Under the pieces are notes generated by a model. The model did not search any database. It saw only the letters and a list, made by a program, of their open reading frames with translations, and was not told the DNA's origin. From NCBI GenBank assembly GCA_946186245.1, contig CAMHMN010000006.1, positions 1 to 57,752 of the forward strand: a stretch of DNA of 57,752 nt, read 5' to 3'. This DNA comes from an uncultured Clostridia bacterium (GTDB taxonomy: Bacteria; Bacillota; Clostridia; Oscillospirales; Acutalibacteraceae). Below, one piece after another: positions 1-57,752 of the stretch. Position numbers and translations under genes: made by a program. Position 1 is the first letter of the stretch. Each line of letters begins with the position of its first letter.

Positions 1-138
1 CTATTTCATATCAATTTCGCTGTTTTGTATAGTACGGCGAATTGGGAAAGTATTAATTAATCTGCAAAAAAAAGCGACTTTACATCTCATAATTCAAAAA
101 TGCGTTTTTTGCCGAATTGCCGAGGTATAGCTCCCGTC

Positions 139-167
139 GTGACATTTTTGCAAATAGGGTGTTTAAT
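139..167 (+). promoter_or_regulatory. Promoter of first leader cassette
   Basis: GTGACA at 139-144 and TTTAAT at 162-167 are separated by 17 bp. They align with the better TTGAAG/TATAAT pair of the second cassette at 1944-1972, and the bases just downstream (AAGCATAGAACGG versus GAGCGTAGAACGA) are also conserved. Transcription would begin near 174 and run through the micro-ORF, the inverted repeat and the M23 peptidase gene. The promoter is weaker by match than the copy 2 promoter. Confidence 0.5.
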
Positions 168-228
168 AAGCATAGAACGGATCGGAGGTCATGATAAATG
201 GCAGATTCGGATTAAGGAGGGCATTTTA

Positions 229-321
229 ATGAAACAAAAACTAAGATTGAGTTATAAGAAAATGTTTAGTATAAGGCTGATGAATTATGGCTGCTCTTAT
301 ACCAGCTATGATACATTATAG
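229..321 (+). CDS. Leader micropeptide, copy 1 (30 aa)
   Basis: This is a 30-codon reading frame with an excellent ribosome binding site (AAGGAGG at 214-220, 8 nt before ATG). The peptide is basic at the N-terminus (MKQKLRLSYKK) and ends RLMNYGCSYTSYDTL, with one Cys and three Tyr in the last 11 residues. A 28-codon relative at 2032-2118 has its own ribosome binding site and the same 15 C-terminal residues. An upstream in-frame ATG at 100 would give 73 residues, but that extension is not conserved in copy 2, so the 229 start is preferred. There is no obvious signal peptide and I recognise no family. It could be a secreted signal or modified peptide, a cis-acting leader peptide, or a translated by-product of a conserved RNA. 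It lies 135 nt upstream of the first inverted-repeat arm's partner region and shares the transcript with the M23 peptidase. Confidence 0.55.
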   Translation: MKQKLRLSYKKMFSIRLMNYGCSYTSYDTL

Positions 322-327
322 GGGGTG

Positions 328-345
328 ATGAAAAAGAAAAAGTAG
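328..345 (+). other. Five-codon Met-Lys4 mini-ORF after the micropeptide
   Basis: Directly after the micropeptide stop comes a G-rich run and then ATG AAA AAG AAA AAG TAG. The same 18 bases follow copy 2 at 2125-2142. The block from 272 to 346 is base-for-base identical to 2069-2143, so conservation here may reflect RNA function rather than translation. The G-rich run sits too close to the ATG to be a good ribosome binding site. Function unknown. Confidence 0.3.
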
Positions 346-355
346 GATGGTTCGG

Positions 356-423
356 GAGTCAGTTTAGTATCTTTTAGTGTTTCAATGAATGACAATATAC
401 ACATTTAAATACTAAACTGACTC
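356..423. repeat. 15-bp perfect inverted repeat around 38 bp, copy 1
   Basis: Arm GAGTCAGTTTAGTAT (356-370) is the exact reverse complement of ATACTAAACTGACTC (409-423), and the 38-bp interior is 371-408. No T-run follows, so it is not an ordinary intrinsic terminator. It lies 54 bp upstream of the M23 peptidase start. The related element at 2153-2220 has the same arms and also a 38-bp interior, but that interior matches this one better in reverse-complement orientation (27/38) than in direct orientation (17/38). It may be an RNA hairpin, a protein-binding dyad or an invertible segment. Confidence 0.7.
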
Positions 424-477
424 AGATGAAAATTTATTTAAATTAATTGATTTTTAGAAAGGATGACCATAATTATT

Positions 478-1755
478 ATGAAAAGACATATTACGAGTAA
501 AAAATTCAAAAAATTCGTTGCCTTGCTGTCAGTAGCAGCATCACTGTTTATCACTTCGGTTTCCTCTGTCAATGCAACGCCTCATTTGACTGTTAATGCC
601 GCGAGTTCAGCTCCTTCTATTTCCTGTCAGGGGCATGTCCAGGATATCGGATGGCAAGGTGTAGTTACCAGCGGAGTTGGCATTAGCAGTACTGTTGGTA
701 CAGAAGGCAGATCACTCCGTCTGGAGGATTTGAAGCTACGCTTGAATAATGCTTCCGGTGGAATTAAAATCTCTACTCACGTTTCGTGCATTGGTTGGCT
801 CGGCTATTCCTCAGCATCATCCGGCTACTGGGCCGAATCGGGAACGACAGGGAGGTCATTGGCAATTGAAGCAGTGAAGATTGAACTTTACGGTTCGATT
901 GCTAGCTCTTATAATATAGTGTATAGAGTTCACAGTCAAAATATCGGATGGGGTAACTGGGTTCAAAATGGTGAAGAGGCTGGCACAACAGGACGTGGTC
1001 TGCGTGCGGAAGCAATTGGAATCAAGCTGGTTGCGAAAAACAACGTGACGACTACCTATTATGTGAAAACCAACGGTTCTAATCTGACGGTTCGCTCCGG
1101 TCCTTCTACCAGCTACACTTCTCTCGGTAAACTTTCTAACGGCACTGCTGTGAGTGTTTACAGTATTAGCAACGGCTGGGCTAAGATCAAGTTTGGAAGT
1201 GGAACAGGCTATGTTTCATCTGCTTACCTTACACAGACAAAATCAAATGTTGTTACCTCGTCTGGATGGCAGTGGCCGGTGGCTAATCGCCGTGTGACAC
1301 AGAGATTCGGATCTTACTCCAGTACTATGCAACAGCGTACAGGTCGTGGTTATCATTGTGGCATAGATATTGCCGACGTTAACCGTGGAACACCTGAAAT
1401 ACTTTCCGCAGCTTCTGGAACGGTTAAGTATCGCGGTTATTCGTCGGGTAACGGTAATCATATTGTGATTCAGCATAGTCTTAATGGTCAGACTGTATAT
1501 TCTCTCTATAGCCATTTGTCTAATTTTAATGGATGTCCTGCTGTCGGTGCGGCAGTTTCCAAGGGGCAGAAGATAGGCACAATGGGAAATACAGGTAACA
1601 GTTCAGGAACACATCTTCATTTTGGTATCTTTACAGGAACATATTCCTCAGATCCCGTAGGTTATACGACTAGCCCAAGTAATAATAAGAGCACTTATAA
1701 CGGAAGGACATTTTATAATCCTGAATACGTTATAGCTAACAACCGTCTTCCGTAA
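478..1755 (+). CDS. Secreted M23 peptidase with ChW and SH3 domains
   Basis: This is a secreted murein endopeptidase, expected to cut peptide cross-links in the wall. The start at 478 (MKRHITSKKF) is chosen because GAAAGGATGA at 457-466 is its ribosome binding site; the in-frame ATG at 463 lies inside that site. A signal peptide covers about residues 1-40. Three clostridial hydrophobic-W (ChW) repeats follow (about 52-187, each with an IGW core and GTTGR or GTEGR), then one bacterial SH3 domain (about 191-255, LTVRSGPSTSY), then an M23 LytM-type domain. The metal ligands are visible as H293xxxD297 and H379-L-H381. The gene is more AT-rich than most of the window. It is preceded by the micropeptide/inverted-repeat leader and followed by the 1836-1875 stem-loop. 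Confidence 0.9.
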   Translation: MKRHITSKKFKKFVALLSVAASLFITSVSSVNATPHLTVNAASSAPSISCQGHVQDIGWQGVVTSGVGISSTVGTEGRSLRLEDLKLRLNNASGGIKISTHVSCIGWLGYSSASSGYWAESGTTGRSLAIEAVKIELYGSIASSYNIVYRVHSQNIGWGNWVQNGEEAGTTGRGLRAEAIGIKLVAKNNVTTTYYVKTNGSNLTVRSGPSTSYTSLGKLSNGTAVSVYSISNGWAKIKFGSGTGYVSSAYLTQTKSNVVTSSGWQWPVANRRVTQRFGSYSSTMQQRTGRGYHCGIDIADVNRGTPEILSAASGTVKYRGYSSGNGNHIVIQHSLNGQTVYSLYSHLSNFNGCPAVGAAVSKGQKIGTMGNTGNSSGTHLHFGIFTGTYSSDPVGYTTSPSNNKSTYNGRTFYNPEYVIANNRLP

Positions 1756-1827
1756 GTTAGTTTATTTGATGCAGATTAAGAATAGGAGGTGATAGAACAA
1801 TTCATAACTATTCAGACAGCTAATAAC

Positions 1828-1891
1828 TTCCGGTTTGCCATGCGGGAGAGATGTACCTCTTTCTTCCGCATGGCATTGCCGGGAACAGGCT
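1828..1891. repeat. 3' stem-loop element, copy 1
   Basis: TGCCATGCGG (1836-1845) pairs with CCGCATGGCA (1866-1875), and inside it GAGAGA pairs with TCTTTC, leaving a six-base loop. The flanks match the element at 3936-3999 almost base for base. It follows the M23 gene and directly precedes the second leader. No T-run follows, so a plain intrinsic terminator is unlikely; a processing site, a protein-binding hairpin or a recombination end are alternatives. Confidence 0.65.
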
Positions 1892-1943
1892 GCGATGTTT
1901 TATCATAGCAATTTATGCCGAATTGCCGAATCAGAGTTCCCTT

Positions 1944-1972
1944 TTGAAGTTCATTTTAGCAACCTATATAAT
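1944..1972 (+). promoter_or_regulatory. Promoter of second leader cassette
   Basis: TTGAAG (1944-1949) and a perfect TATAAT (1967-1972) are 17 bp apart. The expected start, near 1979, gives a 5' region of about 53 nt before the 28-codon micro-ORF at 2032. The position and following bases are conserved with the 139-167 promoter. Confidence 0.7.
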
Positions 1973-2031
1973 GAGCGTAGAACGAGCCGGAGCTCACATA
2001 ATGACAGGTTCGAATGAAAGAGGGAATTCTT

Positions 2032-2118
2032 ATGAAACAAAAAATGAATTATAAGAAAATATTTAGTGCAAGGCTGATGAATTATGGCTGCTCTTATACC
2101 AGCTATGATACATTATAG
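2032..2118 (+). CDS. Leader micropeptide, copy 2 (28 aa)
   Basis: This 28-codon frame has GAAAGAGGG (2016-2024) about 8 nt before ATG. It ends RLMNYGCSYTSYDTL exactly as copy 1 does, and its N-terminus is two residues shorter and partly different (MKQKMNYKKIFSA). The two copies differ by replacements (M to I, I to A) in the middle and not at all over the last 48 bases. It sits upstream of the L,D-transpeptidase-like gene on the same predicted transcript. The family is unknown; see copy 1 for alternatives. Confidence 0.55.
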   Translation: MKQKMNYKKIFSARLMNYGCSYTSYDTL

Positions 2119-2152
2119 GGGGTGATGAAAAAGAAAAAGTAGGTCGTTTCGG

Positions 2153-2220
2153 GGGTCAGTTTAGTATTTTGATGTGTATGTCATAATACGCTGAAACACA
2201 AAGAGATACTAAACTGACTC
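2153..2220. repeat. 15-bp inverted repeat around 38 bp, copy 2
   Basis: Arms 2153-2167 and 2206-2220 are the same as at 356-423, with one change (GGGTCAG for GAGTCAG). The interior 2168-2205 is again exactly 38 bp. In this orientation it contains TGTCATAAT (2179-2187), an extended -10-like motif pointing at the downstream gene, which copy 1 lacks. No T-run follows. Confidence 0.7.
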
Positions 2221-2268
2221 GAAGGTAAATGAATTTAGGCAAAATATTTTGAAAGGATGAATTTGCAA

Positions 2269-3888
2269 ATGAAAAAGATCAACAAAACGACAGTGTTTAT
2301 TATGACATTGATATTGAGCCTGCTTGTCATTCCTATTGCAGGCCAGAAAGTGTACGCCGCGGGCGGTAATATTTCCTCTCTGCCCGTTTCTATCAAAGCC
2401 TATCCCGTCAGTACAGCCAATAATACCCCTGCTTTTGCCAACAAGGGCGATGGCAACAAGAGCGGTACGATTTATGCGGCTGATCTTTGCACGATAACCC
2501 GGATTGACGGCGATGGGTGGTTGATTGTGAATTATCCCACAAGCAACAACCGTACCCGCACGCTCTTTGTCAAAGCGAGGGATTTCTTCTGCGCCACCTC
2601 GTTTCAGGAGGCTTCGATCAGCAAGTACGCCACGGCGTACAGGCGCTCTTCAGGATCTGAGAGCATCGGTTCCGTCGATTCCGCCGACAATCTGGTGTAT
2701 GTGATTGGCTCGCCCCAGAATAACCGTTCCCAGATTGTCTATAAGGTGACAAATTCCAACTACTACAAGATGGGATGGGTAAGAACAGATGCCATCCGCT
2801 TTCAGTCCACTTCTTACAATCCCCAGGGGTGCTTTGACAGCGTTGTGTCCAATGCCGCCAACCAGATTACCGTGCGTGGCTGGGCGTTCGACAAGGACAA
2901 TACTTCCAAGGCTATTGACGTGCATGTATATGTGGGAGGTCCTGCGGGTTCGGGCTACGGTGTGAGCCTCACAGCGAACACTTCACGCCCCGACGTGCAC
3001 AAGGTTTTCGGTTGCGGCAATAACCATGGTTTCGACCGCACTTATTCGCTGCCGGCGAAGTACGCCGGAACGACCCAGACAGTCTATGTTTATGCCATCA
3101 ACATCGGCGGCGGCTCCAATCAGCTGATTGGTACCAAAACCGTTACAATCAAGGGTAAAGCGGTGAGCGACAACAATTTTATCAAGGAAGACAATCTCAA
3201 GACAGCTGCCGCAAATTACGGCATTGATACGAACAGCAATGCCTATGAGGCGCTGAAACTGATCAACACCAAGTATGCAAGCCAGTTGTCCGCTGCTCAG
3301 AAGCAAGGTACGATCGTGCTGATGTTTGAAGGCGTCGGAACCAGCAGCAGTCCCTCCAAGCGGGAAAATGCCATGTGCGTCGTGGTGAAGAACGGAACCA
3401 TTGTTTATATCAACCGTTCCTCTTCCAGCCTCCCGGACTACCCCTTCACACCGTCCAAAAACGGAGGAACGCCCATGCCGACCCTTAAGTCGGGAACCTA
3501 TACCTTTACCACGGTCAATCACCGTCAGCAGTATGCGGCTCTTAATGTCAGCGGTGCCAGCGTAGTGAGATTCCGCTCATCTAACAGCTGGTACAGTGAT
3601 ACGTCTCCCGCCATCAATATTCACAGAAAGAGTTCCGATAGTATTGCGGGTGCCAACCAGAGCTGGGTCAATAGTGCTGGTTGCCAGCTTGTCGGAAGAA
3701 CAGGTACCGACAAATCTTCGGATTATGCGAAATTTATCCAAAGTGTCGGTATTGTCAACGCTAATGCAGCCGGTAATGTTGGATATACCTATTCGGTGAC
3801 AGGAATTTACATTGTGGATCGTTCCTATGCGTATCAGTATATGCGTAACATCGGTTATTCCGACGCCGCCATTCGTGCCATCGGATAA
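2269..3888 (+). CDS. Secreted L,D-transpeptidase-like wall protein
   Basis: This is a secreted protein of about 539 residues. The start at 2269 (MKKINKTT) is preferred because GAAAGGATG just before it is the ribosome binding site; the in-frame ATG at 2257 overlaps that site. The signal peptide ends near AGQKVYA. An SH3-like region (about 30-165) is followed by a beta-sandwich-like domain of the GWAFD type (about 180-285). The C-terminal domain carries H452 (NIHRKSS) and, 20 residues later, NSAGC with Cys472. That spacing and the GC context resemble the His...(S)xGC active site of YkuD-type L,D-transpeptidases, but the usual SHGC reads SAGC here. The likely role is peptidoglycan cross-linking or remodelling. 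The family call is an inference from this motif alone. The protein is unrelated in sequence to the M23 protein that shares its type of leader. Confidence 0.65.
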   Translation: MKKINKTTVFIMTLILSLLVIPIAGQKVYAAGGNISSLPVSIKAYPVSTANNTPAFANKGDGNKSGTIYAADLCTITRIDGDGWLIVNYPTSNNRTRTLFVKARDFFCATSFQEASISKYATAYRRSSGSESIGSVDSADNLVYVIGSPQNNRSQIVYKVTNSNYYKMGWVRTDAIRFQSTSYNPQGCFDSVVSNAANQITVRGWAFDKDNTSKAIDVHVYVGGPAGSGYGVSLTANTSRPDVHKVFGCGNNHGFDRTYSLPAKYAGTTQTVYVYAINIGGGSNQLIGTKTVTIKGKAVSDNNFIKEDNLKTAAANYGIDTNSNAYEALKLINTKYASQLSAAQKQGTIVLMFEGVGTSSSPSKRENAMCVVVKNGTIVYINRSSSSLPDYPFTPSKNGGTPMPTLKSGTYTFTTVNHRQQYAALNVSGASVVRFRSSNSWYSDTSPAINIHRKSSDSIAGANQSWVNSAGCQLVGRTGTDKSSDYAKFIQSVGIVNANAAGNVGYTYSVTGIYIVDRSYAYQYMRNIGYSDAAIRAIG

Positions 3889-3935
3889 TCCGAAGATGGT
3901 GACATCCGGCAGGAATTTTCTATAAGCCTTAAAAA

Positions 3936-3999
3936 CAGCGGTTTGCCATGCGGGAGAGACGTGCTTCTTTCTTCCGCATGGCATTGCTGGGAATAGGCG
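3936..3999. repeat. 3' stem-loop element, copy 2
   Basis: TGCCATGCGG (3944-3953) and CCGCATGGCA (3974-3983) form the same hairpin as at 1836-1875, with the same 20-base spacing and differences mainly in the terminal loop (TGTACC versus CGTGCT). It lies 55 bp after the L,D-transpeptidase-like gene and upstream of the 1156-residue gene's promoter. Confidence 0.65.
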
Positions 4000-4020
4000 A
4001 GCATGAATTATGATAACCTG

Positions 4021-4049
4021 TTGATTTACACGGAAATGTATGATACAAT
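4021..4049 (+). promoter_or_regulatory. Promoter of the large orphan gene
   Basis: TTGATT (4021-4026) and TACAAT (4044-4049) are spaced by 17 bp and lie 33 bp upstream of the ATG at 4083. No micropeptide leader or 15-bp inverted repeat is present here, unlike in the two upstream units. Confidence 0.6.
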
Positions 4050-4082
4050 ATGGTTAATTCGTTTTCAAAAGGAGTGAATTTT

Positions 4083-7000
4083 ATGACAATAAGACAGTAT
4101 CTTGAAGGACTGACGCTTTTGAATCCTTCCTTGACTAATAAAGAGTGCCTTGCACTGCTAGAGCCGGTCAAGAGAAACGGTGCCATTACGAAACGATTGA
4201 AAAACTGGTTGGACGATCATGGGATCAGCGCAGTGATAAACGTTTCGAATAAATCAGACATCGAAGCTCTGGCTTGGTACTGGCATAAGGTCTTCCGTGG
4301 CACCGAGGAAGAAAACAGAGTTATGGACTACTGGATGCGGGTCAACAGTATAGATATTCTTTTAATGGAGCAGGAAAGGCTTTTTGAAGAATATCTGAAT
4401 AAACAATTTCTTCAACCTAAATACAGAAAAGAATGTGTCAATGCGATGTCCGCCGGTGGATCACTGACCGGAAAATTACAAGAGAAACATCTTCTTGCCA
4501 CCGGTGAATCACTTCTGATGGCGAAAATAGAAACCGTTCAGAAAGTAGCGGATGGGTTGGTCAATGGCGAACTGAATGACCTGCGCTCTGATTTGAAAAG
4601 TATGCTGAATCATTTCCTGAAATGGAAAGGTGTGACAGAGCATACCGTTGTTGCGCGGGAACGTGTGACGGAGACAGGGGTTTCTGTTCCGTCTCACGGC
4701 GTGCGCTTTCTCCGTGTGCTGCAATTATACAAATCCGGCTTGGATCAAAGTGCTTTAGAGGCCTATGATCATCTGATTAAAGCTTTGAGTAACGGAATAT
4801 TTCGCTACGAAGGAAAATCAAGCATTCACACGGAGCGTGCAAGTGAATTTAAATCGTTTCACAGGTGCGCACTGGAGGAATGGCAGAACCATCCGGACGG
4901 GGTCAAAAAAAGATTCCTGAAGTATATCACAGACGAGCAGCTGCAAAAGGTCTGTCTGAAAACCGCCGAGAGGCTATTCGGCGATCATGGCGAAAAGTGG
5001 CCGAATGTTCTGCAATATATGAGCGATCATGCCATTGCCTATGAAAACACGATAGCCGCGGCGGCGGAAGAACTGTATGTGAAGGCTATGGAGGAAGAAC
5101 CGAATGCCGATACGCTGGCAGAAGTCTATCTGAAATTGGTCTGCCGCATATTAAACGACTGCTATGAGGAAAATCCAGACGTCAATCCAGGGATTCCGGC
5201 AGGGGCGACGCTGCGCGATCCCGCTTTCTGGAAAGGCAATCTTCTTTCCGACTGGCTCCGCAGCACCAGACCAGATGAAACAACGACGGCTCTCTTGACT
5301 GATATTCCCGTTCCCGATGACAACGAAGCGTTCGACTGCCTGCTTGCAACCGTGTTTCATGCGTCACTGTATTATGCCGATGCCTGTATGGGACGTGAGG
5401 AAGAAGATTGCGGCAAGGTATTATGGTTTCCCATTGAGCCGGAAGCAACGCGTGAGAACGCAGAAAAAGCCTACGATTATCTTCATACAGCTCTGAATGA
5501 TCTGAATCGTTGCCCGACGCAGTGTGAAAGAGCGCTTTCCGGATGTAAATCGGAATGGTATGAGCCGGTGCGCGGTTCCATGTTGCTCGGCAAACCGCAA
5601 TGTGAACTGTCCGTCGTGCTGCTGCTGCGAATGGCGGCACTGCATCAGATGCAGGCGTCCTGTCCGGAGGAGAATCCCGAAAAGAAGGGCGTCCACCTGA
5701 TGAATGCAAAAAAGTATCTCCACGAATGCGAAACCATTTTGCACCACCGACAGGATGACTATCAGATTTCCGCAGAGATAGCCGAAAACATATGTGACAA
5801 ACGTTGCACAATGGTTTGCATGCCCCTGCTTCTGTGGGTCTACCTGCAAATAGCAAAGGCGGAATACACGCTGTCACTCGTGGAAGACAACGAAATCTGG
5901 ACAGAAGACATCGTCGAACTGTATATCGAGCCGGTACACCGGCATATGGCAAGCGCAAAAAAGCTGATAGACGCCATAAAATCAGAGGAAGCAAAAAAAT
6001 ATATCGACCCCTCCACATTTGCTTCACTGGAAAAGGCATGGCTTGATCAATGCGAAGAATACACGCTGACTTTTTTTGATGCAGACAACGCTATCCCCTC
6101 ACGCATGAAGCTGTTCAACGAGGACGGTGAACAGCTATACCGTGAAGAATATGAGCTATGGCGTGAAGCGTTCCCATTTTCTTCTGAAACGGTGCGACGT
6201 TTTCCCACCTTCCGGAGGCGTACCGATGATGAAGCAGTGGAATCTGCCGATACCTTTGAAGCAGTCTATATGAGTACACTCGACAGTGTAGCTGGTAAGA
6301 GTGACAATCATCAGGAAAACATGGAGCTTTCCCTTTTCCGTCAGATTGCCAACGGAAAAACGATTTTGCTCCAATTCAACCAGATTGTAGACAACAAAGC
6401 GATGCACCATCTGATGTATGTTCCGGGATTTCGCTGGCTGTGTCGCCGCGGCATTATCGCGCTTTCGTGCTACGGAGAAGTCAGCAGTCCCCGCACCTAT
6501 CTGATGAACAATCTCAGGAATCCCGGCTTCCTGTTCAGCAGTTCCAAATGGTATGCGCTCGATGAGGCGACAGAAGCATTTCTCAAGAATTTACCCAGTA
6601 CTTGTCGCGGTCAAATGCTCACCTGTCTGCAAAACAATCATTTCGACCCATCCCTGTTCGCACCGGAACAGCGCACGGAAATGAAATATCAGTTTGAAGC
6701 CTATCAAAAACAATTCTATAGCACCTGCCGCGGTCAAATGCTTACCTGTCTGGAAAACAACCATTTCACCCCGTCCCTGTTTGCACTGGAACAGCGCGAA
6801 GAGATGGAATTCCTGTTTGACGCTTATCTCATGATGTTTGATTGTTTCCAGCCTTCGGACATTCGGCGTTTCCATCAGAACCCGAAATACCGGTGGCCGT
6901 ACACATCTTCCTTAGGTCGCGCGGTACCGCTGAATGAAGTACTGGCTCAGCGTGTGTCACTGATCAGTCAGAAGCCCACAACGCGACAGGAACTACGGGA

Positions 7001-7553
7001 AGCACTTTCCCACTATACGACCAGATGGGGAAACAAGAACAAGCGTTCCGACTATGACACTTTGATAGACATAGAAATGGAAAAGGCAAAGTCGCAAGAA
7101 GAAAAAGATCTGCTTGAAAAATTCCGAAAGGTCGTTTACCAAGCTTATTTTATTTCCAACGGCAGAAGATCCTCTGACGCAGTACTGCTTACAGACGACG
7201 ATCCTGAGCTTGTCGTACCGGAAACCGGTATTTTGATGGACAGTCGAAGCAGTACTTCTGTCAAACTGGTATTAGACACGGTAAGCTATTCCAGCGAGCA
7301 TCCCAATGCAAACTGGACAGACTTAGGCGAAGTTGCCATGGAATGCCGCAGAATAGAACAGAGCTTCGCTAACGCTACAAAGGAAATCATCGCCAAGAAG
7401 AAACACGAATATACCGGTTTCGACTACACCGTTAAAAAAGATGAAGTCATTGTGCAGGAGATAACTCCCTCCACATCACAGCATATCTGCAAAACCATTC
7501 GCCTCGCAGGCGAAGGCGATTCTCCCACAGAAACGACAGAATTAATTAAATAA
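4083..7553 (+). CDS. Large protein of unknown family (1156 aa)
   Basis: I do not recognise this family. The start at 4083 (MTIRQYLEGL) is supported by AAAAGGAG about 8 nt upstream; the in-frame ATG at 4050 overlaps the promoter. There is no signal peptide and no membrane segment, so it is probably cytoplasmic. It is mostly helical and charged, with many Leu/Glu-rich stretches such as those seen in helical-repeat proteins. A more ordered block around residues 755-835 contains LLQFNQIVDN and PGFRWLCRRGIIALSCYG. Residues 839-879 and 880-920 are a tandem duplication, each starting STCRGQMLTCL. The Nudix gene follows 40 bp later and is probably co-transcribed. Possible roles include signalling or defence, but nothing visible decides it. 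Confidence 0.85.
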   Translation: MTIRQYLEGLTLLNPSLTNKECLALLEPVKRNGAITKRLKNWLDDHGISAVINVSNKSDIEALAWYWHKVFRGTEEENRVMDYWMRVNSIDILLMEQERLFEEYLNKQFLQPKYRKECVNAMSAGGSLTGKLQEKHLLATGESLLMAKIETVQKVADGLVNGELNDLRSDLKSMLNHFLKWKGVTEHTVVARERVTETGVSVPSHGVRFLRVLQLYKSGLDQSALEAYDHLIKALSNGIFRYEGKSSIHTERASEFKSFHRCALEEWQNHPDGVKKRFLKYITDEQLQKVCLKTAERLFGDHGEKWPNVLQYMSDHAIAYENTIAAAAEELYVKAMEEEPNADTLAEVYLKLVCRILNDCYEENPDVNPGIPAGATLRDPAFWKGNLLSDWLRSTRPDETTTALLTDIPVPDDNEAFDCLLATVFHASLYYADACMGREEEDCGKVLWFPIEPEATRENAEKAYDYLHTALNDLNRCPTQCERALSGCKSEWYEPVRGSMLLGKPQCELSVVLLLRMAALHQMQASCPEENPEKKGVHLMNAKKYLHECETILHHRQDDYQISAEIAENICDKRCTMVCMPLLLWVYLQIAKAEYTLSLVEDNEIWTEDIVELYIEPVHRHMASAKKLIDAIKSEEAKKYIDPSTFASLEKAWLDQCEEYTLTFFDADNAIPSRMKLFNEDGEQLYREEYELWREAFPFSSETVRRFPTFRRRTDDEAVESADTFEAVYMSTLDSVAGKSDNHQENMELSLFRQIANGKTILLQFNQIVDNKAMHHLMYVPGFRWLCRRGIIALSCYGEVSSPRTYLMNNLRNPGFLFSSSKWYALDEATEAFLKNLPSTCRGQMLTCLQNNHFDPSLFAPEQRTEMKYQFEAYQKQFYSTCRGQMLTCLENNHFTPSLFALEQREEMEFLFDAYLMMFDCFQPSDIRRFHQNPKYRWPYTSSLGRAVPLNEVLAQRVSLISQKPTTRQELREALSHYTTRWGNKNKRSDYDTLIDIEMEKAKSQEEKDLLEKFRKVVYQAYFISNGRRSSDAVLLTDDDPELVVPETGILMDSRSSTSVKLVLDTVSYSSEHPNANWTDLGEVAMECRRIEQSFANATKEIIAKKKHEYTGFDYTVKKDEVIVQEITPSTSQHICKTIRLAGEGDSPTETTELIK
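6597..6842 (+). repeat. Tandem 123-bp in-frame repeat inside the orphan gene
   Basis: Unit 1 is 6597-6719 and unit 2 is 6720-6842, 41 codons each with no spacer. Both encode STCRGQMLTCL followed by xNNHFxPSLFAxEQR. The ends of the units have diverged in sequence, so the duplication is not brand new. Confidence 0.85.
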
Positions 7554-7593
7554 TCCGGCAATGCAACGCCGGAAAAAAACGGAGGTTATCCAC

Positions 7594-8487
7594 ATGATAA
7601 GTCATACGATGAAGCGTTACGCTCACTTGAAAAGCATCTATCCGGACAGGTTCGCCGACGGGCAGCCTGACGGACTCTGCATGAAAAAATTGCCTGTCGG
7701 CGATCCTTTCCCCTTCGGCGTGCTGGAAGAGCATGAAGATTGGCTCTGGGTAAGGGAATGGAACGGATCGGCTGCGGAAGAACGCCCTGTCTATCTTGAC
7801 AGACATCTGAAAAAGCAAATCGAAGGTTATTTCGCGCTGATGGAGCGCAGACCCGACCTGTTCACACCGTCCGACAAGGTGCCGATCTGCTCCGACCGTC
7901 ACGCCATGCTCCGCTTCATTGAAGAAACGGGGAGACAGGTGGGGCTTGTCTTTGACAACGGCAAGTTCTATCAGGTCGTGGCAGACCTCATCGACGGCCC
8001 GCATCCTTTCGCGTATGCCAGAGTGCTGTATCCCGACTCGAAAGGAAACGGCACTGTCATTATTCCGCGTCTGATCACCAATCCTGACGCACCTTTGTTC
8101 GGCATCCTTCATATTTTCCGCCATTCCATCCGCAAAATGAGCGGAGGAGAATTTCCCCGCGGCTTTCAGGAGCCCGATATCACACCGGAAGAAAATGCCC
8201 TCAAGGAACTCAGCGAAGAATTCGGCATTACCAAAGACCAATTGACCGGTCTCCGTCTTCTTGGCCATTCAAGAGCGGATACAGGTCTGACATCCGGTCA
8301 GGTGCAGGTTTATCTTGCCGATATCGCTGGAGTACCATGTGATGCAGTCACAAATCACGAAGGAATTTTGCGCTCCGAGTGGCTCAGTGAATCGGAGCTG
8401 GAACATCGGATGGCAAAAGGAGAACTGATCGACGGCATGAGTCAGACAGCTTTTCTGCTCTACAAACTTTCTCAAACTATCCAATAA
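7594..8487 (+). CDS. Nudix hydrolase family protein
   Basis: Nudix enzymes hydrolyse a nucleoside diphosphate linked to another moiety. The box is visible near residues 191-213: a Gly in EFPRGFQEPD, then KELSEEFGI, which matches the REUXEEXGU half. The first Glu of the canonical GX5E half is an Ile here, a departure also seen in some divergent members. The start at 7594 (MISHTMKRY) follows GGAGG at 7581-7585; an in-frame ATG at 7561 lies only 7 bp after the previous stop and has no ribosome binding site. At 297 residues it is longer than a plain Nudix domain, with about 130 extra N-terminal residues of unknown fold. It is probably co-transcribed with the orphan gene, so the two may act together. 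The substrate cannot be deduced. Confidence 0.8.
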   Translation: MISHTMKRYAHLKSIYPDRFADGQPDGLCMKKLPVGDPFPFGVLEEHEDWLWVREWNGSAAEERPVYLDRHLKKQIEGYFALMERRPDLFTPSDKVPICSDRHAMLRFIEETGRQVGLVFDNGKFYQVVADLIDGPHPFAYARVLYPDSKGNGTVIIPRLITNPDAPLFGILHIFRHSIRKMSGGEFPRGFQEPDITPEENALKELSEEFGITKDQLTGLRLLGHSRADTGLTSGQVQVYLADIAGVPCDAVTNHEGILRSEWLSESELEHRMAKGELIDGMSQTAFLLYKLSQTIQ

Positions 8488-8506
8488 ACATACGCTGATT
8501 TTGCAT

Positions 8507-8568
8507 AAGAGCCTATCTTAAATCTAACGCAGTACATGTACTCGAAGATAACGGACAGGCTCTTCTAT
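8507..8568 (+). terminator. Terminator after the Nudix gene
   Basis: AAGAGCCT (8507-8514) pairs with AGGCTCTT (8557-8564), with further pairing inside (TATCTT/AAGATA and AGTACATGTACT), and is followed by CTATTTT. A second GC-rich hairpin, GCCGGCAG/CTGCCGG (8578-8606), follows with TTATTATTT and may back it up. Confidence 0.6.
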
Positions 8569-8680
8569 TTTACATTAGCCGGCAGCGTTTGTACAAACAC
8601 TGCCGGTTATTATTTGGGAAAAATAAAGGGCTGTCTCACAGGGATTTTGAAGTGTGACATTCCCTTTTGCTTTCCGCCCT

Positions 8681-8701
8681 CAATAGTCCCCAAATAGTCC
8701 C
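8681..8701. repeat. Tandem AATAGTCCCC downstream of ssrA
   Basis: AATAGTCCCC occurs at 8681-8690 and again at 8692-8701, 73 bp beyond the ssrA 3' end. Short direct repeats of this kind next to the 3' end of a tmRNA gene would fit a remnant of an integrative-element end, but no integrase lies nearby. Treat as a possible scar only. Confidence 0.3.
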
Positions 8702-8725
8702 CATTTTACAAAATCGCGCAAAACA

Positions 8726-8768
8726 AAAAACCTCGGAAATGCCGTAATTCAGGCACTTTCGAGGGTTT
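8726..8768 (-). terminator. ssrA intrinsic terminator
   Basis: Read on the minus strand, AACCCTCGAAAGTGCC pairs imperfectly with GGCATTTCCGAGGTT and is followed by TTTTTGTTTT. It begins within 10 bases of the tmRNA CCA end. Confidence 0.75.
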
Positions 8769-8773
8769 TCTGT

Positions 8774-9124
8774 TGGTGGAGGCGAGGAGAATCGAACTCC
8801 TGTCCAAAAACCGCTTACCACTGCTTTCTACGGGTGTAGTTTGTCTATAGCATTCCCCCGGGAAGGAGCCGGCAAACAGGCTGGTTTCCGAAGTATCCTC
8901 TGATGCGTGATGAACTACGAGGCTGCTCATTCATGCACGTTCACCGCTGATCGACGCCCACATGCGGCCGCGGTACTCCGCAATAGGACGCGCCGCGTTT
9001 AATTACGCAGCGAGTGCAACTGTATTGTTGTCAGTTAATTTTAAGGTTTTCAGTTTTGAAGTGAGCCTGAGATCACTACCCGCTTACAATGACTCGCAAT
9101 CCCTGTCGAAACCATTGCGCCCCC
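8774..9124 (-). ncRNA. ssrA: Transfer-messenger RNA (tmRNA)
   Basis: tmRNA rescues stalled ribosomes and tags the unfinished protein for proteolysis. Read on the minus strand, the 5' end is GGGGGCGCAATGGTTTCGAC and the 3' end contains the T-arm GTTCGATTC and finishes CGCCTCCACCA. The 7-bp acceptor stem GGGGGCG/CGCCTCC closes with one G-U pair. The total length is 351 nt, normal for a one-piece tmRNA. The tag reading frame ends at TAA near 9004 and reads TDNNTVALAA at its C-terminus; I could not fix the resume codon with certainty. The gene has its own promoter and terminator. The 3' ends of ssrA genes are common integration sites. Confidence 0.95.
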
Positions 9125-9167
9125 ATATACTGCTCACAAAAGAATATCAGCCTTCTGTGAGTATTGT

Positions 9168-9196
9168 ATTATAACATACTTATCGAAATAAATCAA
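9168..9196 (-). promoter_or_regulatory. ssrA promoter
   Basis: On the minus strand TTGATT (9191-9196) and a perfect TATAAT (9168-9173) are spaced by 17 bp, about 44 bp before the mature tmRNA 5' end. The divergent ABC transporter promoter starts about 50 bp away. Confidence 0.75.
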
Positions 9197-9246
9197 TATA
9201 CTTATTTGTTAAATTTATTATCGTTTTCAAAAAATTTATATTTATA

Positions 9247-9275
9247 TTGACATTCCAAAGAAATTGTACTACAAT
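9247..9275 (+). promoter_or_regulatory. Promoter of the ABC transporter pair
   Basis: A perfect TTGACA (9247-9252) and TACAAT (9270-9275) are 17 bp apart, about 35 bp upstream of the ATPase start. Confidence 0.8.
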
Positions 9276-9309
9276 TAGGATAAAATACATCATAGAAAGG
9301 CGGAACACC

Positions 9310-10050
9310 ATGGGGACAGTTTTGTCTGTTAAAAATCTGAGAAAGGAATATCCCAAATTCACTCTCAATAACATCTCCTTCGAGATAGAGGAAGGGATGA
9401 TCATGGGGCTGATAGGAAGAAACGGCGCCGGAAAGACCACTACCATCAAGTCAATCCTCAATCTCATTCACACCTCCGGCGGAGATATCGAATACTTCGG
9501 TATGAATCTTGCCGAGCACGAGACGGAAATCAAACAGCAGATCGGGTACGCCGGCGGTGCGGTGGATTATTACAAAAAAAAGAAGATCAAAAAAATCATC
9601 TCAGTTACCAAGACCTTCTATTCCGACTGGAACGACGACGAATACCGCAAGTATATGGAGCTTTTTGAGCTGGACGAGGATAAGACGCCTTCCGAGCTTT
9701 CCGAGGGAATGAAGGTCAAGCTGAACCTGACAATGGCTCTCTCCCACGGTGCCAAGCTGCTGATTCTCGACGAGCCTACCAGCGGACTTGACCCGGTTTC
9801 CAGAGATGAATTGCTGGAAATATTCAAGATTCTGGCACAAAAGGGCGTTGCCATTCTCTTCTCCACGCACATTACCTCCGATCTCGACAAATGCGCCGAC
9901 AGCATCACCTACATCAAAAAGGGACAGCTTCAGTTCAGCGGCACAATGAGCGACTACATCGAGAAGTGCAAATCCGAAGGCATCGGCGAGACACTGGAGG
10001 AAATCATGATACATTATGAAAAGGAGAATCTGCATGAAAAATTCGCGTAA
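9310..10050 (+). CDS. ABC transporter ATP-binding protein (YtrB-like)
   Basis: This is the ATPase subunit of an ABC-2 type exporter. Visible motifs are Walker A GRNGAGKTTT, signature LSEGM, Walker B LLILDEPTSGLD and the switch His in STHITSDLDKCAD. At 246 residues it is the usual length. ATG 9310 (MGTVLSVKNL) is taken because AGAAAGGCGG lies upstream; an earlier in-frame ATG at 9247 would lie within the promoter. It overlaps the permease gene by 17 bases, as in translationally coupled pairs. In Firmicutes, YtrB/BcrA-like pairs often follow a GntR or two-component regulator and respond to wall antibiotics, but no regulator gene is adjacent here, and the substrate is unknown. Confidence 0.9.
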   Translation: MGTVLSVKNLRKEYPKFTLNNISFEIEEGMIMGLIGRNGAGKTTTIKSILNLIHTSGGDIEYFGMNLAEHETEIKQQIGYAGGAVDYYKKKKIKKIISVTKTFYSDWNDDEYRKYMELFELDEDKTPSELSEGMKVKLNLTMALSHGAKLLILDEPTSGLDPVSRDELLEIFKILAQKGVAILFSTHITSDLDKCADSITYIKKGQLQFSGTMSDYIEKCKSEGIGETLEEIMIHYEKENLHEKFA

Positions 10051-10696
10051 ATTGCTCGGCAAGGAAATCAAGCTGGCGGCTTCTCCGCTGTCGTGGCTGT
10101 TTATTTCCTTTGCGCTTATGGCATTCATTCCCGGATATCCTATACTGGTCGGTGCGTTCTTCGTCTGCTTCGGCATATTCCAGTCGGTGCAAAGCGGAAG
10201 GGAAAACAACGATATTCTGTACACCGTTCTGCTGCCCGTAAGCAAAACCGACGCTGTCAAAGCAAAATATCGCTTTGCCGTTTTGATTGAAATGCTCGCA
10301 TTTGCTGTTTCTGCCATCATCACCATGATCCGTATGACGCTGATGACACAGACGACTCCCTATGTCACCAATCCCATGATGAATGCAAATCAGGCATATC
10401 TCGCCTATATGCTGCTCATCTTTGCCCTGTTCAACTGGGTTTTCCTCGGCGGATTCTTCAAGACGGCATACAAATTCGGTTTTCCGTTTGTTCTCTTTAT
10501 TGTCATCTCGTTCCTGCTCATCATAGCAGCGGAAGTGCTTCACCACATTCCGGGTCTGGAATTCCTCAACCGCACCGATACGCTTGGCAGCACAACCATG
10601 TGGACGATCCTCGCCGCAGCCGTTGGAATTTCTGTCATTGTTACATTCATTTCCTGCAAGGTGGCTATGAAGCGCTTTGAGCGTGTGGATATGTAA
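10034..10696 (+). CDS. ABC-2 type permease, partner of the upstream ATPase
   Basis: This is a 220-residue integral membrane protein with about six hydrophobic segments (for example FISFALMAFIPGYPILVG, MLAFAVSAIITM, MLLIFALFNWVFLG, FVLFIVISFLLII and TILAAAVGISVIVTF). It resembles the small ABC2_membrane_5-type permeases paired with YtrB-like ATPases. The start at ATG 10034 (MKNSRKLLGKEIK) follows AAGGAG with a 7-nt gap; the earlier frame from 10016 has no ribosome binding site. A bidirectional terminator follows. The transported substrate is unknown. Confidence 0.85.
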   Translation: MKNSRKLLGKEIKLAASPLSWLFISFALMAFIPGYPILVGAFFVCFGIFQSVQSGRENNDILYTVLLPVSKTDAVKAKYRFAVLIEMLAFAVSAIITMIRMTLMTQTTPYVTNPMMNANQAYLAYMLLIFALFNWVFLGGFFKTAYKFGFPFVLFIVISFLLIIAAEVLHHIPGLEFLNRTDTLGSTTMWTILAAAVGISVIVTFISCKVAMKRFERVDM

Positions 10697-10711
10697 TTTC
10701 CAATTCCGAAT

Positions 10712-10758
10712 AAAAAAACACAAACCGCGTTTTTTCAAAGCTCGGTTTGTGTTTTTTA
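10712..10758. terminator. Bidirectional terminator
   Basis: AAACACAAACCG and CGGTTTGTGTTT form a 12-bp stem with A-rich and T-rich flanks on both sides. It can end the ABC transporter transcript on the plus strand and the convergent cysteine-peptidase transcript on the minus strand. Confidence 0.85.
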
Positions 10759-10801
10759 TTGCACTCCTCGCTGAGGAAATGCCGTTATCTTTTCAGAATC
10801 A

Positions 10802-12163
10802 TTATCCCAACGCAGAAGGCTCTGTTTCGGAAGCAACGCTTTGAACACTGACTTCTGTTGTCTTGTCAGCCTCACTGGTTACTTCTTCCTGCCATACAGC
10901 GTAAAGGGTGGTGTTGGACTTCAGTGTAATTTTTGCACCCGCTTTGTAATCTGCCTTAGTGGCAGTCTTGGACTTAGCCCAACCGAGGAAAGTGTATCCG
11001 CTGCGAGTAGGCTCGGTCTTTGTGAGGGCAGTAGCCTTGTTAGCCACAATGCTCTGCTTGGCAGGTGCGTTCTTGCCGCCGTTGGCATTGAAGGTAACGG
11101 TGACCTTCTTGACCTTTTTATCTGCTACTGCCTTTTCAATGGCAGCCCATGTGTACTTGCCGATCTTGCCGTCAGTAGAGAGCTTCTTGCTTTTCTGGAA
11201 CTTTTTGACAATGGAAACTGTGTTGCTGTCGTACTTGGAATTGGTGGGAACGGAATATCCGAGGAACTTGAGGCTTGTCTGCATGTAAAGCACGTCGTTG
11301 CCGCTGAGAACCTTTTTGTCCTTGGAATAAGATAGCGTTCTGCTGAACTTGACCTTTATTGTAGCGGGATCAACCGTCTTGGAGTTTGTGTCCGCAGCGC
11401 TTGCCGTGTTCGTCTGGGTGGAAGCGGAACCTGAAGAAGCGTTCTTGCCGCCGTAGAGCTTTTCAAAATACTTGTCTGTGGGCTGCACAACATGGCAGAT
11501 GTAACGGCCTCTGCCGGAAGTCTGTGCCTTGTTGAGCTCACTCCATGTGGACTTTGTTACTCTGACCAGACCTCTTCCGTCTGCATTGCCCTCAATCATC
11601 GTGATTGTTTCCTCATTATAACCGAGGATTATGAAGGAATGTGCTATGCTGGAATGATAGGAACCGTTCTTGTTGCCTGTGGTGCGTGCATATGCGCCGA
11701 CCTTAACGCCGGCCTTGACGAACTGTTTGTAGGAGAATGTCTTGCCGCCGCTGATGACGACCTTGGAATTCTTGAGCGAACCGGCTCTTCCGACCCATTC
11801 ATTATAAAGGGTATTGTAAACTGCGTTGGCGTAAATGTAGCACTGCCAGCCGTTGTTGGATGCGCCTGTGGATTTGGCTCTGATATAATAGTGGTTTCTG
11901 CCGGTCAGCTTGGAGCAGCCGAGAGGAGCCTTGACCTTCTTGGAAAAGCTGCTGCTGGTATAAAGACCGATATCGCCTTCAAAAACCTGTGTCAGCTTCG
12001 CCGCAAGCGCAGGAGAAGATGTATAATCATAAGCGTTCATCTTTTTTGCATCTTTGACAACAGACGAGGCGTATACCTGGGTGAAATCATAGTAAGGTAC
12101 AATCAGCGCAACCGTCGCTAAGATAAGTATCAGTGCCGTAACTTTCTTTTTGAAACTATTCAT
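10802..12163 (-). CDS. Secreted cysteine peptidase with PG-binding and InlB-like domains
   Basis: This is a 453-residue secreted protein. The start is at 12163 (MNSFKKKVTAL), where GAGAGG lies 9 nt upstream; the longer frame from 12208 lacks a site. After a signal peptide (to about residue 32), residues 35-245 hold a CHAP/NlpC-like region with a candidate Cys (NGWQCYIYANAVYN) and His (HSFIILGYN). Next comes a peptidoglycan-binding type 1 domain (about 275-350), then an InlB B-repeat (Flg_new; FNANGGK...FLGWA...LYAVWQ; about 355-425). The predicted role is wall or glycopeptide hydrolysis at the surface. The gene has its own promoter and a leader of about 140 nt. The catalytic family is inferred from the Cys/His context. 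Confidence 0.8.
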   Translation of the reverse strand: MNSFKKKVTALILILATVALIVPYYDFTQVYASSVVKDAKKMNAYDYTSSPALAAKLTQVFEGDIGLYTSSSFSKKVKAPLGCSKLTGRNHYYIRAKSTGASNNGWQCYIYANAVYNTLYNEWVGRAGSLKNSKVVISGGKTFSYKQFVKAGVKVGAYARTTGNKNGSYHSSIAHSFIILGYNEETITMIEGNADGRGLVRVTKSTWSELNKAQTSGRGRYICHVVQPTDKYFEKLYGGKNASSGSASTQTNTASAADTNSKTVDPATIKVKFSRTLSYSKDKKVLSGNDVLYMQTSLKFLGYSVPTNSKYDSNTVSIVKKFQKSKKLSTDGKIGKYTWAAIEKAVADKKVKKVTVTFNANGGKNAPAKQSIVANKATALTKTEPTRSGYTFLGWAKSKTATKADYKAGAKITLKSNTTLYAVWQEEVTSEADKTTEVSVQSVASETEPSALG

Positions 12164-12179
12164 CTTAAATTTCCTCTCT

Positions 12180-12206
12180 TCGTGTCCGTGATTCAGTGGT
12201 ACGGAC
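12180..12206 (-). promoter_or_regulatory. Hairpin in the cysteine-peptidase leader, next to the RBS
   Basis: On the minus strand GTGTCCGT pairs with ACGGACAC over an 11-nt loop, directly before GAAGAGAGG. It could influence ribosome access. It is the last structured part of a leader of about 140 nt. Confidence 0.55.
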
Positions 12207-12241
12207 ACTCGCTAAAGTGTTTACTGATTTGTTCCCGAACA

Positions 12242-12298
12242 GTAACAGCCGGTTACATTTTTGCGGGTGTTTAGTTTCAGGTCGGTAACAAAGGTTAC
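12242..12298 (-). promoter_or_regulatory. Two GTAAC-N4/5-GTTAC dyads in the leader
   Basis: GTAAC-N5-GTTAC (12242-12256) and GTAAC-N4-GTTAC (12285-12298) lie between the predicted transcription start (about 12306) and the start codon. They could be operators acting as roadblocks, or arms of an RNA structure. The half-sites resemble the TGTWA halves of WalR sites, but the spacing is 3-4 rather than 5 and the arrangement is inverted, so I do not assign WalR. Confidence 0.45.
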
Positions 12299-12312
12299 AA
12301 AAGATTAACATC

Positions 12313-12341
12313 ATTATAACCTAAGTCTTCCAAATAATCAA
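12313..12341 (-). promoter_or_regulatory. Promoter of the cysteine-peptidase gene
   Basis: On the minus strand TTGATT (12336-12341) and a perfect TATAAT (12313-12318) are spaced by 17 bp. Confidence 0.75.
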
Positions 12342-12774
12342 CCCTTTCAGGGCACTTTCGGGCTGTTGCACATTTTTCAGCTTCATTCATAAAGGGTTTT
12401 GTATAATACAGTCAAAATAAAGTTGCTATTATTCACATAAAAAGCAGTAATTCTTAATTTTTGTGCCATTTTCTCTGTGATTCGCCTGTCAAAAGAAGCG
12501 AAAAATTCAAATTTTACAAAAAGCGAATGCTTGTTTGCAGCGTCACATTTGATTAATTCTTATTTAAGTAGTTCATGTAACGTCACGTCACTCAAAAACA
12601 GCATTACCGCCAATAATCCTTCCGCAGTCTTTGTGTTTTGTTACAATTCACCAAGCAGATACTTGTCAATTCTTACCAACAGCGAATTCTAATACGCATA
12701 TTATTGAAAAGCAGTGCCATAGACTTCCCCTTCATCCGAATGATCGCCTGAAAAGAAAATTCAAATAATATCCC
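12342..12774. other. Gene-free stretch between divergent genes
   Basis: This AT-rich region of about 430 bp lies between the cysteine-peptidase promoter and the oligopeptide-binding-protein promoter. It contains an isolated TATAAT (12402-12407) without a -35 at proper distance, and a 71-codon frame (12477-12692) with neither ribosome binding site nor recognisable product. I see no RNA gene or repeat in it. Confidence 0.5.
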
Positions 12775-12803
12775 TTGAAGTAGACCTTCTGGTGTAATAG
12801 AAT
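12775..12803 (+). promoter_or_regulatory. Promoter of the oligopeptide-binding gene
   Basis: TTGAAG (12775-12780) and TAGAAT (12798-12803) are 17 bp apart, about 50 bp upstream of the ATG. Confidence 0.55.
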
Positions 12804-12854
12804 AATATATAAGAAGAAAATTGCGGATGATTCTCCGGAGGAAAGACAGACAAA

Positions 12855-14495
12855 ATGAAAAAAACGAGCGCTTTTATAAAAATCATCGCACTGCTGCTGA
12901 CCTTTACAGTAATGAACGGCTTGCTCGCTTCGTGCAGCCGTGACGACGGCACCGACAAAGCCATCAGCTATTCCCTGACGGACGAGCCGAAAAACCTCGA
13001 TCCCCAGATGGCGTCGGACAACAATTCGCTGCTGGTAATACGCAATATATTTGAAGGGCTGACCCGATACGACCAGAACGGGAGCATTATTCCCGGCGTG
13101 GCGGAAGACTGGAGCAGCAACGCCGACTATACAGAATACACCTTTCGCCTGCGCAAAAACGCCGTATGGTCGGACGAAAATAAAACCCCCGTCACCGCAC
13201 ACGACTTTGTCTTTGCATGGAGAAGGGCGCTTGACCCCGCCACCAAATCCACCACCTGCTCGGCTCTCTTCCCTATTAAAAATGCCCGCGCAGTGAATTC
13301 CGGCGAAGTGAAGCCGGAATCGCTTGGTGTGACTGTCATTGACGATTACACGCTGAAGGTCTCGATGGAATACTCCTACGCCGAATTTGTGCTGCAAACG
13401 CCGAATGCCGTCTTTATGCCCTGCAACGAGGCCTTCTTTCTGACCACAAAGGGACATTACGGGCTTGACGACGACTACATCATCAGCAACGGACCGTTCG
13501 TGCTTGCCCAGCGCGGCTGGAACCACGACAACTACGTGCGCACCCTGCGCAATCCCAACTACGCAGGGCATAACAAGGTGGCTCCCCGCGTGCTGTATTT
13601 CGGCATACGCAGCGCGGACACCGACTATTTCCAGCTGCTGGAAAATGAAACGGTGGAATCCGCCGTGATCGAGACGGAAAACATCATCAAGCTGGAGGGA
13701 ACGGATTATAAATACACCACTGTCACCGATACGACGTGGGGATTCCTCTTCAATGTGGAGAAGCCCGCGCTGGAGCTTCCCGCCATCCGCCGTTCTCTCA
13801 TGGCCTGCGTCACCGACGAGGCGTGCACCGGCGCTGACGGCAAGAGCCTGATTCCCTATGGATTTGAAACGGCAAACGACATTATTCCGCCATCCACCCA
13901 CATCAACGGCCAGCTCTACCGCGAACTTGCGGGGGGCGGTTTCAAAGAGACATTCAGCACCGAAACGGCACGTTCCAACATGAACAAGGCGCTGGCTTCG
14001 GTCGAACTTCGGCGAATGCCCAATATCACGCTCATCTGTCCCGACGATGAACAGGTGATAGCGCTTATGCACCGCATCATGCGCTCGTGGCAGCAGCATC
14101 TGTATGTCTATGTCAACATTGAACCCCTGGACATGACCACCATGCAATACCGCATCAATCTCGGCAATTACCAGATCGCCTTTTATCCCATTGCTCCTTC
14201 AAAGGACGATCCGCTCAACACACTCAATCGCTTTACCTCGGATTATCCGTCCAATCCCGCCTTTTTGAAGCATCCCGCTTACGACAAGCTGGTGGAAATG
14301 GCGTCCACCCGCAGCAATACGGAAGACGTGCTGGCAGCAATGGCAGCCGCCGAGAAATACCTGAATTCATATGTGATTTTTTATCCTGTATATTATGAAG
14401 TAACCTATTTTGTCATGCGTCCCACCGTTTCGGGCATCTACTTCTCCCCCTTCGACGGTGCGGCGGATTTCACCAACTGCAAGTTTGTGGAATAA
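12855..14495 (+). CDS. Oligopeptide ABC transporter substrate-binding lipoprotein
   Basis: This is a 546-residue solute-binding protein of the SBP_bac_5 (OppA/DppA) family. It has a lipoprotein signal peptide with lipobox LLASC at about residues 25-29, so it is anchored outside the membrane. Family hallmarks include SLTDEPKNLDPQMASDNNS, EGLTRYDQNGSIIPGVAEDW and YTFRLRKNAVWSD. GGAGGAAAG lies upstream of ATG 12855. No permease or ATPase genes are adjacent, so it would have to share an Opp system encoded elsewhere or act as a stand-alone receptor. The next gene (iron-sulfur protein) starts 22 bp after its stop. Confidence 0.9.
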   Translation: MKKTSAFIKIIALLLTFTVMNGLLASCSRDDGTDKAISYSLTDEPKNLDPQMASDNNSLLVIRNIFEGLTRYDQNGSIIPGVAEDWSSNADYTEYTFRLRKNAVWSDENKTPVTAHDFVFAWRRALDPATKSTTCSALFPIKNARAVNSGEVKPESLGVTVIDDYTLKVSMEYSYAEFVLQTPNAVFMPCNEAFFLTTKGHYGLDDDYIISNGPFVLAQRGWNHDNYVRTLRNPNYAGHNKVAPRVLYFGIRSADTDYFQLLENETVESAVIETENIIKLEGTDYKYTTVTDTTWGFLFNVEKPALELPAIRRSLMACVTDEACTGADGKSLIPYGFETANDIIPPSTHINGQLYRELAGGGFKETFSTETARSNMNKALASVELRRMPNITLICPDDEQVIALMHRIMRSWQQHLYVYVNIEPLDMTTMQYRINLGNYQIAFYPIAPSKDDPLNTLNRFTSDYPSNPAFLKHPAYDKLVEMASTRSNTEDVLAAMAAAEKYLNSYVIFYPVYYEVTYFVMRPTVSGIYFSPFDGAADFTNCKFVE

Positions 14496-14517
14496 TGCGA
14501 CGACTGGAGATGAAAAC

Positions 14518-15249
14518 ATGACTGACAGCTTCACGGATACTCTCCGAGATCGGCTGATTTATGAAGGCTTATGTGAGGTGGGCTTCAGCCGGATCGATGA
14601 AACCGTTCCGCCTGACCTTGCCAAGTATCATTACGCGGTCACGCTGATGTACCGCCTTTCCGACGCGGTGGTGGACGAGATAGAACTCTCCCCCACCTAC
14701 GCCTATTTTCAGCATTACCGGGCAGCCAATGCCCTTCTGGACAGGTGTGCCCTGATAGCCTGTGAAATGCTGCGAAGGGAAGGCGCTTCCGCTTATCCCA
14801 TAGCGGCTTCGCAGAGTGTTCACGACAGGGGCGACAAATATACCGGCATCTATCAGCACAAATCGGCCGCCGTCGCTGCGGGATTGGGCTGGATCGGCAA
14901 GAGCGCGCTCTTCGTTTCTCCCAGGCACGGTCCGCGTGTACGACTTGCAACGGTGCTGACCGACGCGGAGCTTCCCTGCACGGCAAAGCCAATGGAATCC
15001 CAGTGCGGCGAATGTACCCTATGTGTCAAGGCCTGCCCTTCCGGAGCAATCCTCGGCCGGAATTATGTGCGCGGCATGGCGCGGGAAGAAATATTCGACG
15101 CGGAAAAATGCTCCCGTCACATGAAGCAGGCATTCGGTCACATAGGACGCGGCGCGGTTTGCGGCCTTTGTATGAAGGCATGCCCGGTCGGTCGCTCACG
15201 TTCATTTGCGAAGGAAGCAGCCTCGTGGGCAGAGAACAGCCAATCATGA
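14518..15249 (+). CDS. Double 4Fe-4S protein related to epoxyqueuosine reductase
   Basis: This 243-residue protein resembles the C-terminal part of QueG. A central block (QHKSAAVAAGLGWIGKSALFVSPRHGPRVRLATVLTD, about residues 115-150, shown by its AAGLGWIGK core) is followed by two 4Fe-4S motifs, CGECTLCVKACP and CGLCMKACPVG. It is shorter than authentic QueG (over 300 residues), and many Clostridia carry such paralogues of unknown role, so queuosine synthesis is not claimed. ATG 14518 is chosen with GGAGATG upstream; the frame extends to 14410 but overlaps the previous gene. It probably belongs to one operon with the oligopeptide-binding gene before it and the membrane protein after it. Confidence 0.75.
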   Translation: MTDSFTDTLRDRLIYEGLCEVGFSRIDETVPPDLAKYHYAVTLMYRLSDAVVDEIELSPTYAYFQHYRAANALLDRCALIACEMLRREGASAYPIAASQSVHDRGDKYTGIYQHKSAAVAAGLGWIGKSALFVSPRHGPRVRLATVLTDAELPCTAKPMESQCGECTLCVKACPSGAILGRNYVRGMAREEIFDAEKCSRHMKQAFGHIGRGAVCGLCMKACPVGRSRSFAKEAASWAENSQS

Positions 15250-15301
15250 ACAACACATCCGCGTGTTTGCAGCATATTATTTAGAAAGGGGTTGACCCGT
15301 G

Positions 15302-16156
15302 ATGAATAATCCAACTAAATCAGAAGAAAAACCTGCCATGACAACCGAAGAAATCCGGGCTATGAAGGAACAGGAACGCATTGATTCGGTGCTGCCGGAG
15401 CAGCCGGTTTCCAAAAGAGCGTTGTACACCTCGTTGAATTACGCTGTCGCCTTGGTATCCGGCGCCGTCATTCTGGTCGCGCTGTATTATGAAAGCATTC
15501 TTGTCAGCTACCTGCGCGGGGCAATATCGGAATACCTCCGCGATATTGACAATTCCTCCGGATTTCTCTCCGATTTTCTGACCGGCGCACTCAATCTGCT
15601 TGTCTTTGCCCTGATCGCGTTTCTTTTCGGCTTTGCGCTCGATATCAATTATTCGGGGAAAGGCAGACCCCGCGAAATCTGGGGAAAATACATAAAATTC
15701 ATCCTCCCCGCGGCTTTCGGGAGCTGTATTGTGTACCTGCTCATCCGTCACCTGACCACCGGCGCTTCCTTCCGCGTCAGCGGAAGCATTCTTTCGCAGA
15801 TCCTGTATTACTTCACCATGATCGTCATAGTTCCCGCAGGCAACGTGCTGCTCTATCTGGTTCTCCCTTCGTCTGCGATACGCATGCTGCTTACCGTCGT
15901 TTCCGACACAAAGGAAAGAGCCGAGCTTCCTCTCACAATCGTAAGCACCGCCGTTATGACCATCGCTATGCTTGGAGTAACCCCCCGGCATATTGAAAAC
16001 TACGGCCTTCCGGTCGCGGTTTTTGCCCTGATACAAAGTGCCGCGTGCAGCCTTCTTTACCGTCGCACGAATGTTATCCGTTACACGATACTGCTTTATT
16101 CGGGCGTGAGCGCTCTGTATCTGGCTCTCGCACCTGTACTCAACCGATTGATGTAA
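15302..16156 (+). CDS. Polytopic membrane protein of unknown function
   Basis: This 284-residue protein has a charged cytoplasmic N-terminus (about 45 residues) and about seven hydrophobic segments, for example AVALVSGAVILVALYY, LNLLVFALIAFLFGFAL, FTMIVIVPAGNVLLYLV and YSGVSALYLALAPVL. I recognise no family. AGAAAGGGG lies upstream; GTG 15299 and ATG 15302 are adjacent candidates and ATG is preferred. It is the last gene before a terminator, 52 bp after the iron-sulfur gene. Confidence 0.75.
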   Translation: MNNPTKSEEKPAMTTEEIRAMKEQERIDSVLPEQPVSKRALYTSLNYAVALVSGAVILVALYYESILVSYLRGAISEYLRDIDNSSGFLSDFLTGALNLLVFALIAFLFGFALDINYSGKGRPREIWGKYIKFILPAAFGSCIVYLLIRHLTTGASFRVSGSILSQILYYFTMIVIVPAGNVLLYLVLPSSAIRMLLTVVSDTKERAELPLTIVSTAVMTIAMLGVTPRHIENYGLPVAVFALIQSAACSLLYRRTNVIRYTILLYSGVSALYLALAPVLNRLM

Positions 16157-16162
16157 TCCACG

Positions 16163-16213
16163 CAAAAAAAAACGGGCGTTTGCTAAAGAACAGCATTCGC
16201 TCGTTTTTTTGCC
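16163..16213 (+). terminator. Terminator after the membrane-protein gene
   Basis: An A-rich 5' arm with ACGGGCG and TGCT pairs, imperfectly, with AGCA and CGCTCGTTTTTTT. A seven-base loop and a long T-run make it a good intrinsic terminator. Confidence 0.75.
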
Positions 16214-16284
16214 CCTTTCACGCGAAGCGATGGGGCGGTGAAATTCCGCTTCCGAACTCACAGCCGGAACTGCCGGCATCCGCA

Positions 16285-16349
16285 ATCACAAAAGACTTGT
16301 ACCGACAGGATAGGTGGATCTATCCCGGAAGTACAAGTCTTTGTGTGAT
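16285..16349. repeat. Long near-perfect hairpin
   Basis: ATCACAAAAGACTTGTAC (16285-16302) pairs with GTACAAGTCTTTGTGTGAT (16331-16349) with one single-base bulge, and the loop contains a further GGATAG/CTATCC stem. It stands between the plus-strand terminator and the 3' end of the convergent lysozyme gene. It may help end the lysozyme transcript or be a palindromic repeat element. A smaller GGCTGCT/AGCAGCC hairpin lies at 16391-16412. Confidence 0.7.
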
Positions 16350-16451
16350 CTATGGTTCAAATTCCGCCGGAGAGCCAACGCTGACCGGCCGGCTGCTCAA
16401 CGAACAGCAGCCTTCTGTACGATTTTAGAAAGCATCCATCTCAACGGTCAA

Positions 16452-19400
16452 TTACAACCAGTTGACGTCGGAGGGAAGCTTGAATTTATTCTCCCGGTCA
16501 ATTTTGTAATCACCCGAGATGAAAAGCTCGGCTTCGTTGCGTCTGCGGTACCACAGTCCCTTATATGGCAGACCGTTTGATTTGTGATAACGGCAGAAAC
16601 CGTCGATAATCTGATCCGAAACGGCCTTGCTGCCATCACGATGAGAGAGGATGGCTGCCTTCAGATAAAACTTATTGGTATCGCTGTCCCACAGCGACGG
16701 ACCGATGTTATAGCAGAAAGACACAAGCGCGTCAAACTGTGCCTGATTGAGCTTGACGCCGTTTCTGACAGCCCAATTGTTGATGGACTTTACGTAATCT
16801 CCATTGTTGAGATCGGCGTTGAGAAGCAGCTTGGCGGCGGATTCCGTGAGATAGGGACGATTATCCGTGAGGATGTAATCTTCGCCGATCAGTTTGACGA
16901 TATCGCTGTTGAATTCCGTAATGGCACGCTCTTCCGACCAGGATTTGCTGGCGGTGGCGGTCTTGGCATGTCCATAGCCCAATGTCCAGAAGCCGGAAAC
17001 GTCCTTATAAGGATAGAAGACCTTTTTGCCGTTGGGCAATATCGTTTCTCCGCCTTCCCAGTTGGCAATGAATTCCGCGCCCTTTTCACTGATCTTAAAC
17101 TGCTGGACATTGCTGTTGGGATTCTTGAGAACAACCACGCAAACTGACGAGGTAACGCTGCCGCATTTTGCCGTAATGGTATAAAGACCTTCCTTAACGC
17201 CTGAAGCAACTCCTGCGTCGGTCACAGGGCACTTGCTCTGATCAGAAGACGAATACGTTACGACAGAACCTTTCATCGTTCTGCCCAGATTGATGGACTG
17301 TCCGACGTTCAGATAGTAATAATCCCCGGCATAGCTCATTCCGTCCGCTTTCACAGTGGTTTTGATGTTCTTAATGTAACTGGCGTTGACGTAACCCTTG
17401 CCGTTGCCGTATTCTATCTGGTGCCATGCGCTTCCTTTGGAAACGATGACAACGGTAGCTCCCTTTTTCACCGAGCCAATGGAAGCGTAACTGGTTCCGG
17501 GACCTTTGCGGACAACCAGGCTGGACGAAGTGCAATTCACCGTGCCTGTCACCACATTCTTCGTGAGGGAAGCGACTGCGGTAGGACTGATCGGCACACC
17601 TGTCGTGGTTATTTCCGTTTTGGAGGTGACGCTTGCCGTTGCCGACGTTTCAGCTGACTTGGAAGTAGTCGGCTTTGCCTCTGAAGTATCGGGACTGAGG
17701 TGTTCAGACTCCGAGGGAGTGGCGTCAGTCGCTTTTATCGTGGTCGTCTTGGTGGTTGTGTTACCTGCTGTCGTCGTGTCGGAATCGTCGATTTTGACAT
17801 AATCCCCGATAATCCAGCCACTCTTGCCTGATGACAGCTTGATGCAGTACCAGTTGTTTTTCGTATCGGTATAGGTGAATTTGGCATCTTTCTTGACGGT
17901 TGTGATCTTATCGTAGTTGGTTCCCGCGCCGCTGCGTACATTGACTGATGCGCCGATCACGGTGAGCGTTCCGGTTTTGGTACTTGTCTGGGTTGTTTCC
18001 TTTTCCGGTGTCACCTTTACATAATTGCCCAGAACCCAACCTTTCTTGGAACTGCTGACAGTGATATAGTACCATTTTTCATTGCCGACCGTCTTGATAT
18101 TGGTAAAGCTGTAGGAGGTATTCTTTTTTACTGTCGTGACAATCTTAGCCTTTGCGCTTGCATCGCCGCGGACATTGAGTACTTCGGCTGTCACCGTGAG
18201 CTTGCCGCTGGTCTTGCCGGAATCGGCTTGTGTCGATTTGGTGGTTTCCTTGGTGGATTTAGCGGTGGTTGAATTGGGCTTTGCCGTGACATAATTGCCC
18301 ATAACCCACCCGCTGATGGAATTATTGATCTTGATGTAGTACCACTCAACTCCGTCCACTTTTTGGGTTTTGCTGTAAGTATATACCGCGTCCCTTTTGG
18401 CTGTGAACAGCTTTTTGGAGGATGTGCTCGTCGATTCACGGACATTCAGCTGATCAACCGCAACAGTGACAGTCCCTCCGTTCGGGTCTGTCGAAGTGAC
18501 AATGGTAGTCTTTTTGGTGGTCTGGATGGTGGTGAGCGCGTCCTTTGGGGTGGCGCTTACCATTGTTCCCAGCACCCAGCCGCTGATGGAACTGTTGACC
18601 TTGATGTAGTACCACTTGACTCCATCGACGGTTTTGACATTGCTGTAGCTGTATTCTTCGTCGCGTTTGGTGGTATAAAGCCTCTTGGAGGTGGTGCTGG
18701 TGGATTGACGTACCTGCAGAATATCCACGATCACTTTCAGCTTGCCGCTTTTTGCGGAAGACGTGGTATTCTCATTCGTTTCAATCGGAGTAGCCCATTT
18801 GCCGAGAACCCATCCGCTGACATTCTTATTGACCTTGATATAATACCATTTTTCACCGCTGACGGTTTTCACATCGGTGAAATAATATGTCTGTCCGGCT
18901 TTGACGGTGTAGAGCTTCTGAGCGGAAGTGCTTGCGGTCTTACGGACATTGAGCACATTGCCTGTGACCTTGATGATACCGCTCTTGGCGTTGCTGTTCT
19001 GGGCCGGCTGTGCGGAATTCACGGTGACCTCTACATAGTCAGAGCAGACATATCCCGATCCGACGCCTGTTTTGATCTTGTACCATTTGGTGCCGTCACT
19101 CTCGGAAGCTTCCCCTTCGACGGTGAACTTCTGACCGGCTTTCACAGTAGTGATGAGTTTTCCGTTGGGCGAAGCAGTCGCACGCACATTGAGGAGCGTG
19201 GCTTTGACCTCGATGGTTTTAGAGGTGCCGCTTATGACGGAATTGATCATATTGAGCGTCTGCGTTCCGGCCACTCCGTCGGCGGTAAGATGGTAGTCGC
19301 TCTGGAATTTCTTCACAGCGTTTTCGGTGGCAGTGTCATACGTGCCTGTTGCGGAACCGCTCTTTAAGTAATTCAGTTTGATGAGATTGTTCTGGAGCTT

Positions 19401-19556
19401 CGTCACTTCGCTGCCTGTGGAGTTCTTACGAAGAGATGACGTCGCCGCCGAAACAGTGATCACTTCTTTGAACAAAAGCGCATCGGTCGTCACGTAGGTC
19501 GACGAGCCCAGAATGGCTGCCGCCACAACAACCGCCGCGATCCTTTTAAAATTCAT
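16452..19556 (-). CDS. Secreted GH24 lysozyme with seven SH3 repeats
   Basis: This is a 1034-residue wall hydrolase. The start is at 19556 (MNFKRIAAVV), with AAAGGAG 11 nt upstream. After a signal peptide (to about residue 40) come a peptidoglycan-binding type 1 domain (about 45-105), then seven bacterial SH3 domains (about 115-700, each with an LNVR- or VRxx-type opening and a GWVLG- or GYV-like end) separated by Thr/Ser-rich linkers. A BIG2-like region follows (about 735-800). The C-terminal domain is GH24 phage-type lysozyme (about 810-1020), with the Glu in NWEGGE and downstream YKDVSGFWTLGYGHA, matching the E-(x)-D-(x)-T catalytic arrangement. It cleaves the MurNAc-GlcNAc bond. The repeat number is high for this class. 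Confidence 0.9.
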   Translation of the reverse strand: MNFKRIAAVVVAAAILGSSTYVTTDALLFKEVITVSAATSSLRKNSTGSEVTKLQNNLIKLNYLKSGSATGTYDTATENAVKKFQSDYHLTADGVAGTQTLNMINSVISGTSKTIEVKATLLNVRATASPNGKLITTVKAGQKFTVEGEASESDGTKWYKIKTGVGSGYVCSDYVEVTVNSAQPAQNSNAKSGIIKVTGNVLNVRKTASTSAQKLYTVKAGQTYYFTDVKTVSGEKWYYIKVNKNVSGWVLGKWATPIETNENTTSSAKSGKLKVIVDILQVRQSTSTTSKRLYTTKRDEEYSYSNVKTVDGVKWYYIKVNSSISGWVLGTMVSATPKDALTTIQTTKKTTIVTSTDPNGGTVTVAVDQLNVRESTSTSSKKLFTAKRDAVYTYSKTQKVDGVEWYYIKINNSISGWVMGNYVTAKPNSTTAKSTKETTKSTQADSGKTSGKLTVTAEVLNVRGDASAKAKIVTTVKKNTSYSFTNIKTVGNEKWYYITVSSSKKGWVLGNYVKVTPEKETTQTSTKTGTLTVIGASVNVRSGAGTNYDKITTVKKDAKFTYTDTKNNWYCIKLSSGKSGWIIGDYVKIDDSDTTTAGNTTTKTTTIKATDATPSESEHLSPDTSEAKPTTSKSAETSATASVTSKTEITTTGVPISPTAVASLTKNVVTGTVNCTSSSLVVRKGPGTSYASIGSVKKGATVVIVSKGSAWHQIEYGNGKGYVNASYIKNIKTTVKADGMSYAGDYYYLNVGQSINLGRTMKGSVVTYSSSDQSKCPVTDAGVASGVKEGLYTITAKCGSVTSSVCVVVLKNPNSNVQQFKISEKGAEFIANWEGGETILPNGKKVFYPYKDVSGFWTLGYGHAKTATASKSWSEERAITEFNSDIVKLIGEDYILTDNRPYLTESAAKLLLNADLNNGDYVKSINNWAVRNGVKLNQAQFDALVSFCYNIGPSLWDSDTNKFYLKAAILSHRDGSKAVSDQIIDGFCRYHKSNGLPYKGLWYRRRNEAELFISGDYKIDRENKFKLPSDVNWL

Positions 19557-19621
19557 TTGTGAATAAACTCCTTTCATATAATTATGAAAATCGTCCCCAG
19601 AATAAAAGTATTCCTTTTAAT

Positions 19622-19650
19622 AGTATACATTGGATCGCCGCATCTGTCAA
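19622..19650 (-). promoter_or_regulatory. Lysozyme gene promoter
   Basis: On the minus strand a perfect TTGACA (19645-19650) and TATACT (19622-19627) are 17 bp apart, about 65 bp before the start codon. It is one of the strongest promoter matches in the window. Confidence 0.8.
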
Positions 19651-19743
19651 CAAATTATTATTACGATTGACAAAATTATTTGTAAAGAATAGTGATATGT
19701 CATGAAGAAATATGTGCAAAATGAGGAAGAAACGGCGTTTTAC

Positions 19744-20916
19744 TTAAATTCTCGCCACACCTGACTTTACAGCGGCATCGGCAACGGCTTTGGAAACTTT
19801 CTCTACCACACGCTTGTCCAGCGGGCTGGGAATGATGTATTCGGGGGTGAGCTCGCTGTCCTCGATGATATTGGCGATGGCGTATGCGGCGGCAATCTTC
19901 ATTTCATCGTTGATATCGGACGCCCTGACATCGAGCGCGCCGCGGAATATTCCCGGAAAAGCGAGAACATTGTTGATCTGATTGGGGAAATCGCTTCTGC
20001 CGGTTCCCACTACAGCCGCGCCGGCAGCCTTGGCGATGTCGGGCATGATCTCGGGAGTGGGATTCGCCATGGCAAACACAATCGCGCCTTCCGCCATGGA
20101 GGAAACCATTTCGCCGGTAAGCACATTCGGCGCGGACAGGCCGATGAATACATTCGCGCCCACGACGGCGTCCTTCAGCGAGCCTTTGAGATGCCCCAGG
20201 TTGGTGACTGTCGCCATGTAGGCCTGTTCACTGTTGAGCCTTTCGTCTCCCTCACAGATAATGCCCTTGCTGTTGCACATAATGACTTCCTTTACGCCCA
20301 GCGTGAGCAGCAGCTTGGTCACGGCAATCGCCGCCGCGCCGGCACCGTTGACGGCGATTTTCAACTCGCCGGGCTTTTTGCCGGTCAGACGGCAGGCATT
20401 GATCATCGCTGCGGCCACGCAGACCGCCGTGCCGTGCTGGTCATCGTGAAAGATGGGAATGTCGCAGATTTTTTTCAGCCTGCGTTCAATTTCAAAGCAT
20501 CGGGGGGCGGAAATATCCTCGAGGTTGACGCCTCCGAAGCTGCCGGCAAGAAGTGCCACCGTATTCACGATGGTGTCCACGTCGTTGGAACGTATGCAGA
20601 GCGGAATCGCGTCAACATCGCCGAATTTCTTAAAGAGGGCGCATTTGCCTTCCATCACAGGCATGCCGGCTTCGGGGCCGATATTGCCAAGCCCCAACAC
20701 CGCCGAGCCGTCGGTTATGACCGCGACAAGATTGGAACGTCGGGTCAGATCATAGCTTTTGTTTAAATCCTTCTGTATTTCAAGGCAGGGTTTGGCCACT
20801 CCGGGAGTGTACGCAAGAGAAAGATCCTCTCCTGTTTCGACCGGACAGCGTGTGACGACTTCGATTTTGCCTTTCCATTCATAATGCTTCTTCAAAGATT
20901 CAGTCTGATAATCCAT
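19744..20916 (-). CDS. Malic enzyme, NAD(P)-dependent (oxaloacetate-decarboxylating)
   Basis: It converts malate to pyruvate and CO2 with reduction of NAD(P). The 390-residue length fits the short bacterial malic enzymes. Visible motifs are SLAYTPGVAKPCLEI, TDGSAVLGLGNIGPEAG, FHDDQHGTA and the nucleotide-binding KIAVNGAGAAAIAV. The start at 20916 (MDYQTESLKKHYEW) uses GGAAAGG about 12 nt upstream; the ATG at 20937 lies directly next to that site and has none of its own. It has its own promoter and no obvious operon partner. Confidence 0.93.
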   Translation of the reverse strand: MDYQTESLKKHYEWKGKIEVVTRCPVETGEDLSLAYTPGVAKPCLEIQKDLNKSYDLTRRSNLVAVITDGSAVLGLGNIGPEAGMPVMEGKCALFKKFGDVDAIPLCIRSNDVDTIVNTVALLAGSFGGVNLEDISAPRCFEIERRLKKICDIPIFHDDQHGTAVCVAAAMINACRLTGKKPGELKIAVNGAGAAAIAVTKLLLTLGVKEVIMCNSKGIICEGDERLNSEQAYMATVTNLGHLKGSLKDAVVGANVFIGLSAPNVLTGEMVSSMAEGAIVFAMANPTPEIMPDIAKAAGAAVVGTGRSDFPNQINNVLAFPGIFRGALDVRASDINDEMKIAAAYAIANIIEDSELTPEYIIPSPLDKRVVEKVSKAVADAAVKSGVARI

Positions 20917-20954
20917 AAATGAATACAACCTTTCCATTCTATCTATACATAGTC

Positions 20955-20983
20955 ATTATAACAAAACTCTCATAAAAAGTAAA
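20955..20983 (-). promoter_or_regulatory. Malic enzyme promoter
   Basis: On the minus strand TTTACT (20978-20983) and a perfect TATAAT (20955-20960) are spaced by 17 bp. Confidence 0.7.
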
Positions 20984-21068
20984 CCGATTTGCAAAAAAAA
21001 TTTCAGTGAGGCGTTTCTGTCCCGCAGGCGGAAATCCATCCCCTGCGATTCTCCCTGTGACAAACAAC

Positions 21069-21094
21069 CGCCCGACCGCGTATCACGGTCGGGC
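21069..21094 (-). terminator. Hairpin after the ADP-ribosylglycohydrolase gene
   Basis: GCCCGACCG and CGGTCGGGC form a 9-bp GC stem with a 7-nt loop, about 65 bp downstream of the 21158 stop on the minus strand. Only GGTTGTTTGT follows on that strand, so termination would be partial. Confidence 0.5.
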
Positions 21095-21157
21095 AGTCAG
21101 TAAAATGACGATTTAATTTAACAAAAAAGCAACGTCATAGGATGTCGTTTCCGGCAA

Positions 21158-22366
21158 TCAGATTGGATCGGCACGGCAGTATACATACTTTCTCATCCAA
21201 TCAGGGTCATAATAGGAGCCGTATTCGCTCATCTGGCAGCCATGACAGAGATCGTCCGCCATTTCCAGAATCACGTCTGACAATTCCAGATTATGCTTCC
21301 ACTTCTCCTCGATGGCATCAAAGCCAAGCCATGCGCCGAGAATATTTCCCGTCACCGCCCCTGTGGAATCGCTGTCTCCGTTGTGATTGACAGCGGCGAT
21401 CACTCCGGCGGAGAAATCGCTCTGATGACGAAGCGCGCAGTAAAGCGAAATGCCAAGCGTTTCCTCCGCAATCCAGCCTTCTCCCAGCCGGTGGATATTG
21501 TCGAGATCATTCCCGCCGTTTTCCGAAAGCTCAACAGCCAGATTCATTATGCCTGTCAGTGTGTCGATGTTCTTGTCTCCGGCGAATAGTTCCGCGACGG
21601 TGTCTCTCGCTTCCAGGACGATTTCTTTCAGCGACAGGGGCTTTTCGGGATACACGATTCTGCTGATGATATGCGTCAGAACCGCGGCCGGCATATAGCC
21701 GAGGGAATTCCCGTGTGTGATCGCGGCCAGTTCCGCCCCTTCCCGGTCAATTGTCCGGATGCCCGCTTGGGGACGCGTCAGTCCCATGGGCGCCACGCGC
21801 ATGATGCCTCCGCAGCCTTTGCTTTGATTAAGCGGATGTTCCGTGAACTCTCCCACATGACTCCGGCCGATTTTTCTTTCCCTCAGCGCGGACAGACAGG
21901 TGTTTCCCGGCGCTCTTCGGCTGTACAGTGCCGGAACGTCGGAAAGCCATGAAATGCTGTTTTCTCCTGCCTGACGGCTTTCCTCATATGTCATATCCTG
22001 TGTTCTCAGCCAGTCCTGATAGGACATAGGCACATAGAGACTCGGACGGCCACCGATTCCCCGCAGGCAGACGCGTGTCTGACCAAAGAGAATGCCGTTG
22101 GCGGTAAACAGCGCCATTTGTGTGTCGTCTGAAATCAACGCCTTTCCCGTGGACGGTGCCAGCTCGTAATCCCGGATTCCTCCGGAGCCGTAATAGGCAA
22201 AAATCTCCTTTTCACGACAGAATTCCACCGCGTATCCGAGCGCATCGCCCACCGCACCTCCGAAAAGACTGCCCCTGATTTTGTCCAGGTGCTTTTCGGC
22301 TTTTCTGATTCTCTGTAAAACCGTATCGGGAATGGTATTCTTTTCTTCCGGCTTTTGATTGATCAT
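21158..22366 (-). CDS. ADP-ribosylglycohydrolase family protein
   Basis: This 402-residue protein is of the DraG/ARH family, which removes ADP-ribose from proteins or small molecules using two Mg ions. Metal-site motifs are present: FGGAVGDALGYAVEF, ISDDTQMALFTANG and the C-terminal HNGDSDSTGAVTGNILGA. ATG 22366 is preceded by GGAGG with a 7-nt gap. A hairpin that looks like a terminator (22386-22425) separates it from the GH32 gene, and I see no dedicated promoter match. No ADP-ribosyltransferase gene is present in the window, so the target is unknown. Confidence 0.88.
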   Translation of the reverse strand: MINQKPEEKNTIPDTVLQRIRKAEKHLDKIRGSLFGGAVGDALGYAVEFCREKEIFAYYGSGGIRDYELAPSTGKALISDDTQMALFTANGILFGQTRVCLRGIGGRPSLYVPMSYQDWLRTQDMTYEESRQAGENSISWLSDVPALYSRRAPGNTCLSALRERKIGRSHVGEFTEHPLNQSKGCGGIMRVAPMGLTRPQAGIRTIDREGAELAAITHGNSLGYMPAAVLTHIISRIVYPEKPLSLKEIVLEARDTVAELFAGDKNIDTLTGIMNLAVELSENGGNDLDNIHRLGEGWIAEETLGISLYCALRHQSDFSAGVIAAVNHNGDSDSTGAVTGNILGAWLGFDAIEEKWKHNLELSDVILEMADDLCHGCQMSEYGSYYDPDWMRKYVYCRADPI

Positions 22367-22385
22367 AAATTCCTCCGAGAATAAA

Positions 22386-22425
22386 GCGGCAGATTTTTGT
22401 CGGGAGCAGAATGCTGCCGCTTTGT
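22386..22425 (-). terminator. Terminator after the GH32 gene
   Basis: AAAGCGGCAG and CTGCCGCTTT form a 10-bp stem; on the minus strand it is followed by ATTCT and on the plus strand by GTTTTG. It lies about 25 bp past the GH32 stop. Confidence 0.5.
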
Positions 22426-22450
22426 TTTGAATGATAAATTGCGATTATTC

Positions 22451-23917
22451 CTAATCGATCGCGAAGCTTTCCTCCACTGCCCGATTCAGTTCCCAGAGAT
22501 GGATCGAAGCGTCGCCTTCTACGCAGAGCCTGTCTTCGCCTTCAGCGGGGAATATTCTGGATGAGAAAACCGCGTTGCCGTCGTTGACGAATATTTCAAT
22601 AGAGCTGCGGTCTATGAATATCCGCAGATGGAATAGGCCCTTTGGGAGCGGACGGATTCGCTGCTCGCCCTGCTCGGTATTGAATCGTCGTCTGAGTCCC
22701 GATCGGTCTACGGTGATTTCCTTGGCGCTGTCATCATAGGCGATTGTCAATCCGCCCGTTCCGTCCGCGTTCGCGAACAGGCGCAGCGTCAGATCTCCGC
22801 CCCGGCTGATCAGCTCCATTTCACACACACGTGGAAGCAGATCGGTTGATTCAAGGTCAATTTTCTTTCCTCTGAGTGCCCTGAGTTCATCCAGCGGCTG
22901 CTGAATGAGCCTGTGGTCACGCACTCTCAGCTCACGCGGCAGCGTCAGACAGCCCGACCAGTCTTCTTCGTCGGTCGGATAGAAGGCGTCGGGAAGCCCC
23001 ATCCACGCCACCAGCGTCGCCTTGTTCTTGTCGTTCGGGTTGGCGGCACATTCTGCGGCATAGGAATCAAAACCGAAGTCAAGCACATGAAAACGTGTGT
23101 TGTCCGGGGTAAAGATCAGGTTGTCCCAGTCCATATGTCCCAGAAGATAGCCGTTATGGTGAACCGATCCGCCTCTTCCCGGCAAGGTGAGATGCTGCGG
23201 GCAGAAAATCAGCACGTCGTAGCCGCTGATTGTTTCGACGGAAGGACATTCCCACATATCCCCGAAATCTTCAAAACCCGGCACATGCAGCTGACCGGCA
23301 AAGTGCCAGCCTTCCGTCGGTGAATCGGAACTGTAGATGAGACAGCACCCCTTCTTCTCCTTGGTCTGCGCGCCGATGATGATATAATACTGGCCGTTCT
23401 GCTCATTGTGAATGATCTTGGGATCGCGCTGATGCTCGGTGTAATCTTCATTCATGCCGAACAGTGGAGGAAGCTTCACGGCTGTTCCTCCGTCCTTCAG
23501 ATCCACAAGGCAGGTATAGGGTCTGCGGGTCCAGTCTTCGTCGCGGTGATTGCCCGTGTAATACAGATAGAGATTGCCGTCTGTCGGAAGGGCAGATCCG
23601 GAATAGGCGCCTTTGTTGTCATACTCCGTATCGGGACGGATACAGACGCCGACGTTTTTCCACCTGACCAGATCCTCTGAAATGGTGTGATACCAGTATT
23701 TGAGTCCATGTACCGCACCCCACGGACACCACTGGTAGAACAGATGCCATACACCGTCATGAAAAACGAAGCCGTTGGGGTCATTCAGCAATCCCGTGAC
23801 GCTCTGAATATGGTAGTGCTGACGGTAATCCGACCGGATGATCCGCTCATGCAGAGGACGTATCTCGTCGGCGTTTTTCAGCACACGGTAGCGTTCTTCT
23901 TTTGTCCATGTTTTCAC
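22451..23917 (-). CDS. scrB: Sucrose-6-phosphate hydrolase / GH32 invertase
   Basis: It hydrolyses sucrose 6-phosphate, the product of the PTS, to glucose 6-phosphate and fructose. GH32 signatures are LNDPNGFVFHDG with the nucleophile Asp, the QRDPK region with the stabilising Asp, and MWECPSVE with the acid Glu. A GH32 C-terminal beta-sandwich includes IFIDRSSIEIFVNDG. The start is taken as GTG at 23917 (MKTWTKEERYR), 9 nt after GGAGG; the longer frame to 23962 lacks a site. The length is about 488 residues, usual for ScrB. No good promoter or LacI-type operator was found in front of it, and a MITE-like element lies about 250 bp upstream. Confidence 0.9.
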   Translation of the reverse strand: MKTWTKEERYRVLKNADEIRPLHERIIRSDYRQHYHIQSVTGLLNDPNGFVFHDGVWHLFYQWCPWGAVHGLKYWYHTISEDLVRWKNVGVCIRPDTEYDNKGAYSGSALPTDGNLYLYYTGNHRDEDWTRRPYTCLVDLKDGGTAVKLPPLFGMNEDYTEHQRDPKIIHNEQNGQYYIIIGAQTKEKKGCCLIYSSDSPTEGWHFAGQLHVPGFEDFGDMWECPSVETISGYDVLIFCPQHLTLPGRGGSVHHNGYLLGHMDWDNLIFTPDNTRFHVLDFGFDSYAAECAANPNDKNKATLVAWMGLPDAFYPTDEEDWSGCLTLPRELRVRDHRLIQQPLDELRALRGKKIDLESTDLLPRVCEMELISRGGDLTLRLFANADGTGGLTIAYDDSAKEITVDRSGLRRRFNTEQGEQRIRPLPKGLFHLRIFIDRSSIEIFVNDGNAVFSSRIFPAEGEDRLCVEGDASIHLWELNRAVEESFAID

Positions 23918-24163
23918 CTCTTGATTCCTCCTTCGTTGGTAATGGGAGCCAGCCGATTGCAAAACTCGAAAAACATCGAAAACACGGGGCTTTAAAGATC
24001 GGAAGCGGGGATTTTTTCTCCACTCGGAGCAAAGATAATCTGTGATGATTGCCGTTTCTGTTGCACCCTAACCTATTTCTTTTTCGAAACACGTTGCAGC
24101 GATGGACTCTTCCCTTGACCAGCTGTTCCAAGCGACAGCGAGAAACCAGTCCCCTGCCCCCCC

Positions 24164-24411
24164 AATGTCATCAACTTAAGACTTATGGCACTGGCACGTA
24201 TCCCGATTCAGAATAAAGCGCGATTAGCACAAACTCATCCGGCACTTCGTGCCACCTTCCCTTTCAGGGAAGGCAAATAGCATCAGCCTTCTCTGAAAGA
24301 GAGGAGGAAACGCTTGCGGTGGGTGAGTCCGCCCCCGGCACAGAGTTCGCTTTACTATGTTACTATGCTCCCGGATAAAAAAACGATACATTTTCTTAAG
24401 TTGATGACATT
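24164..24411. mobile_element. MITE-like element with 18-bp terminal inverted repeats
   Basis: AATGTCATCAACTTAAGA (24164-24181) is the exact reverse complement of 24394-24411. Inside, 24233-24328 is a long imperfect palindrome (ACTCATCC... to ...GGGTGAGT, with CCTTCCCT/AGAGAGG-type arms). No gene is encoded in the 248 bp. The flanks CCCTGCCCCC (24152-24161) and CCCTGCACCC (24413-24422) are near-identical and could be a diverged target duplication, though they are offset by one or two bases from the repeat ends. The element sits between the acylphosphatase and GH32 genes, where the GH32 promoter would be expected. Confidence 0.65.
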
Positions 24412-24528
24412 GCCCTGCACCCCGCGCCGCTATCGCGGCTAATTACGTACTTCGCAATTCTGTTTTTCTTTTAATGTTACAATCGCCTGTTATATTGGGC
24501 GTGTGAAGTCATGCTTCACTCTTGCCCG

Positions 24529-24822
24529 TCAGAATCCGTGTTTTATCCGGAATTCCCGTTCATCAGGTTTCGGTTCAAGCCATTTTACTTCCACGCGTTC
24601 GATGCGGATGTAGGGATCGCTGTCAATTTCGGCTACAACGCCATTGATCTGATGCTCGGTTCCCTGAATTTCCATTGTCACCGAGCCGTCGTATTCGTTT
24701 TTGACCCAGCCGGTCACCCGGTGGTGTCTGGCGGCATTCTGCGCCTGAAAGCGAAAGCCGACTGCCTGTACTTTGCCGTAAAAGCAGACCCGCTTCCGCA
24801 AAATGGTATTACGGTCATTCAT
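24529..24822 (-). CDS. acyP: Acylphosphatase
   Basis: This small enzyme (97 residues) hydrolyses the carboxyl-phosphate bond of acyl phosphates. The signature VQAVGFRFQAQNAA carries the phosphate-binding Arg, and VTGWVKNEYDGSV carries the catalytic Asn. The start at 24822 is the only sensible ATG, although the ribosome binding site (GTGGA) is weak. It lies 111 bp after the enzyme I gene, behind a terminator-like hairpin. The link to the sucrose regulon is positional only. Confidence 0.9.
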   Translation of the reverse strand: MNDRNTILRKRVCFYGKVQAVGFRFQAQNAARHHRVTGWVKNEYDGSVTMEIQGTEHQINGVVAEIDSDPYIRIERVEVKWLEPKPDEREFRIKHGF

Positions 24823-24850
24823 CTTTTTTCCACATCCTGCATCCTACAAC

Positions 24851-24884
24851 AAAACCGACAGTCAATACTGCCGGTTTTGCTTTT
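24851..24884 (-). terminator. Terminator after enzyme I
   Basis: On the minus strand AAAACCGGCAG pairs with CTGTCGGTTTT over a short loop and is followed by GTTG. It ends the ptsI transcript wholly or partly. Confidence 0.6.
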
Positions 24885-24933
24885 ATTGGGTCAACAAACG
24901 GTTATTTAACCGCAGTGTACGTTTCATTGGTTT

Positions 24934-26724
24934 TTATTTGTTTTTGTTCTTGCCGAAAAGGGAAAATCTGCTTTTTTTGATCGGTTTCTCCGGTTCGGGT
25001 TCCGGTGTTCCCTCGGGAACGGCCGCGGGTTCTTCCGTCGCTTCCGCAGGAGCAGGGGGTTCTTCTTCCGTCGCTTTTGCGGGAACAGGGGGTTCCGGTT
25101 CCTTGGCCGTACCGAGATCCAGCTCGCGGATGACCTTCCTCAGGCCAAGAACGCTGCCGGGATTGACGCTTAGTTCGTCCATTCCCATGCGGAGGAAGGT
25201 TTCGGTGAGTGTCGTATCCGCGCCGAGTTCGCCGCAGATGCCGACCCAGCAGTTATGTCTGTGGCCTGCCTGAACGGTCTTCTCGATCAGACGGAGCACG
25301 GCGGGATGATGGGAATCATAGAAGGGATCAAGCTTGGGATTCTGACGGTCAATCGCCAGCGTGTACTGCGTCAGGTCGTTGGTGCCGATGGAAAAGAATT
25401 CCACTTCTTCCGCAAGCTCGTCAGCCAGCATGACGGCGGCCGGTGTTTCGATCATGATGCCGATCTCCACATCGCCGATCTCCTTGCCCTCGGCTATGAG
25501 TTCCTGACGGCATTCTTCGAGAATGGCCTTGGCGTCCTTCACCTCGCTGACCGAGATGATCATCGGGAACATGATGCTCACCTTGCCGAAGGCGGCTGCC
25601 CGCAGAATAGCTCTGATCTGGGTCTTGAAGATATCGCGCTGCATGAGACAGATGCGGATGGCGCGATAGCCCAGCGCGGGATTTTCTTCCTTGGGCAGAT
25701 TGAAGTAATCCGCCTGCTTATCCGCGCCGATGTCGAGTGTGCGGATAATGACCTTCTTGCCGGCCATCGCTTCGGCAACCTTCTTGTAAATGCCGAACTG
25801 TTCATCCTCGGTCGGGAAGGTCTTGGAATTCAGATAGATAAATTCGGAACGGAAAAGACCGATGCCTCCCGCGTCGTTCTCCAGCACCATGCCCACGTCG
25901 GATACGTTGCCGATGTTGGCATAGACGTTGATCTCGGTGCCGTCGAGCGTGACATTGGGCTGTCCTTTCAGCTGCTGAAGCATGGCACGCTGCTCCAGAT
26001 CGTGAACCCGCTTTTCATCGAGCGTTTTGAGCAGTTCTTCTTCCGGCTCGATGTAAATGCAGCTGTTGTAACCATCAATAATCGCCATCTTGCCGTCCCA
26101 TTCCTCACTGATTTCGGTGCCGATAAGGGCGGGAATATTCATATTGCGGGCGAGAATCGCCGTGTGGCTGTTGGTGCTGCCCAGTCGGGTGACAAAGCCG
26201 AGCAGCTTGCTCTTGTCGAGCTGCACCGTCTCCGACGGAGCAAGATCCTCCGCGACGATGATAAAGGGTTCGTCGCTGTCGGCAGGGCCGGTATCCGCGC
26301 CGGTCAGAATATTGACCACGCGTCCCGAAATATCCCTGACGTCGGCGGCACGCGCCTTCATGTACTCGTCGTCCATGGTGGCAAACATCTCGGCAAAGTT
26401 TTCGCCTGTCGTTTTGACGGCATATTCGGCGGTCTTGCCCTCCGAATTGATCAGATCGGAGATGGATTCGTTGTAATCGTCGTCATCCAGCATCATCATG
26501 TGGATGTCAAAGATCGCGGCGTGTTCTTCGCCGGCTTCCACAACCGCCTTGTCGTACAGTCCCTGAAGCTGCTCTATCGCCAGCGCCTTTGCGTCCTCAA
26601 ACCGTTTCAGTTCAGCGGCAGCGTCCGCGGCGTTCTCTTTGATTTCCACCTGCTTTTTTGCCAGGAATCTGATTTTGCCGATAGCGATACCTTTGAGAAT
26701 GGATTTACCCGTTGCAGTTATCAT
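24934..26724 (-). CDS. ptsI: PTS enzyme I with an unusual Pro/Glu-rich tail
   Basis: Enzyme I transfers phosphate from phosphoenolpyruvate to HPr. The phosphorylated His187 sits in GSTNSHTAILARN. The PEP-binding C-terminal domain shows GGIGLFRSEF and EFFSIGTNDLTQY. The core ends near residue 545, but the protein runs on for about 50 residues: a Pro/Glu/Ala-rich spacer with repeated PPVPAKATEEE- and PPAPAEATEE-like units, then a basic end KKSRFSLFGKNKNK. That tail is not part of the usual 570-575 residue enzyme. AAGGAGGG lies 8 nt before ATG 26724. It follows the HPr gene by 64 bp. Confidence 0.95.
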   Translation of the reverse strand: MITATGKSILKGIAIGKIRFLAKKQVEIKENAADAAAELKRFEDAKALAIEQLQGLYDKAVVEAGEEHAAIFDIHMMMLDDDDYNESISDLINSEGKTAEYAVKTTGENFAEMFATMDDEYMKARAADVRDISGRVVNILTGADTGPADSDEPFIIVAEDLAPSETVQLDKSKLLGFVTRLGSTNSHTAILARNMNIPALIGTEISEEWDGKMAIIDGYNSCIYIEPEEELLKTLDEKRVHDLEQRAMLQQLKGQPNVTLDGTEINVYANIGNVSDVGMVLENDAGGIGLFRSEFIYLNSKTFPTEDEQFGIYKKVAEAMAGKKVIIRTLDIGADKQADYFNLPKEENPALGYRAIRICLMQRDIFKTQIRAILRAAAFGKVSIMFPMIISVSEVKDAKAILEECRQELIAEGKEIGDVEIGIMIETPAAVMLADELAEEVEFFSIGTNDLTQYTLAIDRQNPKLDPFYDSHHPAVLRLIEKTVQAGHRHNCWVGICGELGADTTLTETFLRMGMDELSVNPGSVLGLRKVIRELDLGTAKEPEPPVPAKATEEEPPAPAEATEEPAAVPEGTPEPEPEKPIKKSRFSLFGKNKNK

Positions 26725-26788
26725 AGAGCATACCCTCCTTAATCGCTCAGCGGAGCCGAGCTAAGATAATAGAGAATCAACTAACTTA

Positions 26789-27046
26789 TCAGAGGTTCTC
26801 TTTGAAGAAATTCTCGATGGTTTCTGCCGCAGCGGCTTCATCGGAGCCTTCGACCTTGATGACAACTGTGTCGCCGCACTTGATGCCCATGCCCATGACC
26901 TTCATAAGCTTACCAAGCTCTTCGGTTTTATCGCCCTTGGTAATGGTGCACTTGCTTGCAAATGGCTTGATTAACTTGACAAGTACGCCAGCGGGACGTG
27001 CGTGAATACCTACCGAATCAGTGATGGTGTAAGAAAACTCTTTCAT
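26789..27046 (-). CDS. ptsH: HPr-like phosphocarrier protein lacking Ser46
   Basis: This 85-residue phosphocarrier passes phosphate from enzyme I to IIA domains. His15 is present in GIHARPAG. The regulatory site that reads KSIMGVMS in classical Gram-positive HPr is GKLMKVMGMG here, so position 46 is Lys and not Ser. It therefore should not be phosphorylated by HPr kinase and is unlikely to serve as a CcpA co-repressor. AAAGGAG precedes ATG 27046. It lies between IIBCA and enzyme I and is likely made partly by read-through. Confidence 0.93.
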   Translation of the reverse strand: MKEFSYTITDSVGIHARPAGVLVKLIKPFASKCTITKGDKTEELGKLMKVMGMGIKCGDTVVIKVEGSDEAAAAETIENFFKENL

Positions 27047-27095
27047 GTTGGAAACTCCTTTTTTAATGTTGAATTTGGATATTTTGAAGAAAAAT

Positions 27096-27138
27096 CAGGG
27101 TGAAGCGTGAAGTTTTTATCGTTTCGTACTTCACCCTG
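27096..27138 (-). terminator. Partial terminator between IIBCA and HPr genes
   Basis: CAGGGTGAAG and CTTCACCCTG form a 10-bp stem, and on the minus strand ATTTTTCTTC follows. Placed between IIBCA and HPr, it could lower downstream expression relative to IIBCA. Confidence 0.65.
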
Positions 27139-27174
27139 TTGTGTAATCTTGCTGTCTGAAAGGATGGATGCTGC

Positions 27175-29157
27175 TTATACTTCTGTTGCCTCTTCCACAG
27201 CCTCAGCGGTTTCTTCAGCGGCTTCTGTGACTTCTTCGACTGTCTCTGTCACTTCTTCCGCGGGTTCCGCTTCTTCTTCCGTGATCGAAATAACGCAGTC
27301 GAGCGGTTCGCAGGCGCCTTCCTTGATGGTAAGACCCGGATAGTCGTCGCTGTTGGTCACCAGAACGGCTGTCGTGGTGGAATATCCCGCCGCTTTGATC
27401 TTGTCAATATCGAAGGTCATCAGCTTCTGTCCGGCCTTGACCTGATCGCCTTCCGCGCAGAAGAGCTCGAATCCGTCGCCTTCCATTGCAACGGTGTTGA
27501 CGCCGACATGAATCAGCAGTTCCATGCCGTCGGGAGAGGAAATGCCGATGGCGTGCCTGGTGTCGGTGGTGGAGGAAATTTCGCCGTCGAAGGGTGCGTA
27601 GACCACGCCTTCTTCAGGTTCGATGCCTATGCCTTCGCCCAGCACTCCGGCGGCAAAGGTTTCATCGGGAATTTCGGCAGAGGGAATGACATTGCCCTTG
27701 ATGGGAGCGTAGACCTTGCCGGGTTCGCAGGTGACTTCGGGAAGAGCAGGCTCTTCCGCAGCGGCTTCGCCCTCGCCGTCGTCGGTCTGATCTCTGTGCA
27801 GAATCCAGGAAAGAGCAAACGAAACAGCGAACGAAACAGCCAGCATGATGGCATACTGCCAGATAAAGTCGGCACAGGTGAGGAATCCGAAGAGACCTGT
27901 TACACCGTAGGCGGTGGCGCCGATGCCGAGCATTGCGCCGACAGCCGCGCCGACAGCGCCGCCGATCATTCCGCAGACAAGCGGCTTGACAAGACGGAGG
28001 TTGACGCCGAAGATAGCCGGCTCAGTGATACCCAGGAATGCCGAGAGAGAAGACGGAAGTGCCAATGTCTTGAACTTCTGATTCTTTGTCTTGAGCGCTA
28101 CCGCAAAGCAGGCTGCGCCCTGTGCAAAGTTGGCGGAAGAGGCGATCGGCATCCAGGTGTTGTAGCCCGTGCCCAGCATTCTCGCTTCCACCGTGTTGTA
28201 CATATGGTGTACGCCGGCGACCACCGTCAGCGGATAAATGGCACCCGCAACCGCCGCGCCGAGACCGTACGGAATGGTGATGATCCACTGTACCGCGATG
28301 AGAATCCATTCTTCAAGGGTGGAGAAGATGGGACCGAAAACCGTGAGGGTGAGATAACCTGTTACCAATACCGTTACCAGAGGGGTAACAAAGAGGTCGA
28401 TCATCTCGGGAACCTTTTCATGCAGCTTCTTCTCGAGGAAGCACATGAACCAGACGGCGATGATAACCGGGATAACATGTCCCTGATAGCCCGTCAGGTT
28501 GATCTTGTACAGACCGAACCATACGGAAGCCTGCGGGATAACCTCGCCGTTTTCGAGCATACCCGCAACGCTCCAGGCGTTGACAAGATCGGTATGCACC
28601 ATGATCATGCCGATGACGGCACCAAGGAAGATGTTGCCGCCGAATACTCTTGCGGCCGATACGGCTACAAGAATGGGAAGGAATACGAACGCGGCATTGC
28701 TGAACAGGTGGAAGATCTGATAGGTGCCGGAATTGGCCATATCCGGCCAGATCTTGGTCATGCCTTCGAGCAGACCCATGATAAGACCGGCTGCCACGAT
28801 GGCCGGCAGGATGGGAACGAATACGTCGCCCAGAGCCTTCACCATGCGGAAGGGCAGGGGCTGTTTGGCGGCGGCAGCGGCTTTGACGTCCGCTTTGGTG
28901 GCGGCGGTCATTCCGCTGATGTCAAGGAACTCGTCATACACCTTGTTGACGGCGCCGGTTCCGATGATGATCTGCAGCTGTCCGTTGGAGCTGAATACGC
29001 CCTTGACGCCGTCGACGTCTTCGAGCTTCTTCATATCCACTTTGCTGTTATCATTGGTCACAAGACGAAGCCTTGTGGCGCAATGTGCGGCAGATACGAG
29101 ATTTTCCCGCTGTCCTACGAGATCATAGATTTCCTGCGCGCATTTTCTGTAATCCAT
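27175..29157 (-). CDS. scrA: PTS sucrose-type IIBCA transporter with acidic tail
   Basis: It imports and phosphorylates a beta-glucoside or sucrose-type sugar. Domain order is IIB (about 1-85; phosphorylated Cys26 in SAAHCATRLRL), IIC (about 100-460; about ten membrane segments, with GITEPAIFGVNLR), a linker, and IIA of the glucose class (about 485-630; LLIHVGVNTV with the active His). Sucrose is preferred because the gene lies with scrB, fructokinase and a LacI regulator. The C-terminus has about 35 extra residues made almost only of Glu, Ala, Thr and Val (EEVTE- and EETAE-like repeats). ATG 29157 follows GGAG. Promoter and operator are at 29209-29256. Confidence 0.93.
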   Translation of the reverse strand: MDYRKCAQEIYDLVGQRENLVSAAHCATRLRLVTNDNSKVDMKKLEDVDGVKGVFSSNGQLQIIIGTGAVNKVYDEFLDISGMTAATKADVKAAAAAKQPLPFRMVKALGDVFVPILPAIVAAGLIMGLLEGMTKIWPDMANSGTYQIFHLFSNAAFVFLPILVAVSAARVFGGNIFLGAVIGMIMVHTDLVNAWSVAGMLENGEVIPQASVWFGLYKINLTGYQGHVIPVIIAVWFMCFLEKKLHEKVPEMIDLFVTPLVTVLVTGYLTLTVFGPIFSTLEEWILIAVQWIITIPYGLGAAVAGAIYPLTVVAGVHHMYNTVEARMLGTGYNTWMPIASSANFAQGAACFAVALKTKNQKFKTLALPSSLSAFLGITEPAIFGVNLRLVKPLVCGMIGGAVGAAVGAMLGIGATAYGVTGLFGFLTCADFIWQYAIMLAVSFAVSFALSWILHRDQTDDGEGEAAAEEPALPEVTCEPGKVYAPIKGNVIPSAEIPDETFAAGVLGEGIGIEPEEGVVYAPFDGEISSTTDTRHAIGISSPDGMELLIHVGVNTVAMEGDGFELFCAEGDQVKAGQKLMTFDIDKIKAAGYSTTTAVLVTNSDDYPGLTIKEGACEPLDCVISITEEEAEPAEEVTETVEEVTEAAEETAEAVEEATEV

Positions 29158-29208
29158 AAAAACACTCCTTTGGTTTATAAAATTTTTTTCAAGACAACCG
29201 AACCGCCT

Positions 29209-29222
29209 TGAAATCGATTACA
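29209..29222. promoter_or_regulatory. LacI-type operator at the scrA promoter
   Basis: TGAAATCGATTACA is an imperfect palindrome centred on CG, typical of LacI-family repressors. It lies 5 bp downstream of the -10, so bound repressor would block start. The identical sequence occurs at the fructokinase promoter (34222-34235, reverse strand). Confidence 0.8.
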
Positions 29223-29227
29223 ATAAC

Positions 29228-29256
29228 ATTGTAGCTCTTTTTATCCTTGTTGTAAA
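29228..29256 (-). promoter_or_regulatory. scrA promoter
   Basis: On the minus strand TTTACA (29251-29256) and TACAAT (29228-29233) are spaced by 17 bp, about 70 bp before the IIBCA start. Confidence 0.75.
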
Positions 29257-29383
29257 TTGACAATAATTACAAACATCTGGATATAAATTTGGAGCTTTCA
29301 ACATTCACTTACCAAACAAGCCCGGCATGAGATCGGAAGGGATGATCAGGTTTCCTGGATTTTCCGATTCCTCAAACAGACAT

Positions 29384-29397
29384 TGAAAACGATTACA
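29384..29397. promoter_or_regulatory. Second LacI/cre-like site upstream of scrA
   Basis: TGAAAACGATTACA matches the operator above at 13 of 14 bases and also fits the core of the CcpA cre consensus (TGNNARCGNWWWCA). It is about 130 bp upstream of the -35, so it may be an auxiliary operator for looping or a catabolite site. Confidence 0.55.
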
Positions 29398-29463
29398 CGT
29401 ATTGGCGCAACTGTTTCCGGAATTGTTGGAGCACAATCCTACGGTTTTCAGTCTGTCGCTTGA

Positions 29464-30291
29464 TTAAATCAGCTCCAGCTTCTCAAATGCCTTGTAAAGC
29501 CCGTCGTCGCCGACTGCCGGACAGACAGTATCCGCCATTTCCTTCATCACGGGATGACCGTTGCCCATGCAGACGCTGTAGCCGACCGTCTCGAACATTT
29601 CCTTGTCGTTCATGCTGTCGCCGAACCCGATGGTGTCCGCAATATCCTTGCCGAGATAATCGCAGAGCTTGCGGATTCCGATGCCCTTGTTGAAATCCAG
29701 CCCGAATACTTCGCCGTTGAGACAGCCGACCGCTTCCAGATTCTGCACACAGAACACAAAATAATCCTTCAGCACTTCCATCGGCTCATCGAGCTGACGT
29801 CTGTCGGTACACATGAATACAATCTTGTAGACCGGCGCACCGTCGTATTCGCTCATGGGACGGATATCCAGCGATTCGCTGAGCTGGCGGCGGAATCGAA
29901 GCAATTCCGAATTGGAAAATTCATCCGCTCCTTCCAGCAGATCTTCCAGCCCGTTGTCCCCGTAGGTGCCGTCCAGGCATTCCACCGTGCGGAAAACATG
30001 GTTTCTCCCAAACACATCCATCGCAAGGCGGAACACCTCCGGCTTCATCGGTCGGTCAAACACAACCTTGCCGTCGCACACCACATATCCGCCCGCGCTG
30101 GCGACATATCCGTCAAAACCGTATTGCAGAAGCGGCTTGAGCATGGCTAAATTCCTTCCGGTGCAGAGAAACACCTTATGTCCCCTTGCCTGTGCTTTCC
30201 GGATGGCATCCAGAGCCGACGCGGGAGGAATATTATATCCCGGTTCGGTCAGGGTGCCGTCAATATCCAGAAGCAATAGTTTTTCATTCAT
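29464..30291 (-). CDS. Cof-type HAD phosphatase
   Basis: This 275-residue enzyme of the haloacid dehalogenase superfamily (Cof/YidA subgroup) probably dephosphorylates a sugar phosphate or similar metabolite. Motif I is LLDIDGTLTEPG, motif II lies in LCTGRN, and motif IV is GFGDSMNDKEMF; a Cof-type cap lies between. The start at 30291 (MNEKLLLLD) follows AAAGGAG; an extension to 30330 would overlap the LacI gene end. It is the last gene of the fructokinase-amylosucrase-LacI operon, 19 bp after the LacI stop. Confidence 0.88.
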   Translation of the reverse strand: MNEKLLLLDIDGTLTEPGYNIPPASALDAIRKAQARGHKVFLCTGRNLAMLKPLLQYGFDGYVASAGGYVVCDGKVVFDRPMKPEVFRLAMDVFGRNHVFRTVECLDGTYGDNGLEDLLEGADEFSNSELLRFRRQLSESLDIRPMSEYDGAPVYKIVFMCTDRRQLDEPMEVLKDYFVFCVQNLEAVGCLNGEVFGLDFNKGIGIRKLCDYLGKDIADTIGFGDSMNDKEMFETVGYSVCMGNGHPVMKEMADTVCPAVGDDGLYKAFEKLELI

Positions 30292-30310
30292 GGCGGTCAC
30301 TCCTTTTACA

Positions 30311-31309
30311 TTAAACAGATTCGCGCTCAATCAGCCTGTATCCGAGCATGGTGTGCGTCAGCGGAAGCTTCTCGCCGGAATGCTTCCGGTTATAGTCGAT
30401 CATGGACAGCAGGAGCTGGGCTGCTTTCTCGCCGCTTTCACGGTGAAAGAGCTGCACCGTCGTCAGGGCGGGTGAAATAATCGTCCCCGCCAATCCTCCG
30501 CCGATACCGCCGACACTGACATCCCCGGGAATTTTCAATCCCCGTTCTTTCAGGGCTTTCATTGCGCCGACCGCAAGGGTATCGGTCGCGCAGATCACCC
30601 CGTCGGGAACAAATCCGCCGTCCAGAATCCCTTTCATTCCGCGGCATCCTTCTTCCACTGTGAAAAAAACCTGTGTTCTGGCCAACCCGTCGGGATCCAT
30701 TCCCGCTTCCCGCATGGCTTCCTCCACTCCCAGACGCCGGTTCAGTCCGACGCTCACATCGGCTTCCACCGCGCCGACATACGCCAGGTTTTTCCTTCCC
30801 TTGCTTATGATATGCCGCGTGATTTCACGTGCAGCCCGGCGGTCGTCATGAAAAATACAGCTGACCGAGGAATGATTCTGTCCGCATACCACGATGGGAA
30901 TCTCGCTTTCTTTAAAAAAACGGATGTGCGCAGGCGTAAGAACCGTTCCCATGAGAATAATGCCGGCAAGCTTTACTTCCTGCATCATTCTCAGATAATC
31001 CAGTTCCTGCTTCCTGTCATTACCGGCGTTGCCAAATATGGTCAGATAGCCCGACGTGCTCAGCACGGAAGAGACGCCTTCCATCAGATTGCTGACCGAA
31101 TCGGAATTGATTTTGGGCACGATCACGCCGATGCTGTTGCTGCGCTGCTGTCTCAGCGAACGAGCCGTCACATTCGGCACATAACCGGTTTCTTCAATGA
31201 CTTTCCTGATTTTCACCTTTTTTTCTTCGCTGATGCTGCCGCCGTTGAGATAACGGCTGACCGCTGCGGGAGATACTCCTGCCAAAGAGGCAATTTCACT
31301 TATTTTCAT
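30311..31309 (-). CDS. scrR: LacI-family sucrose repressor
   Basis: This 332-residue transcription factor has the N-terminal LacI helix-turn-helix (ISEIASLAGVSPAAVSRYLN), the hinge region (TARSLRQQRSNSIGVIVP) and a periplasmic-binding-protein-like sugar domain to the end. It lies inside the sucrose operon and is the obvious reader of the TGAAATCGATTACA operators, so it probably regulates its own operon and scrA. The inducer may be fructose or a sucrose derivative; the sequence does not tell. The ribosome binding site is weak. Confidence 0.9.
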   Translation of the reverse strand: MKISEIASLAGVSPAAVSRYLNGGSISEEKKVKIRKVIEETGYVPNVTARSLRQQRSNSIGVIVPKINSDSVSNLMEGVSSVLSTSGYLTIFGNAGNDRKQELDYLRMMQEVKLAGIILMGTVLTPAHIRFFKESEIPIVVCGQNHSSVSCIFHDDRRAAREITRHIISKGRKNLAYVGAVEADVSVGLNRRLGVEEAMREAGMDPDGLARTQVFFTVEEGCRGMKGILDGGFVPDGVICATDTLAVGAMKALKERGLKIPGDVSVGGIGGGLAGTIISPALTTVQLFHRESGEKAAQLLLSMIDYNRKHSGEKLPLTHTMLGYRLIERESV

Positions 31310-31345
31310 TCTACATCATCTCTGCCGTGAGATTCTCGGGAAGCC

Positions 31346-33184
31346 TTATTGTTCCAGTGCCCAGACAAAGCCATAGGGCGGCAGCGCAATTGATTTTCCC
31401 TTTTGTTTTTCGCCGGTCATCAGATCGGTATAGGATAGCTGATGGCCGAAGGAGAGCTTGCGTTCCTCTTCGCAGAAATTGAAGAGAGCCAGCAGCTTCT
31501 GCCCACCGTACTGACGGAATATTCCGAGCACATTAGGAGATCCGGTTTCTATGGGATAGAATTCTGCCTGCGCCGCAAACACTTCGTTTGCCGCACGGGT
31601 TTGCTCCAGCTTTCGGAGAGCCGAGAATATTCTGCCCTGATAGCTTTCGGGATCCTTGCGCTTTTGGGCGAGCTTCCAGTCGAATTTTCCGCGGTGGAGA
31701 TAGCGGCTGTCGAATTTCTTGTTGATATCGGCGTGATATTTGTAATCGTTGAGCTGTCCCACCTCGTCGCCGCTGTAAATAACGGGAATCCCGCTCTGGG
31801 TAAACATATAGGCGTGAAGCATGATATCCGCGTCAACCGCCAACGCAAGGGCTTCGTCGTCATCATTCCAGACAGCCGCCTCGATACCGCAAAGGCTGGC
31901 AGTGGTACCGCAAAGACGCGCGTCCTGCAGAATCTGGTCCTCATTGTACAGTTCGCCGCGTGAAACGCTGCCGGGATATTTGCCGGTGAAGTAATCGTTC
32001 AGGTAACGCTTGTGCGGTATTTCCTCCATCAGCCGTTCTTTCAGCCATTCGTAATCCAGCCCCCAGCCGATGTCGTCGTGACACCTGAGGTAATTGAGAA
32101 ATACATAATTCTTGGGCAGTTCCGCGAGTTTTTCCATCTGCCGGTTCAGCAGATTCACATCGCGGGTTGCTACGGTATTCCATGTGCTTGCCATGGTGGT
32201 GACGTTGTAGAGCATGTGACATTCCGGCTTCTGCGTGGTACCGAAATAGGGAACCACCTTGGACGGCTCCATCACCACTTCACCCAGCAGCAGCACCGAA
32301 GGACAGGCAATCTCGCAGATCATGCGCATCATGCGCACGATGTTGTGTACCTGCGGCAGGTTTCGGCAGGGCGTGCCGAGTTCCTTCCAGATATAGGGCA
32401 CCGCGTCAAGGCGGATGACGTCAATGCCTGCGTTGGCCAGATAGAGCAGGTTCTCGGTCATGTCGTTGAAGACCATCGGATTGGCGTAATTCAGATCCCA
32501 CTGATAGGGATAGAAGGTGGTCATGACAATATCGCCGTTCGGGAGCTTGGTGAAATTGCCGGGTGCGGTAGTCGGGAAGACCTGCGGCACAGTGCGTTCG
32601 TACTCGCTGGGAATATCCCAGCTGTCAAAGAAGAAATAGCGGCTCTTTGCCTGTGCGTCCCCTTGCCGGGCTGCCTTTGCCCATGCGTGTTCGTCACTGG
32701 TGTGATTCATGACAAAGTCAAGACAGCAGCTGATTCCGCGCTGGTGGCAGAGGTCGGTGAGCTTCCTGAGATCGTCCATCGTGCCGAGTTCCGGCTGCAC
32801 CTTGCGGAAATCCGCCACCGCGTATCCGCCGTCACTGTGCTCCTTCGGGCTTTCCAGCAGCGGCATGAAATGAATGTAATTCACGCCGCTCTCGGTGAAA
32901 TAGTCGATTTTTTTGATAACCCCGCTGAGATTGCCGGCGAAATTATCGACGTAAAGCATCATGCCGACAATATCATTGCCCCGGTACCAGTCGGGATTCT
33001 TTTCCCGTTTGCGGTCAATATCCTTGAGCGATTCATTCCTGTTGACATAGTACTCCCGAATCAGCTTGCACAGATATTCAAACCCCTTCTGGTCGTTGTT
33101 GTAAAGCTCGCAGTAGAGCCATTTCAGCTCGTCATACCGCGCCTTCAGGCGCATATCAAATTCATTGGCGTAGTTTTCAGCCAT
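31346..33184 (-). CDS. GH13_4 amylosucrase-like enzyme
   Basis: This 612-residue GH13 enzyme resembles amylosucrase (GH13 subfamily 4), which moves the glucosyl part of sucrose onto an alpha-glucan and releases fructose. Typical features are the long helical N-terminus (residues 1-75), then YVDNFAGNLSGV, DFVMNHTSDEH, the nucleophile Asp in VIRLDAVPYIW, the acid Glu in LLLGEVV and the HDD motif in RCHDDIGWG. Sucrose hydrolase or phosphorylase activity is possible, since these share the fold. It lies 27 bp after the fructokinase gene in the same operon. It needs unphosphorylated sucrose, unlike the PTS/ScrB route. Confidence 0.85.
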   Translation of the reverse strand: MAENYANEFDMRLKARYDELKWLYCELYNNDQKGFEYLCKLIREYYVNRNESLKDIDRKREKNPDWYRGNDIVGMMLYVDNFAGNLSGVIKKIDYFTESGVNYIHFMPLLESPKEHSDGGYAVADFRKVQPELGTMDDLRKLTDLCHQRGISCCLDFVMNHTSDEHAWAKAARQGDAQAKSRYFFFDSWDIPSEYERTVPQVFPTTAPGNFTKLPNGDIVMTTFYPYQWDLNYANPMVFNDMTENLLYLANAGIDVIRLDAVPYIWKELGTPCRNLPQVHNIVRMMRMICEIACPSVLLLGEVVMEPSKVVPYFGTTQKPECHMLYNVTTMASTWNTVATRDVNLLNRQMEKLAELPKNYVFLNYLRCHDDIGWGLDYEWLKERLMEEIPHKRYLNDYFTGKYPGSVSRGELYNEDQILQDARLCGTTASLCGIEAAVWNDDDEALALAVDADIMLHAYMFTQSGIPVIYSGDEVGQLNDYKYHADINKKFDSRYLHRGKFDWKLAQKRKDPESYQGRIFSALRKLEQTRAANEVFAAQAEFYPIETGSPNVLGIFRQYGGQKLLALFNFCEEERKLSFGHQLSYTDLMTGEKQKGKSIALPPYGFVWALEQ

Positions 33185-33211
33185 CGTTCATTCGCCTCCT
33201 GATTCAGTTGA

Positions 33212-34177
33212 TTAAAGCCTGCCGGCTTTCAGTTTTTCTTCCAATTCCTTTAAATCCGGCATCGCGGGAATCGCTCCGTGACGCGAAGTGGTAAGCGACG
33301 CTGCCAGATTCGCCGTACGGACGCTTTCGTAGAGCTGCTCCGGACTGAGGTCTGCGGGACGATAGATTCCCAGCGCTGCCATCCGGCTGAGGAAGGCCCC
33401 GAAGAAGGTGTCTCCCGCGCCGTTGGTGTCGGCCACCTTCACCTTGAATCCGTCCGCCTTTCCGGTCTCCTCTCCCCGCCGGTAATAGGCGCCGTCGGCT
33501 CCCAGCGTCAGCAGAATCAGCGGAATGCCGTATTCGTCATAGAGCTGCCTGGTTCCGGCTTCACAGTCGTCGATTCCGGTCAGAAGCGGAAGCTCCTCGT
33601 CGGAAATCTTGAGAATATCGATTTTCCCGAGCACGGATTTCATCTGTTCAACCGCCTGCGCTTCGCTTTTCCAGAGATTGGCGCGGTAATTCGGGTCATA
33701 GGTGACGGTCGCGCCGAATTCCTTTGCCTTTTCTGCGGCGAATACCGTCGCCGAACGGGAAGGCTCGTCCGTCAGGCTGACCGATCCGAAATGCAGAATG
33801 TGCGTGTCGGACAGCAGCCCGAGGCTGATTTCATCGCTGCGAAGCAGCACGTCGGCGCAGTTCCTGCGGTAGAAGGAAAAGCTGCGTTCCCCTGTTTCAG
33901 ACAGCGAAACGACCGCCATTGTGGTACGTGCTTCCTCGTCGGTGAGCATTCCGGAAGCGTCAACGCCGTTTTCCAGCAGCGTGCTGCGAAGAAAATCTCC
34001 GAAATAATCCTTTCCCACCTTGCCGATGAATGCCGTGTCGGCTCCCAGCCGCGCGGCAGCGACAGCGACATTGGCAGGAGCCCCTCCGGGATTCGCGGTG
34101 TAAAGGGGAACGCCGTCCTTCCTCCCGCTGTTGGTCAGGTCGATGAGTATTTCTCCAACGGTAACTATATCTTTCAT
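33212..34177 (-). CDS. scrK: Fructokinase (PfkB family)
   Basis: This 321-residue ribokinase-family sugar kinase has the N-terminal GGAPANVAVAAARLG motif and the C-terminal DTNGAGDTFFGAFLSR motif carrying the catalytic Asp. It most likely phosphorylates the fructose released by ScrB and the amylosucrase-like enzyme. The start at 34177 (MKDIVTVGEIL) follows GAGAGGTG; the frame extends to 34195 without a site. It is the first gene of the operon fructokinase, GH13_4, LacI, HAD. Confidence 0.9.
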   Translation of the reverse strand: MKDIVTVGEILIDLTNSGRKDGVPLYTANPGGAPANVAVAAARLGADTAFIGKVGKDYFGDFLRSTLLENGVDASGMLTDEEARTTMAVVSLSETGERSFSFYRRNCADVLLRSDEISLGLLSDTHILHFGSVSLTDEPSRSATVFAAEKAKEFGATVTYDPNYRANLWKSEAQAVEQMKSVLGKIDILKISDEELPLLTGIDDCEAGTRQLYDEYGIPLILLTLGADGAYYRRGEETGKADGFKVKVADTNGAGDTFFGAFLSRMAALGIYRPADLSPEQLYESVRTANLAASLTTSRHGAIPAMPDLKELEEKLKAGRL

Positions 34178-34221
34178 AGCGACACCTCTCAGCAATTAGT
34201 AATTAGGAAAGTGAAAACGTT

Positions 34222-34235
34222 TGTAATCGATTTCA
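34222..34235. promoter_or_regulatory. LacI-type operator at the scrK promoter
   Basis: On the minus strand this reads TGAAATCGATTACA, identical to 29209-29222. It begins 8 bp after the -10. An overlapping related half-site, TGAAAACGTTTGTA, lies at 34212-34225. Confidence 0.8.
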
Positions 34236-34243
34236 TCAATAAT

Positions 34244-34272
34244 AATATATCATACCCTCCCGGCATTTTCAA
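34244..34272 (-). promoter_or_regulatory. scrK operon promoter
   Basis: On the minus strand TTGAAA (34267-34272) and TATATT (34244-34249) are 17 bp apart, with the operator directly downstream. Confidence 0.7.
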
Positions 34273-34525
34273 TGTGTTTTACACCCTGGCGATATAGAAT
34301 TTCCCCTCTGTAATTTGTCAATTCTCAACGAAGAAGTGCCATTGCAGCAGAAAATAACTGGAGAAAAACACTTATTCTCCCGTACAGACTCAACTTCTTT
34401 TGAGAGCAATCGGGTGCCACGGCACCGACCCAATCCTCAATGCTCCTGTTTCCCTCACTTGTCTGCACCTGTCAATACAATTTCCTCACAATACGCACCG
34501 ATCAGCTTTGTCGGTCAGATGCCCC
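34273..34525. other. Gene-free stretch between the sucrose and polysaccharide operons
   Basis: About 250 bp between the scrK promoter and the terminator of the polysaccharide operon. Both neighbours are transcribed on the minus strand. I see no ribosome binding site with a credible frame, no RNA gene and no repeat here. Confidence 0.5.
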
Positions 34526-34565
34526 CAAAAACAAAAACCTCCCCGCGGACGGCTCATCGGGGAGG
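34526..34565 (-). terminator. Terminator of the polysaccharide operon
   Basis: On the minus strand CCTCCCCG pairs with CGGGGAGG over 12 nt and is followed by TTTTTGTTTTT. It is a strong intrinsic terminator about 120 bp past the Wzm stop. Confidence 0.9.
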
Positions 34566-34685
34566 AAGATTCTCATTGCCATATTTCGTTTTTGGGTGGA
34601 AGAAGGCTGTCGCACACCGGCATTGCCTTGTCAGGCCTGTGAATTGACAGCAATCTCCCGTTTTTTTTGCGGTAAACGGCTTCCG

Positions 34686-35549
34686 TCAAACCGTGTCCAT
34701 GAAACTGCGCTCCACCTTGTTGAAAAAGGCTGTGCCGGCCAGGGCAACGACGATCGTCGTGATCCATGACACCATCATGAAAACCGGCTCGACTGTTCCT
34801 TTGCCCAGCAGGGCATATCGATAAAACTCAATTGGCATGGTCGCGGGATTCAGCAGAAGCAGGGTCTTCATCCATCCGGCATCGAGCATGGAAAGAGGAT
34901 AGACCACAGGCGTAGCGTACATCCATATCGACACCCCGAAGCCCACCAGAATGGACAGATCCCGGTATTTGGTCGTCAGGCTGGATATGATGATGCCGAA
35001 TCCCAGTCCCATGATTCCCAAATGAAGCAGACACAGCGGAATCAGAGCCAGGGCAGCCCAGTTCGGGGTGACCTTGCCGGTGACCACGAAATACACCAGG
35101 AAGATTGCCGCCGGCAGGAAATGAAAGCAGAATTCTATGGCGGACGACAGCACATTGGATATCGGCATGGTCAGTCGCGGAAAATACACCTTTCCGAACA
35201 GCCCGGCGTTTGCAGTGAATGCCGAGGCATTATTGGTAAGTGACGAAGAAAAATAGGACCAAATGGCGGTTCCCGAAAGATAGAATAGGATTCCGGGTAC
35301 ACCGTCCGTATCGATTTTGGCGATGCCGCCGAACACGAAGGCGTACATCAGTCCCGTAATCAACGGATTGAGAATAAGCCATGCGGGGCCGAGTATCGTC
35401 TGCTTGTAGTAAACGGTAAATTTCTGCTTTGTAAATAGCCATATCAGGTCACGGTATTCCCATACTTCCTTCAGCTTCAGGTCGAATATCTTATGCTTGG
35501 CACTGATGTGGATATGGTAATCGGCAGGAGTTGATTCATTATACATCAT
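34686..35549 (-). CDS. Polysaccharide ABC exporter permease (Wzm/TagG type)
   Basis: This 287-residue ABC-2 membrane protein has an N-terminal amphipathic region (EVWEYRDLIWLFTKQKFTVYYKQ) and six hydrophobic segments, with the family motif QTILGPAWLILNPLI. It would move a finished lipid-linked glycan across the membrane together with the Wzt-like ATPase at 39839-40654. The two halves usually lie side by side; here three glycosyltransferase genes and a foreign fragment separate them. It is the last gene of the operon. ATG 35549 has only AGAAGTG as a ribosome binding site. Confidence 0.88.
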   Translation of the reverse strand: MMYNESTPADYHIHISAKHKIFDLKLKEVWEYRDLIWLFTKQKFTVYYKQTILGPAWLILNPLITGLMYAFVFGGIAKIDTDGVPGILFYLSGTAIWSYFSSSLTNNASAFTANAGLFGKVYFPRLTMPISNVLSSAIEFCFHFLPAAIFLVYFVVTGKVTPNWAALALIPLCLLHLGIMGLGFGIIISSLTTKYRDLSILVGFGVSIWMYATPVVYPLSMLDAGWMKTLLLLNPATMPIEFYRYALLGKGTVEPVFMMVSWITTIVVALAGTAFFNKVERSFMDTV

Positions 35550-35743
35550 ATGATTGAATATTCACTTCTTTTCTCGATAATACGGCTAACCGCAGCGCTG
35601 TCCGCGCCCGGTCCCGCCGGATTCAATGCATTATTCGGAGAGTGCAATCCCGCGCCGGATACAGCGATCCGGCAGCACTGGGGAGCATTTTTGATTTACA
35701 GAAAGACAAGCCCGTTTTCTGACGGTTCGTGACGGAATGAGCT

Positions 35744-36988
35744 TTATTTTTCATACTTCATGACAGACGGACTGTTCCTCCCGAAAGGCGTTTTCTTCCA
35801 CAGTCGGCTCAGCTCTCTCAGCCATTTATAGTTGAAAAAGGGATACGTACAGCGATAATCAGGCTTGACGGGAAGATCCTCATAAACCTCTGTGAGCACC
35901 TTTTTCCAGTCTTCGATGATCAACGGCATGTCAAAATGCTCACGCACATATTGGCTGCCTTGCGTTCCCATAACATCACATAAACCGTCATCACAAAGCA
36001 GCCTCACAACCGCGTCGGCGAGCTGCCGTTCATTCTTGATGAGAATCCCCGTTTTTCTGTCACACACCGTCTCAAGCAAACCGAAACTCCTTTTGGCAAC
36101 CACCGGGACGCCATAGGCTTCAAATTCAACGGCGGTCACACAGAATTCCTCCACCCCTCCTGGATTGGCAACGCCGACCTTGGTCTTCATGATGGTGGCC
36201 TCTTTGACGCTGCCCCGCTGACAGCCTTCAAAGGTCACGCCGGGAAGCAGCTCTCCTCTCTCGTCTGACAGGGAACGGCGAATGTCTTTTTCATACTCTG
36301 TCAGTCGGGCATCGTCTCCGGCTGCTATCAGTCTTCCTCTGTCTTCGCTGTCAAGCACATAAAGCACGGCGTCAGGGACTTTTTTCTTTATTTCAGGCCA
36401 GACATGCGCAAGCGCATGAAAGCCTTTGTATGCCTCCAATGTGCCTATATAGGTGACGACATTCTTTTTGTCGACCGCCCGGGGCACTTCCCGTGGTATC
36501 GATGAAAATACCAGCGCATTGTAAATATACGTTGATTTTTCAAACACAGGATGATCCCGCAGTCTTTCGTACTGCTGTCTGCTGACGCACACGTTTCTCC
36601 TGACATACCGGCAGTCCGCCATGGCGTCAGCCAACGCAACCGTTTCCAGATTGTGCGACCACATGACACATTTCACACCGCATCGGTCAATCGCGCGGAA
36701 TACTTCCTTCTGATTCTCAAGACTTCTCAGCACCATGATGTCGACATCCAGACGCTTCGCCTTTTCTAGCGCATCCAATTCATCGCCGCATTTCACGGCG
36801 GTTACCGTTGCGGGCATTGAGGCAGGATAGGGCGCAAACAAGTAAACCTCTGCAAATTCAACGCCCAGTCCGCAGGCAATCTCCCAGATCATGTATTCCG
36901 TTCCGCGGATACCCGGATTGCCATTTTCCGGATGAGAAAAATCTATGAGGTCGTGTCCCGTGTTGTTCAGATAAAAGCCTATTTTCAA
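35744..36988 (-). CDS. Glycosyltransferase, GT4-like
   Basis: This is a GT-B fold glycosyltransferase of about 414 residues. The C-terminal half has the family pattern: a nucleotide-sugar binding stretch from VVTYIGTLEAYKGFHALAHVW, then VANPGGVEEFCVTAVEFEAYGVPVVA, the E-x7-E motif of GT4 enzymes. The start is taken as TTG 36988 (MKIGFYLNNTG), 7 nt after GGAAG, because the ATG at 37015 has no ribosome binding site. The acceptor and donor are unknown. It follows the GT2 gene directly. Confidence 0.8.
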   Translation of the reverse strand: MKIGFYLNNTGHDLIDFSHPENGNPGIRGTEYMIWEIACGLGVEFAEVYLFAPYPASMPATVTAVKCGDELDALEKAKRLDVDIMVLRSLENQKEVFRAIDRCGVKCVMWSHNLETVALADAMADCRYVRRNVCVSRQQYERLRDHPVFEKSTYIYNALVFSSIPREVPRAVDKKNVVTYIGTLEAYKGFHALAHVWPEIKKKVPDAVLYVLDSEDRGRLIAAGDDARLTEYEKDIRRSLSDERGELLPGVTFEGCQRGSVKEATIMKTKVGVANPGGVEEFCVTAVEFEAYGVPVVAKRSFGLLETVCDRKTGILIKNERQLADAVVRLLCDDGLCDVMGTQGSQYVREHFDMPLIIEDWKKVLTEVYEDLPVKPDYRCTYPFFNYKWLRELSRLWKKTPFGRNSPSVMKYEK

Positions 36989-37019
36989 ATTCTCACTTCC
37001 ACTATATGATATCATTCGT

Positions 37020-38000
37020 TCAACAAAGATTGATTTTCAGTTTATTCATGATCGTCATGAAGACACAATAAACGTAGGGTGCTAGGACAAATAACCGCAG
37101 AAACGGGATATGTAAGCCTTGGGGGAGTTTGCGGTAAATTTTTGCCACATAGTCCCGGTGCAGTCCGGCCAGCTTTTTTTGATATCCCCTGCTTCTTTTT
37201 CCCCGGAGATAAGAATGCTTGAAATACAGCATCAAAATATCGTGGTTATACTGTACGGTCTCATTGCGAAAGCCGTTTTCGATCAAATAATCCAGTCTGT
37301 CAATATAGGCGAATAACATATCCAGCTTTTCAGCGCCAAATTCTTCTCGCATTTTGCTGCCTTGCCTGATGGTATAAAAATACAGCTTTTCCGGTACGGT
37401 CGCAATGGAATCGCATACGCCGTACAAACGATGAAGAATCAGCTCATCTTCAAATGTCCTGTGCTCTGTGAACTGTACGCTTTCAAAAATGTCTCTTTTA
37501 TACAGTTTGTTCCAAACGACGCCAAAAACAACATTGTATCCCAGGTTGCAGATCGCTTCGGAAGCACTGATCTTCATCGGCACATCGTCGTTCTTATACG
37601 GCGAAGGCAGAAATTCCCCCTTCTCATTGATGCATTGCAATCCGCACACACTTAATGACGCATGTTCATGGACCAGGGCAAGATACAGCTTTTGCAGATA
37701 ATCGGCTGCCACATAGTCGTCGCCGTCTACAAAAGCGATATATTCGCCTTTTGCCATTCTGATTCCGGTATTTCTCGCCTTGCTTGCACCTCCGTGCGCC
37801 TGCCGGATGACCCTGATCCGACTGTCCTTGCCGGAATAGCGGTTGCAGATCGCGAGGCTGCCGTCTGTCGATTCATCATCGACCAGCATAATCTCCCAAT
37901 CGGAGTAGGTCTGCGCCATGAGACTCTCTATGCATTTTGGAAGATATCTTTCGATATTGTACACCGGAACAACCACACTGATCAAAGAATTGCCTTCCAT
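37020..38000 (-). CDS. Glycosyltransferase family 2
   Basis: This is a 326-residue GT2 enzyme with a GT-A fold. The N-terminus ISVVVPVYNIERYLPKCIESL is typical. LVDDESTDGS contains the first nucleotide-binding Asp, and YIAFVDGDDYV carries the DxD-type metal motif. The C-terminus ends in a hydrophobic stretch (FLRLFVLAPYVYCVFM) that probably binds the membrane. GGGAGGG precedes ATG 38000. It adds a sugar to the polysaccharide repeat; the sugar is unknown. Confidence 0.88.
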   Translation of the reverse strand: MEGNSLISVVVPVYNIERYLPKCIESLMAQTYSDWEIMLVDDESTDGSLAICNRYSGKDSRIRVIRQAHGGASKARNTGIRMAKGEYIAFVDGDDYVAADYLQKLYLALVHEHASLSVCGLQCINEKGEFLPSPYKNDDVPMKISASEAICNLGYNVVFGVVWNKLYKRDIFESVQFTEHRTFEDELILHRLYGVCDSIATVPEKLYFYTIRQGSKMREEFGAEKLDMLFAYIDRLDYLIENGFRNETVQYNHDILMLYFKHSYLRGKRSRGYQKKLAGLHRDYVAKIYRKLPQGLHIPFLRLFVLAPYVYCVFMTIMNKLKINLC

Positions 38001-38070
38001 TCCGATTGCCCTCCCTGTGGAATAACGGACATGACACCGTCCTTTATGAATATATCCGAGGTTCCGATAA

Positions 38071-39060
38071 TCACTCTATTACGCAGATGATCTGTTTTTT
38101 ATAGGCCGGATCGTCACACTCTGAAAAATCTCTTCCGCCGGTGACTTCATTGACAAACTTACCGGGAATCTGGATTTTTTCTTTCGCTTTTCTCAGGTAC
38201 CATTCATACTCAACGTCGATATGTCTTCTCAGCAGTTTTCGGAGGCGGATGATTTCGTCGGGATATTCTTTTTTATCTATCATCGGAATGTGAAAAGAGG
38301 CTACCTCTCCATAATTCAACACCGCCTGACGGAATGCTTTCTGAAAACCGTTATCCTTCATATACTGCATCTGTTCTTTTTTCGCTTCCAGGCCTGCCAG
38401 TCTGGCGGGGGTCCATTTGCGGCGGGTAAGGCTCTCCGGATTCGCGTAGAAATAATACAGAGGCGATGAAAGATAGGCCAGTTTTCCGGCCGCGAAGAGT
38501 ACTTTGTAAATGACAAATTCATCTTCATTCATTTTTCCTTCCGGAAAACGGAAATTCCGCCACAGCTCCTTTGCGTACAGCTTTCCCCACGGGGTAACAG
38601 AGGTAATGTTTCTTTCACAATACAATGATTCGGCAGACATCAATACAGCGTCAGACACGCCCGGTTTCCCGGCTTCTGCCTCACTGTAAACCTCGTCATA
38701 TTCACACACGCTGACTTTTGTATCCGTCCTGAGTGCCGCATTCCGCAGCCATTCCAGATAAAACGGGCTGACCCAGTCATCGCTGTCGACAAATATTACC
38801 CATTGACTGTCACTGTCAGTCACAGCATCCAATCCGGCGTTTTTCGATCCGCCGGGTCCCCTGTCCTTCTGGTGAATCACCGCAATCCGGTCATCTGATT
38901 CGGCATATCGGTCGCAAAGCAGAGGACTGGCGTCTGTGGAACCGTTATCCACGAGTATCAGCTCATAATCCTGATATGTTTGCGCAAGGACGCTGTCAAG
39001 ACATCTTTTCAGATACTTTTCTGTATTGTGAATCGGAACAATCACACTGATATCAGGCAT
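38071..39060 (-). CDS. GT2 glycosyltransferase with a GT-D-like C-terminal tail
   Basis: Residues 1-275 form a GT2 domain (ISVIVPIHNTEKYLKRCLDS, LVDNGSTDAS, VIFVDSDDWV). Residues 280-329 are not GT2-like. They match the end of the GT-D protein at 47044-47928, with 32 of 50 positions identical, starting HIDVEYEWYL versus HLDIEYEWYL and including IPGKxxNEV and the EC pair. So this gene looks like a fusion of a GT2 5' part and a GT-D 3' end. AGGAGG precedes ATG 39060. Whether the tail functions is unknown. Confidence 0.85.
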   Translation of the reverse strand: MPDISVIVPIHNTEKYLKRCLDSVLAQTYQDYELILVDNGSTDASPLLCDRYAESDDRIAVIHQKDRGPGGSKNAGLDAVTDSDSQWVIFVDSDDWVSPFYLEWLRNAALRTDTKVSVCEYDEVYSEAEAGKPGVSDAVLMSAESLYCERNITSVTPWGKLYAKELWRNFRFPEGKMNEDEFVIYKVLFAAGKLAYLSSPLYYFYANPESLTRRKWTPARLAGLEAKKEQMQYMKDNGFQKAFRQAVLNYGEVASFHIPMIDKKEYPDEIIRLRKLLRRHIDVEYEWYLRKAKEKIQIPGKFVNEVTGGRDFSECDDPAYKKQIICVIE

Positions 39061-39223
39061 AATAAGCCTCCTTTGGTCATGCTGTCTGTAAACTGGATCA
39101 CAACTCTTTTACTTGAGCAATGGATCTGACTGCAAAAAGTCTATTATAAAAATCGCTCACAGAATTGCCGTTTCAATCAGAAATCGGACAGAATCATCCT
39201 ATCTCAGGAGCGACATAAACGGA

Positions 39224-39252
39224 TTGAGATCACGTCATAACAGTAGTATAAT
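39224..39252 (+). promoter_or_regulatory. Promoter of the truncated rfbF
   Basis: TTGAGA (39224-39229) and a perfect TATAAT (39247-39252) are spaced by 17 bp and point away from the polysaccharide operon's direction. Transcripts from it would run antisense into the Wzt-like gene. Confidence 0.65.
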
Positions 39253-39285
39253 CTGTATAAAAAAAGGACGGAACCAGGAGCTGCT

Positions 39286-39864
39286 ATGAAAGTAATTATT
39301 CTCGCGGGAGGCTTCGGAACACGTATTTCGGAAGAATCTCAGTTTAAGCCCAAGCCTATGCTGGAAATTGGGGAAATGCCTATTCTTTGGCATATCATGA
39401 AAATCTATTCGCACTATGGCTTCAATGACTTCGTGATATGCGCAGGTTATAAACAGCACCTGATAAAGGAATGGTTCGCAGACTATTTCCTGCACACATC
39501 CGATATCACGTTTGATTTTACAAACGGCAATGATATGATCGTACATAACCGGACTGCCGAACCGTGGAAAGTGACCATCGTCAACACCGGACTGAAAACC
39601 CAGACCGGGGGACGCGTCAAAAGAGTCAGAGAGTATATAGGCGACGAGCCGTTTATGCTGACATACGGCGATGCCGTCGGCGACATTGATATCGGAAAAG
39701 TTTTACAATTCCATAAGGACAACGGCAAAATCGGCACCATGTGTATGTACAACTTCGCACAGAACAAGGGCGTTGTTGAGGTTGGAAAGAACGGCGTCAT
39801 CGAGGCGTTCAGGGAAAAGTCAGGTATTGACGGAGATCTCATGAGAACAAGTATTTCTCTTTGA
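39286..39864 (+). pseudogene. rfbF: Truncated glucose-1-phosphate cytidylyltransferase (RfbF)
   Basis: RfbF makes CDP-glucose from glucose 1-phosphate and CTP, the first step to CDP-3,6-dideoxyhexoses. The N-terminus is intact: ILAGGFGTRISEESQFKPKPM, then MLTYGDAVGDIDI with the metal Asp. The homologous part stops after about 185 residues, near 39840, where the real enzyme (about 257 residues) would go on; seven unrelated residues (MRTSISL) follow. The break falls exactly where the convergent Wzt-like gene ends. The promoter and ribosome binding site (AGGAGCTGCT) remain. The partners RfbG and RfbH are absent. It is probably non-functional. Confidence 0.8.
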
Positions 39865-40654
39865 TTGCTCTGTTTTTTCCTAAATATATATCGATTGCCT
39901 CTTCCACATTGCCGTCAAAGATTACCATGCCGTCATCCAGGACAATACACCTGTCGCAAAGCATACGGATGGTATTCATGTTATGACTGACATAGAGAAC
40001 CGTTTTCTTCCCCGTTTCAGACACCTGACACATTTTTTCGAGACACTTATCCTGAAACGCCATATCACCGACGGCAAGCACCTCGTCCATGATCATGATC
40101 TCTGAATCCAGATGAGCGGCAACAGAAAAAGCCAGCTTGACAAACATGCCGTTGGAATAACGCTTGACAGGCGTATCAATGAATTCACTCACCTCGGAAA
40201 ATTCGATGATATCATTCATTTTCCTGTCTATCTCGGCTTTTTTCATGCCGAGTATCGCGCCGTTCATGTAGATGTTTTCTCGGCCTGTCATTTCGCCGTG
40301 GAAGCCTGTTCCCACTTCCAGCATAGAGGTAATCCTGCCGTATATGTCAATTTCTCCGCAGGTGGGAGCAGTGACCCGGCAGAGCAGCTTGAGCAATGTG
40401 CTTTTGCCGGCGCCGTTCCTGCCGATGATGCCTACCCGCTCGCCTTTATATACAGTCAGGTCAATGCCGTTCAGAGCCATCAGCGTTTCGCCTGTAATAC
40501 GCCCTGCGCCGATTTTGGCGTTGGGATCTTCTTTTCCCCGTACCCTCGCCCACCAGCTTTGAAAATCGCGGGTCAACGTTCCGCTGCCGATCTGACCCAG
40601 CCGGTATTGCTTTTTTACGCCTTGGATTTTGATGGCAATTTCTCTGTTTTCCAT
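39839..40654 (-). CDS. Polysaccharide ABC exporter ATPase (Wzt/TagH type)
   Basis: This 271-residue ATPase energises export of a lipid-linked glycan with the Wzm-like permease. Visible are Walker A GRNGAGKSTLLK, signature YSNGMFVKLAFS, Walker B MIMDEVLAVGD and the switch His in VSHNMNTI. The start at 40654 (MENREIAIKIQGV) follows GGAGG; the longer frame to 40807 lacks a site. Many Wzt proteins continue with a glycan-binding domain; this one ends with KEKYLFS right at the join to the rfbF fragment, so a C-terminal domain may have been lost, although short forms also exist. Confidence 0.88.
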   Translation of the reverse strand: MENREIAIKIQGVKKQYRLGQIGSGTLTRDFQSWWARVRGKEDPNAKIGAGRITGETLMALNGIDLTVYKGERVGIIGRNGAGKSTLLKLLCRVTAPTCGEIDIYGRITSMLEVGTGFHGEMTGRENIYMNGAILGMKKAEIDRKMNDIIEFSEVSEFIDTPVKRYSNGMFVKLAFSVAAHLDSEIMIMDEVLAVGDMAFQDKCLEKMCQVSETGKKTVLYVSHNMNTIRMLCDRCIVLDDGMVIFDGNVEEAIDIYLGKNRAIKEKYLFS

Positions 40655-40834
40655 AAAAACCTCCGTCAGACTGCACCCATAAACCCGCGCCCGATCACAA
40701 GACGCTCCGAATGAAAAAGGACACCGTATGGCAATGACCGGGAATCCTTTTGATTCACGTGATTGACAACCGATGAACCGAAGACTTGCCGACATATCCC
40801 ATTCCATTCCCGCACTGGCCGTGTCATATGCCCG

Positions 40835-41911
40835 TTATCCTTTCCAGTAATAGTTTCTGTACCACCCGGCAAACGTGCGCAGGCCGTGACGAATGTCTGT
40901 CTGCGGCCTGAATCCGTAATCCGATTCCAACGCGGCACAATCGGCATAGGTAACAGGTACGTCGCCCGGCTGCATTCCGATCAATTCCCTGTGTGCCTCC
41001 GCATCAAAATTCTCAGGAAGCAGCCCTGCATGCACAAGTTCTTCCTGCAATACGGCAATAAAATCCAGCAGATTTTCCGGATTTCCTCCGCCGATATTGT
41101 AGACCGCATACGGGGCAACCGGCAGTCCGTCCTCGCCGGCGACCCGCATCGGCGCTCCCTGCATGACACGAACGACGCCTTCAATGATATCATCAATATA
41201 GGTAAAATCGCGCTTGCAATTGCCGTAATTGAATATTCTGATTTTCTCTCCCGCAATGAGCTTACGGGTTGCGGAATAATAAAACATATCGGGACGTCCT
41301 GCAGGACCGTACACCGTGAAGAACCGAAGTCCTGTTGAGGGAATGTCATACAGCTTGCAGTATGCGTGGGCAAGAAGCTCGTCGGATTTTTTGGTTGCGG
41401 CATAAAGCGAAACAGGATGATCCACCTTATCTTCCACACTGAACGGCACTTTCCGGTTGCCGCCATAGACCGAGGAACTGGACGCATACACCAGATGCTC
41501 GACGGGATTGTGACGGCAGGCTTCCAGAATATTGTAAAATCCGACAATATTGGTTTCGATGTATTCATCGGGATGATCGATGGAATACCGCACGCCCGCC
41601 TGTGCCGCAAGATTGACCACCACAGAGGGCTTGTATTCCGAAAACAGGCGATCCATCGCCGGCCTGTCCGCGATGGAACATCTGACAAAACGCCAGCTGC
41701 TCCGGCTGCTGTGTGAAGCGTTCAGGATTAAGTCCAGACGGTACAGCTTTAAATGCACATCATAGTACTCGTTCAGATTGTCAACACCGATAATGGTGCT
41801 GCCGTCCGTTTCCCGGAGCAGACGCAGCACAAGATTTGCGCCGATAAAGCCCGCCGCGCCGGTTACCAGAATGACCTTATGGTTTAACGCTATTTTGGTT
41901 TTCATTGGCAA
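40835..41911 (-). CDS. NAD-dependent sugar-nucleotide epimerase
   Basis: This extended short-chain dehydrogenase (358 residues) resembles UDP-glucuronate 4-epimerases. It has the Rossmann motif VTGAAGFIGANL, the stretch GVDNLNEYYDVHLK that is typical of that group, a SSSSVYG serine region and catalytic YAATKK. It would make UDP-galacturonate or a related sugar for the polysaccharide. The frame begins with TTG 41911, 9 nt after AGAAGG; ATG 41905 is the alternative. The exact substrate is an inference. Confidence 0.85.
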   Translation of the reverse strand: MPMKTKIALNHKVILVTGAAGFIGANLVLRLLRETDGSTIIGVDNLNEYYDVHLKLYRLDLILNASHSSRSSWRFVRCSIADRPAMDRLFSEYKPSVVVNLAAQAGVRYSIDHPDEYIETNIVGFYNILEACRHNPVEHLVYASSSSVYGGNRKVPFSVEDKVDHPVSLYAATKKSDELLAHAYCKLYDIPSTGLRFFTVYGPAGRPDMFYYSATRKLIAGEKIRIFNYGNCKRDFTYIDDIIEGVVRVMQGAPMRVAGEDGLPVAPYAVYNIGGGNPENLLDFIAVLQEELVHAGLLPENFDAEAHRELIGMQPGDVPVTYADCAALESDYGFRPQTDIRHGLRTFAGWYRNYYWKG

Positions 41912-41943
41912 TGCTTGTTACCTTCTTATTGAAATTGTTCTCT

Positions 41944-43440
41944 TTACCTTCGTGTCTTCGGATTATCACCATAACCGTAATTGTATTGATAATAGCCGTA
42001 CCCCACACCCTTAATATCCACATCTGTCAAAACAAAGCCGAGGATGTTGGAATGAGCCATATTGATGGATTTGATCGCCTTGTCGATTTCAGGGGTAGTA
42101 GACTTGCTTTCTCTGATGGTCAGAATGATGCCTGCCGACTGAGATGACAGCACAAGGGCATCTGATACAAGATTGACAGGCGAAGTATCCATGATGATAA
42201 AATCATACTGCGCACTCATCTGATTGATGAAATCCACCATATATCTGGAGCCGAGCAGCTCGGACGGAATAGGAGGAACGGGACCCGCGGACAAAAAATC
42301 CACGCCCTTGACCAGATTATATACGACGGCGTCCTGAAACTGACAGCGTCCTGTCAGAATCAGCGACAATCCCTGCTTGTTGGATGTTTTAAAATACCTG
42401 TGAATGGACGGGTTGCGCAAGTCGCCGTCTATCAGCAAAACTCTTGCGCCGATTTTCGCCATGGAAAGAGCAAGGTTGATGGAGGTGGTGGTTTTCAGTT
42501 CATTTGCGACGGGACTGGTCACAATGATGACCCCGTTTTTCATCTTGGGCAATGAGAACAGAATATTGGAGCGGATCGTCTTGTATGCTTCCGCAATGGG
42601 AAAGGGCGTTTTTTGCCCCAGGACGACAGAAGACGTGATGATTTTCTCGTTGTTGAAATTTTTCTCTTTGAGCTTTTTGCTTTTTTTAACGTACTTTCTC
42701 GGAATATTCAGCGATTTTGAAAACTGGAAGAAGTCCGGCACATTACCCAGCACAGGGATAGAATATCTGTCGGAAAGTACCTTTTCGCTTGTGACTTTAT
42801 TGTCCGCAAGCATGATGAGCAGGCAGATCAGCGCGATTACTGCCGCTGCCAGAATACCGCCTGTCCAGGTGTATTGAAGGACATTCGGGGCACTCGGCCC
42901 GCCGGGGAATTCCGGCGAGCTGATGACTTTCACCGAGCCGGCGCCGAAAATATCGTCCAGGACATCTTCCGCAATTTCCATGTATGCATTGCAGATATCG
43001 ACCGAAAGCTGCGGGTCATGCGTGAGCACCGTAATGCGCAGCACTTCGGTGGAATTGATGGAGGCAAAGCTCACCGAACCGAGCAGCTCGACTTTTGAAA
43101 TGCGTCCGTTCAGCTTTTCAAGAATCCGATTGGTGACAATGTTCGCTTTCAATGTGACAATATAGGAATTGACCAGTTTTTGTGATGCGTCGATATCTCC
43201 TGTATTGACAGAATCATCCTGTTTCTGGATGGAGCTGTTATTGACATTCACATACAGATCCAGATAAGACAGATAGGAGGGCGTGATCAGATAATGCGCA
43301 ATACAGTAACCCACCATCGCGCCTGCTATTAAAGCTAAGATAATGAATTTGAGATATTTTTTCAGATAGATGACCGTCTTACCCCAATAATCCGGACGGT
43401 TGATCACCTGCGTTTCCGATTCCGTTTGTATTTCTTTCAA
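41944..43440 (-). CDS. Wzz chain-length regulator fused to BY-kinase
   Basis: This 498-residue membrane protein regulates polysaccharide length by tyrosine phosphorylation. A Wzz domain (two membrane segments, about 30-50 and 205-225) is followed by a BY-kinase domain. Walker A' reads VLLIDGDLRNPSIH and Walker B FIIMDTSPV. The Walker A loop is unusual: SPVANELKTTTS (about residue 304-315) has Leu where Gly normally precedes the Lys. The C-terminus is a tyrosine cluster (GVGYGYYQYNYGYG), the usual autophosphorylation site. The start codon is TTG with AAGGACG upstream. Polysaccharide loci of Firmicutes often split these domains into two proteins; here they are fused. Confidence 0.88.
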   Translation of the reverse strand: MKEIQTESETQVINRPDYWGKTVIYLKKYLKFIILALIAGAMVGYCIAHYLITPSYLSYLDLYVNVNNSSIQKQDDSVNTGDIDASQKLVNSYIVTLKANIVTNRILEKLNGRISKVELLGSVSFASINSTEVLRITVLTHDPQLSVDICNAYMEIAEDVLDDIFGAGSVKVISSPEFPGGPSAPNVLQYTWTGGILAAAVIALICLLIMLADNKVTSEKVLSDRYSIPVLGNVPDFFQFSKSLNIPRKYVKKSKKLKEKNFNNEKIITSSVVLGQKTPFPIAEAYKTIRSNILFSLPKMKNGVIIVTSPVANELKTTTSINLALSMAKIGARVLLIDGDLRNPSIHRYFKTSNKQGLSLILTGRCQFQDAVVYNLVKGVDFLSAGPVPPIPSELLGSRYMVDFINQMSAQYDFIIMDTSPVNLVSDALVLSSQSAGIILTIRESKSTTPEIDKAIKSINMAHSNILGFVLTDVDIKGVGYGYYQYNYGYGDNPKTRR

Positions 43441-43506
43441 TTATCATCACGTCCTTTTCTCGAATGCGTTTGATGCACCATCTTTGCGTCACAGCCCGGT
43501 GAAAGG

Positions 43507-44277
43507 CTAATAACAGGCAGGCGCATCGTCTGAATACAATACTTCCAGCGTTTTCTGATCCGCAGTGCCGGTCGCTTTCAGGCCGGCTTTCCTCTGAAAC
43601 ATTTTGATGATTTTTTGGGTGTATTCACCGTAATACCCCGTGCAGCTGGTTTGCCTGACATATCCCAGCTTTTTCAGACGAAGCTGCATTTTCATCACTT
43701 CATCCCCCTGGTCACCCAGTCGGAGCGTTTTGTACACCGGGGCTGACGGTTCAGTTTCAGTCGGCTTTGTCGATGTGGTTGTCACGGTGGTGCCGTCTGA
43801 CGGCGATACGGACCGGTTTATTTCAGAGGCGGACACAGTCCCGGAACCATTGTTATCCGAAACGGAACCGACGCTGTTTTTTGAAATGATTTGTTTTATC
43901 ATCATCGCCGCTCCGATTCCCACTATCAATAGGACAACCCAGATCCAGAGTCTGGATGGCTTTTTATCCGGGATCGAAGGAGCATTCCCGGCATCCGTCT
44001 CGTTGTACGGTTCCCTTGGAGAAAAGCCGGAAACATCGGAAAAATCGTCTTCCAGCTCATTCTCATACGAATGGAAATCGGGTTCATTACCGTACGGATT
44101 GCGATGCCGGTTGAATTTTCCGCCGGACTGAGAGCCCGGCCTGACAGGCGACGGATCCGGCATGGCAGAGGGACTTTGCTGTTTCCGCCTGTGAAATTCA
44201 TCCAGATGGACAGAGTTTATTGAAAAATCCTTGTCAAATTCAAATTCTTCATAGGATTCGTCTTTTCTTTTTGGCAA
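43507..44277 (-). CDS. Membrane-anchored peptidoglycan-binding protein
   Basis: This is about 256 residues. A hydrophilic, charged cytoplasmic part (1-105) is followed by one membrane helix (LWIWVVLLIVGIGAAMMI), a Ser/Thr-rich linker (about 135-175) and a peptidoglycan-binding type 1 domain (about 180-250; LRLGDQGDEVMKMQLRLKKLGY). The start is taken as TTG 44277, 8 nt after AAAGGAG; the GTG at 44286 overlaps that site. It lies between the LCP gene and the Wzz/BY-kinase gene. It may tie the synthesis complex to the wall; that is an inference from domains and context. Confidence 0.8.
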   Translation of the reverse strand: MPKRKDESYEEFEFDKDFSINSVHLDEFHRRKQQSPSAMPDPSPVRPGSQSGGKFNRHRNPYGNEPDFHSYENELEDDFSDVSGFSPREPYNETDAGNAPSIPDKKPSRLWIWVVLLIVGIGAAMMIKQIISKNSVGSVSDNNGSGTVSASEINRSVSPSDGTTVTTTSTKPTETEPSAPVYKTLRLGDQGDEVMKMQLRLKKLGYVRQTSCTGYYGEYTQKIIKMFQRKAGLKATGTADQKTLEVLYSDDAPACY

Positions 44278-44319
44278 GATATCCACTCCTTTACAGTTTC
44301 TTTCGGGTCAGAACCGGAA

Positions 44320-45423
44320 TCACTTTCCGTAGATAAATTCCCTGAGTATTTTGCTGTTGGCCGAAAAATCCACATTCCCCAGCCCCTTATACGTTCCCTT
44401 TGCGGGGATGGTCATATCCTCAAAACCGCCGTTTGCCAGATCGGGCATTTTTATCAGCAGCGAAGCAAACTCCCCGGAGCTGAGATCGGTCTGGACATAG
44501 GGCAGACAGTTTTCGGCAGCGCCGCTCAATTCAAACACCGATTTGTTTTTCATCTTGGTCTTGATAGCGGCGATCACCTTTCGCTGACGTTCAATTCTCC
44601 GCCAGTCGCTGTCGATTCTGCGCAGTCGTGAGAAGTCAAGCGCGGTCTTGCCGTCCATGTGGTTCATTCCCTCTGACACATGCAGGGTGTTGCGGTTCGC
44701 ATTGATGGCGTCTGCTTCCTTTTGCGAGATCACAACGTCCACTCCGCCGATTTCATCAATAAGCTTCTGAAACATATGGAAATTGATTCGCACGTAATTG
44801 TCGATTTTGATTTTGAAATGCGTTTCCACCGTCTGTATCAGAAGCGATGCCCCTCCGTAACGGAAGGTATGGGTCAGAATATCGGGCTTTCTTCCGGGGA
44901 TCTGCACCAGCATGCCGCGTTCCAGCGAGATCAGCTTCACCTCATTGGTCTTGCGGTTAAGGGAAAGAATCATCATCGAGTCGGCTCTGGATCTGAAATT
45001 GAAATAATCAGTCCTCTCGTCGGTGCCTATCAGAAGAATATTGGTGACGTCCTTTTCGGAATAAATTTCTCCGTCCGGCAGAACCACTTCGCCTTCCGGC
45101 ACTTCGGCAAGCTCCGTATCCGTAAAGGTGACTTCTATATCGGAATAGCTGACGCTCGTTTCCGCCACTGAGCGAATATCCATCAGGTTGTAATAATGAA
45201 AAAACAGGATCATCACTGAGGCAGCCAGCACCAGCGGAAGCGACAGCAGAACGGCTGCGATAATGATTCGTTTTCTTTTTCTTCTGCGGGAATGATGCCC
45301 GTGATGTACACCCCTTCTGCTGCCGTAATAGGTGTATATTTCATTATCCCGGAAAGATTCGTTTTCGGCTTCGGTTTGGTTTTCTTCCTCAGGACAGAAG
45401 CGGTTGAATTTTTCTTCGTTCAT
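44320..45423 (-). CDS. LytR-CpsA-Psr (LCP) ligase
   Basis: LCP enzymes transfer undecaprenyl-linked glycans to peptidoglycan. The protein (367 residues) has a basic cytoplasmic start with a HHGHHSRRRKRKR-like cluster, one membrane helix (about 53-75) and the LCP domain (about 125-340): NILLIGTDERTD, SRADSMMILSLN and SRLRRIDSDWRRIERQR with the phosphate-binding arginines. GAGGTG lies 8 nt before ATG 45423. Its presence indicates that the polysaccharide is attached to the wall. Confidence 0.92.
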   Translation of the reverse strand: MNEEKFNRFCPEEENQTEAENESFRDNEIYTYYGSRRGVHHGHHSRRRKRKRIIIAAVLLSLPLVLAASVMILFFHYYNLMDIRSVAETSVSYSDIEVTFTDTELAEVPEGEVVLPDGEIYSEKDVTNILLIGTDERTDYFNFRSRADSMMILSLNRKTNEVKLISLERGMLVQIPGRKPDILTHTFRYGGASLLIQTVETHFKIKIDNYVRINFHMFQKLIDEIGGVDVVISQKEADAINANRNTLHVSEGMNHMDGKTALDFSRLRRIDSDWRRIERQRKVIAAIKTKMKNKSVFELSGAAENCLPYVQTDLSSGEFASLLIKMPDLANGGFEDMTIPAKGTYKGLGNVDFSANSKILREFIYGK

Positions 45424-45445
45424 GTGTCAATCACCTCAATGAATT

Positions 45446-47026
45446 TCACGTTGTAGGGAAGGAGCCTGTTTTTGTTTTGCCGGCCAGTTTACTCAGCCTT
45501 CCTTTGGCAATCAAATCTATCATGCTCAGGCATTGCCTGAATTCCGGCTTATTGTGATACGCCGCATAGAAGATGAGATTGGGCAGAACCAGGCAGATCA
45601 TGCCGCGCACCAGCAGGGTCAAGATCCCGTTCAGATGGACCGGAAGGCAGACGACATATGTCACCCCGCCGGCAAGGGCGGTAATGACGGTGTAATACAC
45701 CAGATTTCGCACGTGCGGTTTCATCCCGTCCCTGTCAAATATCGTGCGGAAGAGATTGTGCAGCAGCAGCGGAATTTCCACGGCGGAAAAGCCGATAACG
45801 GTAGACAGCAGCACACCGTACAATCCCCAGAACTGTACCAGAATCAGATTCAGTGTCAGATTGACCACCGCGTTGGCAAGGGGAACGAATTTCGTTTCAC
45901 GCCAGAGTCCCGCCGCGTCCTTGTAGGTATTGGTAATGCGGTTGATCTCCGCCACATAGAAGAATACGCAGAGGCAGATCACTTCGCCCATGCCCAGCAT
46001 AAGCGTGTCGTCCCCGTTCATCCAGATGCGCATGAAGGGCTGGAACAAGCAGAGCAGACAGCAGGTACAGAATCCGGCAAGCCATGCGATAATGAGAGTC
46101 AGCTTTTTGAAATCGGTGTAATTCTTTTCCCTGCTTTCCACCACAATGCTGTTGCCGATGCCCGCCGTACAGGCCGAGAAGATGATTTCCACAAATCCCA
46201 TGACCGACGCGGTAATGAAATAATAATTCTGGTAGACGGCCAGCACACTCAATCCCAAAAAAGACGAAACGACGATTGAATCTGAGGAACGGACAATGGC
46301 GGTACTTATTTTCGCAGTAAACAGATCCCGGATTCGCTTTTTGATGTCTGACACTTTTTCCGGGCTGAGCGTTCCGGACGGTTTATACCCGGGGTAGTAT
46401 CGATTGGCAACCAGAGCGCACAATAGATTCTGCATGATCTGCGTGGCAAGCTGCGCAATGACAAACCAGTAGTAATCCCTGATAAAGATCAAAACAAGCA
46501 GCTGCAAAATATATTTTACGGTGCAGGTAATGATGGTCGTTTTATTGGTCAGATCTCTGCGCTGATAAGCAGACAAAAGAGAATTCTTGTAGGCAAACAG
46601 CCAATAGGACAGCACGGTTTCACCCAGATAGAGCAAATACAGCAGATAGATATTGATATCGGAAGGCACATCATCCTTCACAAGCCGCGGGATAAAGGGC
46701 AGAATGCTTACGCCCGCAACGGCAATGATCAGCCCGATTATCCGGTAGTAACGCTGATAAAGATTCATCAGGGCACAGATCGTGGATTTGTCGTCCTCGG
46801 CAATGGGCTTGTACATACTGAAAACCATTGCGCTGTCCACGCCAAGCTCCGCCAGATTCAAGATATTGATGACTGACACAAACAGACTGTTCAGACCAAG
46901 ATATTGTACTCCCATAAAATAGATCATGGCGGTACGAATAAAGAACGGAACAACCGTCACATATAATTTTTGCAGGACACCAAAAAAGACATTTCTGGCA
47001 GCATTTTTGGTTCGTTGTATTTTCAT
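45446..47026 (-). CDS. Polysaccharide flippase (Wzx/MATE-like)
   Basis: This 526-residue polytopic membrane protein with about 14 hydrophobic segments is of the polysaccharide-transport family and flips lipid-linked repeat units. The N-terminus AARNVFFGVLQKLYVTVVPFF and YFMGVQYLGLNSLFVSVI are typical. The start at 47026 (MKIQRTKNAARN) uses GAGG upstream; the frame runs back to 47176 without a site. It coexists with a Wzm/Wzt ABC exporter in the same operon, which is uncommon. Confidence 0.88.
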   Translation of the reverse strand: MKIQRTKNAARNVFFGVLQKLYVTVVPFFIRTAMIYFMGVQYLGLNSLFVSVINILNLAELGVDSAMVFSMYKPIAEDDKSTICALMNLYQRYYRIIGLIIAVAGVSILPFIPRLVKDDVPSDINIYLLYLLYLGETVLSYWLFAYKNSLLSAYQRRDLTNKTTIITCTVKYILQLLVLIFIRDYYWFVIAQLATQIMQNLLCALVANRYYPGYKPSGTLSPEKVSDIKKRIRDLFTAKISTAIVRSSDSIVVSSFLGLSVLAVYQNYYFITASVMGFVEIIFSACTAGIGNSIVVESREKNYTDFKKLTLIIAWLAGFCTCCLLCLFQPFMRIWMNGDDTLMLGMGEVICLCVFFYVAEINRITNTYKDAAGLWRETKFVPLANAVVNLTLNLILVQFWGLYGVLLSTVIGFSAVEIPLLLHNLFRTIFDRDGMKPHVRNLVYYTVITALAGGVTYVVCLPVHLNGILTLLVRGMICLVLPNLIFYAAYHNKPEFRQCLSMIDLIAKGRLSKLAGKTKTGSFPTT

Positions 47027-47043
47027 TCGGATTCCTCGTTCTG

Positions 47044-47928
47044 TTATGTGATAACCTTCATTATCTGCGATTTGTACTTGGAATCGCCGCATTCTGTGAA
47101 AACACGGCCTTCGCGAACCTCGTTGATGTATTTGCCGGGTATGGCAGTTTTTTCCTTTGCCTTGGCCAGATACCATTCGTACTCAATGTCCAGATGCCCG
47201 ATATCAATGGCCCTATAGCCCTGTCTGCACAGGTCGCAGGCCATTACCGTCGCTGTGGGACCCAGCGCAAGCAGTATCAGCTTTCCTTCCGCATGCGCTC
47301 TGACTTCCGTGAGGATTTCATCGTATCTTGAAAAAGCATTGATGGCCGGGGCAAGGATTCTCTCAACCGATCCCGCGTTATCCAGCAAGTCATTGTTCAC
47401 GCCAAAGCGTGTCTGTTCTCCCTCCACAATTAATACATCCCTTTTTTCCCAGATTTTTCTGATCAAGGGAAAAAGCTCCCTGGCGTTCCTGTCATCAGGG
47501 TATGCAATATAAGTCCGTGAAAACATCGTATCTCCGAACAGATACCTTTTGCCCTGCATATGTCTGATCATTTTGGCAAAGTCGATTCTGCGCCAGTTAC
47601 TCCAATAGGTTCTGGAATGATGGTTGAATTTTTTCAGTGAACCAAATACGTCCGGCACGCAAACCAGAAGACCGTCGGGTGGATTTTTCATCACATCGTA
47701 AAGGGCTTCTGACAGCCTGTCGCTGCGTGGTTGAAAATAGAGGTCATATCTTTTTGACATAATGGCATATTCTCCGTCACCATAACGGGCAACGGAACAA
47801 TTCTTCTCCAGAATATAATTCACTGTTTCACATGAATTCATTACGTTCGGTTTAACCCTTATGAGCCTAATGGCATTCACTCTGTTGCGAATCCCTTTAA
47901 ATACAGGTACGATCAGGCTTCCTTTCAT
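47044..47928 (-). CDS. GT-D type glycosyltransferase (DUF1792-like)
   Basis: This protein of about 294 residues resembles the GT-D fold glycosyltransferases. Typical features are SVARYGDGEYAIM near residue 50, a central WRRIDFAKMI region, VLIVEGEQTRFGVNNDLL, LLALGPTATVMACDL and the end AIDIGHLDIEYEWYL...IPGKYINEV. The start at 47928 (MKGSLIVPVF) uses GAGGAGG; it overlaps the upstream GT2 gene by 32 bases, suggesting translational coupling. Its last 50 residues recur at the end of the GT2 protein at 38071-39060. Confidence 0.8.
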   Translation of the reverse strand: MKGSLIVPVFKGIRNRVNAIRLIRVKPNVMNSCETVNYILEKNCSVARYGDGEYAIMSKRYDLYFQPRSDRLSEALYDVMKNPPDGLLVCVPDVFGSLKKFNHHSRTYWSNWRRIDFAKMIRHMQGKRYLFGDTMFSRTYIAYPDDRNARELFPLIRKIWEKRDVLIVEGEQTRFGVNNDLLDNAGSVERILAPAINAFSRYDEILTEVRAHAEGKLILLALGPTATVMACDLCRQGYRAIDIGHLDIEYEWYLAKAKEKTAIPGKYINEVREGRVFTECGDSKYKSQIMKVIT

Positions 47929-48961
47929 AAAAGTATCCTCCTCGAATTCTCTGGTATAGAACCGTACCAGCAGAAAATAGATTTGCCAGCGCAACGCTTC
48001 GTGATTTTACAGTCCAACGAATGATTTTATCCATTGTTCCGTCCGGAACGGTGCGGCAGGCGGCAATGGTTGTATCGTCATTGAGTATTTTTCGGGAAAG
48101 CTCCCGCCTGTCTTTCCGGTTCAGTTTCCATTGGTTGAGATAATTCAGACGGAGCAGCACCGAAGTATTTTTGACATACACCTGATTCAGATAACGCAGA
48201 GATTCCACATCAAGCTGCTGCCAGCTCTCCAGGACTTCGAGTGTTTTGAGATAATTCAATTTAATAATGTCTGTCATATTCCTGGGATACTTCTTCAGCT
48301 GGTCGTCGTTGTCGGGCAGACGATAATGATAGATTACCGACTCAATCACCCTCAACGTCCGAATGATGTCGTAAAATTCCAGATTAAAATAAATGTCCTG
48401 CTGCCTTTTCATGTGGGGAAACCGAATGGCGTGTTCCAGTAGAAGCTGTCTGCGGTATGCCTTGGCCCATGGAGCGTCAATCAGCTCATTCCTTCTCAGA
48501 TGCATGAATTCAGCGTGGGCTTCGTCCTTTGTAATACAATCTGCGTCATAGGCGGGGTTCTCTGCTCTGATCAATATCCCGCCGTCCGCGGTGGAACAGA
48601 AATCGGTGTATCCGCCCACGATCAGATCAGGAGAGTTTTGTTCCGCAGCATGAGCAAATACTTCCAGCGCATCCTTTTCGTAAAAATCGTCCGCATCGCA
48701 AAACACAATATAATTGCCTGCAGCCAGTTCAATGCCCTTGTTGCGCGCTGCTCCCTGTCCCGCGTTTTCCTGACGGAAAATGCGGATTCGGCTGTCTTTG
48801 GCTGCATAAGCCTGACAAATTGCCCAACTCCCGTCGGTCGATCCGTCGTCGATCAGAATCAGTTCCCAGTCGGGATAGGTCTGATTCAGAATGCTTTCTA
48901 TGGATTTTCTCAATGTGCTCTGACTGTTATATGCGGGAACAATAACTGTGAACACAGACAA
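47897..48961 (-). CDS. Glycosyltransferase family 2 (paralogue A)
   Basis: This 354-residue GT2 enzyme has the N-terminus FTVIVPAYNSQSTLRKSIES, DDGSTDGS and FCDADDFYE as the DxD-type site. The start codon is TTG, 9 nt after AGGGG. It is a paralogue of the next gene upstream (48968-49987); both end with a similar basic-amphipathic stretch (KSRxVxLxNxF). A 78-bp block is identical between them. The donor sugar is unknown. Confidence 0.88.
   Translation of the reverse strand: MSVFTVIVPAYNSQSTLRKSIESILNQTYPDWELILIDDGSTDGSWAICQAYAAKDSRIRIFRQENAGQGAARNKGIELAAGNYIVFCDADDFYEKDALEVFAHAAEQNSPDLIVGGYTDFCSTADGGILIRAENPAYDADCITKDEAHAEFMHLRRNELIDAPWAKAYRRQLLLEHAIRFPHMKRQQDIYFNLEFYDIIRTLRVIESVIYHYRLPDNDDQLKKYPRNMTDIIKLNYLKTLEVLESWQQLDVESLRYLNQVYVKNTSVLLRLNYLNQWKLNRKDRRELSRKILNDDTTIAACRTVPDGTMDKIIRWTVKSRSVALANLFSAGTVLYQRIRGGYFYERKPDRTCI
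48831..48908. repeat. 78-bp block identical to 49860-49937
   Basis: 48831-48908 and 49860-49937 are the same at every base, while flanking bases differ clearly. The block encodes the KSIES to DDGSTDGS active-site region of the two neighbouring GT2 genes. This pattern fits gene conversion or very recent partial duplication. Confidence 0.9.
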
Positions 48962-48967
48962 TCGTCG

Positions 48968-49987
48968 TCACCCCTTCATTTTTTGAAGAAAAACAGTGAT
49001 CGCTAAAAACATATTCACCAACGTCACATTCCGTGATTTGACAACCAGACGGAGCAATTTGTCTTTGATACCCTTCGGTACTGTCCTGCAGGCTTCAAGC
49101 GTCACTTCATCACAGAGCATTTTCGAGGAAAGCTCTCGGCGGGCCTTTTTACTCAGATTCCACTGGTTCTGATAATTGGCCCGCAGCAGTACCAGCAGAC
49201 CGCTGATATATAATCTGTTAAAATGCCGTGTGTAATCTTCCAGCTTTCCCCATTTTGTTAAAGTTGAGATCAGTTTCAGATGAAGTGCCTTGTGTATGTC
49301 AAAGATATCAACCGGGTATTTCTTTACCTGAAAGTTCCGATCGTGTATGTCAAAATTATACAGAAGATCAGGAATCGCAACGAGGTTGTTTATTTTATCA
49401 TAAAAATCCACATTATATACCACATCCTGACATCTTTTAAAACCAGGAAATCTGACATTTTCATGGGAAATAATTTCTCTGCGATAAGCTTTCGCCCATC
49501 GGGTGTTAATCAGCGCGTTTTTTTTCAGCGTCATATATACGTTACGCGCCGCTTCCTGTGAATCCGCATGGAGGCTAAGTCCCTTTCTTTCCTGGCAGAC
49601 TATCACGGATTTGTCATTTTTTGTCTGTATTCTGCGGTAGCCCCCGACGATAAGATCAGGCATGGATTCACCCGCGGCATCCGAAAGCTTCTGTAAGGCG
49701 TCAGTTTCGTAAAAATCATCCGCGTCACAAAAGACCAAATAATCACCCTTTGATGCTTCCATACCGTTGTTGCAGGTAATACCCTGCCCCACGTTTTCCT
49801 GATAAATCACCCTTATACGCGAGTCTTTCACGGCGTATGCCTGACAAACCGAAAGACTGCCGTCGGTCGATCCGTCGTCGATCAGAATCAGTTCCCAGTC
49901 GGGATAGGTCTGATTCAGAATGCTTTCTATGGATTTTGAAAGGGTTTCTTGGCAATTGTAAATCGGCATTATTACACTGAATTTCAT
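48968..49987 (-). CDS. Glycosyltransferase family 2 (paralogue B)
   Basis: This GT2 enzyme of about 339 residues (FSVIMPIYNCQETLSKSIES, DDGSTDGS, FCDADDFYE) is closely related to paralogue A. The start at 49987 (MKFSVIMP) has GTGGAG a short distance upstream; a GTG at 50014 would add nine residues. The C-terminal half is more AT-rich and more diverged from A than the N-terminal half. It follows the GT4 gene with only a short gap. Confidence 0.86.
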   Translation of the reverse strand: MKFSVIMPIYNCQETLSKSIESILNQTYPDWELILIDDGSTDGSLSVCQAYAVKDSRIRVIYQENVGQGITCNNGMEASKGDYLVFCDADDFYETDALQKLSDAAGESMPDLIVGGYRRIQTKNDKSVIVCQERKGLSLHADSQEAARNVYMTLKKNALINTRWAKAYRREIISHENVRFPGFKRCQDVVYNVDFYDKINNLVAIPDLLYNFDIHDRNFQVKKYPVDIFDIHKALHLKLISTLTKWGKLEDYTRHFNRLYISGLLVLLRANYQNQWNLSKKARRELSSKMLCDEVTLEACRTVPKGIKDKLLRLVVKSRNVTLVNMFLAITVFLQKMKG

Positions 49988-50010
49988 TTTTCTCCACATC
50001 CATATACTTG

Positions 50011-51096
50011 TCACAAAAGGTCATTCAATAATGAATTCCACTGCGATATTACAACGCTGAAATCCATCTTTCCGGTATCGTCCAATGACCTTGCCGAAAA
50101 AGCAAGCCGCATGCTGCTGTCCTCAATAAGACGGCCTATTCTCTCCGCCATTTGCTCCACATCAAAGCAGTCGACCAGATAGCCGTTGACGCCCTCCTCG
50201 ATCAATTCGGAAGGGCCTGTACGGCATTGGAAGGAAACGGCCGGCAAGCCCATGGCCTTTGCCTCCACCAAAGCCAGCGGAAAACCTTCGTTGCGTGATG
50301 TAAGAACAAAAACAGCGGATTTTGCAAGATAATCCTTTACCTTCTCCACCCGTCCCAGAAGCCTGACCTGACGCAGATGCTTTTCCGACAGCATGGCTTC
50401 CAGCCGCTGGCGCTCGGTTCCCTCCCCCAGAATCAGCCATTCCCAGTCGGGATGCTTTGCGAAGACCCGTTCCGCAACCTCAATGAGGTAATCATATCCT
50501 TTGACCTTAACAAGCCGGCCTACACTGATGATTGTCTTTGAACCGACGTCGTAGGACGAGGGTTTTTCCGGCAATTCAATGGGATTGTATATCTGCTCTA
50601 TCCGCATTTTGCCGCGGAAGGCTCCGGCATAGTATTCCTTGTCTTCCCGCGTGAGCGTCACCACTGCGTCTGCCCTTCGGGTGAAGTGACGCCTGATGGG
50701 CATGCGGGTCTTTGTACCCATTGTCTCATAAAAATTGAAGTGCTCCCAGGCGACCAGCTTCACGCCCGTACCTTTTACGGCAGGGACGGAGAACGCGTCG
50801 AGAATGGTGTCTATGTCGATAAGCAGTCCGATCCGTTCCTTGCGAAGAAACCGCCGAAGCCGCCTGACAATGGTGAAATACTGCCTGATTCCGTCGGGGG
50901 GTTCTTCAAAAAGCGAAGTCCTCGCGATGGAATCATCTATCGCGTAAAAAGGTTCATTCACGCTTTCGGCGAGGCTTACGACATACACATCATAATCACC
51001 GCAAAGGGCATTCATGATCTGGGCGGAAACCCTTTCGGTGCCGCCGCTTCGGGTAATATCTCCCGAAAAAAAACAGATTCTTTTCTTATGTTTCAT
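50011..51096 (-). CDS. Glycosyltransferase, GT4 (AmsD/EpsF-like)
   Basis: This 361-residue GT-B glycosyltransferase has the N-terminus ICFFSGDITRSGGTERVSAQ, typical of GT4 enzymes. The donor domain shows IISVGRLVKVKGYDYLIEV and the EGFPLALVEAKAMGLPAVSF motif with its two Glu. TAGGAAA precedes ATG 51096. It is part of the polysaccharide operon; acceptor and donor are unknown. Confidence 0.9.
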   Translation of the reverse strand: MKHKKRICFFSGDITRSGGTERVSAQIMNALCGDYDVYVVSLAESVNEPFYAIDDSIARTSLFEEPPDGIRQYFTIVRRLRRFLRKERIGLLIDIDTILDAFSVPAVKGTGVKLVAWEHFNFYETMGTKTRMPIRRHFTRRADAVVTLTREDKEYYAGAFRGKMRIEQIYNPIELPEKPSSYDVGSKTIISVGRLVKVKGYDYLIEVAERVFAKHPDWEWLILGEGTERQRLEAMLSEKHLRQVRLLGRVEKVKDYLAKSAVFVLTSRNEGFPLALVEAKAMGLPAVSFQCRTGPSELIEEGVNGYLVDCFDVEQMAERIGRLIEDSSMRLAFSARSLDDTGKMDFSVVISQWNSLLNDLL

Positions 51097-51105
51097 AGTC
51101 GTTTC

Positions 51106-52398
51106 CTATTTTTTGCGTACAGGCATGGACTTCATCCGCCTGATTCTATTGTCATTGCAAAGCGCAATCAGCAGCATATAGACCATCGTGAATTTCTCCC
51201 TGTGGCGCATGGCTGTACCGGCGTTGGACACACCCCACGCGAAAACCAGCGCCGCACACAGTGCAATGACGGTGAGAATCATTATCATGGAGCGTTCTTG
51301 GTTTTTGGGAGAATTCTTTATTTCCACAAACGACCGGAAATGCCCGTAGATAAACAGCAGCGAACTGAAGCAGAACGCCACAATGTCCGATACACCGCGC
51401 CAGTTCCACGGCAGCGGGGAGGTGATGAAGTAAAGCATCCGGATAGGCGAATTGACAATCAGGTTAATCGTGCTGTTGCCCAGGTCTATTCCGATGTCAT
51501 ACGCCGAACCGCCTGCGTTGTATTTTTGCACGCCGCTGACAATATCCTCCGCCGAATCAATGCCGTCGAATTTGGAAAACAGCACGTCACGAAACATACC
51601 ATACATGGCTATGAATCCGATTATCAGCGCGATTGTGACGACAAGGCTCCTAGGCGTAACGCGCATGGCGCGTTCCTGCCTGTCATACAGGATCAGAACG
51701 ACCGCCTCGCCGAGCAGCACGGCAATGGCGCCAGAATGTACCGCGGAAGCGGCCATGACAAATGCCACTCCCGCCAAGAGCGCCGGAATACTGTTTTCTT
51801 TCAGATAACGGAAAAAAAAGTAAAGTCCGCACGTTACCAGCAACCCGATCAGCGTTTCTCTGAGCAGAATCGCATTGATGATGGCAGAATAAGGCAAAAA
51901 GCACATCAGTGCGGTTACGATGCGGGAAACGCCTTCGTCGATTTGCAGATACTTCATCGTGCCAATGACCACGCTTATCGCAGTCATGGCCAGCAGAACA
52001 TTGATGTATTGGACGATGGGTCGCTGCACTCCGAAAAAACCATACCAGAAGGCGATGAACCGCGGATAGACGCCTCCGCGTGAAAACTCTCCGGTCACAA
52101 AGCCGGTTGACGCCCATATCGCGTAGCTTTCGGTATCCTTTCCGCTCGCAGGCAGAAGAAAAATCTGTCTGAAATTAAGATCCCAGAAAAGCAGCGCCAA
52201 CCGGAACAGGAATCCCCCCAACATCATATAAATGACATCGTGCTTTTCCCGGAACGCCGTGACTATCCCCACGCAAAGACTCAACGCATTCACGGCAATG
52301 ACAATCACGCTTACCAGTGTGTTTTCATTCGGGATCAGGTCAAAAAAGAGCTTGACGGCCAGACCTTCCAGTATCAGCACGATCCACGGTATCAGCAT
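51106..52398 (-). CDS. Polytopic membrane protein, probable Wzy-type polymerase
   Basis: This 430-residue protein with about ten or eleven hydrophobic segments has a larger extracellular loop after residue 80 with SGKDTESYAIWASTGF. Its position, between glycosyltransferases of a Wzx/Wzz-type operon, points to a repeat-unit polymerase. Such proteins show little sequence conservation, and a GT-C type transferase is an alternative. AGGGGTGA precedes ATG 52398. It starts 6 bp after the upstream GT4 stop. Confidence 0.6.
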   Translation of the reverse strand: MLIPWIVLILEGLAVKLFFDLIPNENTLVSVIVIAVNALSLCVGIVTAFREKHDVIYMMLGGFLFRLALLFWDLNFRQIFLLPASGKDTESYAIWASTGFVTGEFSRGGVYPRFIAFWYGFFGVQRPIVQYINVLLAMTAISVVIGTMKYLQIDEGVSRIVTALMCFLPYSAIINAILLRETLIGLLVTCGLYFFFRYLKENSIPALLAGVAFVMAASAVHSGAIAVLLGEAVVLILYDRQERAMRVTPRSLVVTIALIIGFIAMYGMFRDVLFSKFDGIDSAEDIVSGVQKYNAGGSAYDIGIDLGNSTINLIVNSPIRMLYFITSPLPWNWRGVSDIVAFCFSSLLFIYGHFRSFVEIKNSPKNQERSMIMILTVIALCAALVFAWGVSNAGTAMRHREKFTMVYMLLIALCNDNRIRRMKSMPVRKK

Positions 52399-52404
52399 AC
52401 GAAA

Positions 52405-53544
52405 TCACCCCTCGGCGGTATATTTTTTCAGCTGCTCAATGTAGTAATTTTCCAGCCACCCGGCGTTGGACTGTATATCGTAACCGGCAGCGGCTACGGC
52501 TTCGCACATATCCTGCCTGTCGTGCTTCCCTTTGTATTGCAGCAGCGCATCCGCCCATGCTTCCACATTGTCCTCAAGGGGAAGCGCTCGGACATTGCCG
52601 GTAATGTCGCACTCGTCTGTCACACGATCCGACATCACGCAGGGAAGCCCGGCTGCCTGCGCTTCGATCATCACCACGGGAAGTCCTTCGTAGAGCGACG
52701 GAAGGACAAACACATCAAACGCCTGCAGAAGTCTTTCCACATCGCTTCGCACACCGGTAAAAATCACCCTGTCCGTCAGTCCGAGCGCATTTACCTTGCT
52801 CTTTGTCCGATTCATGAGAGCGTCGTCCAGCTCGCCTCCGCCCACCAGCATCAGCACCGCGTCAGGATCTTTTCGGGCAACCCCGGCAAAGATATCGATG
52901 AGAAAGGAGTGATTCTTCGGCGGGAAAAACCTGCCGATATGCCCGACAACAAATTTGCCGTGCAAGCCAAACGCACTGCGCACTTCATTGCGTACATCCG
53001 CATTGAAGCGGAACTGCCGCGCGTCAATGGCATTTTTCATGTAGACAACTCCGTCTGTGCTTCCGAAGACGAATTTCGCCGCATCTTTCCCGCATGCAAA
53101 TTTGTGAGTCACATAGGGTTTCATCAATTTTTTGTAGAGATACTTTACCAGCCGCTTGGCCGTAAACTTATTTCCGTTGGAAATGGTGTGCGCATGACAG
53201 ATGCGAATCGGCACTCCGCATTTCGCGGCGGCACGATACGCCGGAAAAGCGTTTTCCTTCATATTGGAATGGATGATTTGGTATTCGGGATGCGCTTTGA
53301 AAAAAGCGGTGATCTCTTTTGTGTAATGAAAGAAGTGCTGTGGATAGGGCGGCTGAATCCGGAAGATTTTTCCCCCGAGCGCCTCGATTTCGTCCTCATA
53401 TGCAGCTCTGTAGTCCTGATGCACCAAAAAGTCAAATGTCACCTTGCTGCGGTCTATCATGCGAAAATAATTCATGGTCATTGTTTCGGCACCGCCTCTG
53501 TCCATTACGGTATCCAGAATCAGTACCTTAACCGGGTATTCCAT
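52405..53544 (-). CDS. Glycosyltransferase, GT4 (EpsF/capsule type)
   Basis: This 379-residue GT-B enzyme starts VLILDTVMDRGGAETMTMNYFR, the N-terminal signature of EpsF-like GT4 transferases. The donor domain shows VVGHIGRFFPPKNHSFLIDIF and PSLYEGLPVVMIEAQAAGLPCV. GGAGG lies 6 nt before ATG 53544, which is preferred over the ATG at 53550. The gene overlaps the acyltransferase gene by 17 bases. Confidence 0.9.
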   Translation of the reverse strand: MEYPVKVLILDTVMDRGGAETMTMNYFRMIDRSKVTFDFLVHQDYRAAYEDEIEALGGKIFRIQPPYPQHFFHYTKEITAFFKAHPEYQIIHSNMKENAFPAYRAAAKCGVPIRICHAHTISNGNKFTAKRLVKYLYKKLMKPYVTHKFACGKDAAKFVFGSTDGVVYMKNAIDARQFRFNADVRNEVRSAFGLHGKFVVGHIGRFFPPKNHSFLIDIFAGVARKDPDAVLMLVGGGELDDALMNRTKSKVNALGLTDRVIFTGVRSDVERLLQAFDVFVLPSLYEGLPVVMIEAQAAGLPCVMSDRVTDECDITGNVRALPLEDNVEAWADALLQYKGKHDRQDMCEAVAAAGYDIQSNAGWLENYYIEQLKKYTAEG

Positions 53545-54097
53545 CAGCATCCTCCGTTATTCTGCGCTTTATGACAAGCTCACGTTGATTATATACAAGT
53601 GAATTTTCCGGAATATCCCGATTTACCACCGTACCTGCCGCGATAACGCTGCCCTTTCCGATGGTGACCCCCTTGAGGATAATCACACCTGCCCCGATCC
53701 ACACATTGTCCTGAATTTCCACAGGTGCAACGGTGTAGCCGAGATCCCGCATAATGCCGCGTTTACGATACACATGATCGTGATCGTAAATGCACACATT
53801 CGGTCCGAGCATGACATAATCGCCCAGAATGATTCTTTCATGGGCCACAATGACGTTGTTGTAACCTATCTGCGTGTAACTGCCAACGGTAATGTCCGCT
53901 TTTTCCCCGGCCACAACCCTTGCGCCGCGATTGACCGATACATGATACTTCATGCGGATTTTTCCTTTTCTTCTTGTGTGGAGCGTGGCAGTCGCATCCA
54001 GTCTGAGAGGAAACCGGAAGCTGATGGCGCCGAGGGAACACACGCTGAGAAACGTGGCTCTCAATAATCCCAAACCGAGGGAAAAATAATTCATCAT
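53528..54097 (-). CDS. Hexapeptide-repeat acyltransferase
   Basis: This left-handed beta-helix acyltransferase (about 189 residues) of the WcaF/LacA class probably O- or N-acetylates a sugar of the polysaccharide. It has an N-terminal hydrophobic stretch, hexapeptide repeats (ITVGSYTQIGYNNVIVAHE, WIGAGVIILKGVTIGKGSVIAAG) and the catalytic His region YDHDHVYRKRG. The start is one of two adjacent ATGs (54097 or 54094) after AGGTGGAAG. Confidence 0.85.
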   Translation of the reverse strand: MMNYFSLGLGLLRATFLSVCSLGAISFRFPLRLDATATLHTRRKGKIRMKYHVSVNRGARVVAGEKADITVGSYTQIGYNNVIVAHERIILGDYVMLGPNVCIYDHDHVYRKRGIMRDLGYTVAPVEIQDNVWIGAGVIILKGVTIGKGSVIAAGTVVNRDIPENSLVYNQRELVIKRRITEDADGIPG

Positions 54098-54157
54098 CTT
54101 TACTTCCACCTGTTTATTTGAAAATACAATGCTGCGATGAATTGGGTTGCTTTGTTT

Positions 54158-54865
54158 TTATCTTCGTCTGGCAAAATACAACATATGGATCAGATAATCC
54201 AGGACGCCCTTTTTTCTCTCTTTCAGCATGCCTTGGCTGAAAACAGAAAAACGACCTGCATTGGCGGATAAGAAGGCTTCCAGCCGGTCAAAGTCGGCAT
54301 CCGTCATTGCGTTGGGATGATAACAGAAGGTAACGACCTTCATCGGCAGTTTTCTGACTTTTCCGGACTGCTGTGGGACAAAGTAAAAATGATCCCTGTA
54401 ATAAACGTCGTTTGCAGCCGTATCAAGTATCACGTTTATCTGACTTTCACGTTCCAACGCAAGCAACGTGTTGCGGTCAAAGGTATGCCCGGGCGCAAAG
54501 AAAATCGCAGGACAAATCCCGTTTTGCCGTAAAATCGCATATCCGTCATGAATCTTCTGACACTGCCTTTCCAGCGGAACACCCGCAAATTCGCTGAAAG
54601 AATTGACGGGATTGATGCCGCCCGAAGCAGTCTCGTAAACGTGATTATAACCGTGAAGAGCAGGAATCCATCCCTTGTCCGTCCAACTGCGCATCATTTT
54701 CCAGAAGTCCGGAACTTCTTCATATGCTGTAAGCATTTCATCCTGATTGTGCGGTATAATGCCGAAAACAGGCTTAATGGAATACTGATCCAGCAGCGTT
54801 TCCATACGCTGCCAATTCACAAGATTCATATGCAGCGATGCGTCGTCTAGTCTCAATAAATACAT
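54158..54865 (-). CDS. Polysaccharide deacetylase-like protein (DUF2334-like)
   Basis: This 235-residue protein resembles the deacetylase-like DUF2334 group, with a NodB-like barrel. Candidate metal or catalytic residues are the Asp pair in LLRLDDASL, the His in ALHGYNHVYE, the His in FFAPGHTFD and FCYHPNA. There is no signal peptide, so it would act inside the cell, for example on a lipid-linked sugar. Its place as second gene of the operon supports a role in making the glycan. The reaction is an inference. Confidence 0.7.
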   Translation of the reverse strand: MYLLRLDDASLHMNLVNWQRMETLLDQYSIKPVFGIIPHNQDEMLTAYEEVPDFWKMMRSWTDKGWIPALHGYNHVYETASGGINPVNSFSEFAGVPLERQCQKIHDGYAILRQNGICPAIFFAPGHTFDRNTLLALERESQINVILDTAANDVYYRDHFYFVPQQSGKVRKLPMKVVTFCYHPNAMTDADFDRLEAFLSANAGRFSVFSQGMLKERKKGVLDYLIHMLYFARRR

Positions 54866-54897
54866 CTCTTACCATCCCCTTTTCGGGAAGCCATCCG

Positions 54898-56088
54898 TCA
54901 CGACATTTCAACCTCCCGTACATAGGCTTCTACGACAACCTGACGGTCATATTCTCGCTCCACCTTGTGACGGGCATTCAATCCCATGCGCTGCTTGTCC
55001 GCTGCGGACAGCTTCAGAAACCTTTCCAACGCTTCAACGAGCGCCTCTGTGTTTCTCTGCGGTATCATAAAGCCGTTCACGCCGTCCTCCACCACTTCCC
55101 GGCAGCCTGCACGGTCCGTTGTAATAATCGGCCTGCCGATGGCACAGGCTTCCAGAAGCACATTGCTGATGCCTTCAGGATAAAAGGAAGGCAGGACAAT
55201 GCAGTGCATCTCCTTCATAAACGAGGCAACATCGCGTATCAGTCCGTGATAAATGATATCGCCCGATATCCGGTATTCTTCCAATGCGCCGTCATAATCG
55301 CTCTCGAGGAAGCCGCAGACATGAAATTCCACGTCACGGTGCCTTTTTCTGATTTCTCTGGCTGCCTCAAGGAAAACCTCGATTCCTTTTTCCTTTAATA
55401 TACGGCTCACAAAAGCAAATCTGATACCTTGCCCCTTGGGATATTCGCAGAGCGGAAACCTTTCGAGATTCACACCCGAACCGGGCAGGTAAGCGTAATC
55501 ATTGACCCTTATGTGATTCCACAGAAAGAAATCACGATTGGCGGTATTCTGGAAAAACACCCTTCGGACATCACGGAACGAGTACTTATAGAGACAAACC
55601 AGCGCCTTCTGCACAATGCCGGGATTCTCCACCGCCGTACCGAGTCCGGTGATGTTGGCGACAAATGGAATATGGTACTTTCGAGCCGCAATCGCACCGT
55701 ATGTGTTCGGCTTGATGGTAAATCCGAATACAATGTCCGGCTTGACTTCTTCCATTAGCTTTTTATAAGCCTCAATCAAACGAATCTCCTGGATGGGATT
55801 CATTTTTCTCTGCTGAATCTCTATATCGTGAAATACAGCGCCAATTCTTACCAGATCATCTATCCTTTCTCCATAGGGCGAAGAAATATGCACTTCGTGT
55901 CCGTCCGCGATCAGCCGTTCCACGATTTCCTGACGAAAATTATAGATGACGATATCACGGTTCACAAGAAACAACACGGTTCTTTTCCGTATTACACTGA
56001 CATCCGGAAAAGTGGGAACTCCTGCAGATGTTACACCCGTCATTGTTGAATTGCGGTAAACTGGTTTATCAACAAAATTTAGGTTCAT
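54898..56088 (-). CDS. Glycosyltransferase, GT4; first gene of the operon
   Basis: This 396-residue GT-B enzyme has the N-terminal pattern VLFLVNRDIVIYNFRQEIVERL and VFGFTIKPNTYGAIAAR, as in capsule GT4 enzymes such as CapM. The donor domain has FAFVSRILKEKGIEVFLEAA and PSFYPEGISNVLLEACAIGRPIIT. About 35 extra residues precede the core; AGAGGG lies close before ATG 56088. No undecaprenyl-phosphate sugar-1-phosphate transferase gene is visible in the window, so the enzyme that starts the repeat is encoded elsewhere or is not recognised. Confidence 0.9.
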   Translation of the reverse strand: MNLNFVDKPVYRNSTMTGVTSAGVPTFPDVSVIRKRTVLFLVNRDIVIYNFRQEIVERLIADGHEVHISSPYGERIDDLVRIGAVFHDIEIQQRKMNPIQEIRLIEAYKKLMEEVKPDIVFGFTIKPNTYGAIAARKYHIPFVANITGLGTAVENPGIVQKALVCLYKYSFRDVRRVFFQNTANRDFFLWNHIRVNDYAYLPGSGVNLERFPLCEYPKGQGIRFAFVSRILKEKGIEVFLEAAREIRKRHRDVEFHVCGFLESDYDGALEEYRISGDIIYHGLIRDVASFMKEMHCIVLPSFYPEGISNVLLEACAIGRPIITTDRAGCREVVEDGVNGFMIPQRNTEALVEALERFLKLSAADKQRMGLNARHKVEREYDRQVVVEAYVREVEMS

Positions 56089-56163
56089 TACTACCCTCTT
56101 TTCCTGTTCAACGCTTGATCAAATCTATCAGATTGTTCAAGGCATCGTTCCTTGATATCCTGA

Positions 56164-56183
56164 CTCTTGTGTAAAAACACAAG
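56164..56183 (-). promoter_or_regulatory. Hairpin at the start of the operon leader
   Basis: TCTTGTGT and ACACAAGA form a perfect 8-bp stem around AAAA, starting a few bases after the predicted transcription start. It may stabilise the 5' end of the long polysaccharide mRNA or bind a regulator. Confidence 0.55.
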
Positions 56184-56194
56184 ATATACGGTAT

Positions 56195-56223
56195 ATTTTA
56201 CATCATATATTTAACAAAGTCAA
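56195..56223 (-). promoter_or_regulatory. Main promoter of the polysaccharide operon
   Basis: On the minus strand TTGACT (56218-56223) and TAAAAT (56195-56200) are 17 bp apart. The predicted start near 56188 gives a leader of about 100 nt. Genes from 56088 down to 34686 are on the same strand with small gaps, and no equally good promoter was noticed inside. Confidence 0.7.
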
Positions 56224-56441
56224 TAAACATGCCAAAATATTATTATTTGAACTGAATTTCATTAATAATTTGTTCAAATAGTCAAAATGATAGAATGAAT
56301 CAATTCCTTTGCAGATCGGATTTTCACGCGATGAGATTCCTCGCGATAAACAAACTCCGTTTCACTGCAATCAATGCGGATATTGTTGAATGGAATGTCA
56401 TGTAAAATCTATGTAAAATCCCGTTTTTTTATCGCAAAAGA
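56224..56441. other. AT-rich spacer without a gene
   Basis: About 220 bp between the operon promoter and the integrase terminator. I see no credible coding frame with a ribosome binding site. Confidence 0.5.
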
Positions 56442-56492
56442 AAAACCGCGCAAAACAGACACTAGTCACAAACGCCTGTTTTGCGCGGTTTT
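56442..56492 (-). terminator. Terminator after the integrase remnant
   Basis: AAAACCGCGCAAAACAG and CTGTTTTGCGCGGTTTT form a perfect 17-bp stem, with TTTTTCTTTTGCG following on the minus strand. It lies about 30 bp past the stop. Confidence 0.85.
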
Positions 56493-56523
56493 ATCTGGAA
56501 GGGCTGAACAAAAAAGAGGCGAG

Positions 56524-57558
56524 TCAGTTATTGTTCTGCTTTGCGGGGTTGATAGATGTGATCAAGATACGCTTGATCTCAAGGCAGTCGCTCAACATGG
56601 AAGCTGCCATAATGTTTGCACCGATGGAAGTGCCGCTGCGAAGAATCTGTTTTGCAATAATGGATTCATGCTTAGTTTCAGAAAGATAACGATAGCCGTT
56701 GTCTGAACCTTCAAATAACAACATACTCTTATCTTTGATCGTCTGCTCTATGACTTCCTGAAGTACCGGCATAAGCGGCTTGGGGATCGGCACCTGACGC
56801 ACTCCCGCTTTTGTCTTTGGCGGTCCAAGAACGGCTTTGCGCCCTGTCTGTCCCGCCACTTCCGGGTAGGTGATCTGCTTATTGACCGTGAGTCTATTGT
56901 CTTTCACGTCGTTCACGGTCAGAGCGAGGGCTTCTCCTCGCCGGAGTCCGCAATAATACATCAGCAGCACGATCGGACCTATACGAGCGGTCTTGGCCCC
57001 TTCCAGTGCGATGCGCTGCTGCTCCTTGGTAAGAGCATCACGGACAACCGGCTCCGCGCCGCTGACGGTCAGATTGGCCGCCGGATTACGCGGAATAATA
57101 TCGTCCGTCACGGCCTGATTAAAAACGGCATAGAGCAGGCTGCGGATTTCCTTGACCGTCTTTTGACTGTAGGGCTTCTGTTTTGGTCCGTATGTGGAGC
57201 CGGCGACATCGTTAAGCAGCTTTTGGAGATGATGCCGCTTGACGTCGATCATCCGCATGGAGCCGATCGCCGGCCGGATATGCTTTCTGATCATGCCCAG
57301 ATAACTTGACTGTGTGTTTTTCCGCAGCGGCGTGACATAGGTTTCCACATACATATCCAGCCACTTGCCGACGAGGATCCGGTTGTCTGTAATAAATCCC
57401 TGCTCCTTCTGGGCGTGGAACTGCTGCACCTTCGCATCCAGCTCCGCCACCGTCTTGCCGTAAAGGGTCTTATACTTTATCCTGCCGGCTTCGGTGTATT
57501 CGCCTGTGGCAATCTGGGTGTAATACAATCCGTTCTCACGCTTTTTATATTTTGCCAT
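56524..57558 (-). pseudogene. Broken tyrosine integrase fused to a four-helix-bundle remnant
   Basis: Residues 1-275 are a phage/ICE-type tyrosine recombinase. There is an arm-binding N-terminus (KYKKRENGLYYTQIATGEY), a core-binding domain, and a catalytic domain with Arg206 in YYCGLRRGEALAL and Lys in PPKTKAGVRQVPIP. The HxxR box and the catalytic Tyr are missing. Instead, residues about 293-341 read AKQILRSGTSIGANI and then DCLEIKRILITSI, which resemble the beginning and end of the four-helix-bundle (23S rRNA intervening-sequence type) proteins with the middle deleted. The product cannot be an active recombinase. GGGGAG precedes ATG 57558. Confidence 0.8.
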
Positions 57559-57579
57559 GGCTTTTGCATCTCCCCTCTG

Positions 57580-57608
57580 TTGACACCGCGGGAGATTTAT
57601 GCTATCAT
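57580..57608 (+). promoter_or_regulatory. Promoter of the candidate small RNA
   Basis: A perfect TTGACA (57580-57585) and TATCAT (57603-57608) are spaced by 17 bp on the plus strand, divergent from the integrase remnant. Confidence 0.65.
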
Positions 57609-57614
57609 AATAAC

Positions 57615-57700
57615 AGACCTCCCCCTTTGGGTGATGGTTTACTCTTTGCTCTCTCCCCTGCCCGGCTGTTTGGCGACTGCGGACAGGGGAGGTTTTTTTA
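57615..57700 (+). ncRNA. Candidate small RNA of about 85 nt
   Basis: It lies between the promoter above and a strong terminator (CTCCCCTG at 57653-57660 pairing with CAGGGGAG at 57684-57691, then seven T). The 5' end contains ACCTCCCC (57617-57624), which is also complementary to the 3' arm (GGGGAGGT, 57686-57693), so two exclusive folds are possible. No ribosome binding site or convincing frame is seen. Such short RNAs beside integrases can act as antisense controllers; the target is not evident. Confidence 0.45.
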
Positions 57701-57752
57701 TTTATGCATACTGCAATCTGCCGAGCGGCTGCGGTATGGTTCTGCCGAGTTC

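Follow-up and report, generated by a model that had tools for sequence, protein, structure and literature searches.

Two abutting units with homologous leaders and 3′ hairpins around dissimilar, putatively wall-associated genes in an uncultured Clostridia bacterium

Close to one end of the 57,752-nucleotide stretch of DNA analysed here (the window), taken from an uncultured Clostridia bacterium of the family Acutalibacteraceae, two tandem units (approximately 105–1911 and 1912–4015) each consist of a 5′ leader, a coding part and a 3′ hairpin, with a leader that in both units comprises a promoter region, a short leader ORF, a 74-bp identical core and a 15-bp inverted repeat (Table 1). What is observed is homology between the flanks, units that abut, coding parts that have lost any similarity, conservation of the core and repeat arms, and a flipped spacer within the inverted repeat. 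The reading that we favor, to which we would give about an even chance, is that a unit was duplicated in tandem and its coding modules were later replaced, and that a lineage-specific leader, through its short ORF and its hairpin, places both wall proteins under common control. One ancestral unit, composed of leader, secreted wall-protein gene and 3′ hairpin, would have been duplicated within this lineage, and the coding parts would then have been replaced through module exchange while the control sequences were kept; this order, with duplication before replacement, is an inference. The case is a clean example of control sequences outliving the genes themselves, probably after a gene duplication, and the parts that have been kept (the 74-bp core, the repeat arms, the upstream box and the 3′ hairpin) indicate which elements of the leader are functional.

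Table 1. Features of the two tandem units, with positions given in the window.
Feature	Position	Strand	Remarks
Conserved box TGCCGAATTGCCGA, copy 1 (precedes promoter 1)	110..123	+	14/14 identical to copy 2
Predicted promoter 1, GTGACA-17-TTTAAT	139..167	+	weight-matrix score 9.4
Leader ORF 1, MKQKLRLSYKKMFSIRLMNYGCSYTSYDTL	229..321	+	SD-like AAGGAGG upstream; start codon uncertain
74-bp identical core, copy 1	273..346	+	leader-ORF end, stop, SD-like GGGGGTGATG, in-frame mini-ORF MKKKK
Inverted repeat, copy 1 (15 bp, 38-nt spacer)	356..423	+	54 nt before gene 1 start codon
Gene 1, 425 aa: 3× ChW, SH3_3, Peptidase_M23	478..1755	+	Pfam domains; secretion predicted from N-terminus
3′ hairpin 1	1831..1890	+	z −6.3; no U tract
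Conserved box TGCCGAATTGCCGA, copy 2	1916..1929	+	14/14 identical to copy 1
Predicted promoter 2, TTGAAG-17-TATAAT	1944..1972	+	weight-matrix prediction
Leader ORF 2, MKQKMNYKKIFSARLMNYGCSYTSYDTL	2032..2118	+	alternative start: ATG at 2014
74-bp identical core, copy 2	2070..2143	+	74/74 identical to copy 1
Inverted repeat, copy 2	2153..2220	+	spacer in opposite orientation to copy 1; gene 2 start codon 48 nt downstream
Gene 2, 539 aa: putative L,D-transpeptidase-like C-terminal motif	2269..3888	+	by motif alone; secretion predicted from N-terminus
3′ hairpin 2	3939..3998	+	z −4.8; 55/60 identical to hairpin 1

The leaders align over approximately 110–462 and 1916–2262 with 261 identities in 353 columns, or 170 in 241 (70.5%) when the core and the spacer of the inverted repeat are set aside, and the similarity between the flanks of the two units reaches E 5e-51. 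The first-pass annotation, which described near-copy leaders and 3′ stem-loops around unrelated genes, is borne out by these alignments together with those of the hairpins and the unalignable coding parts; the identical block that it reported in the leader is genuine but measures 74 rather than 75 bp, its supposed first base being T in one copy and C in the other. Against a background of 70.5%, a run of 74 identical positions has a probability of approximately 6e-10, although gene conversion could also be the source of the core identity. The idea of shared control, which the first-pass annotation had offered for the conserved flanks, is supported by the upstream box, the core and the repeat arms, all of them conserved well above the 70% background. 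The outer flanks and the internal junction show no in-register similarity, and the geometry of the units fits tandem duplication. The contig starts approximately 104 nt upstream of the first unit and the genome is 87% complete in 107 contigs, so further units or neighbors may be missing. A short contig end in so fragmented a genome might invite the view that the pair is a product of chance or of assembly, to which we attach almost no weight given the E value of the flank similarity; moreover, the copies differ at approximately 30% of sites outside the core, and therefore do not represent a collapsed or duplicated assembly path.

The M23 peptidase assignment made earlier for the first gene holds, with a score of 80.2 bits for Peptidase M23 (PF01551) against a cut-off of 28.7. 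The second gene has no match in Pfam or NCBIfam, and its C-terminal domain has no Pfam match at E up to 10, no relevant PDB match, and an AlphaFold model with a pLDDT of 33, from which the fold was not obtained. The label “L,D-transpeptidase-like” is based on a motif, INIH...S[AS]GC, which is invariant in the three aligned sequences (gene 2 and two relatives); no YkuD-type profile match accompanies it. His...SxGC is the catalytic motif of L,D-transpeptidases, and we consider the domain putatively L,D-transpeptidase-like, the catalytic assignment being made by motif.

The two coding parts are dissimilar as nucleotide sequences (best blastn E 3.4), the proteins show no credible similarity (their best E being 0.16 when three sequences were compared), the GC content of the genes is 44.7% versus 50.6%, and the 75 and 50 nt that separate stop codon and hairpin have no convincing similarity between copies. 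All of these would suit the capture of control sequences, whereby an unrelated wall gene took over its neighbor's leader and 3′ hairpin through flank duplication or gene conversion, a route that we regard as unlikely but worth keeping in mind; it would demand that two flanks be transferred in concert and to positions that leave the units abutting, and a mosaic protein from another genus (G326) has such modules combined in one chain. Residues 1–173 of this protein align with residues 1–176 of protein 2 (34%, E 8e-19), followed by an M23 domain like that of protein 1; over its end it shares 55% identity with residues 257–425 of protein 1. As it joins parts resembling both genes, tandem duplication followed by module replacement is sufficient, and the earlier argument that a simple duplication cannot explain such unlike genes is weakened. 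The two proteins differ in each of their halves, which calls for a minimum of two replacement events, and intermediates were not found. Of 397 other family genomes, 14 have partial matches to protein 2, within proteins of other lengths, and IMG/VR holds partial relatives of gene 1 at seven loci and no relatives of gene 2.

Under the duplication and replacement model each gene would have a separate promoter copy driving its transcription, producing an mRNA with a 5′ leader of approximately 290 nt that is predicted to encode a peptide of 28–30 residues with a basic start and the invariant end NYGCSYTSYDTL. The box TGCCGAATTGCCGA resembles a doubled Spo0A box; at up to one mismatch it is present in only three places genome-wide, two of which are these leaders, and in 17 congeners pattern counts alone give 33 matches at up to one mismatch versus nine for a reversed control pattern. 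SD-like sites precede the leader ORF in both copies, the last 15 residues are identical, and copy 2 carries an in-frame deletion of 6 nt. When the two copies are compared, differences in the same frame just upstream of leader ORF 1 are four silent versus three non-silent, and codon differences inside the ORF (244–270) are zero silent versus four non-silent. The mini-ORF MKKKK lies at 328–345, in the same frame as leader ORF 1 and after its stop; the first-pass annotation named a micro-ORF and a mini-ORF but gave no positions for them, and the ORFs located here are this one and those at 229–321 and 2032–2118. The region containing the core folds no better than shuffled sequences in copy 1 (200–345, z 0.14) and just slightly better in copy 2 (2000–2140, z −1.2), and covariation between the two copies is almost nil, with changes on both sides in four of 62 predicted leader pairs and one of 24 at the 3′ end.

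The leader ORF would end at an SD-like site, following which the 15-bp hairpin would form approximately 50 nt before the start codon of the enzyme, and translation of the leader ORF could combine with the hairpin to set expression of both wall proteins on one signal. The 3′ hairpin, which lacks a U tract and in both copies is far more stable than shuffles, may protect or end the mRNA. Downstream of the leader hairpin the plus strand has no terminator-like site, and no U tract was seen by eye after the stem, so classical attenuation is not supported; none of the folds made contained an SD-sequestering structure, the leader hairpin ending before the SD of the gene. In bacterial operons controlled by leader peptides (uORFs), a short ORF with an SD-like site is followed by an RNA structure before the main gene. 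The present leaders share this layout and differ from it in having neither a terminator nor an SD-sequestering structure in the folds made, and a peptide for which no relatives were found. At the Rfam gathering score the window holds only tmRNA, with no family in the leaders; matches to the leaders at E up to 10 look like chance, and a resemblance to the hammerhead (CUGAUGA before the stem) was dropped as no GAAA was seen by eye after the stem. Among the full-length relatives of gene 1 that were retained, the one with the best match, a ChW/M23 gene of an uncultured Clostridiaceae (L074), likewise has a leader of regulatory type, but this contains a c-di-GMP-I riboswitch, an unrelated RNA.

Unlike contents between conserved ends had led the first-pass annotation to propose gene capture, with the ends serving as recombination sites that mobilize different genes. 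In its own genome (87% complete) the combination of leader and 3′ hairpin is limited to this tandem pair, and neither element was found in the 17 congeners. The leader was not found in 299 other family genomes by a DNA search limited to two scored candidates in each, nor the inverted-repeat pair in 397 family genomes, the unit in IMG/VR, or the exact 10-residue pattern of the leader peptide in 84,980 species genomes; given the limit on candidates and the exactness of the pattern, diverged leaders may have been missed. Plasmids and phages gave short, chance-level matches to the leader DNA (best E 0.1), and the regions upstream of seven relatives (L039, L047, L074, L048, L055, L056 and L060) have no such leader. 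A leader-peptide profile reached E 0.1 in 32 of 388 family genomes, its own included; the best match elsewhere, at E 0.0012, is about the chance level for so many genomes, and none in the other 387 was credible. Profile matches read at nine loci were not leaders; among the best-looking, one falls within a 458-aa ORF but in another frame, and one is the end of a 291-aa ORF. Among 140 loci outside the window, leader and hairpin DNA matched most strongly to two isolated stretches, AT-rich and 25–28 nt long (E 0.002), and no match to the leader peptide was better than E 0.76; across 191 loci, which include profile matches chosen for their likeness, the best peptide match (E 0.001) proved unrelated.

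Integron attC-type core sites, which come in pairs at the cassette ends with the motifs RYYYAAC and GTTRRRY, are absent from the leaders and 3′ hairpins, with four isolated matches elsewhere in 1–4300, and in place of an integron's many cassettes with different genes this 87% complete genome has two units. The conserved elements of the leader (promoter, SD and ORF) look regulatory. The annotation had itself singled out a lone tandem pair as the outcome that would speak against a cassette, and as no copy beyond this pair was found in its own genome or in the collections searched, capture by a dispersed cassette now appears very improbable.

The arms of the inverted repeat are exact over 15 bp in copy 1, in copy 2 a single one of the 15 positions is mismatched, and the region folds with z −3.5 in copy 1 (340–480) and z −5.7 in copy 2 (2140–2272). 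Between these arms the two 38-nt spacers are identical at 27 of 38 positions when one is inverted, versus 17 of 38 directly, with 12 matches exclusive to the inverted alignment and two to the direct one (sign test 0.006). The inverted score was reached in none of 20,000 shuffles and the direct score in 20%, and a harsher control, in which mirrored base pairs within the spacer were flipped independently of one another, gave P 0.03 for a block inversion; taken with the sign test, this leaves the inversion well supported, if not overwhelmingly so. The stem is retained, and homology between the spacers appears only once one of them is reverse-complemented, as in hairpin-mediated minute inversions. 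The flip is most likely a passive inversion of this type, in this case within a bacterial 5′ leader, and it is old, since the spacers have diverged. In the chloroplast trnH-psbA hairpin, as outlined in PMC2903610, a loop of 25–27 bp between 18-bp inverted repeats flips often and keeps its stem; the resemblance lies in a short flipped loop on a retained stem, and the difference in the setting, a bacterial leader observed between two paralogous copies. The spacer inversion does not figure in the first-pass annotation, which was made from the sequence only.

The opposite orientations could alternatively reflect a programmed inverton, with a site-specific recombinase flipping the spacer to switch each wall gene on or off as in cwpV of Clostridioides difficile, although we think this improbable. 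Inverton repeats are given as approximately 10–40 nt in the account of PMC11892184, a range that includes the 15-bp arms flanking the present spacer. In cwpV, as outlined in PMC2784873, 21-bp repeats lie 195 bp apart and 57 bp before the start codon with a promoter upstream, and a terminator is proposed in the OFF state. The leaders described here match that outline in having inverted repeats in the leader of a wall-protein gene, approximately 50–57 bp before the start codon and downstream of the promoter, and a weak promoter-like pair (ATGACA-18-TAAACT) points towards gene 1 in copy 1, its counterpart in copy 2 pointing away from gene 2. They depart from it in their 15-bp repeats, a spacer of 38 nt rather than 195 bp, an extra leader ORF, and the lack of a terminator in either orientation. 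Flipping the spacer alters the fold little, and what follows the stem does not differ between orientations and has no U tract; the divergence of the spacers marks an old flip, and chloroplast hairpins with 18-bp stems and 25–27 bp loops flip often. Of the five tyrosine-recombinase places found in the genome, one is below its family cut-off and none is beside the repeats: they sit on other contigs or at the opposite end of this one, at a distance of approximately 54 kb.

A still more speculative and slightly less probable proposal is a two-layer switch, in which a very short invertible hairpin, its 38-nt spacer far below the length of the cwpV element, between the peptide-encoding leader and each wall gene would be flipped independently, by a recombinase or by replication slippage, and would choose the wall protein made; the four near-identical arms could also recombine between units, swapping the genes behind the promoters. 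Were the spacer to act as a living switch of wall-protein expression, cwpV-like control would extend to much shorter elements.

The two tandem units share a leader that agrees in 261 of 353 aligned columns and a 3′ hairpin that agrees in 55 of 60 positions, while the coding parts of the genes they enclose show no similarity as DNA (best E 3.4) or as protein (best E 0.16), which bears out the first-pass annotation in its description of near-copy flanks around unrelated genes. The identical block that it placed within the leaders exists, at 74 bp rather than 75 bp (74/74, the core in the table below). Without this core and the spacer of the inverted repeat, leader identity falls to 170/241 (70.5%), a background at which an identical run of 74 has a probability of only about 6e-10, and the core is therefore under unusual constraint or was homogenised.

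The units abut directly, the end of the first hairpin block being the start of the second leader, and the outer flanks lack in-register similarity to this internal junction (left, best E 1.2; right, best E 0.055 over 19 nt around a Shine–Dalgarno (SD) sequence and start codon, out of register), although a weak resemblance is visible in the alignment just after the second hairpin. Together these features give the geometry of a tandem duplication. How the genes came to differ is suggested by G326, a family genome of another genus, which encodes a 492-residue protein (locus L047, contig C9, 1486-2964) whose residues 1-173 match residues 1-176 of gene 2 (34%, E 8e-19) and whose end is 55% identical to residues 257-425 of gene 1. 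A single protein elsewhere thus joins modules of both genes, so that duplication followed by module replacement would be a sufficient, though not proven, history of the pair. Neither the leader nor its inverted repeat is present at this locus; inspection by eye showed an inverted repeat at the promoter of this protein's gene, and a regulator-like gene in divergent orientation.

The same flanks had also been read as a dispersed gene-capture cassette, a proposal not supported by the searches, in which leader and hairpin were found only at this one pair. Each is found twice in the 87% complete genome of origin (2.6 Mb, 107 contigs, the window being one entire contig) and in 0 of 17 congeners. Among other family genomes, blastn recovered the leader in 0/299 (at most two candidates scored per genome), the inverted-repeat pattern in 0/397 and the leader-peptide profile in 0/387 at a credible level; E 0.1 was reached by 32 of 388 genomes, including the genome of origin, with a best other value of 0.0012. 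Four exact patterns gave no match in IMG/VR, and an exact 10-residue leader-peptide pattern none in 84,980 species genomes. Leader or hairpin (blastn) and leader peptide (tblastn) were likewise in none of 140 non-window loci, which include 78 loci from the best 80 of 226 gene 1 relatives in species genomes. A duplicated control region is the likeliest reading of the flanks, and the data do not demonstrate a cassette. As to function, a leader with a short ORF and a hairpin would most probably place two different wall proteins under common control.

Features of the two units, with coordinates in the window
Feature	Copy 1	Copy 2	Description
Upstream box			TGCCGAATTGCCGA, 14 nt, both leaders, identical between copies
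Promoter 1			Predicted, sigma-A-like, GTGACA-17-TTTAAT, 3′ of box
Promoter 2			Predicted, sigma-A-like, TTGAAG-17-TATAAT, 3′ of box
Leader ORF	229-321	2032-2118	SD-like sequences; 6-nt in-frame difference; last 15 residues identical
Core	273-346	2070-2143	Identical
SD-like sequence			GGGGGTGATG, directly at leader ORF stop, then in-frame MKKKK mini-ORF up to TAG
Inverted repeat	356-423	2153-2220	15 bp, spacer 38 nt; 3′ of mini-ORF; ends 54 (copy 1) or 48 nt (copy 2) before enzyme start codon
Spacer	371-408	2168-2205	Opposite orientation in the two leaders
Enzyme gene	478-1755 (+)	2269-3888 (+)	Gene 1: three ChW repeats, SH3_3, M23

Translation of the leader ORF may start upstream of the conserved ATG, since four of the codon differences just upstream in the same frame are silent (P 0.004 for this number, from one frame out of the three looked at), next to three non-silent ones that include a stop in copy 2; against this, all four codon differences at 244-270, within the ORF, are non-silent. 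As RNA, the inverted repeat folds much better than shuffles (z -3.5 and -5.7 for copies 1 and 2) with no U tract following, and the core region does not (z 0.14 and -1.2). RNAalifold on the two leaders found changes on both sides in 4 of 62 pairs, too few to test structure, and no Rfam family fits the leader.

The most unusual detail of the pair is the flipped spacer. Its copies match at 17 of 38 positions directly and at 27 after reverse complementing one; in 20,000 shuffles the inverted score was never reached and the direct score was reached by 20%. Positions matching in one orientation only number 12 inverted and 2 direct (sign test 0.006), a harsher control in which mirrored pairs are flipped independently gives P 0.03, and a repeat search recovers 356-421 and 2155-2220 as inverted copies of each other (83%). 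Two known kinds of event fit this pattern. Chloroplast trnH-psbA is known for small inversions of a loop of 25-27 bp held between palindromic stems of 18 bp (PMC2903610), and the spacer length here is like that of these hairpins. The Clostridioides difficile cell-wall gene cwpV has a recombinase-driven switch whose 21-bp repeats, separated by 195 bp, lie 3′ of the promoter and 57 bp ahead of the start codon (PMC2784873), a position like that of the inverted repeat here. We prefer passive inversion, because flipping forms no terminator (the sequence after the stem is unchanged and lacks a U tract, and both orientations fold similarly) and a search for tyrosine-recombinase genes found none adjacent to the repeats, the pair lying at the left contig end with its first leader beginning about 104 nt downstream of position 1. 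In a Pfam scan of the leader peptide and 34 window proteins, only one mobility protein came up, an integrase-like ORF at the opposite, right-hand end of the contig (56524-57558, minus strand); its last part weakly resembles a four-helix-bundle/23S rRNA intervening-sequence protein, possibly a fusion or a chance match.

Parts of gene 1 are matched in all 18 genomes of the genus, with no close full-length relative among them; after gene 1 itself, the best-scoring place is 45% identical (residues 49-190) and the second-best 35% (residues 200-402). At E 1e-30, matches among 398 family genomes are confined to the genome of origin, G326 and one other, G055. The best-matching full-length relative among the best 80 of 226 belongs to an uncultured Clostridiaceae, where a c-di-GMP-I riboswitch (3790-3865, 61.2 bits) lies upstream of the ChW/M23 gene; RNA-level control of such enzymes thus has precedent, although that RNA is unrelated to the leader described here. 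The same contig carries a Clostridiales-1 RNA at 468-625. Gene 2 is matched in 0 of 17 congeners and, to one or another part, in 14 of 397 other family genomes. Its C-terminal domain shares INIH and S[AS]GC with two relatives, motifs that we take to be those of an L,D-transpeptidase-like Cys enzyme; the domain is in line with such an enzyme, with no profile or structure match backing the assignment in Pfam, NCBIfam or PDB.

A strong SD-like sequence, AGGAGGTGAT, lies at 1784-1793 in the 3′ part of unit 1 with no evident gene after it and, by eye, is absent from unit 2. Directly downstream of the pair, a 1167-aa ORF (4050-7553) has no Pfam or NCBIfam match. Further along, a 1041-aa protein (16452-19577, minus strand) combines six SH3_3 stretches with PG_binding_1 and phage-lysozyme domains; the leader is absent there, occurring within this genome at the pair only. 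Between them lies a tmRNA (8774-9124, minus strand) whose ARAGORN tag, AARPIAEYRGRMWASISGERA, looks misread from the frame as judged by eye, the tag region of the Rfam alignment reading ...TDNNTVALAA stop, with a normal ALAA end.
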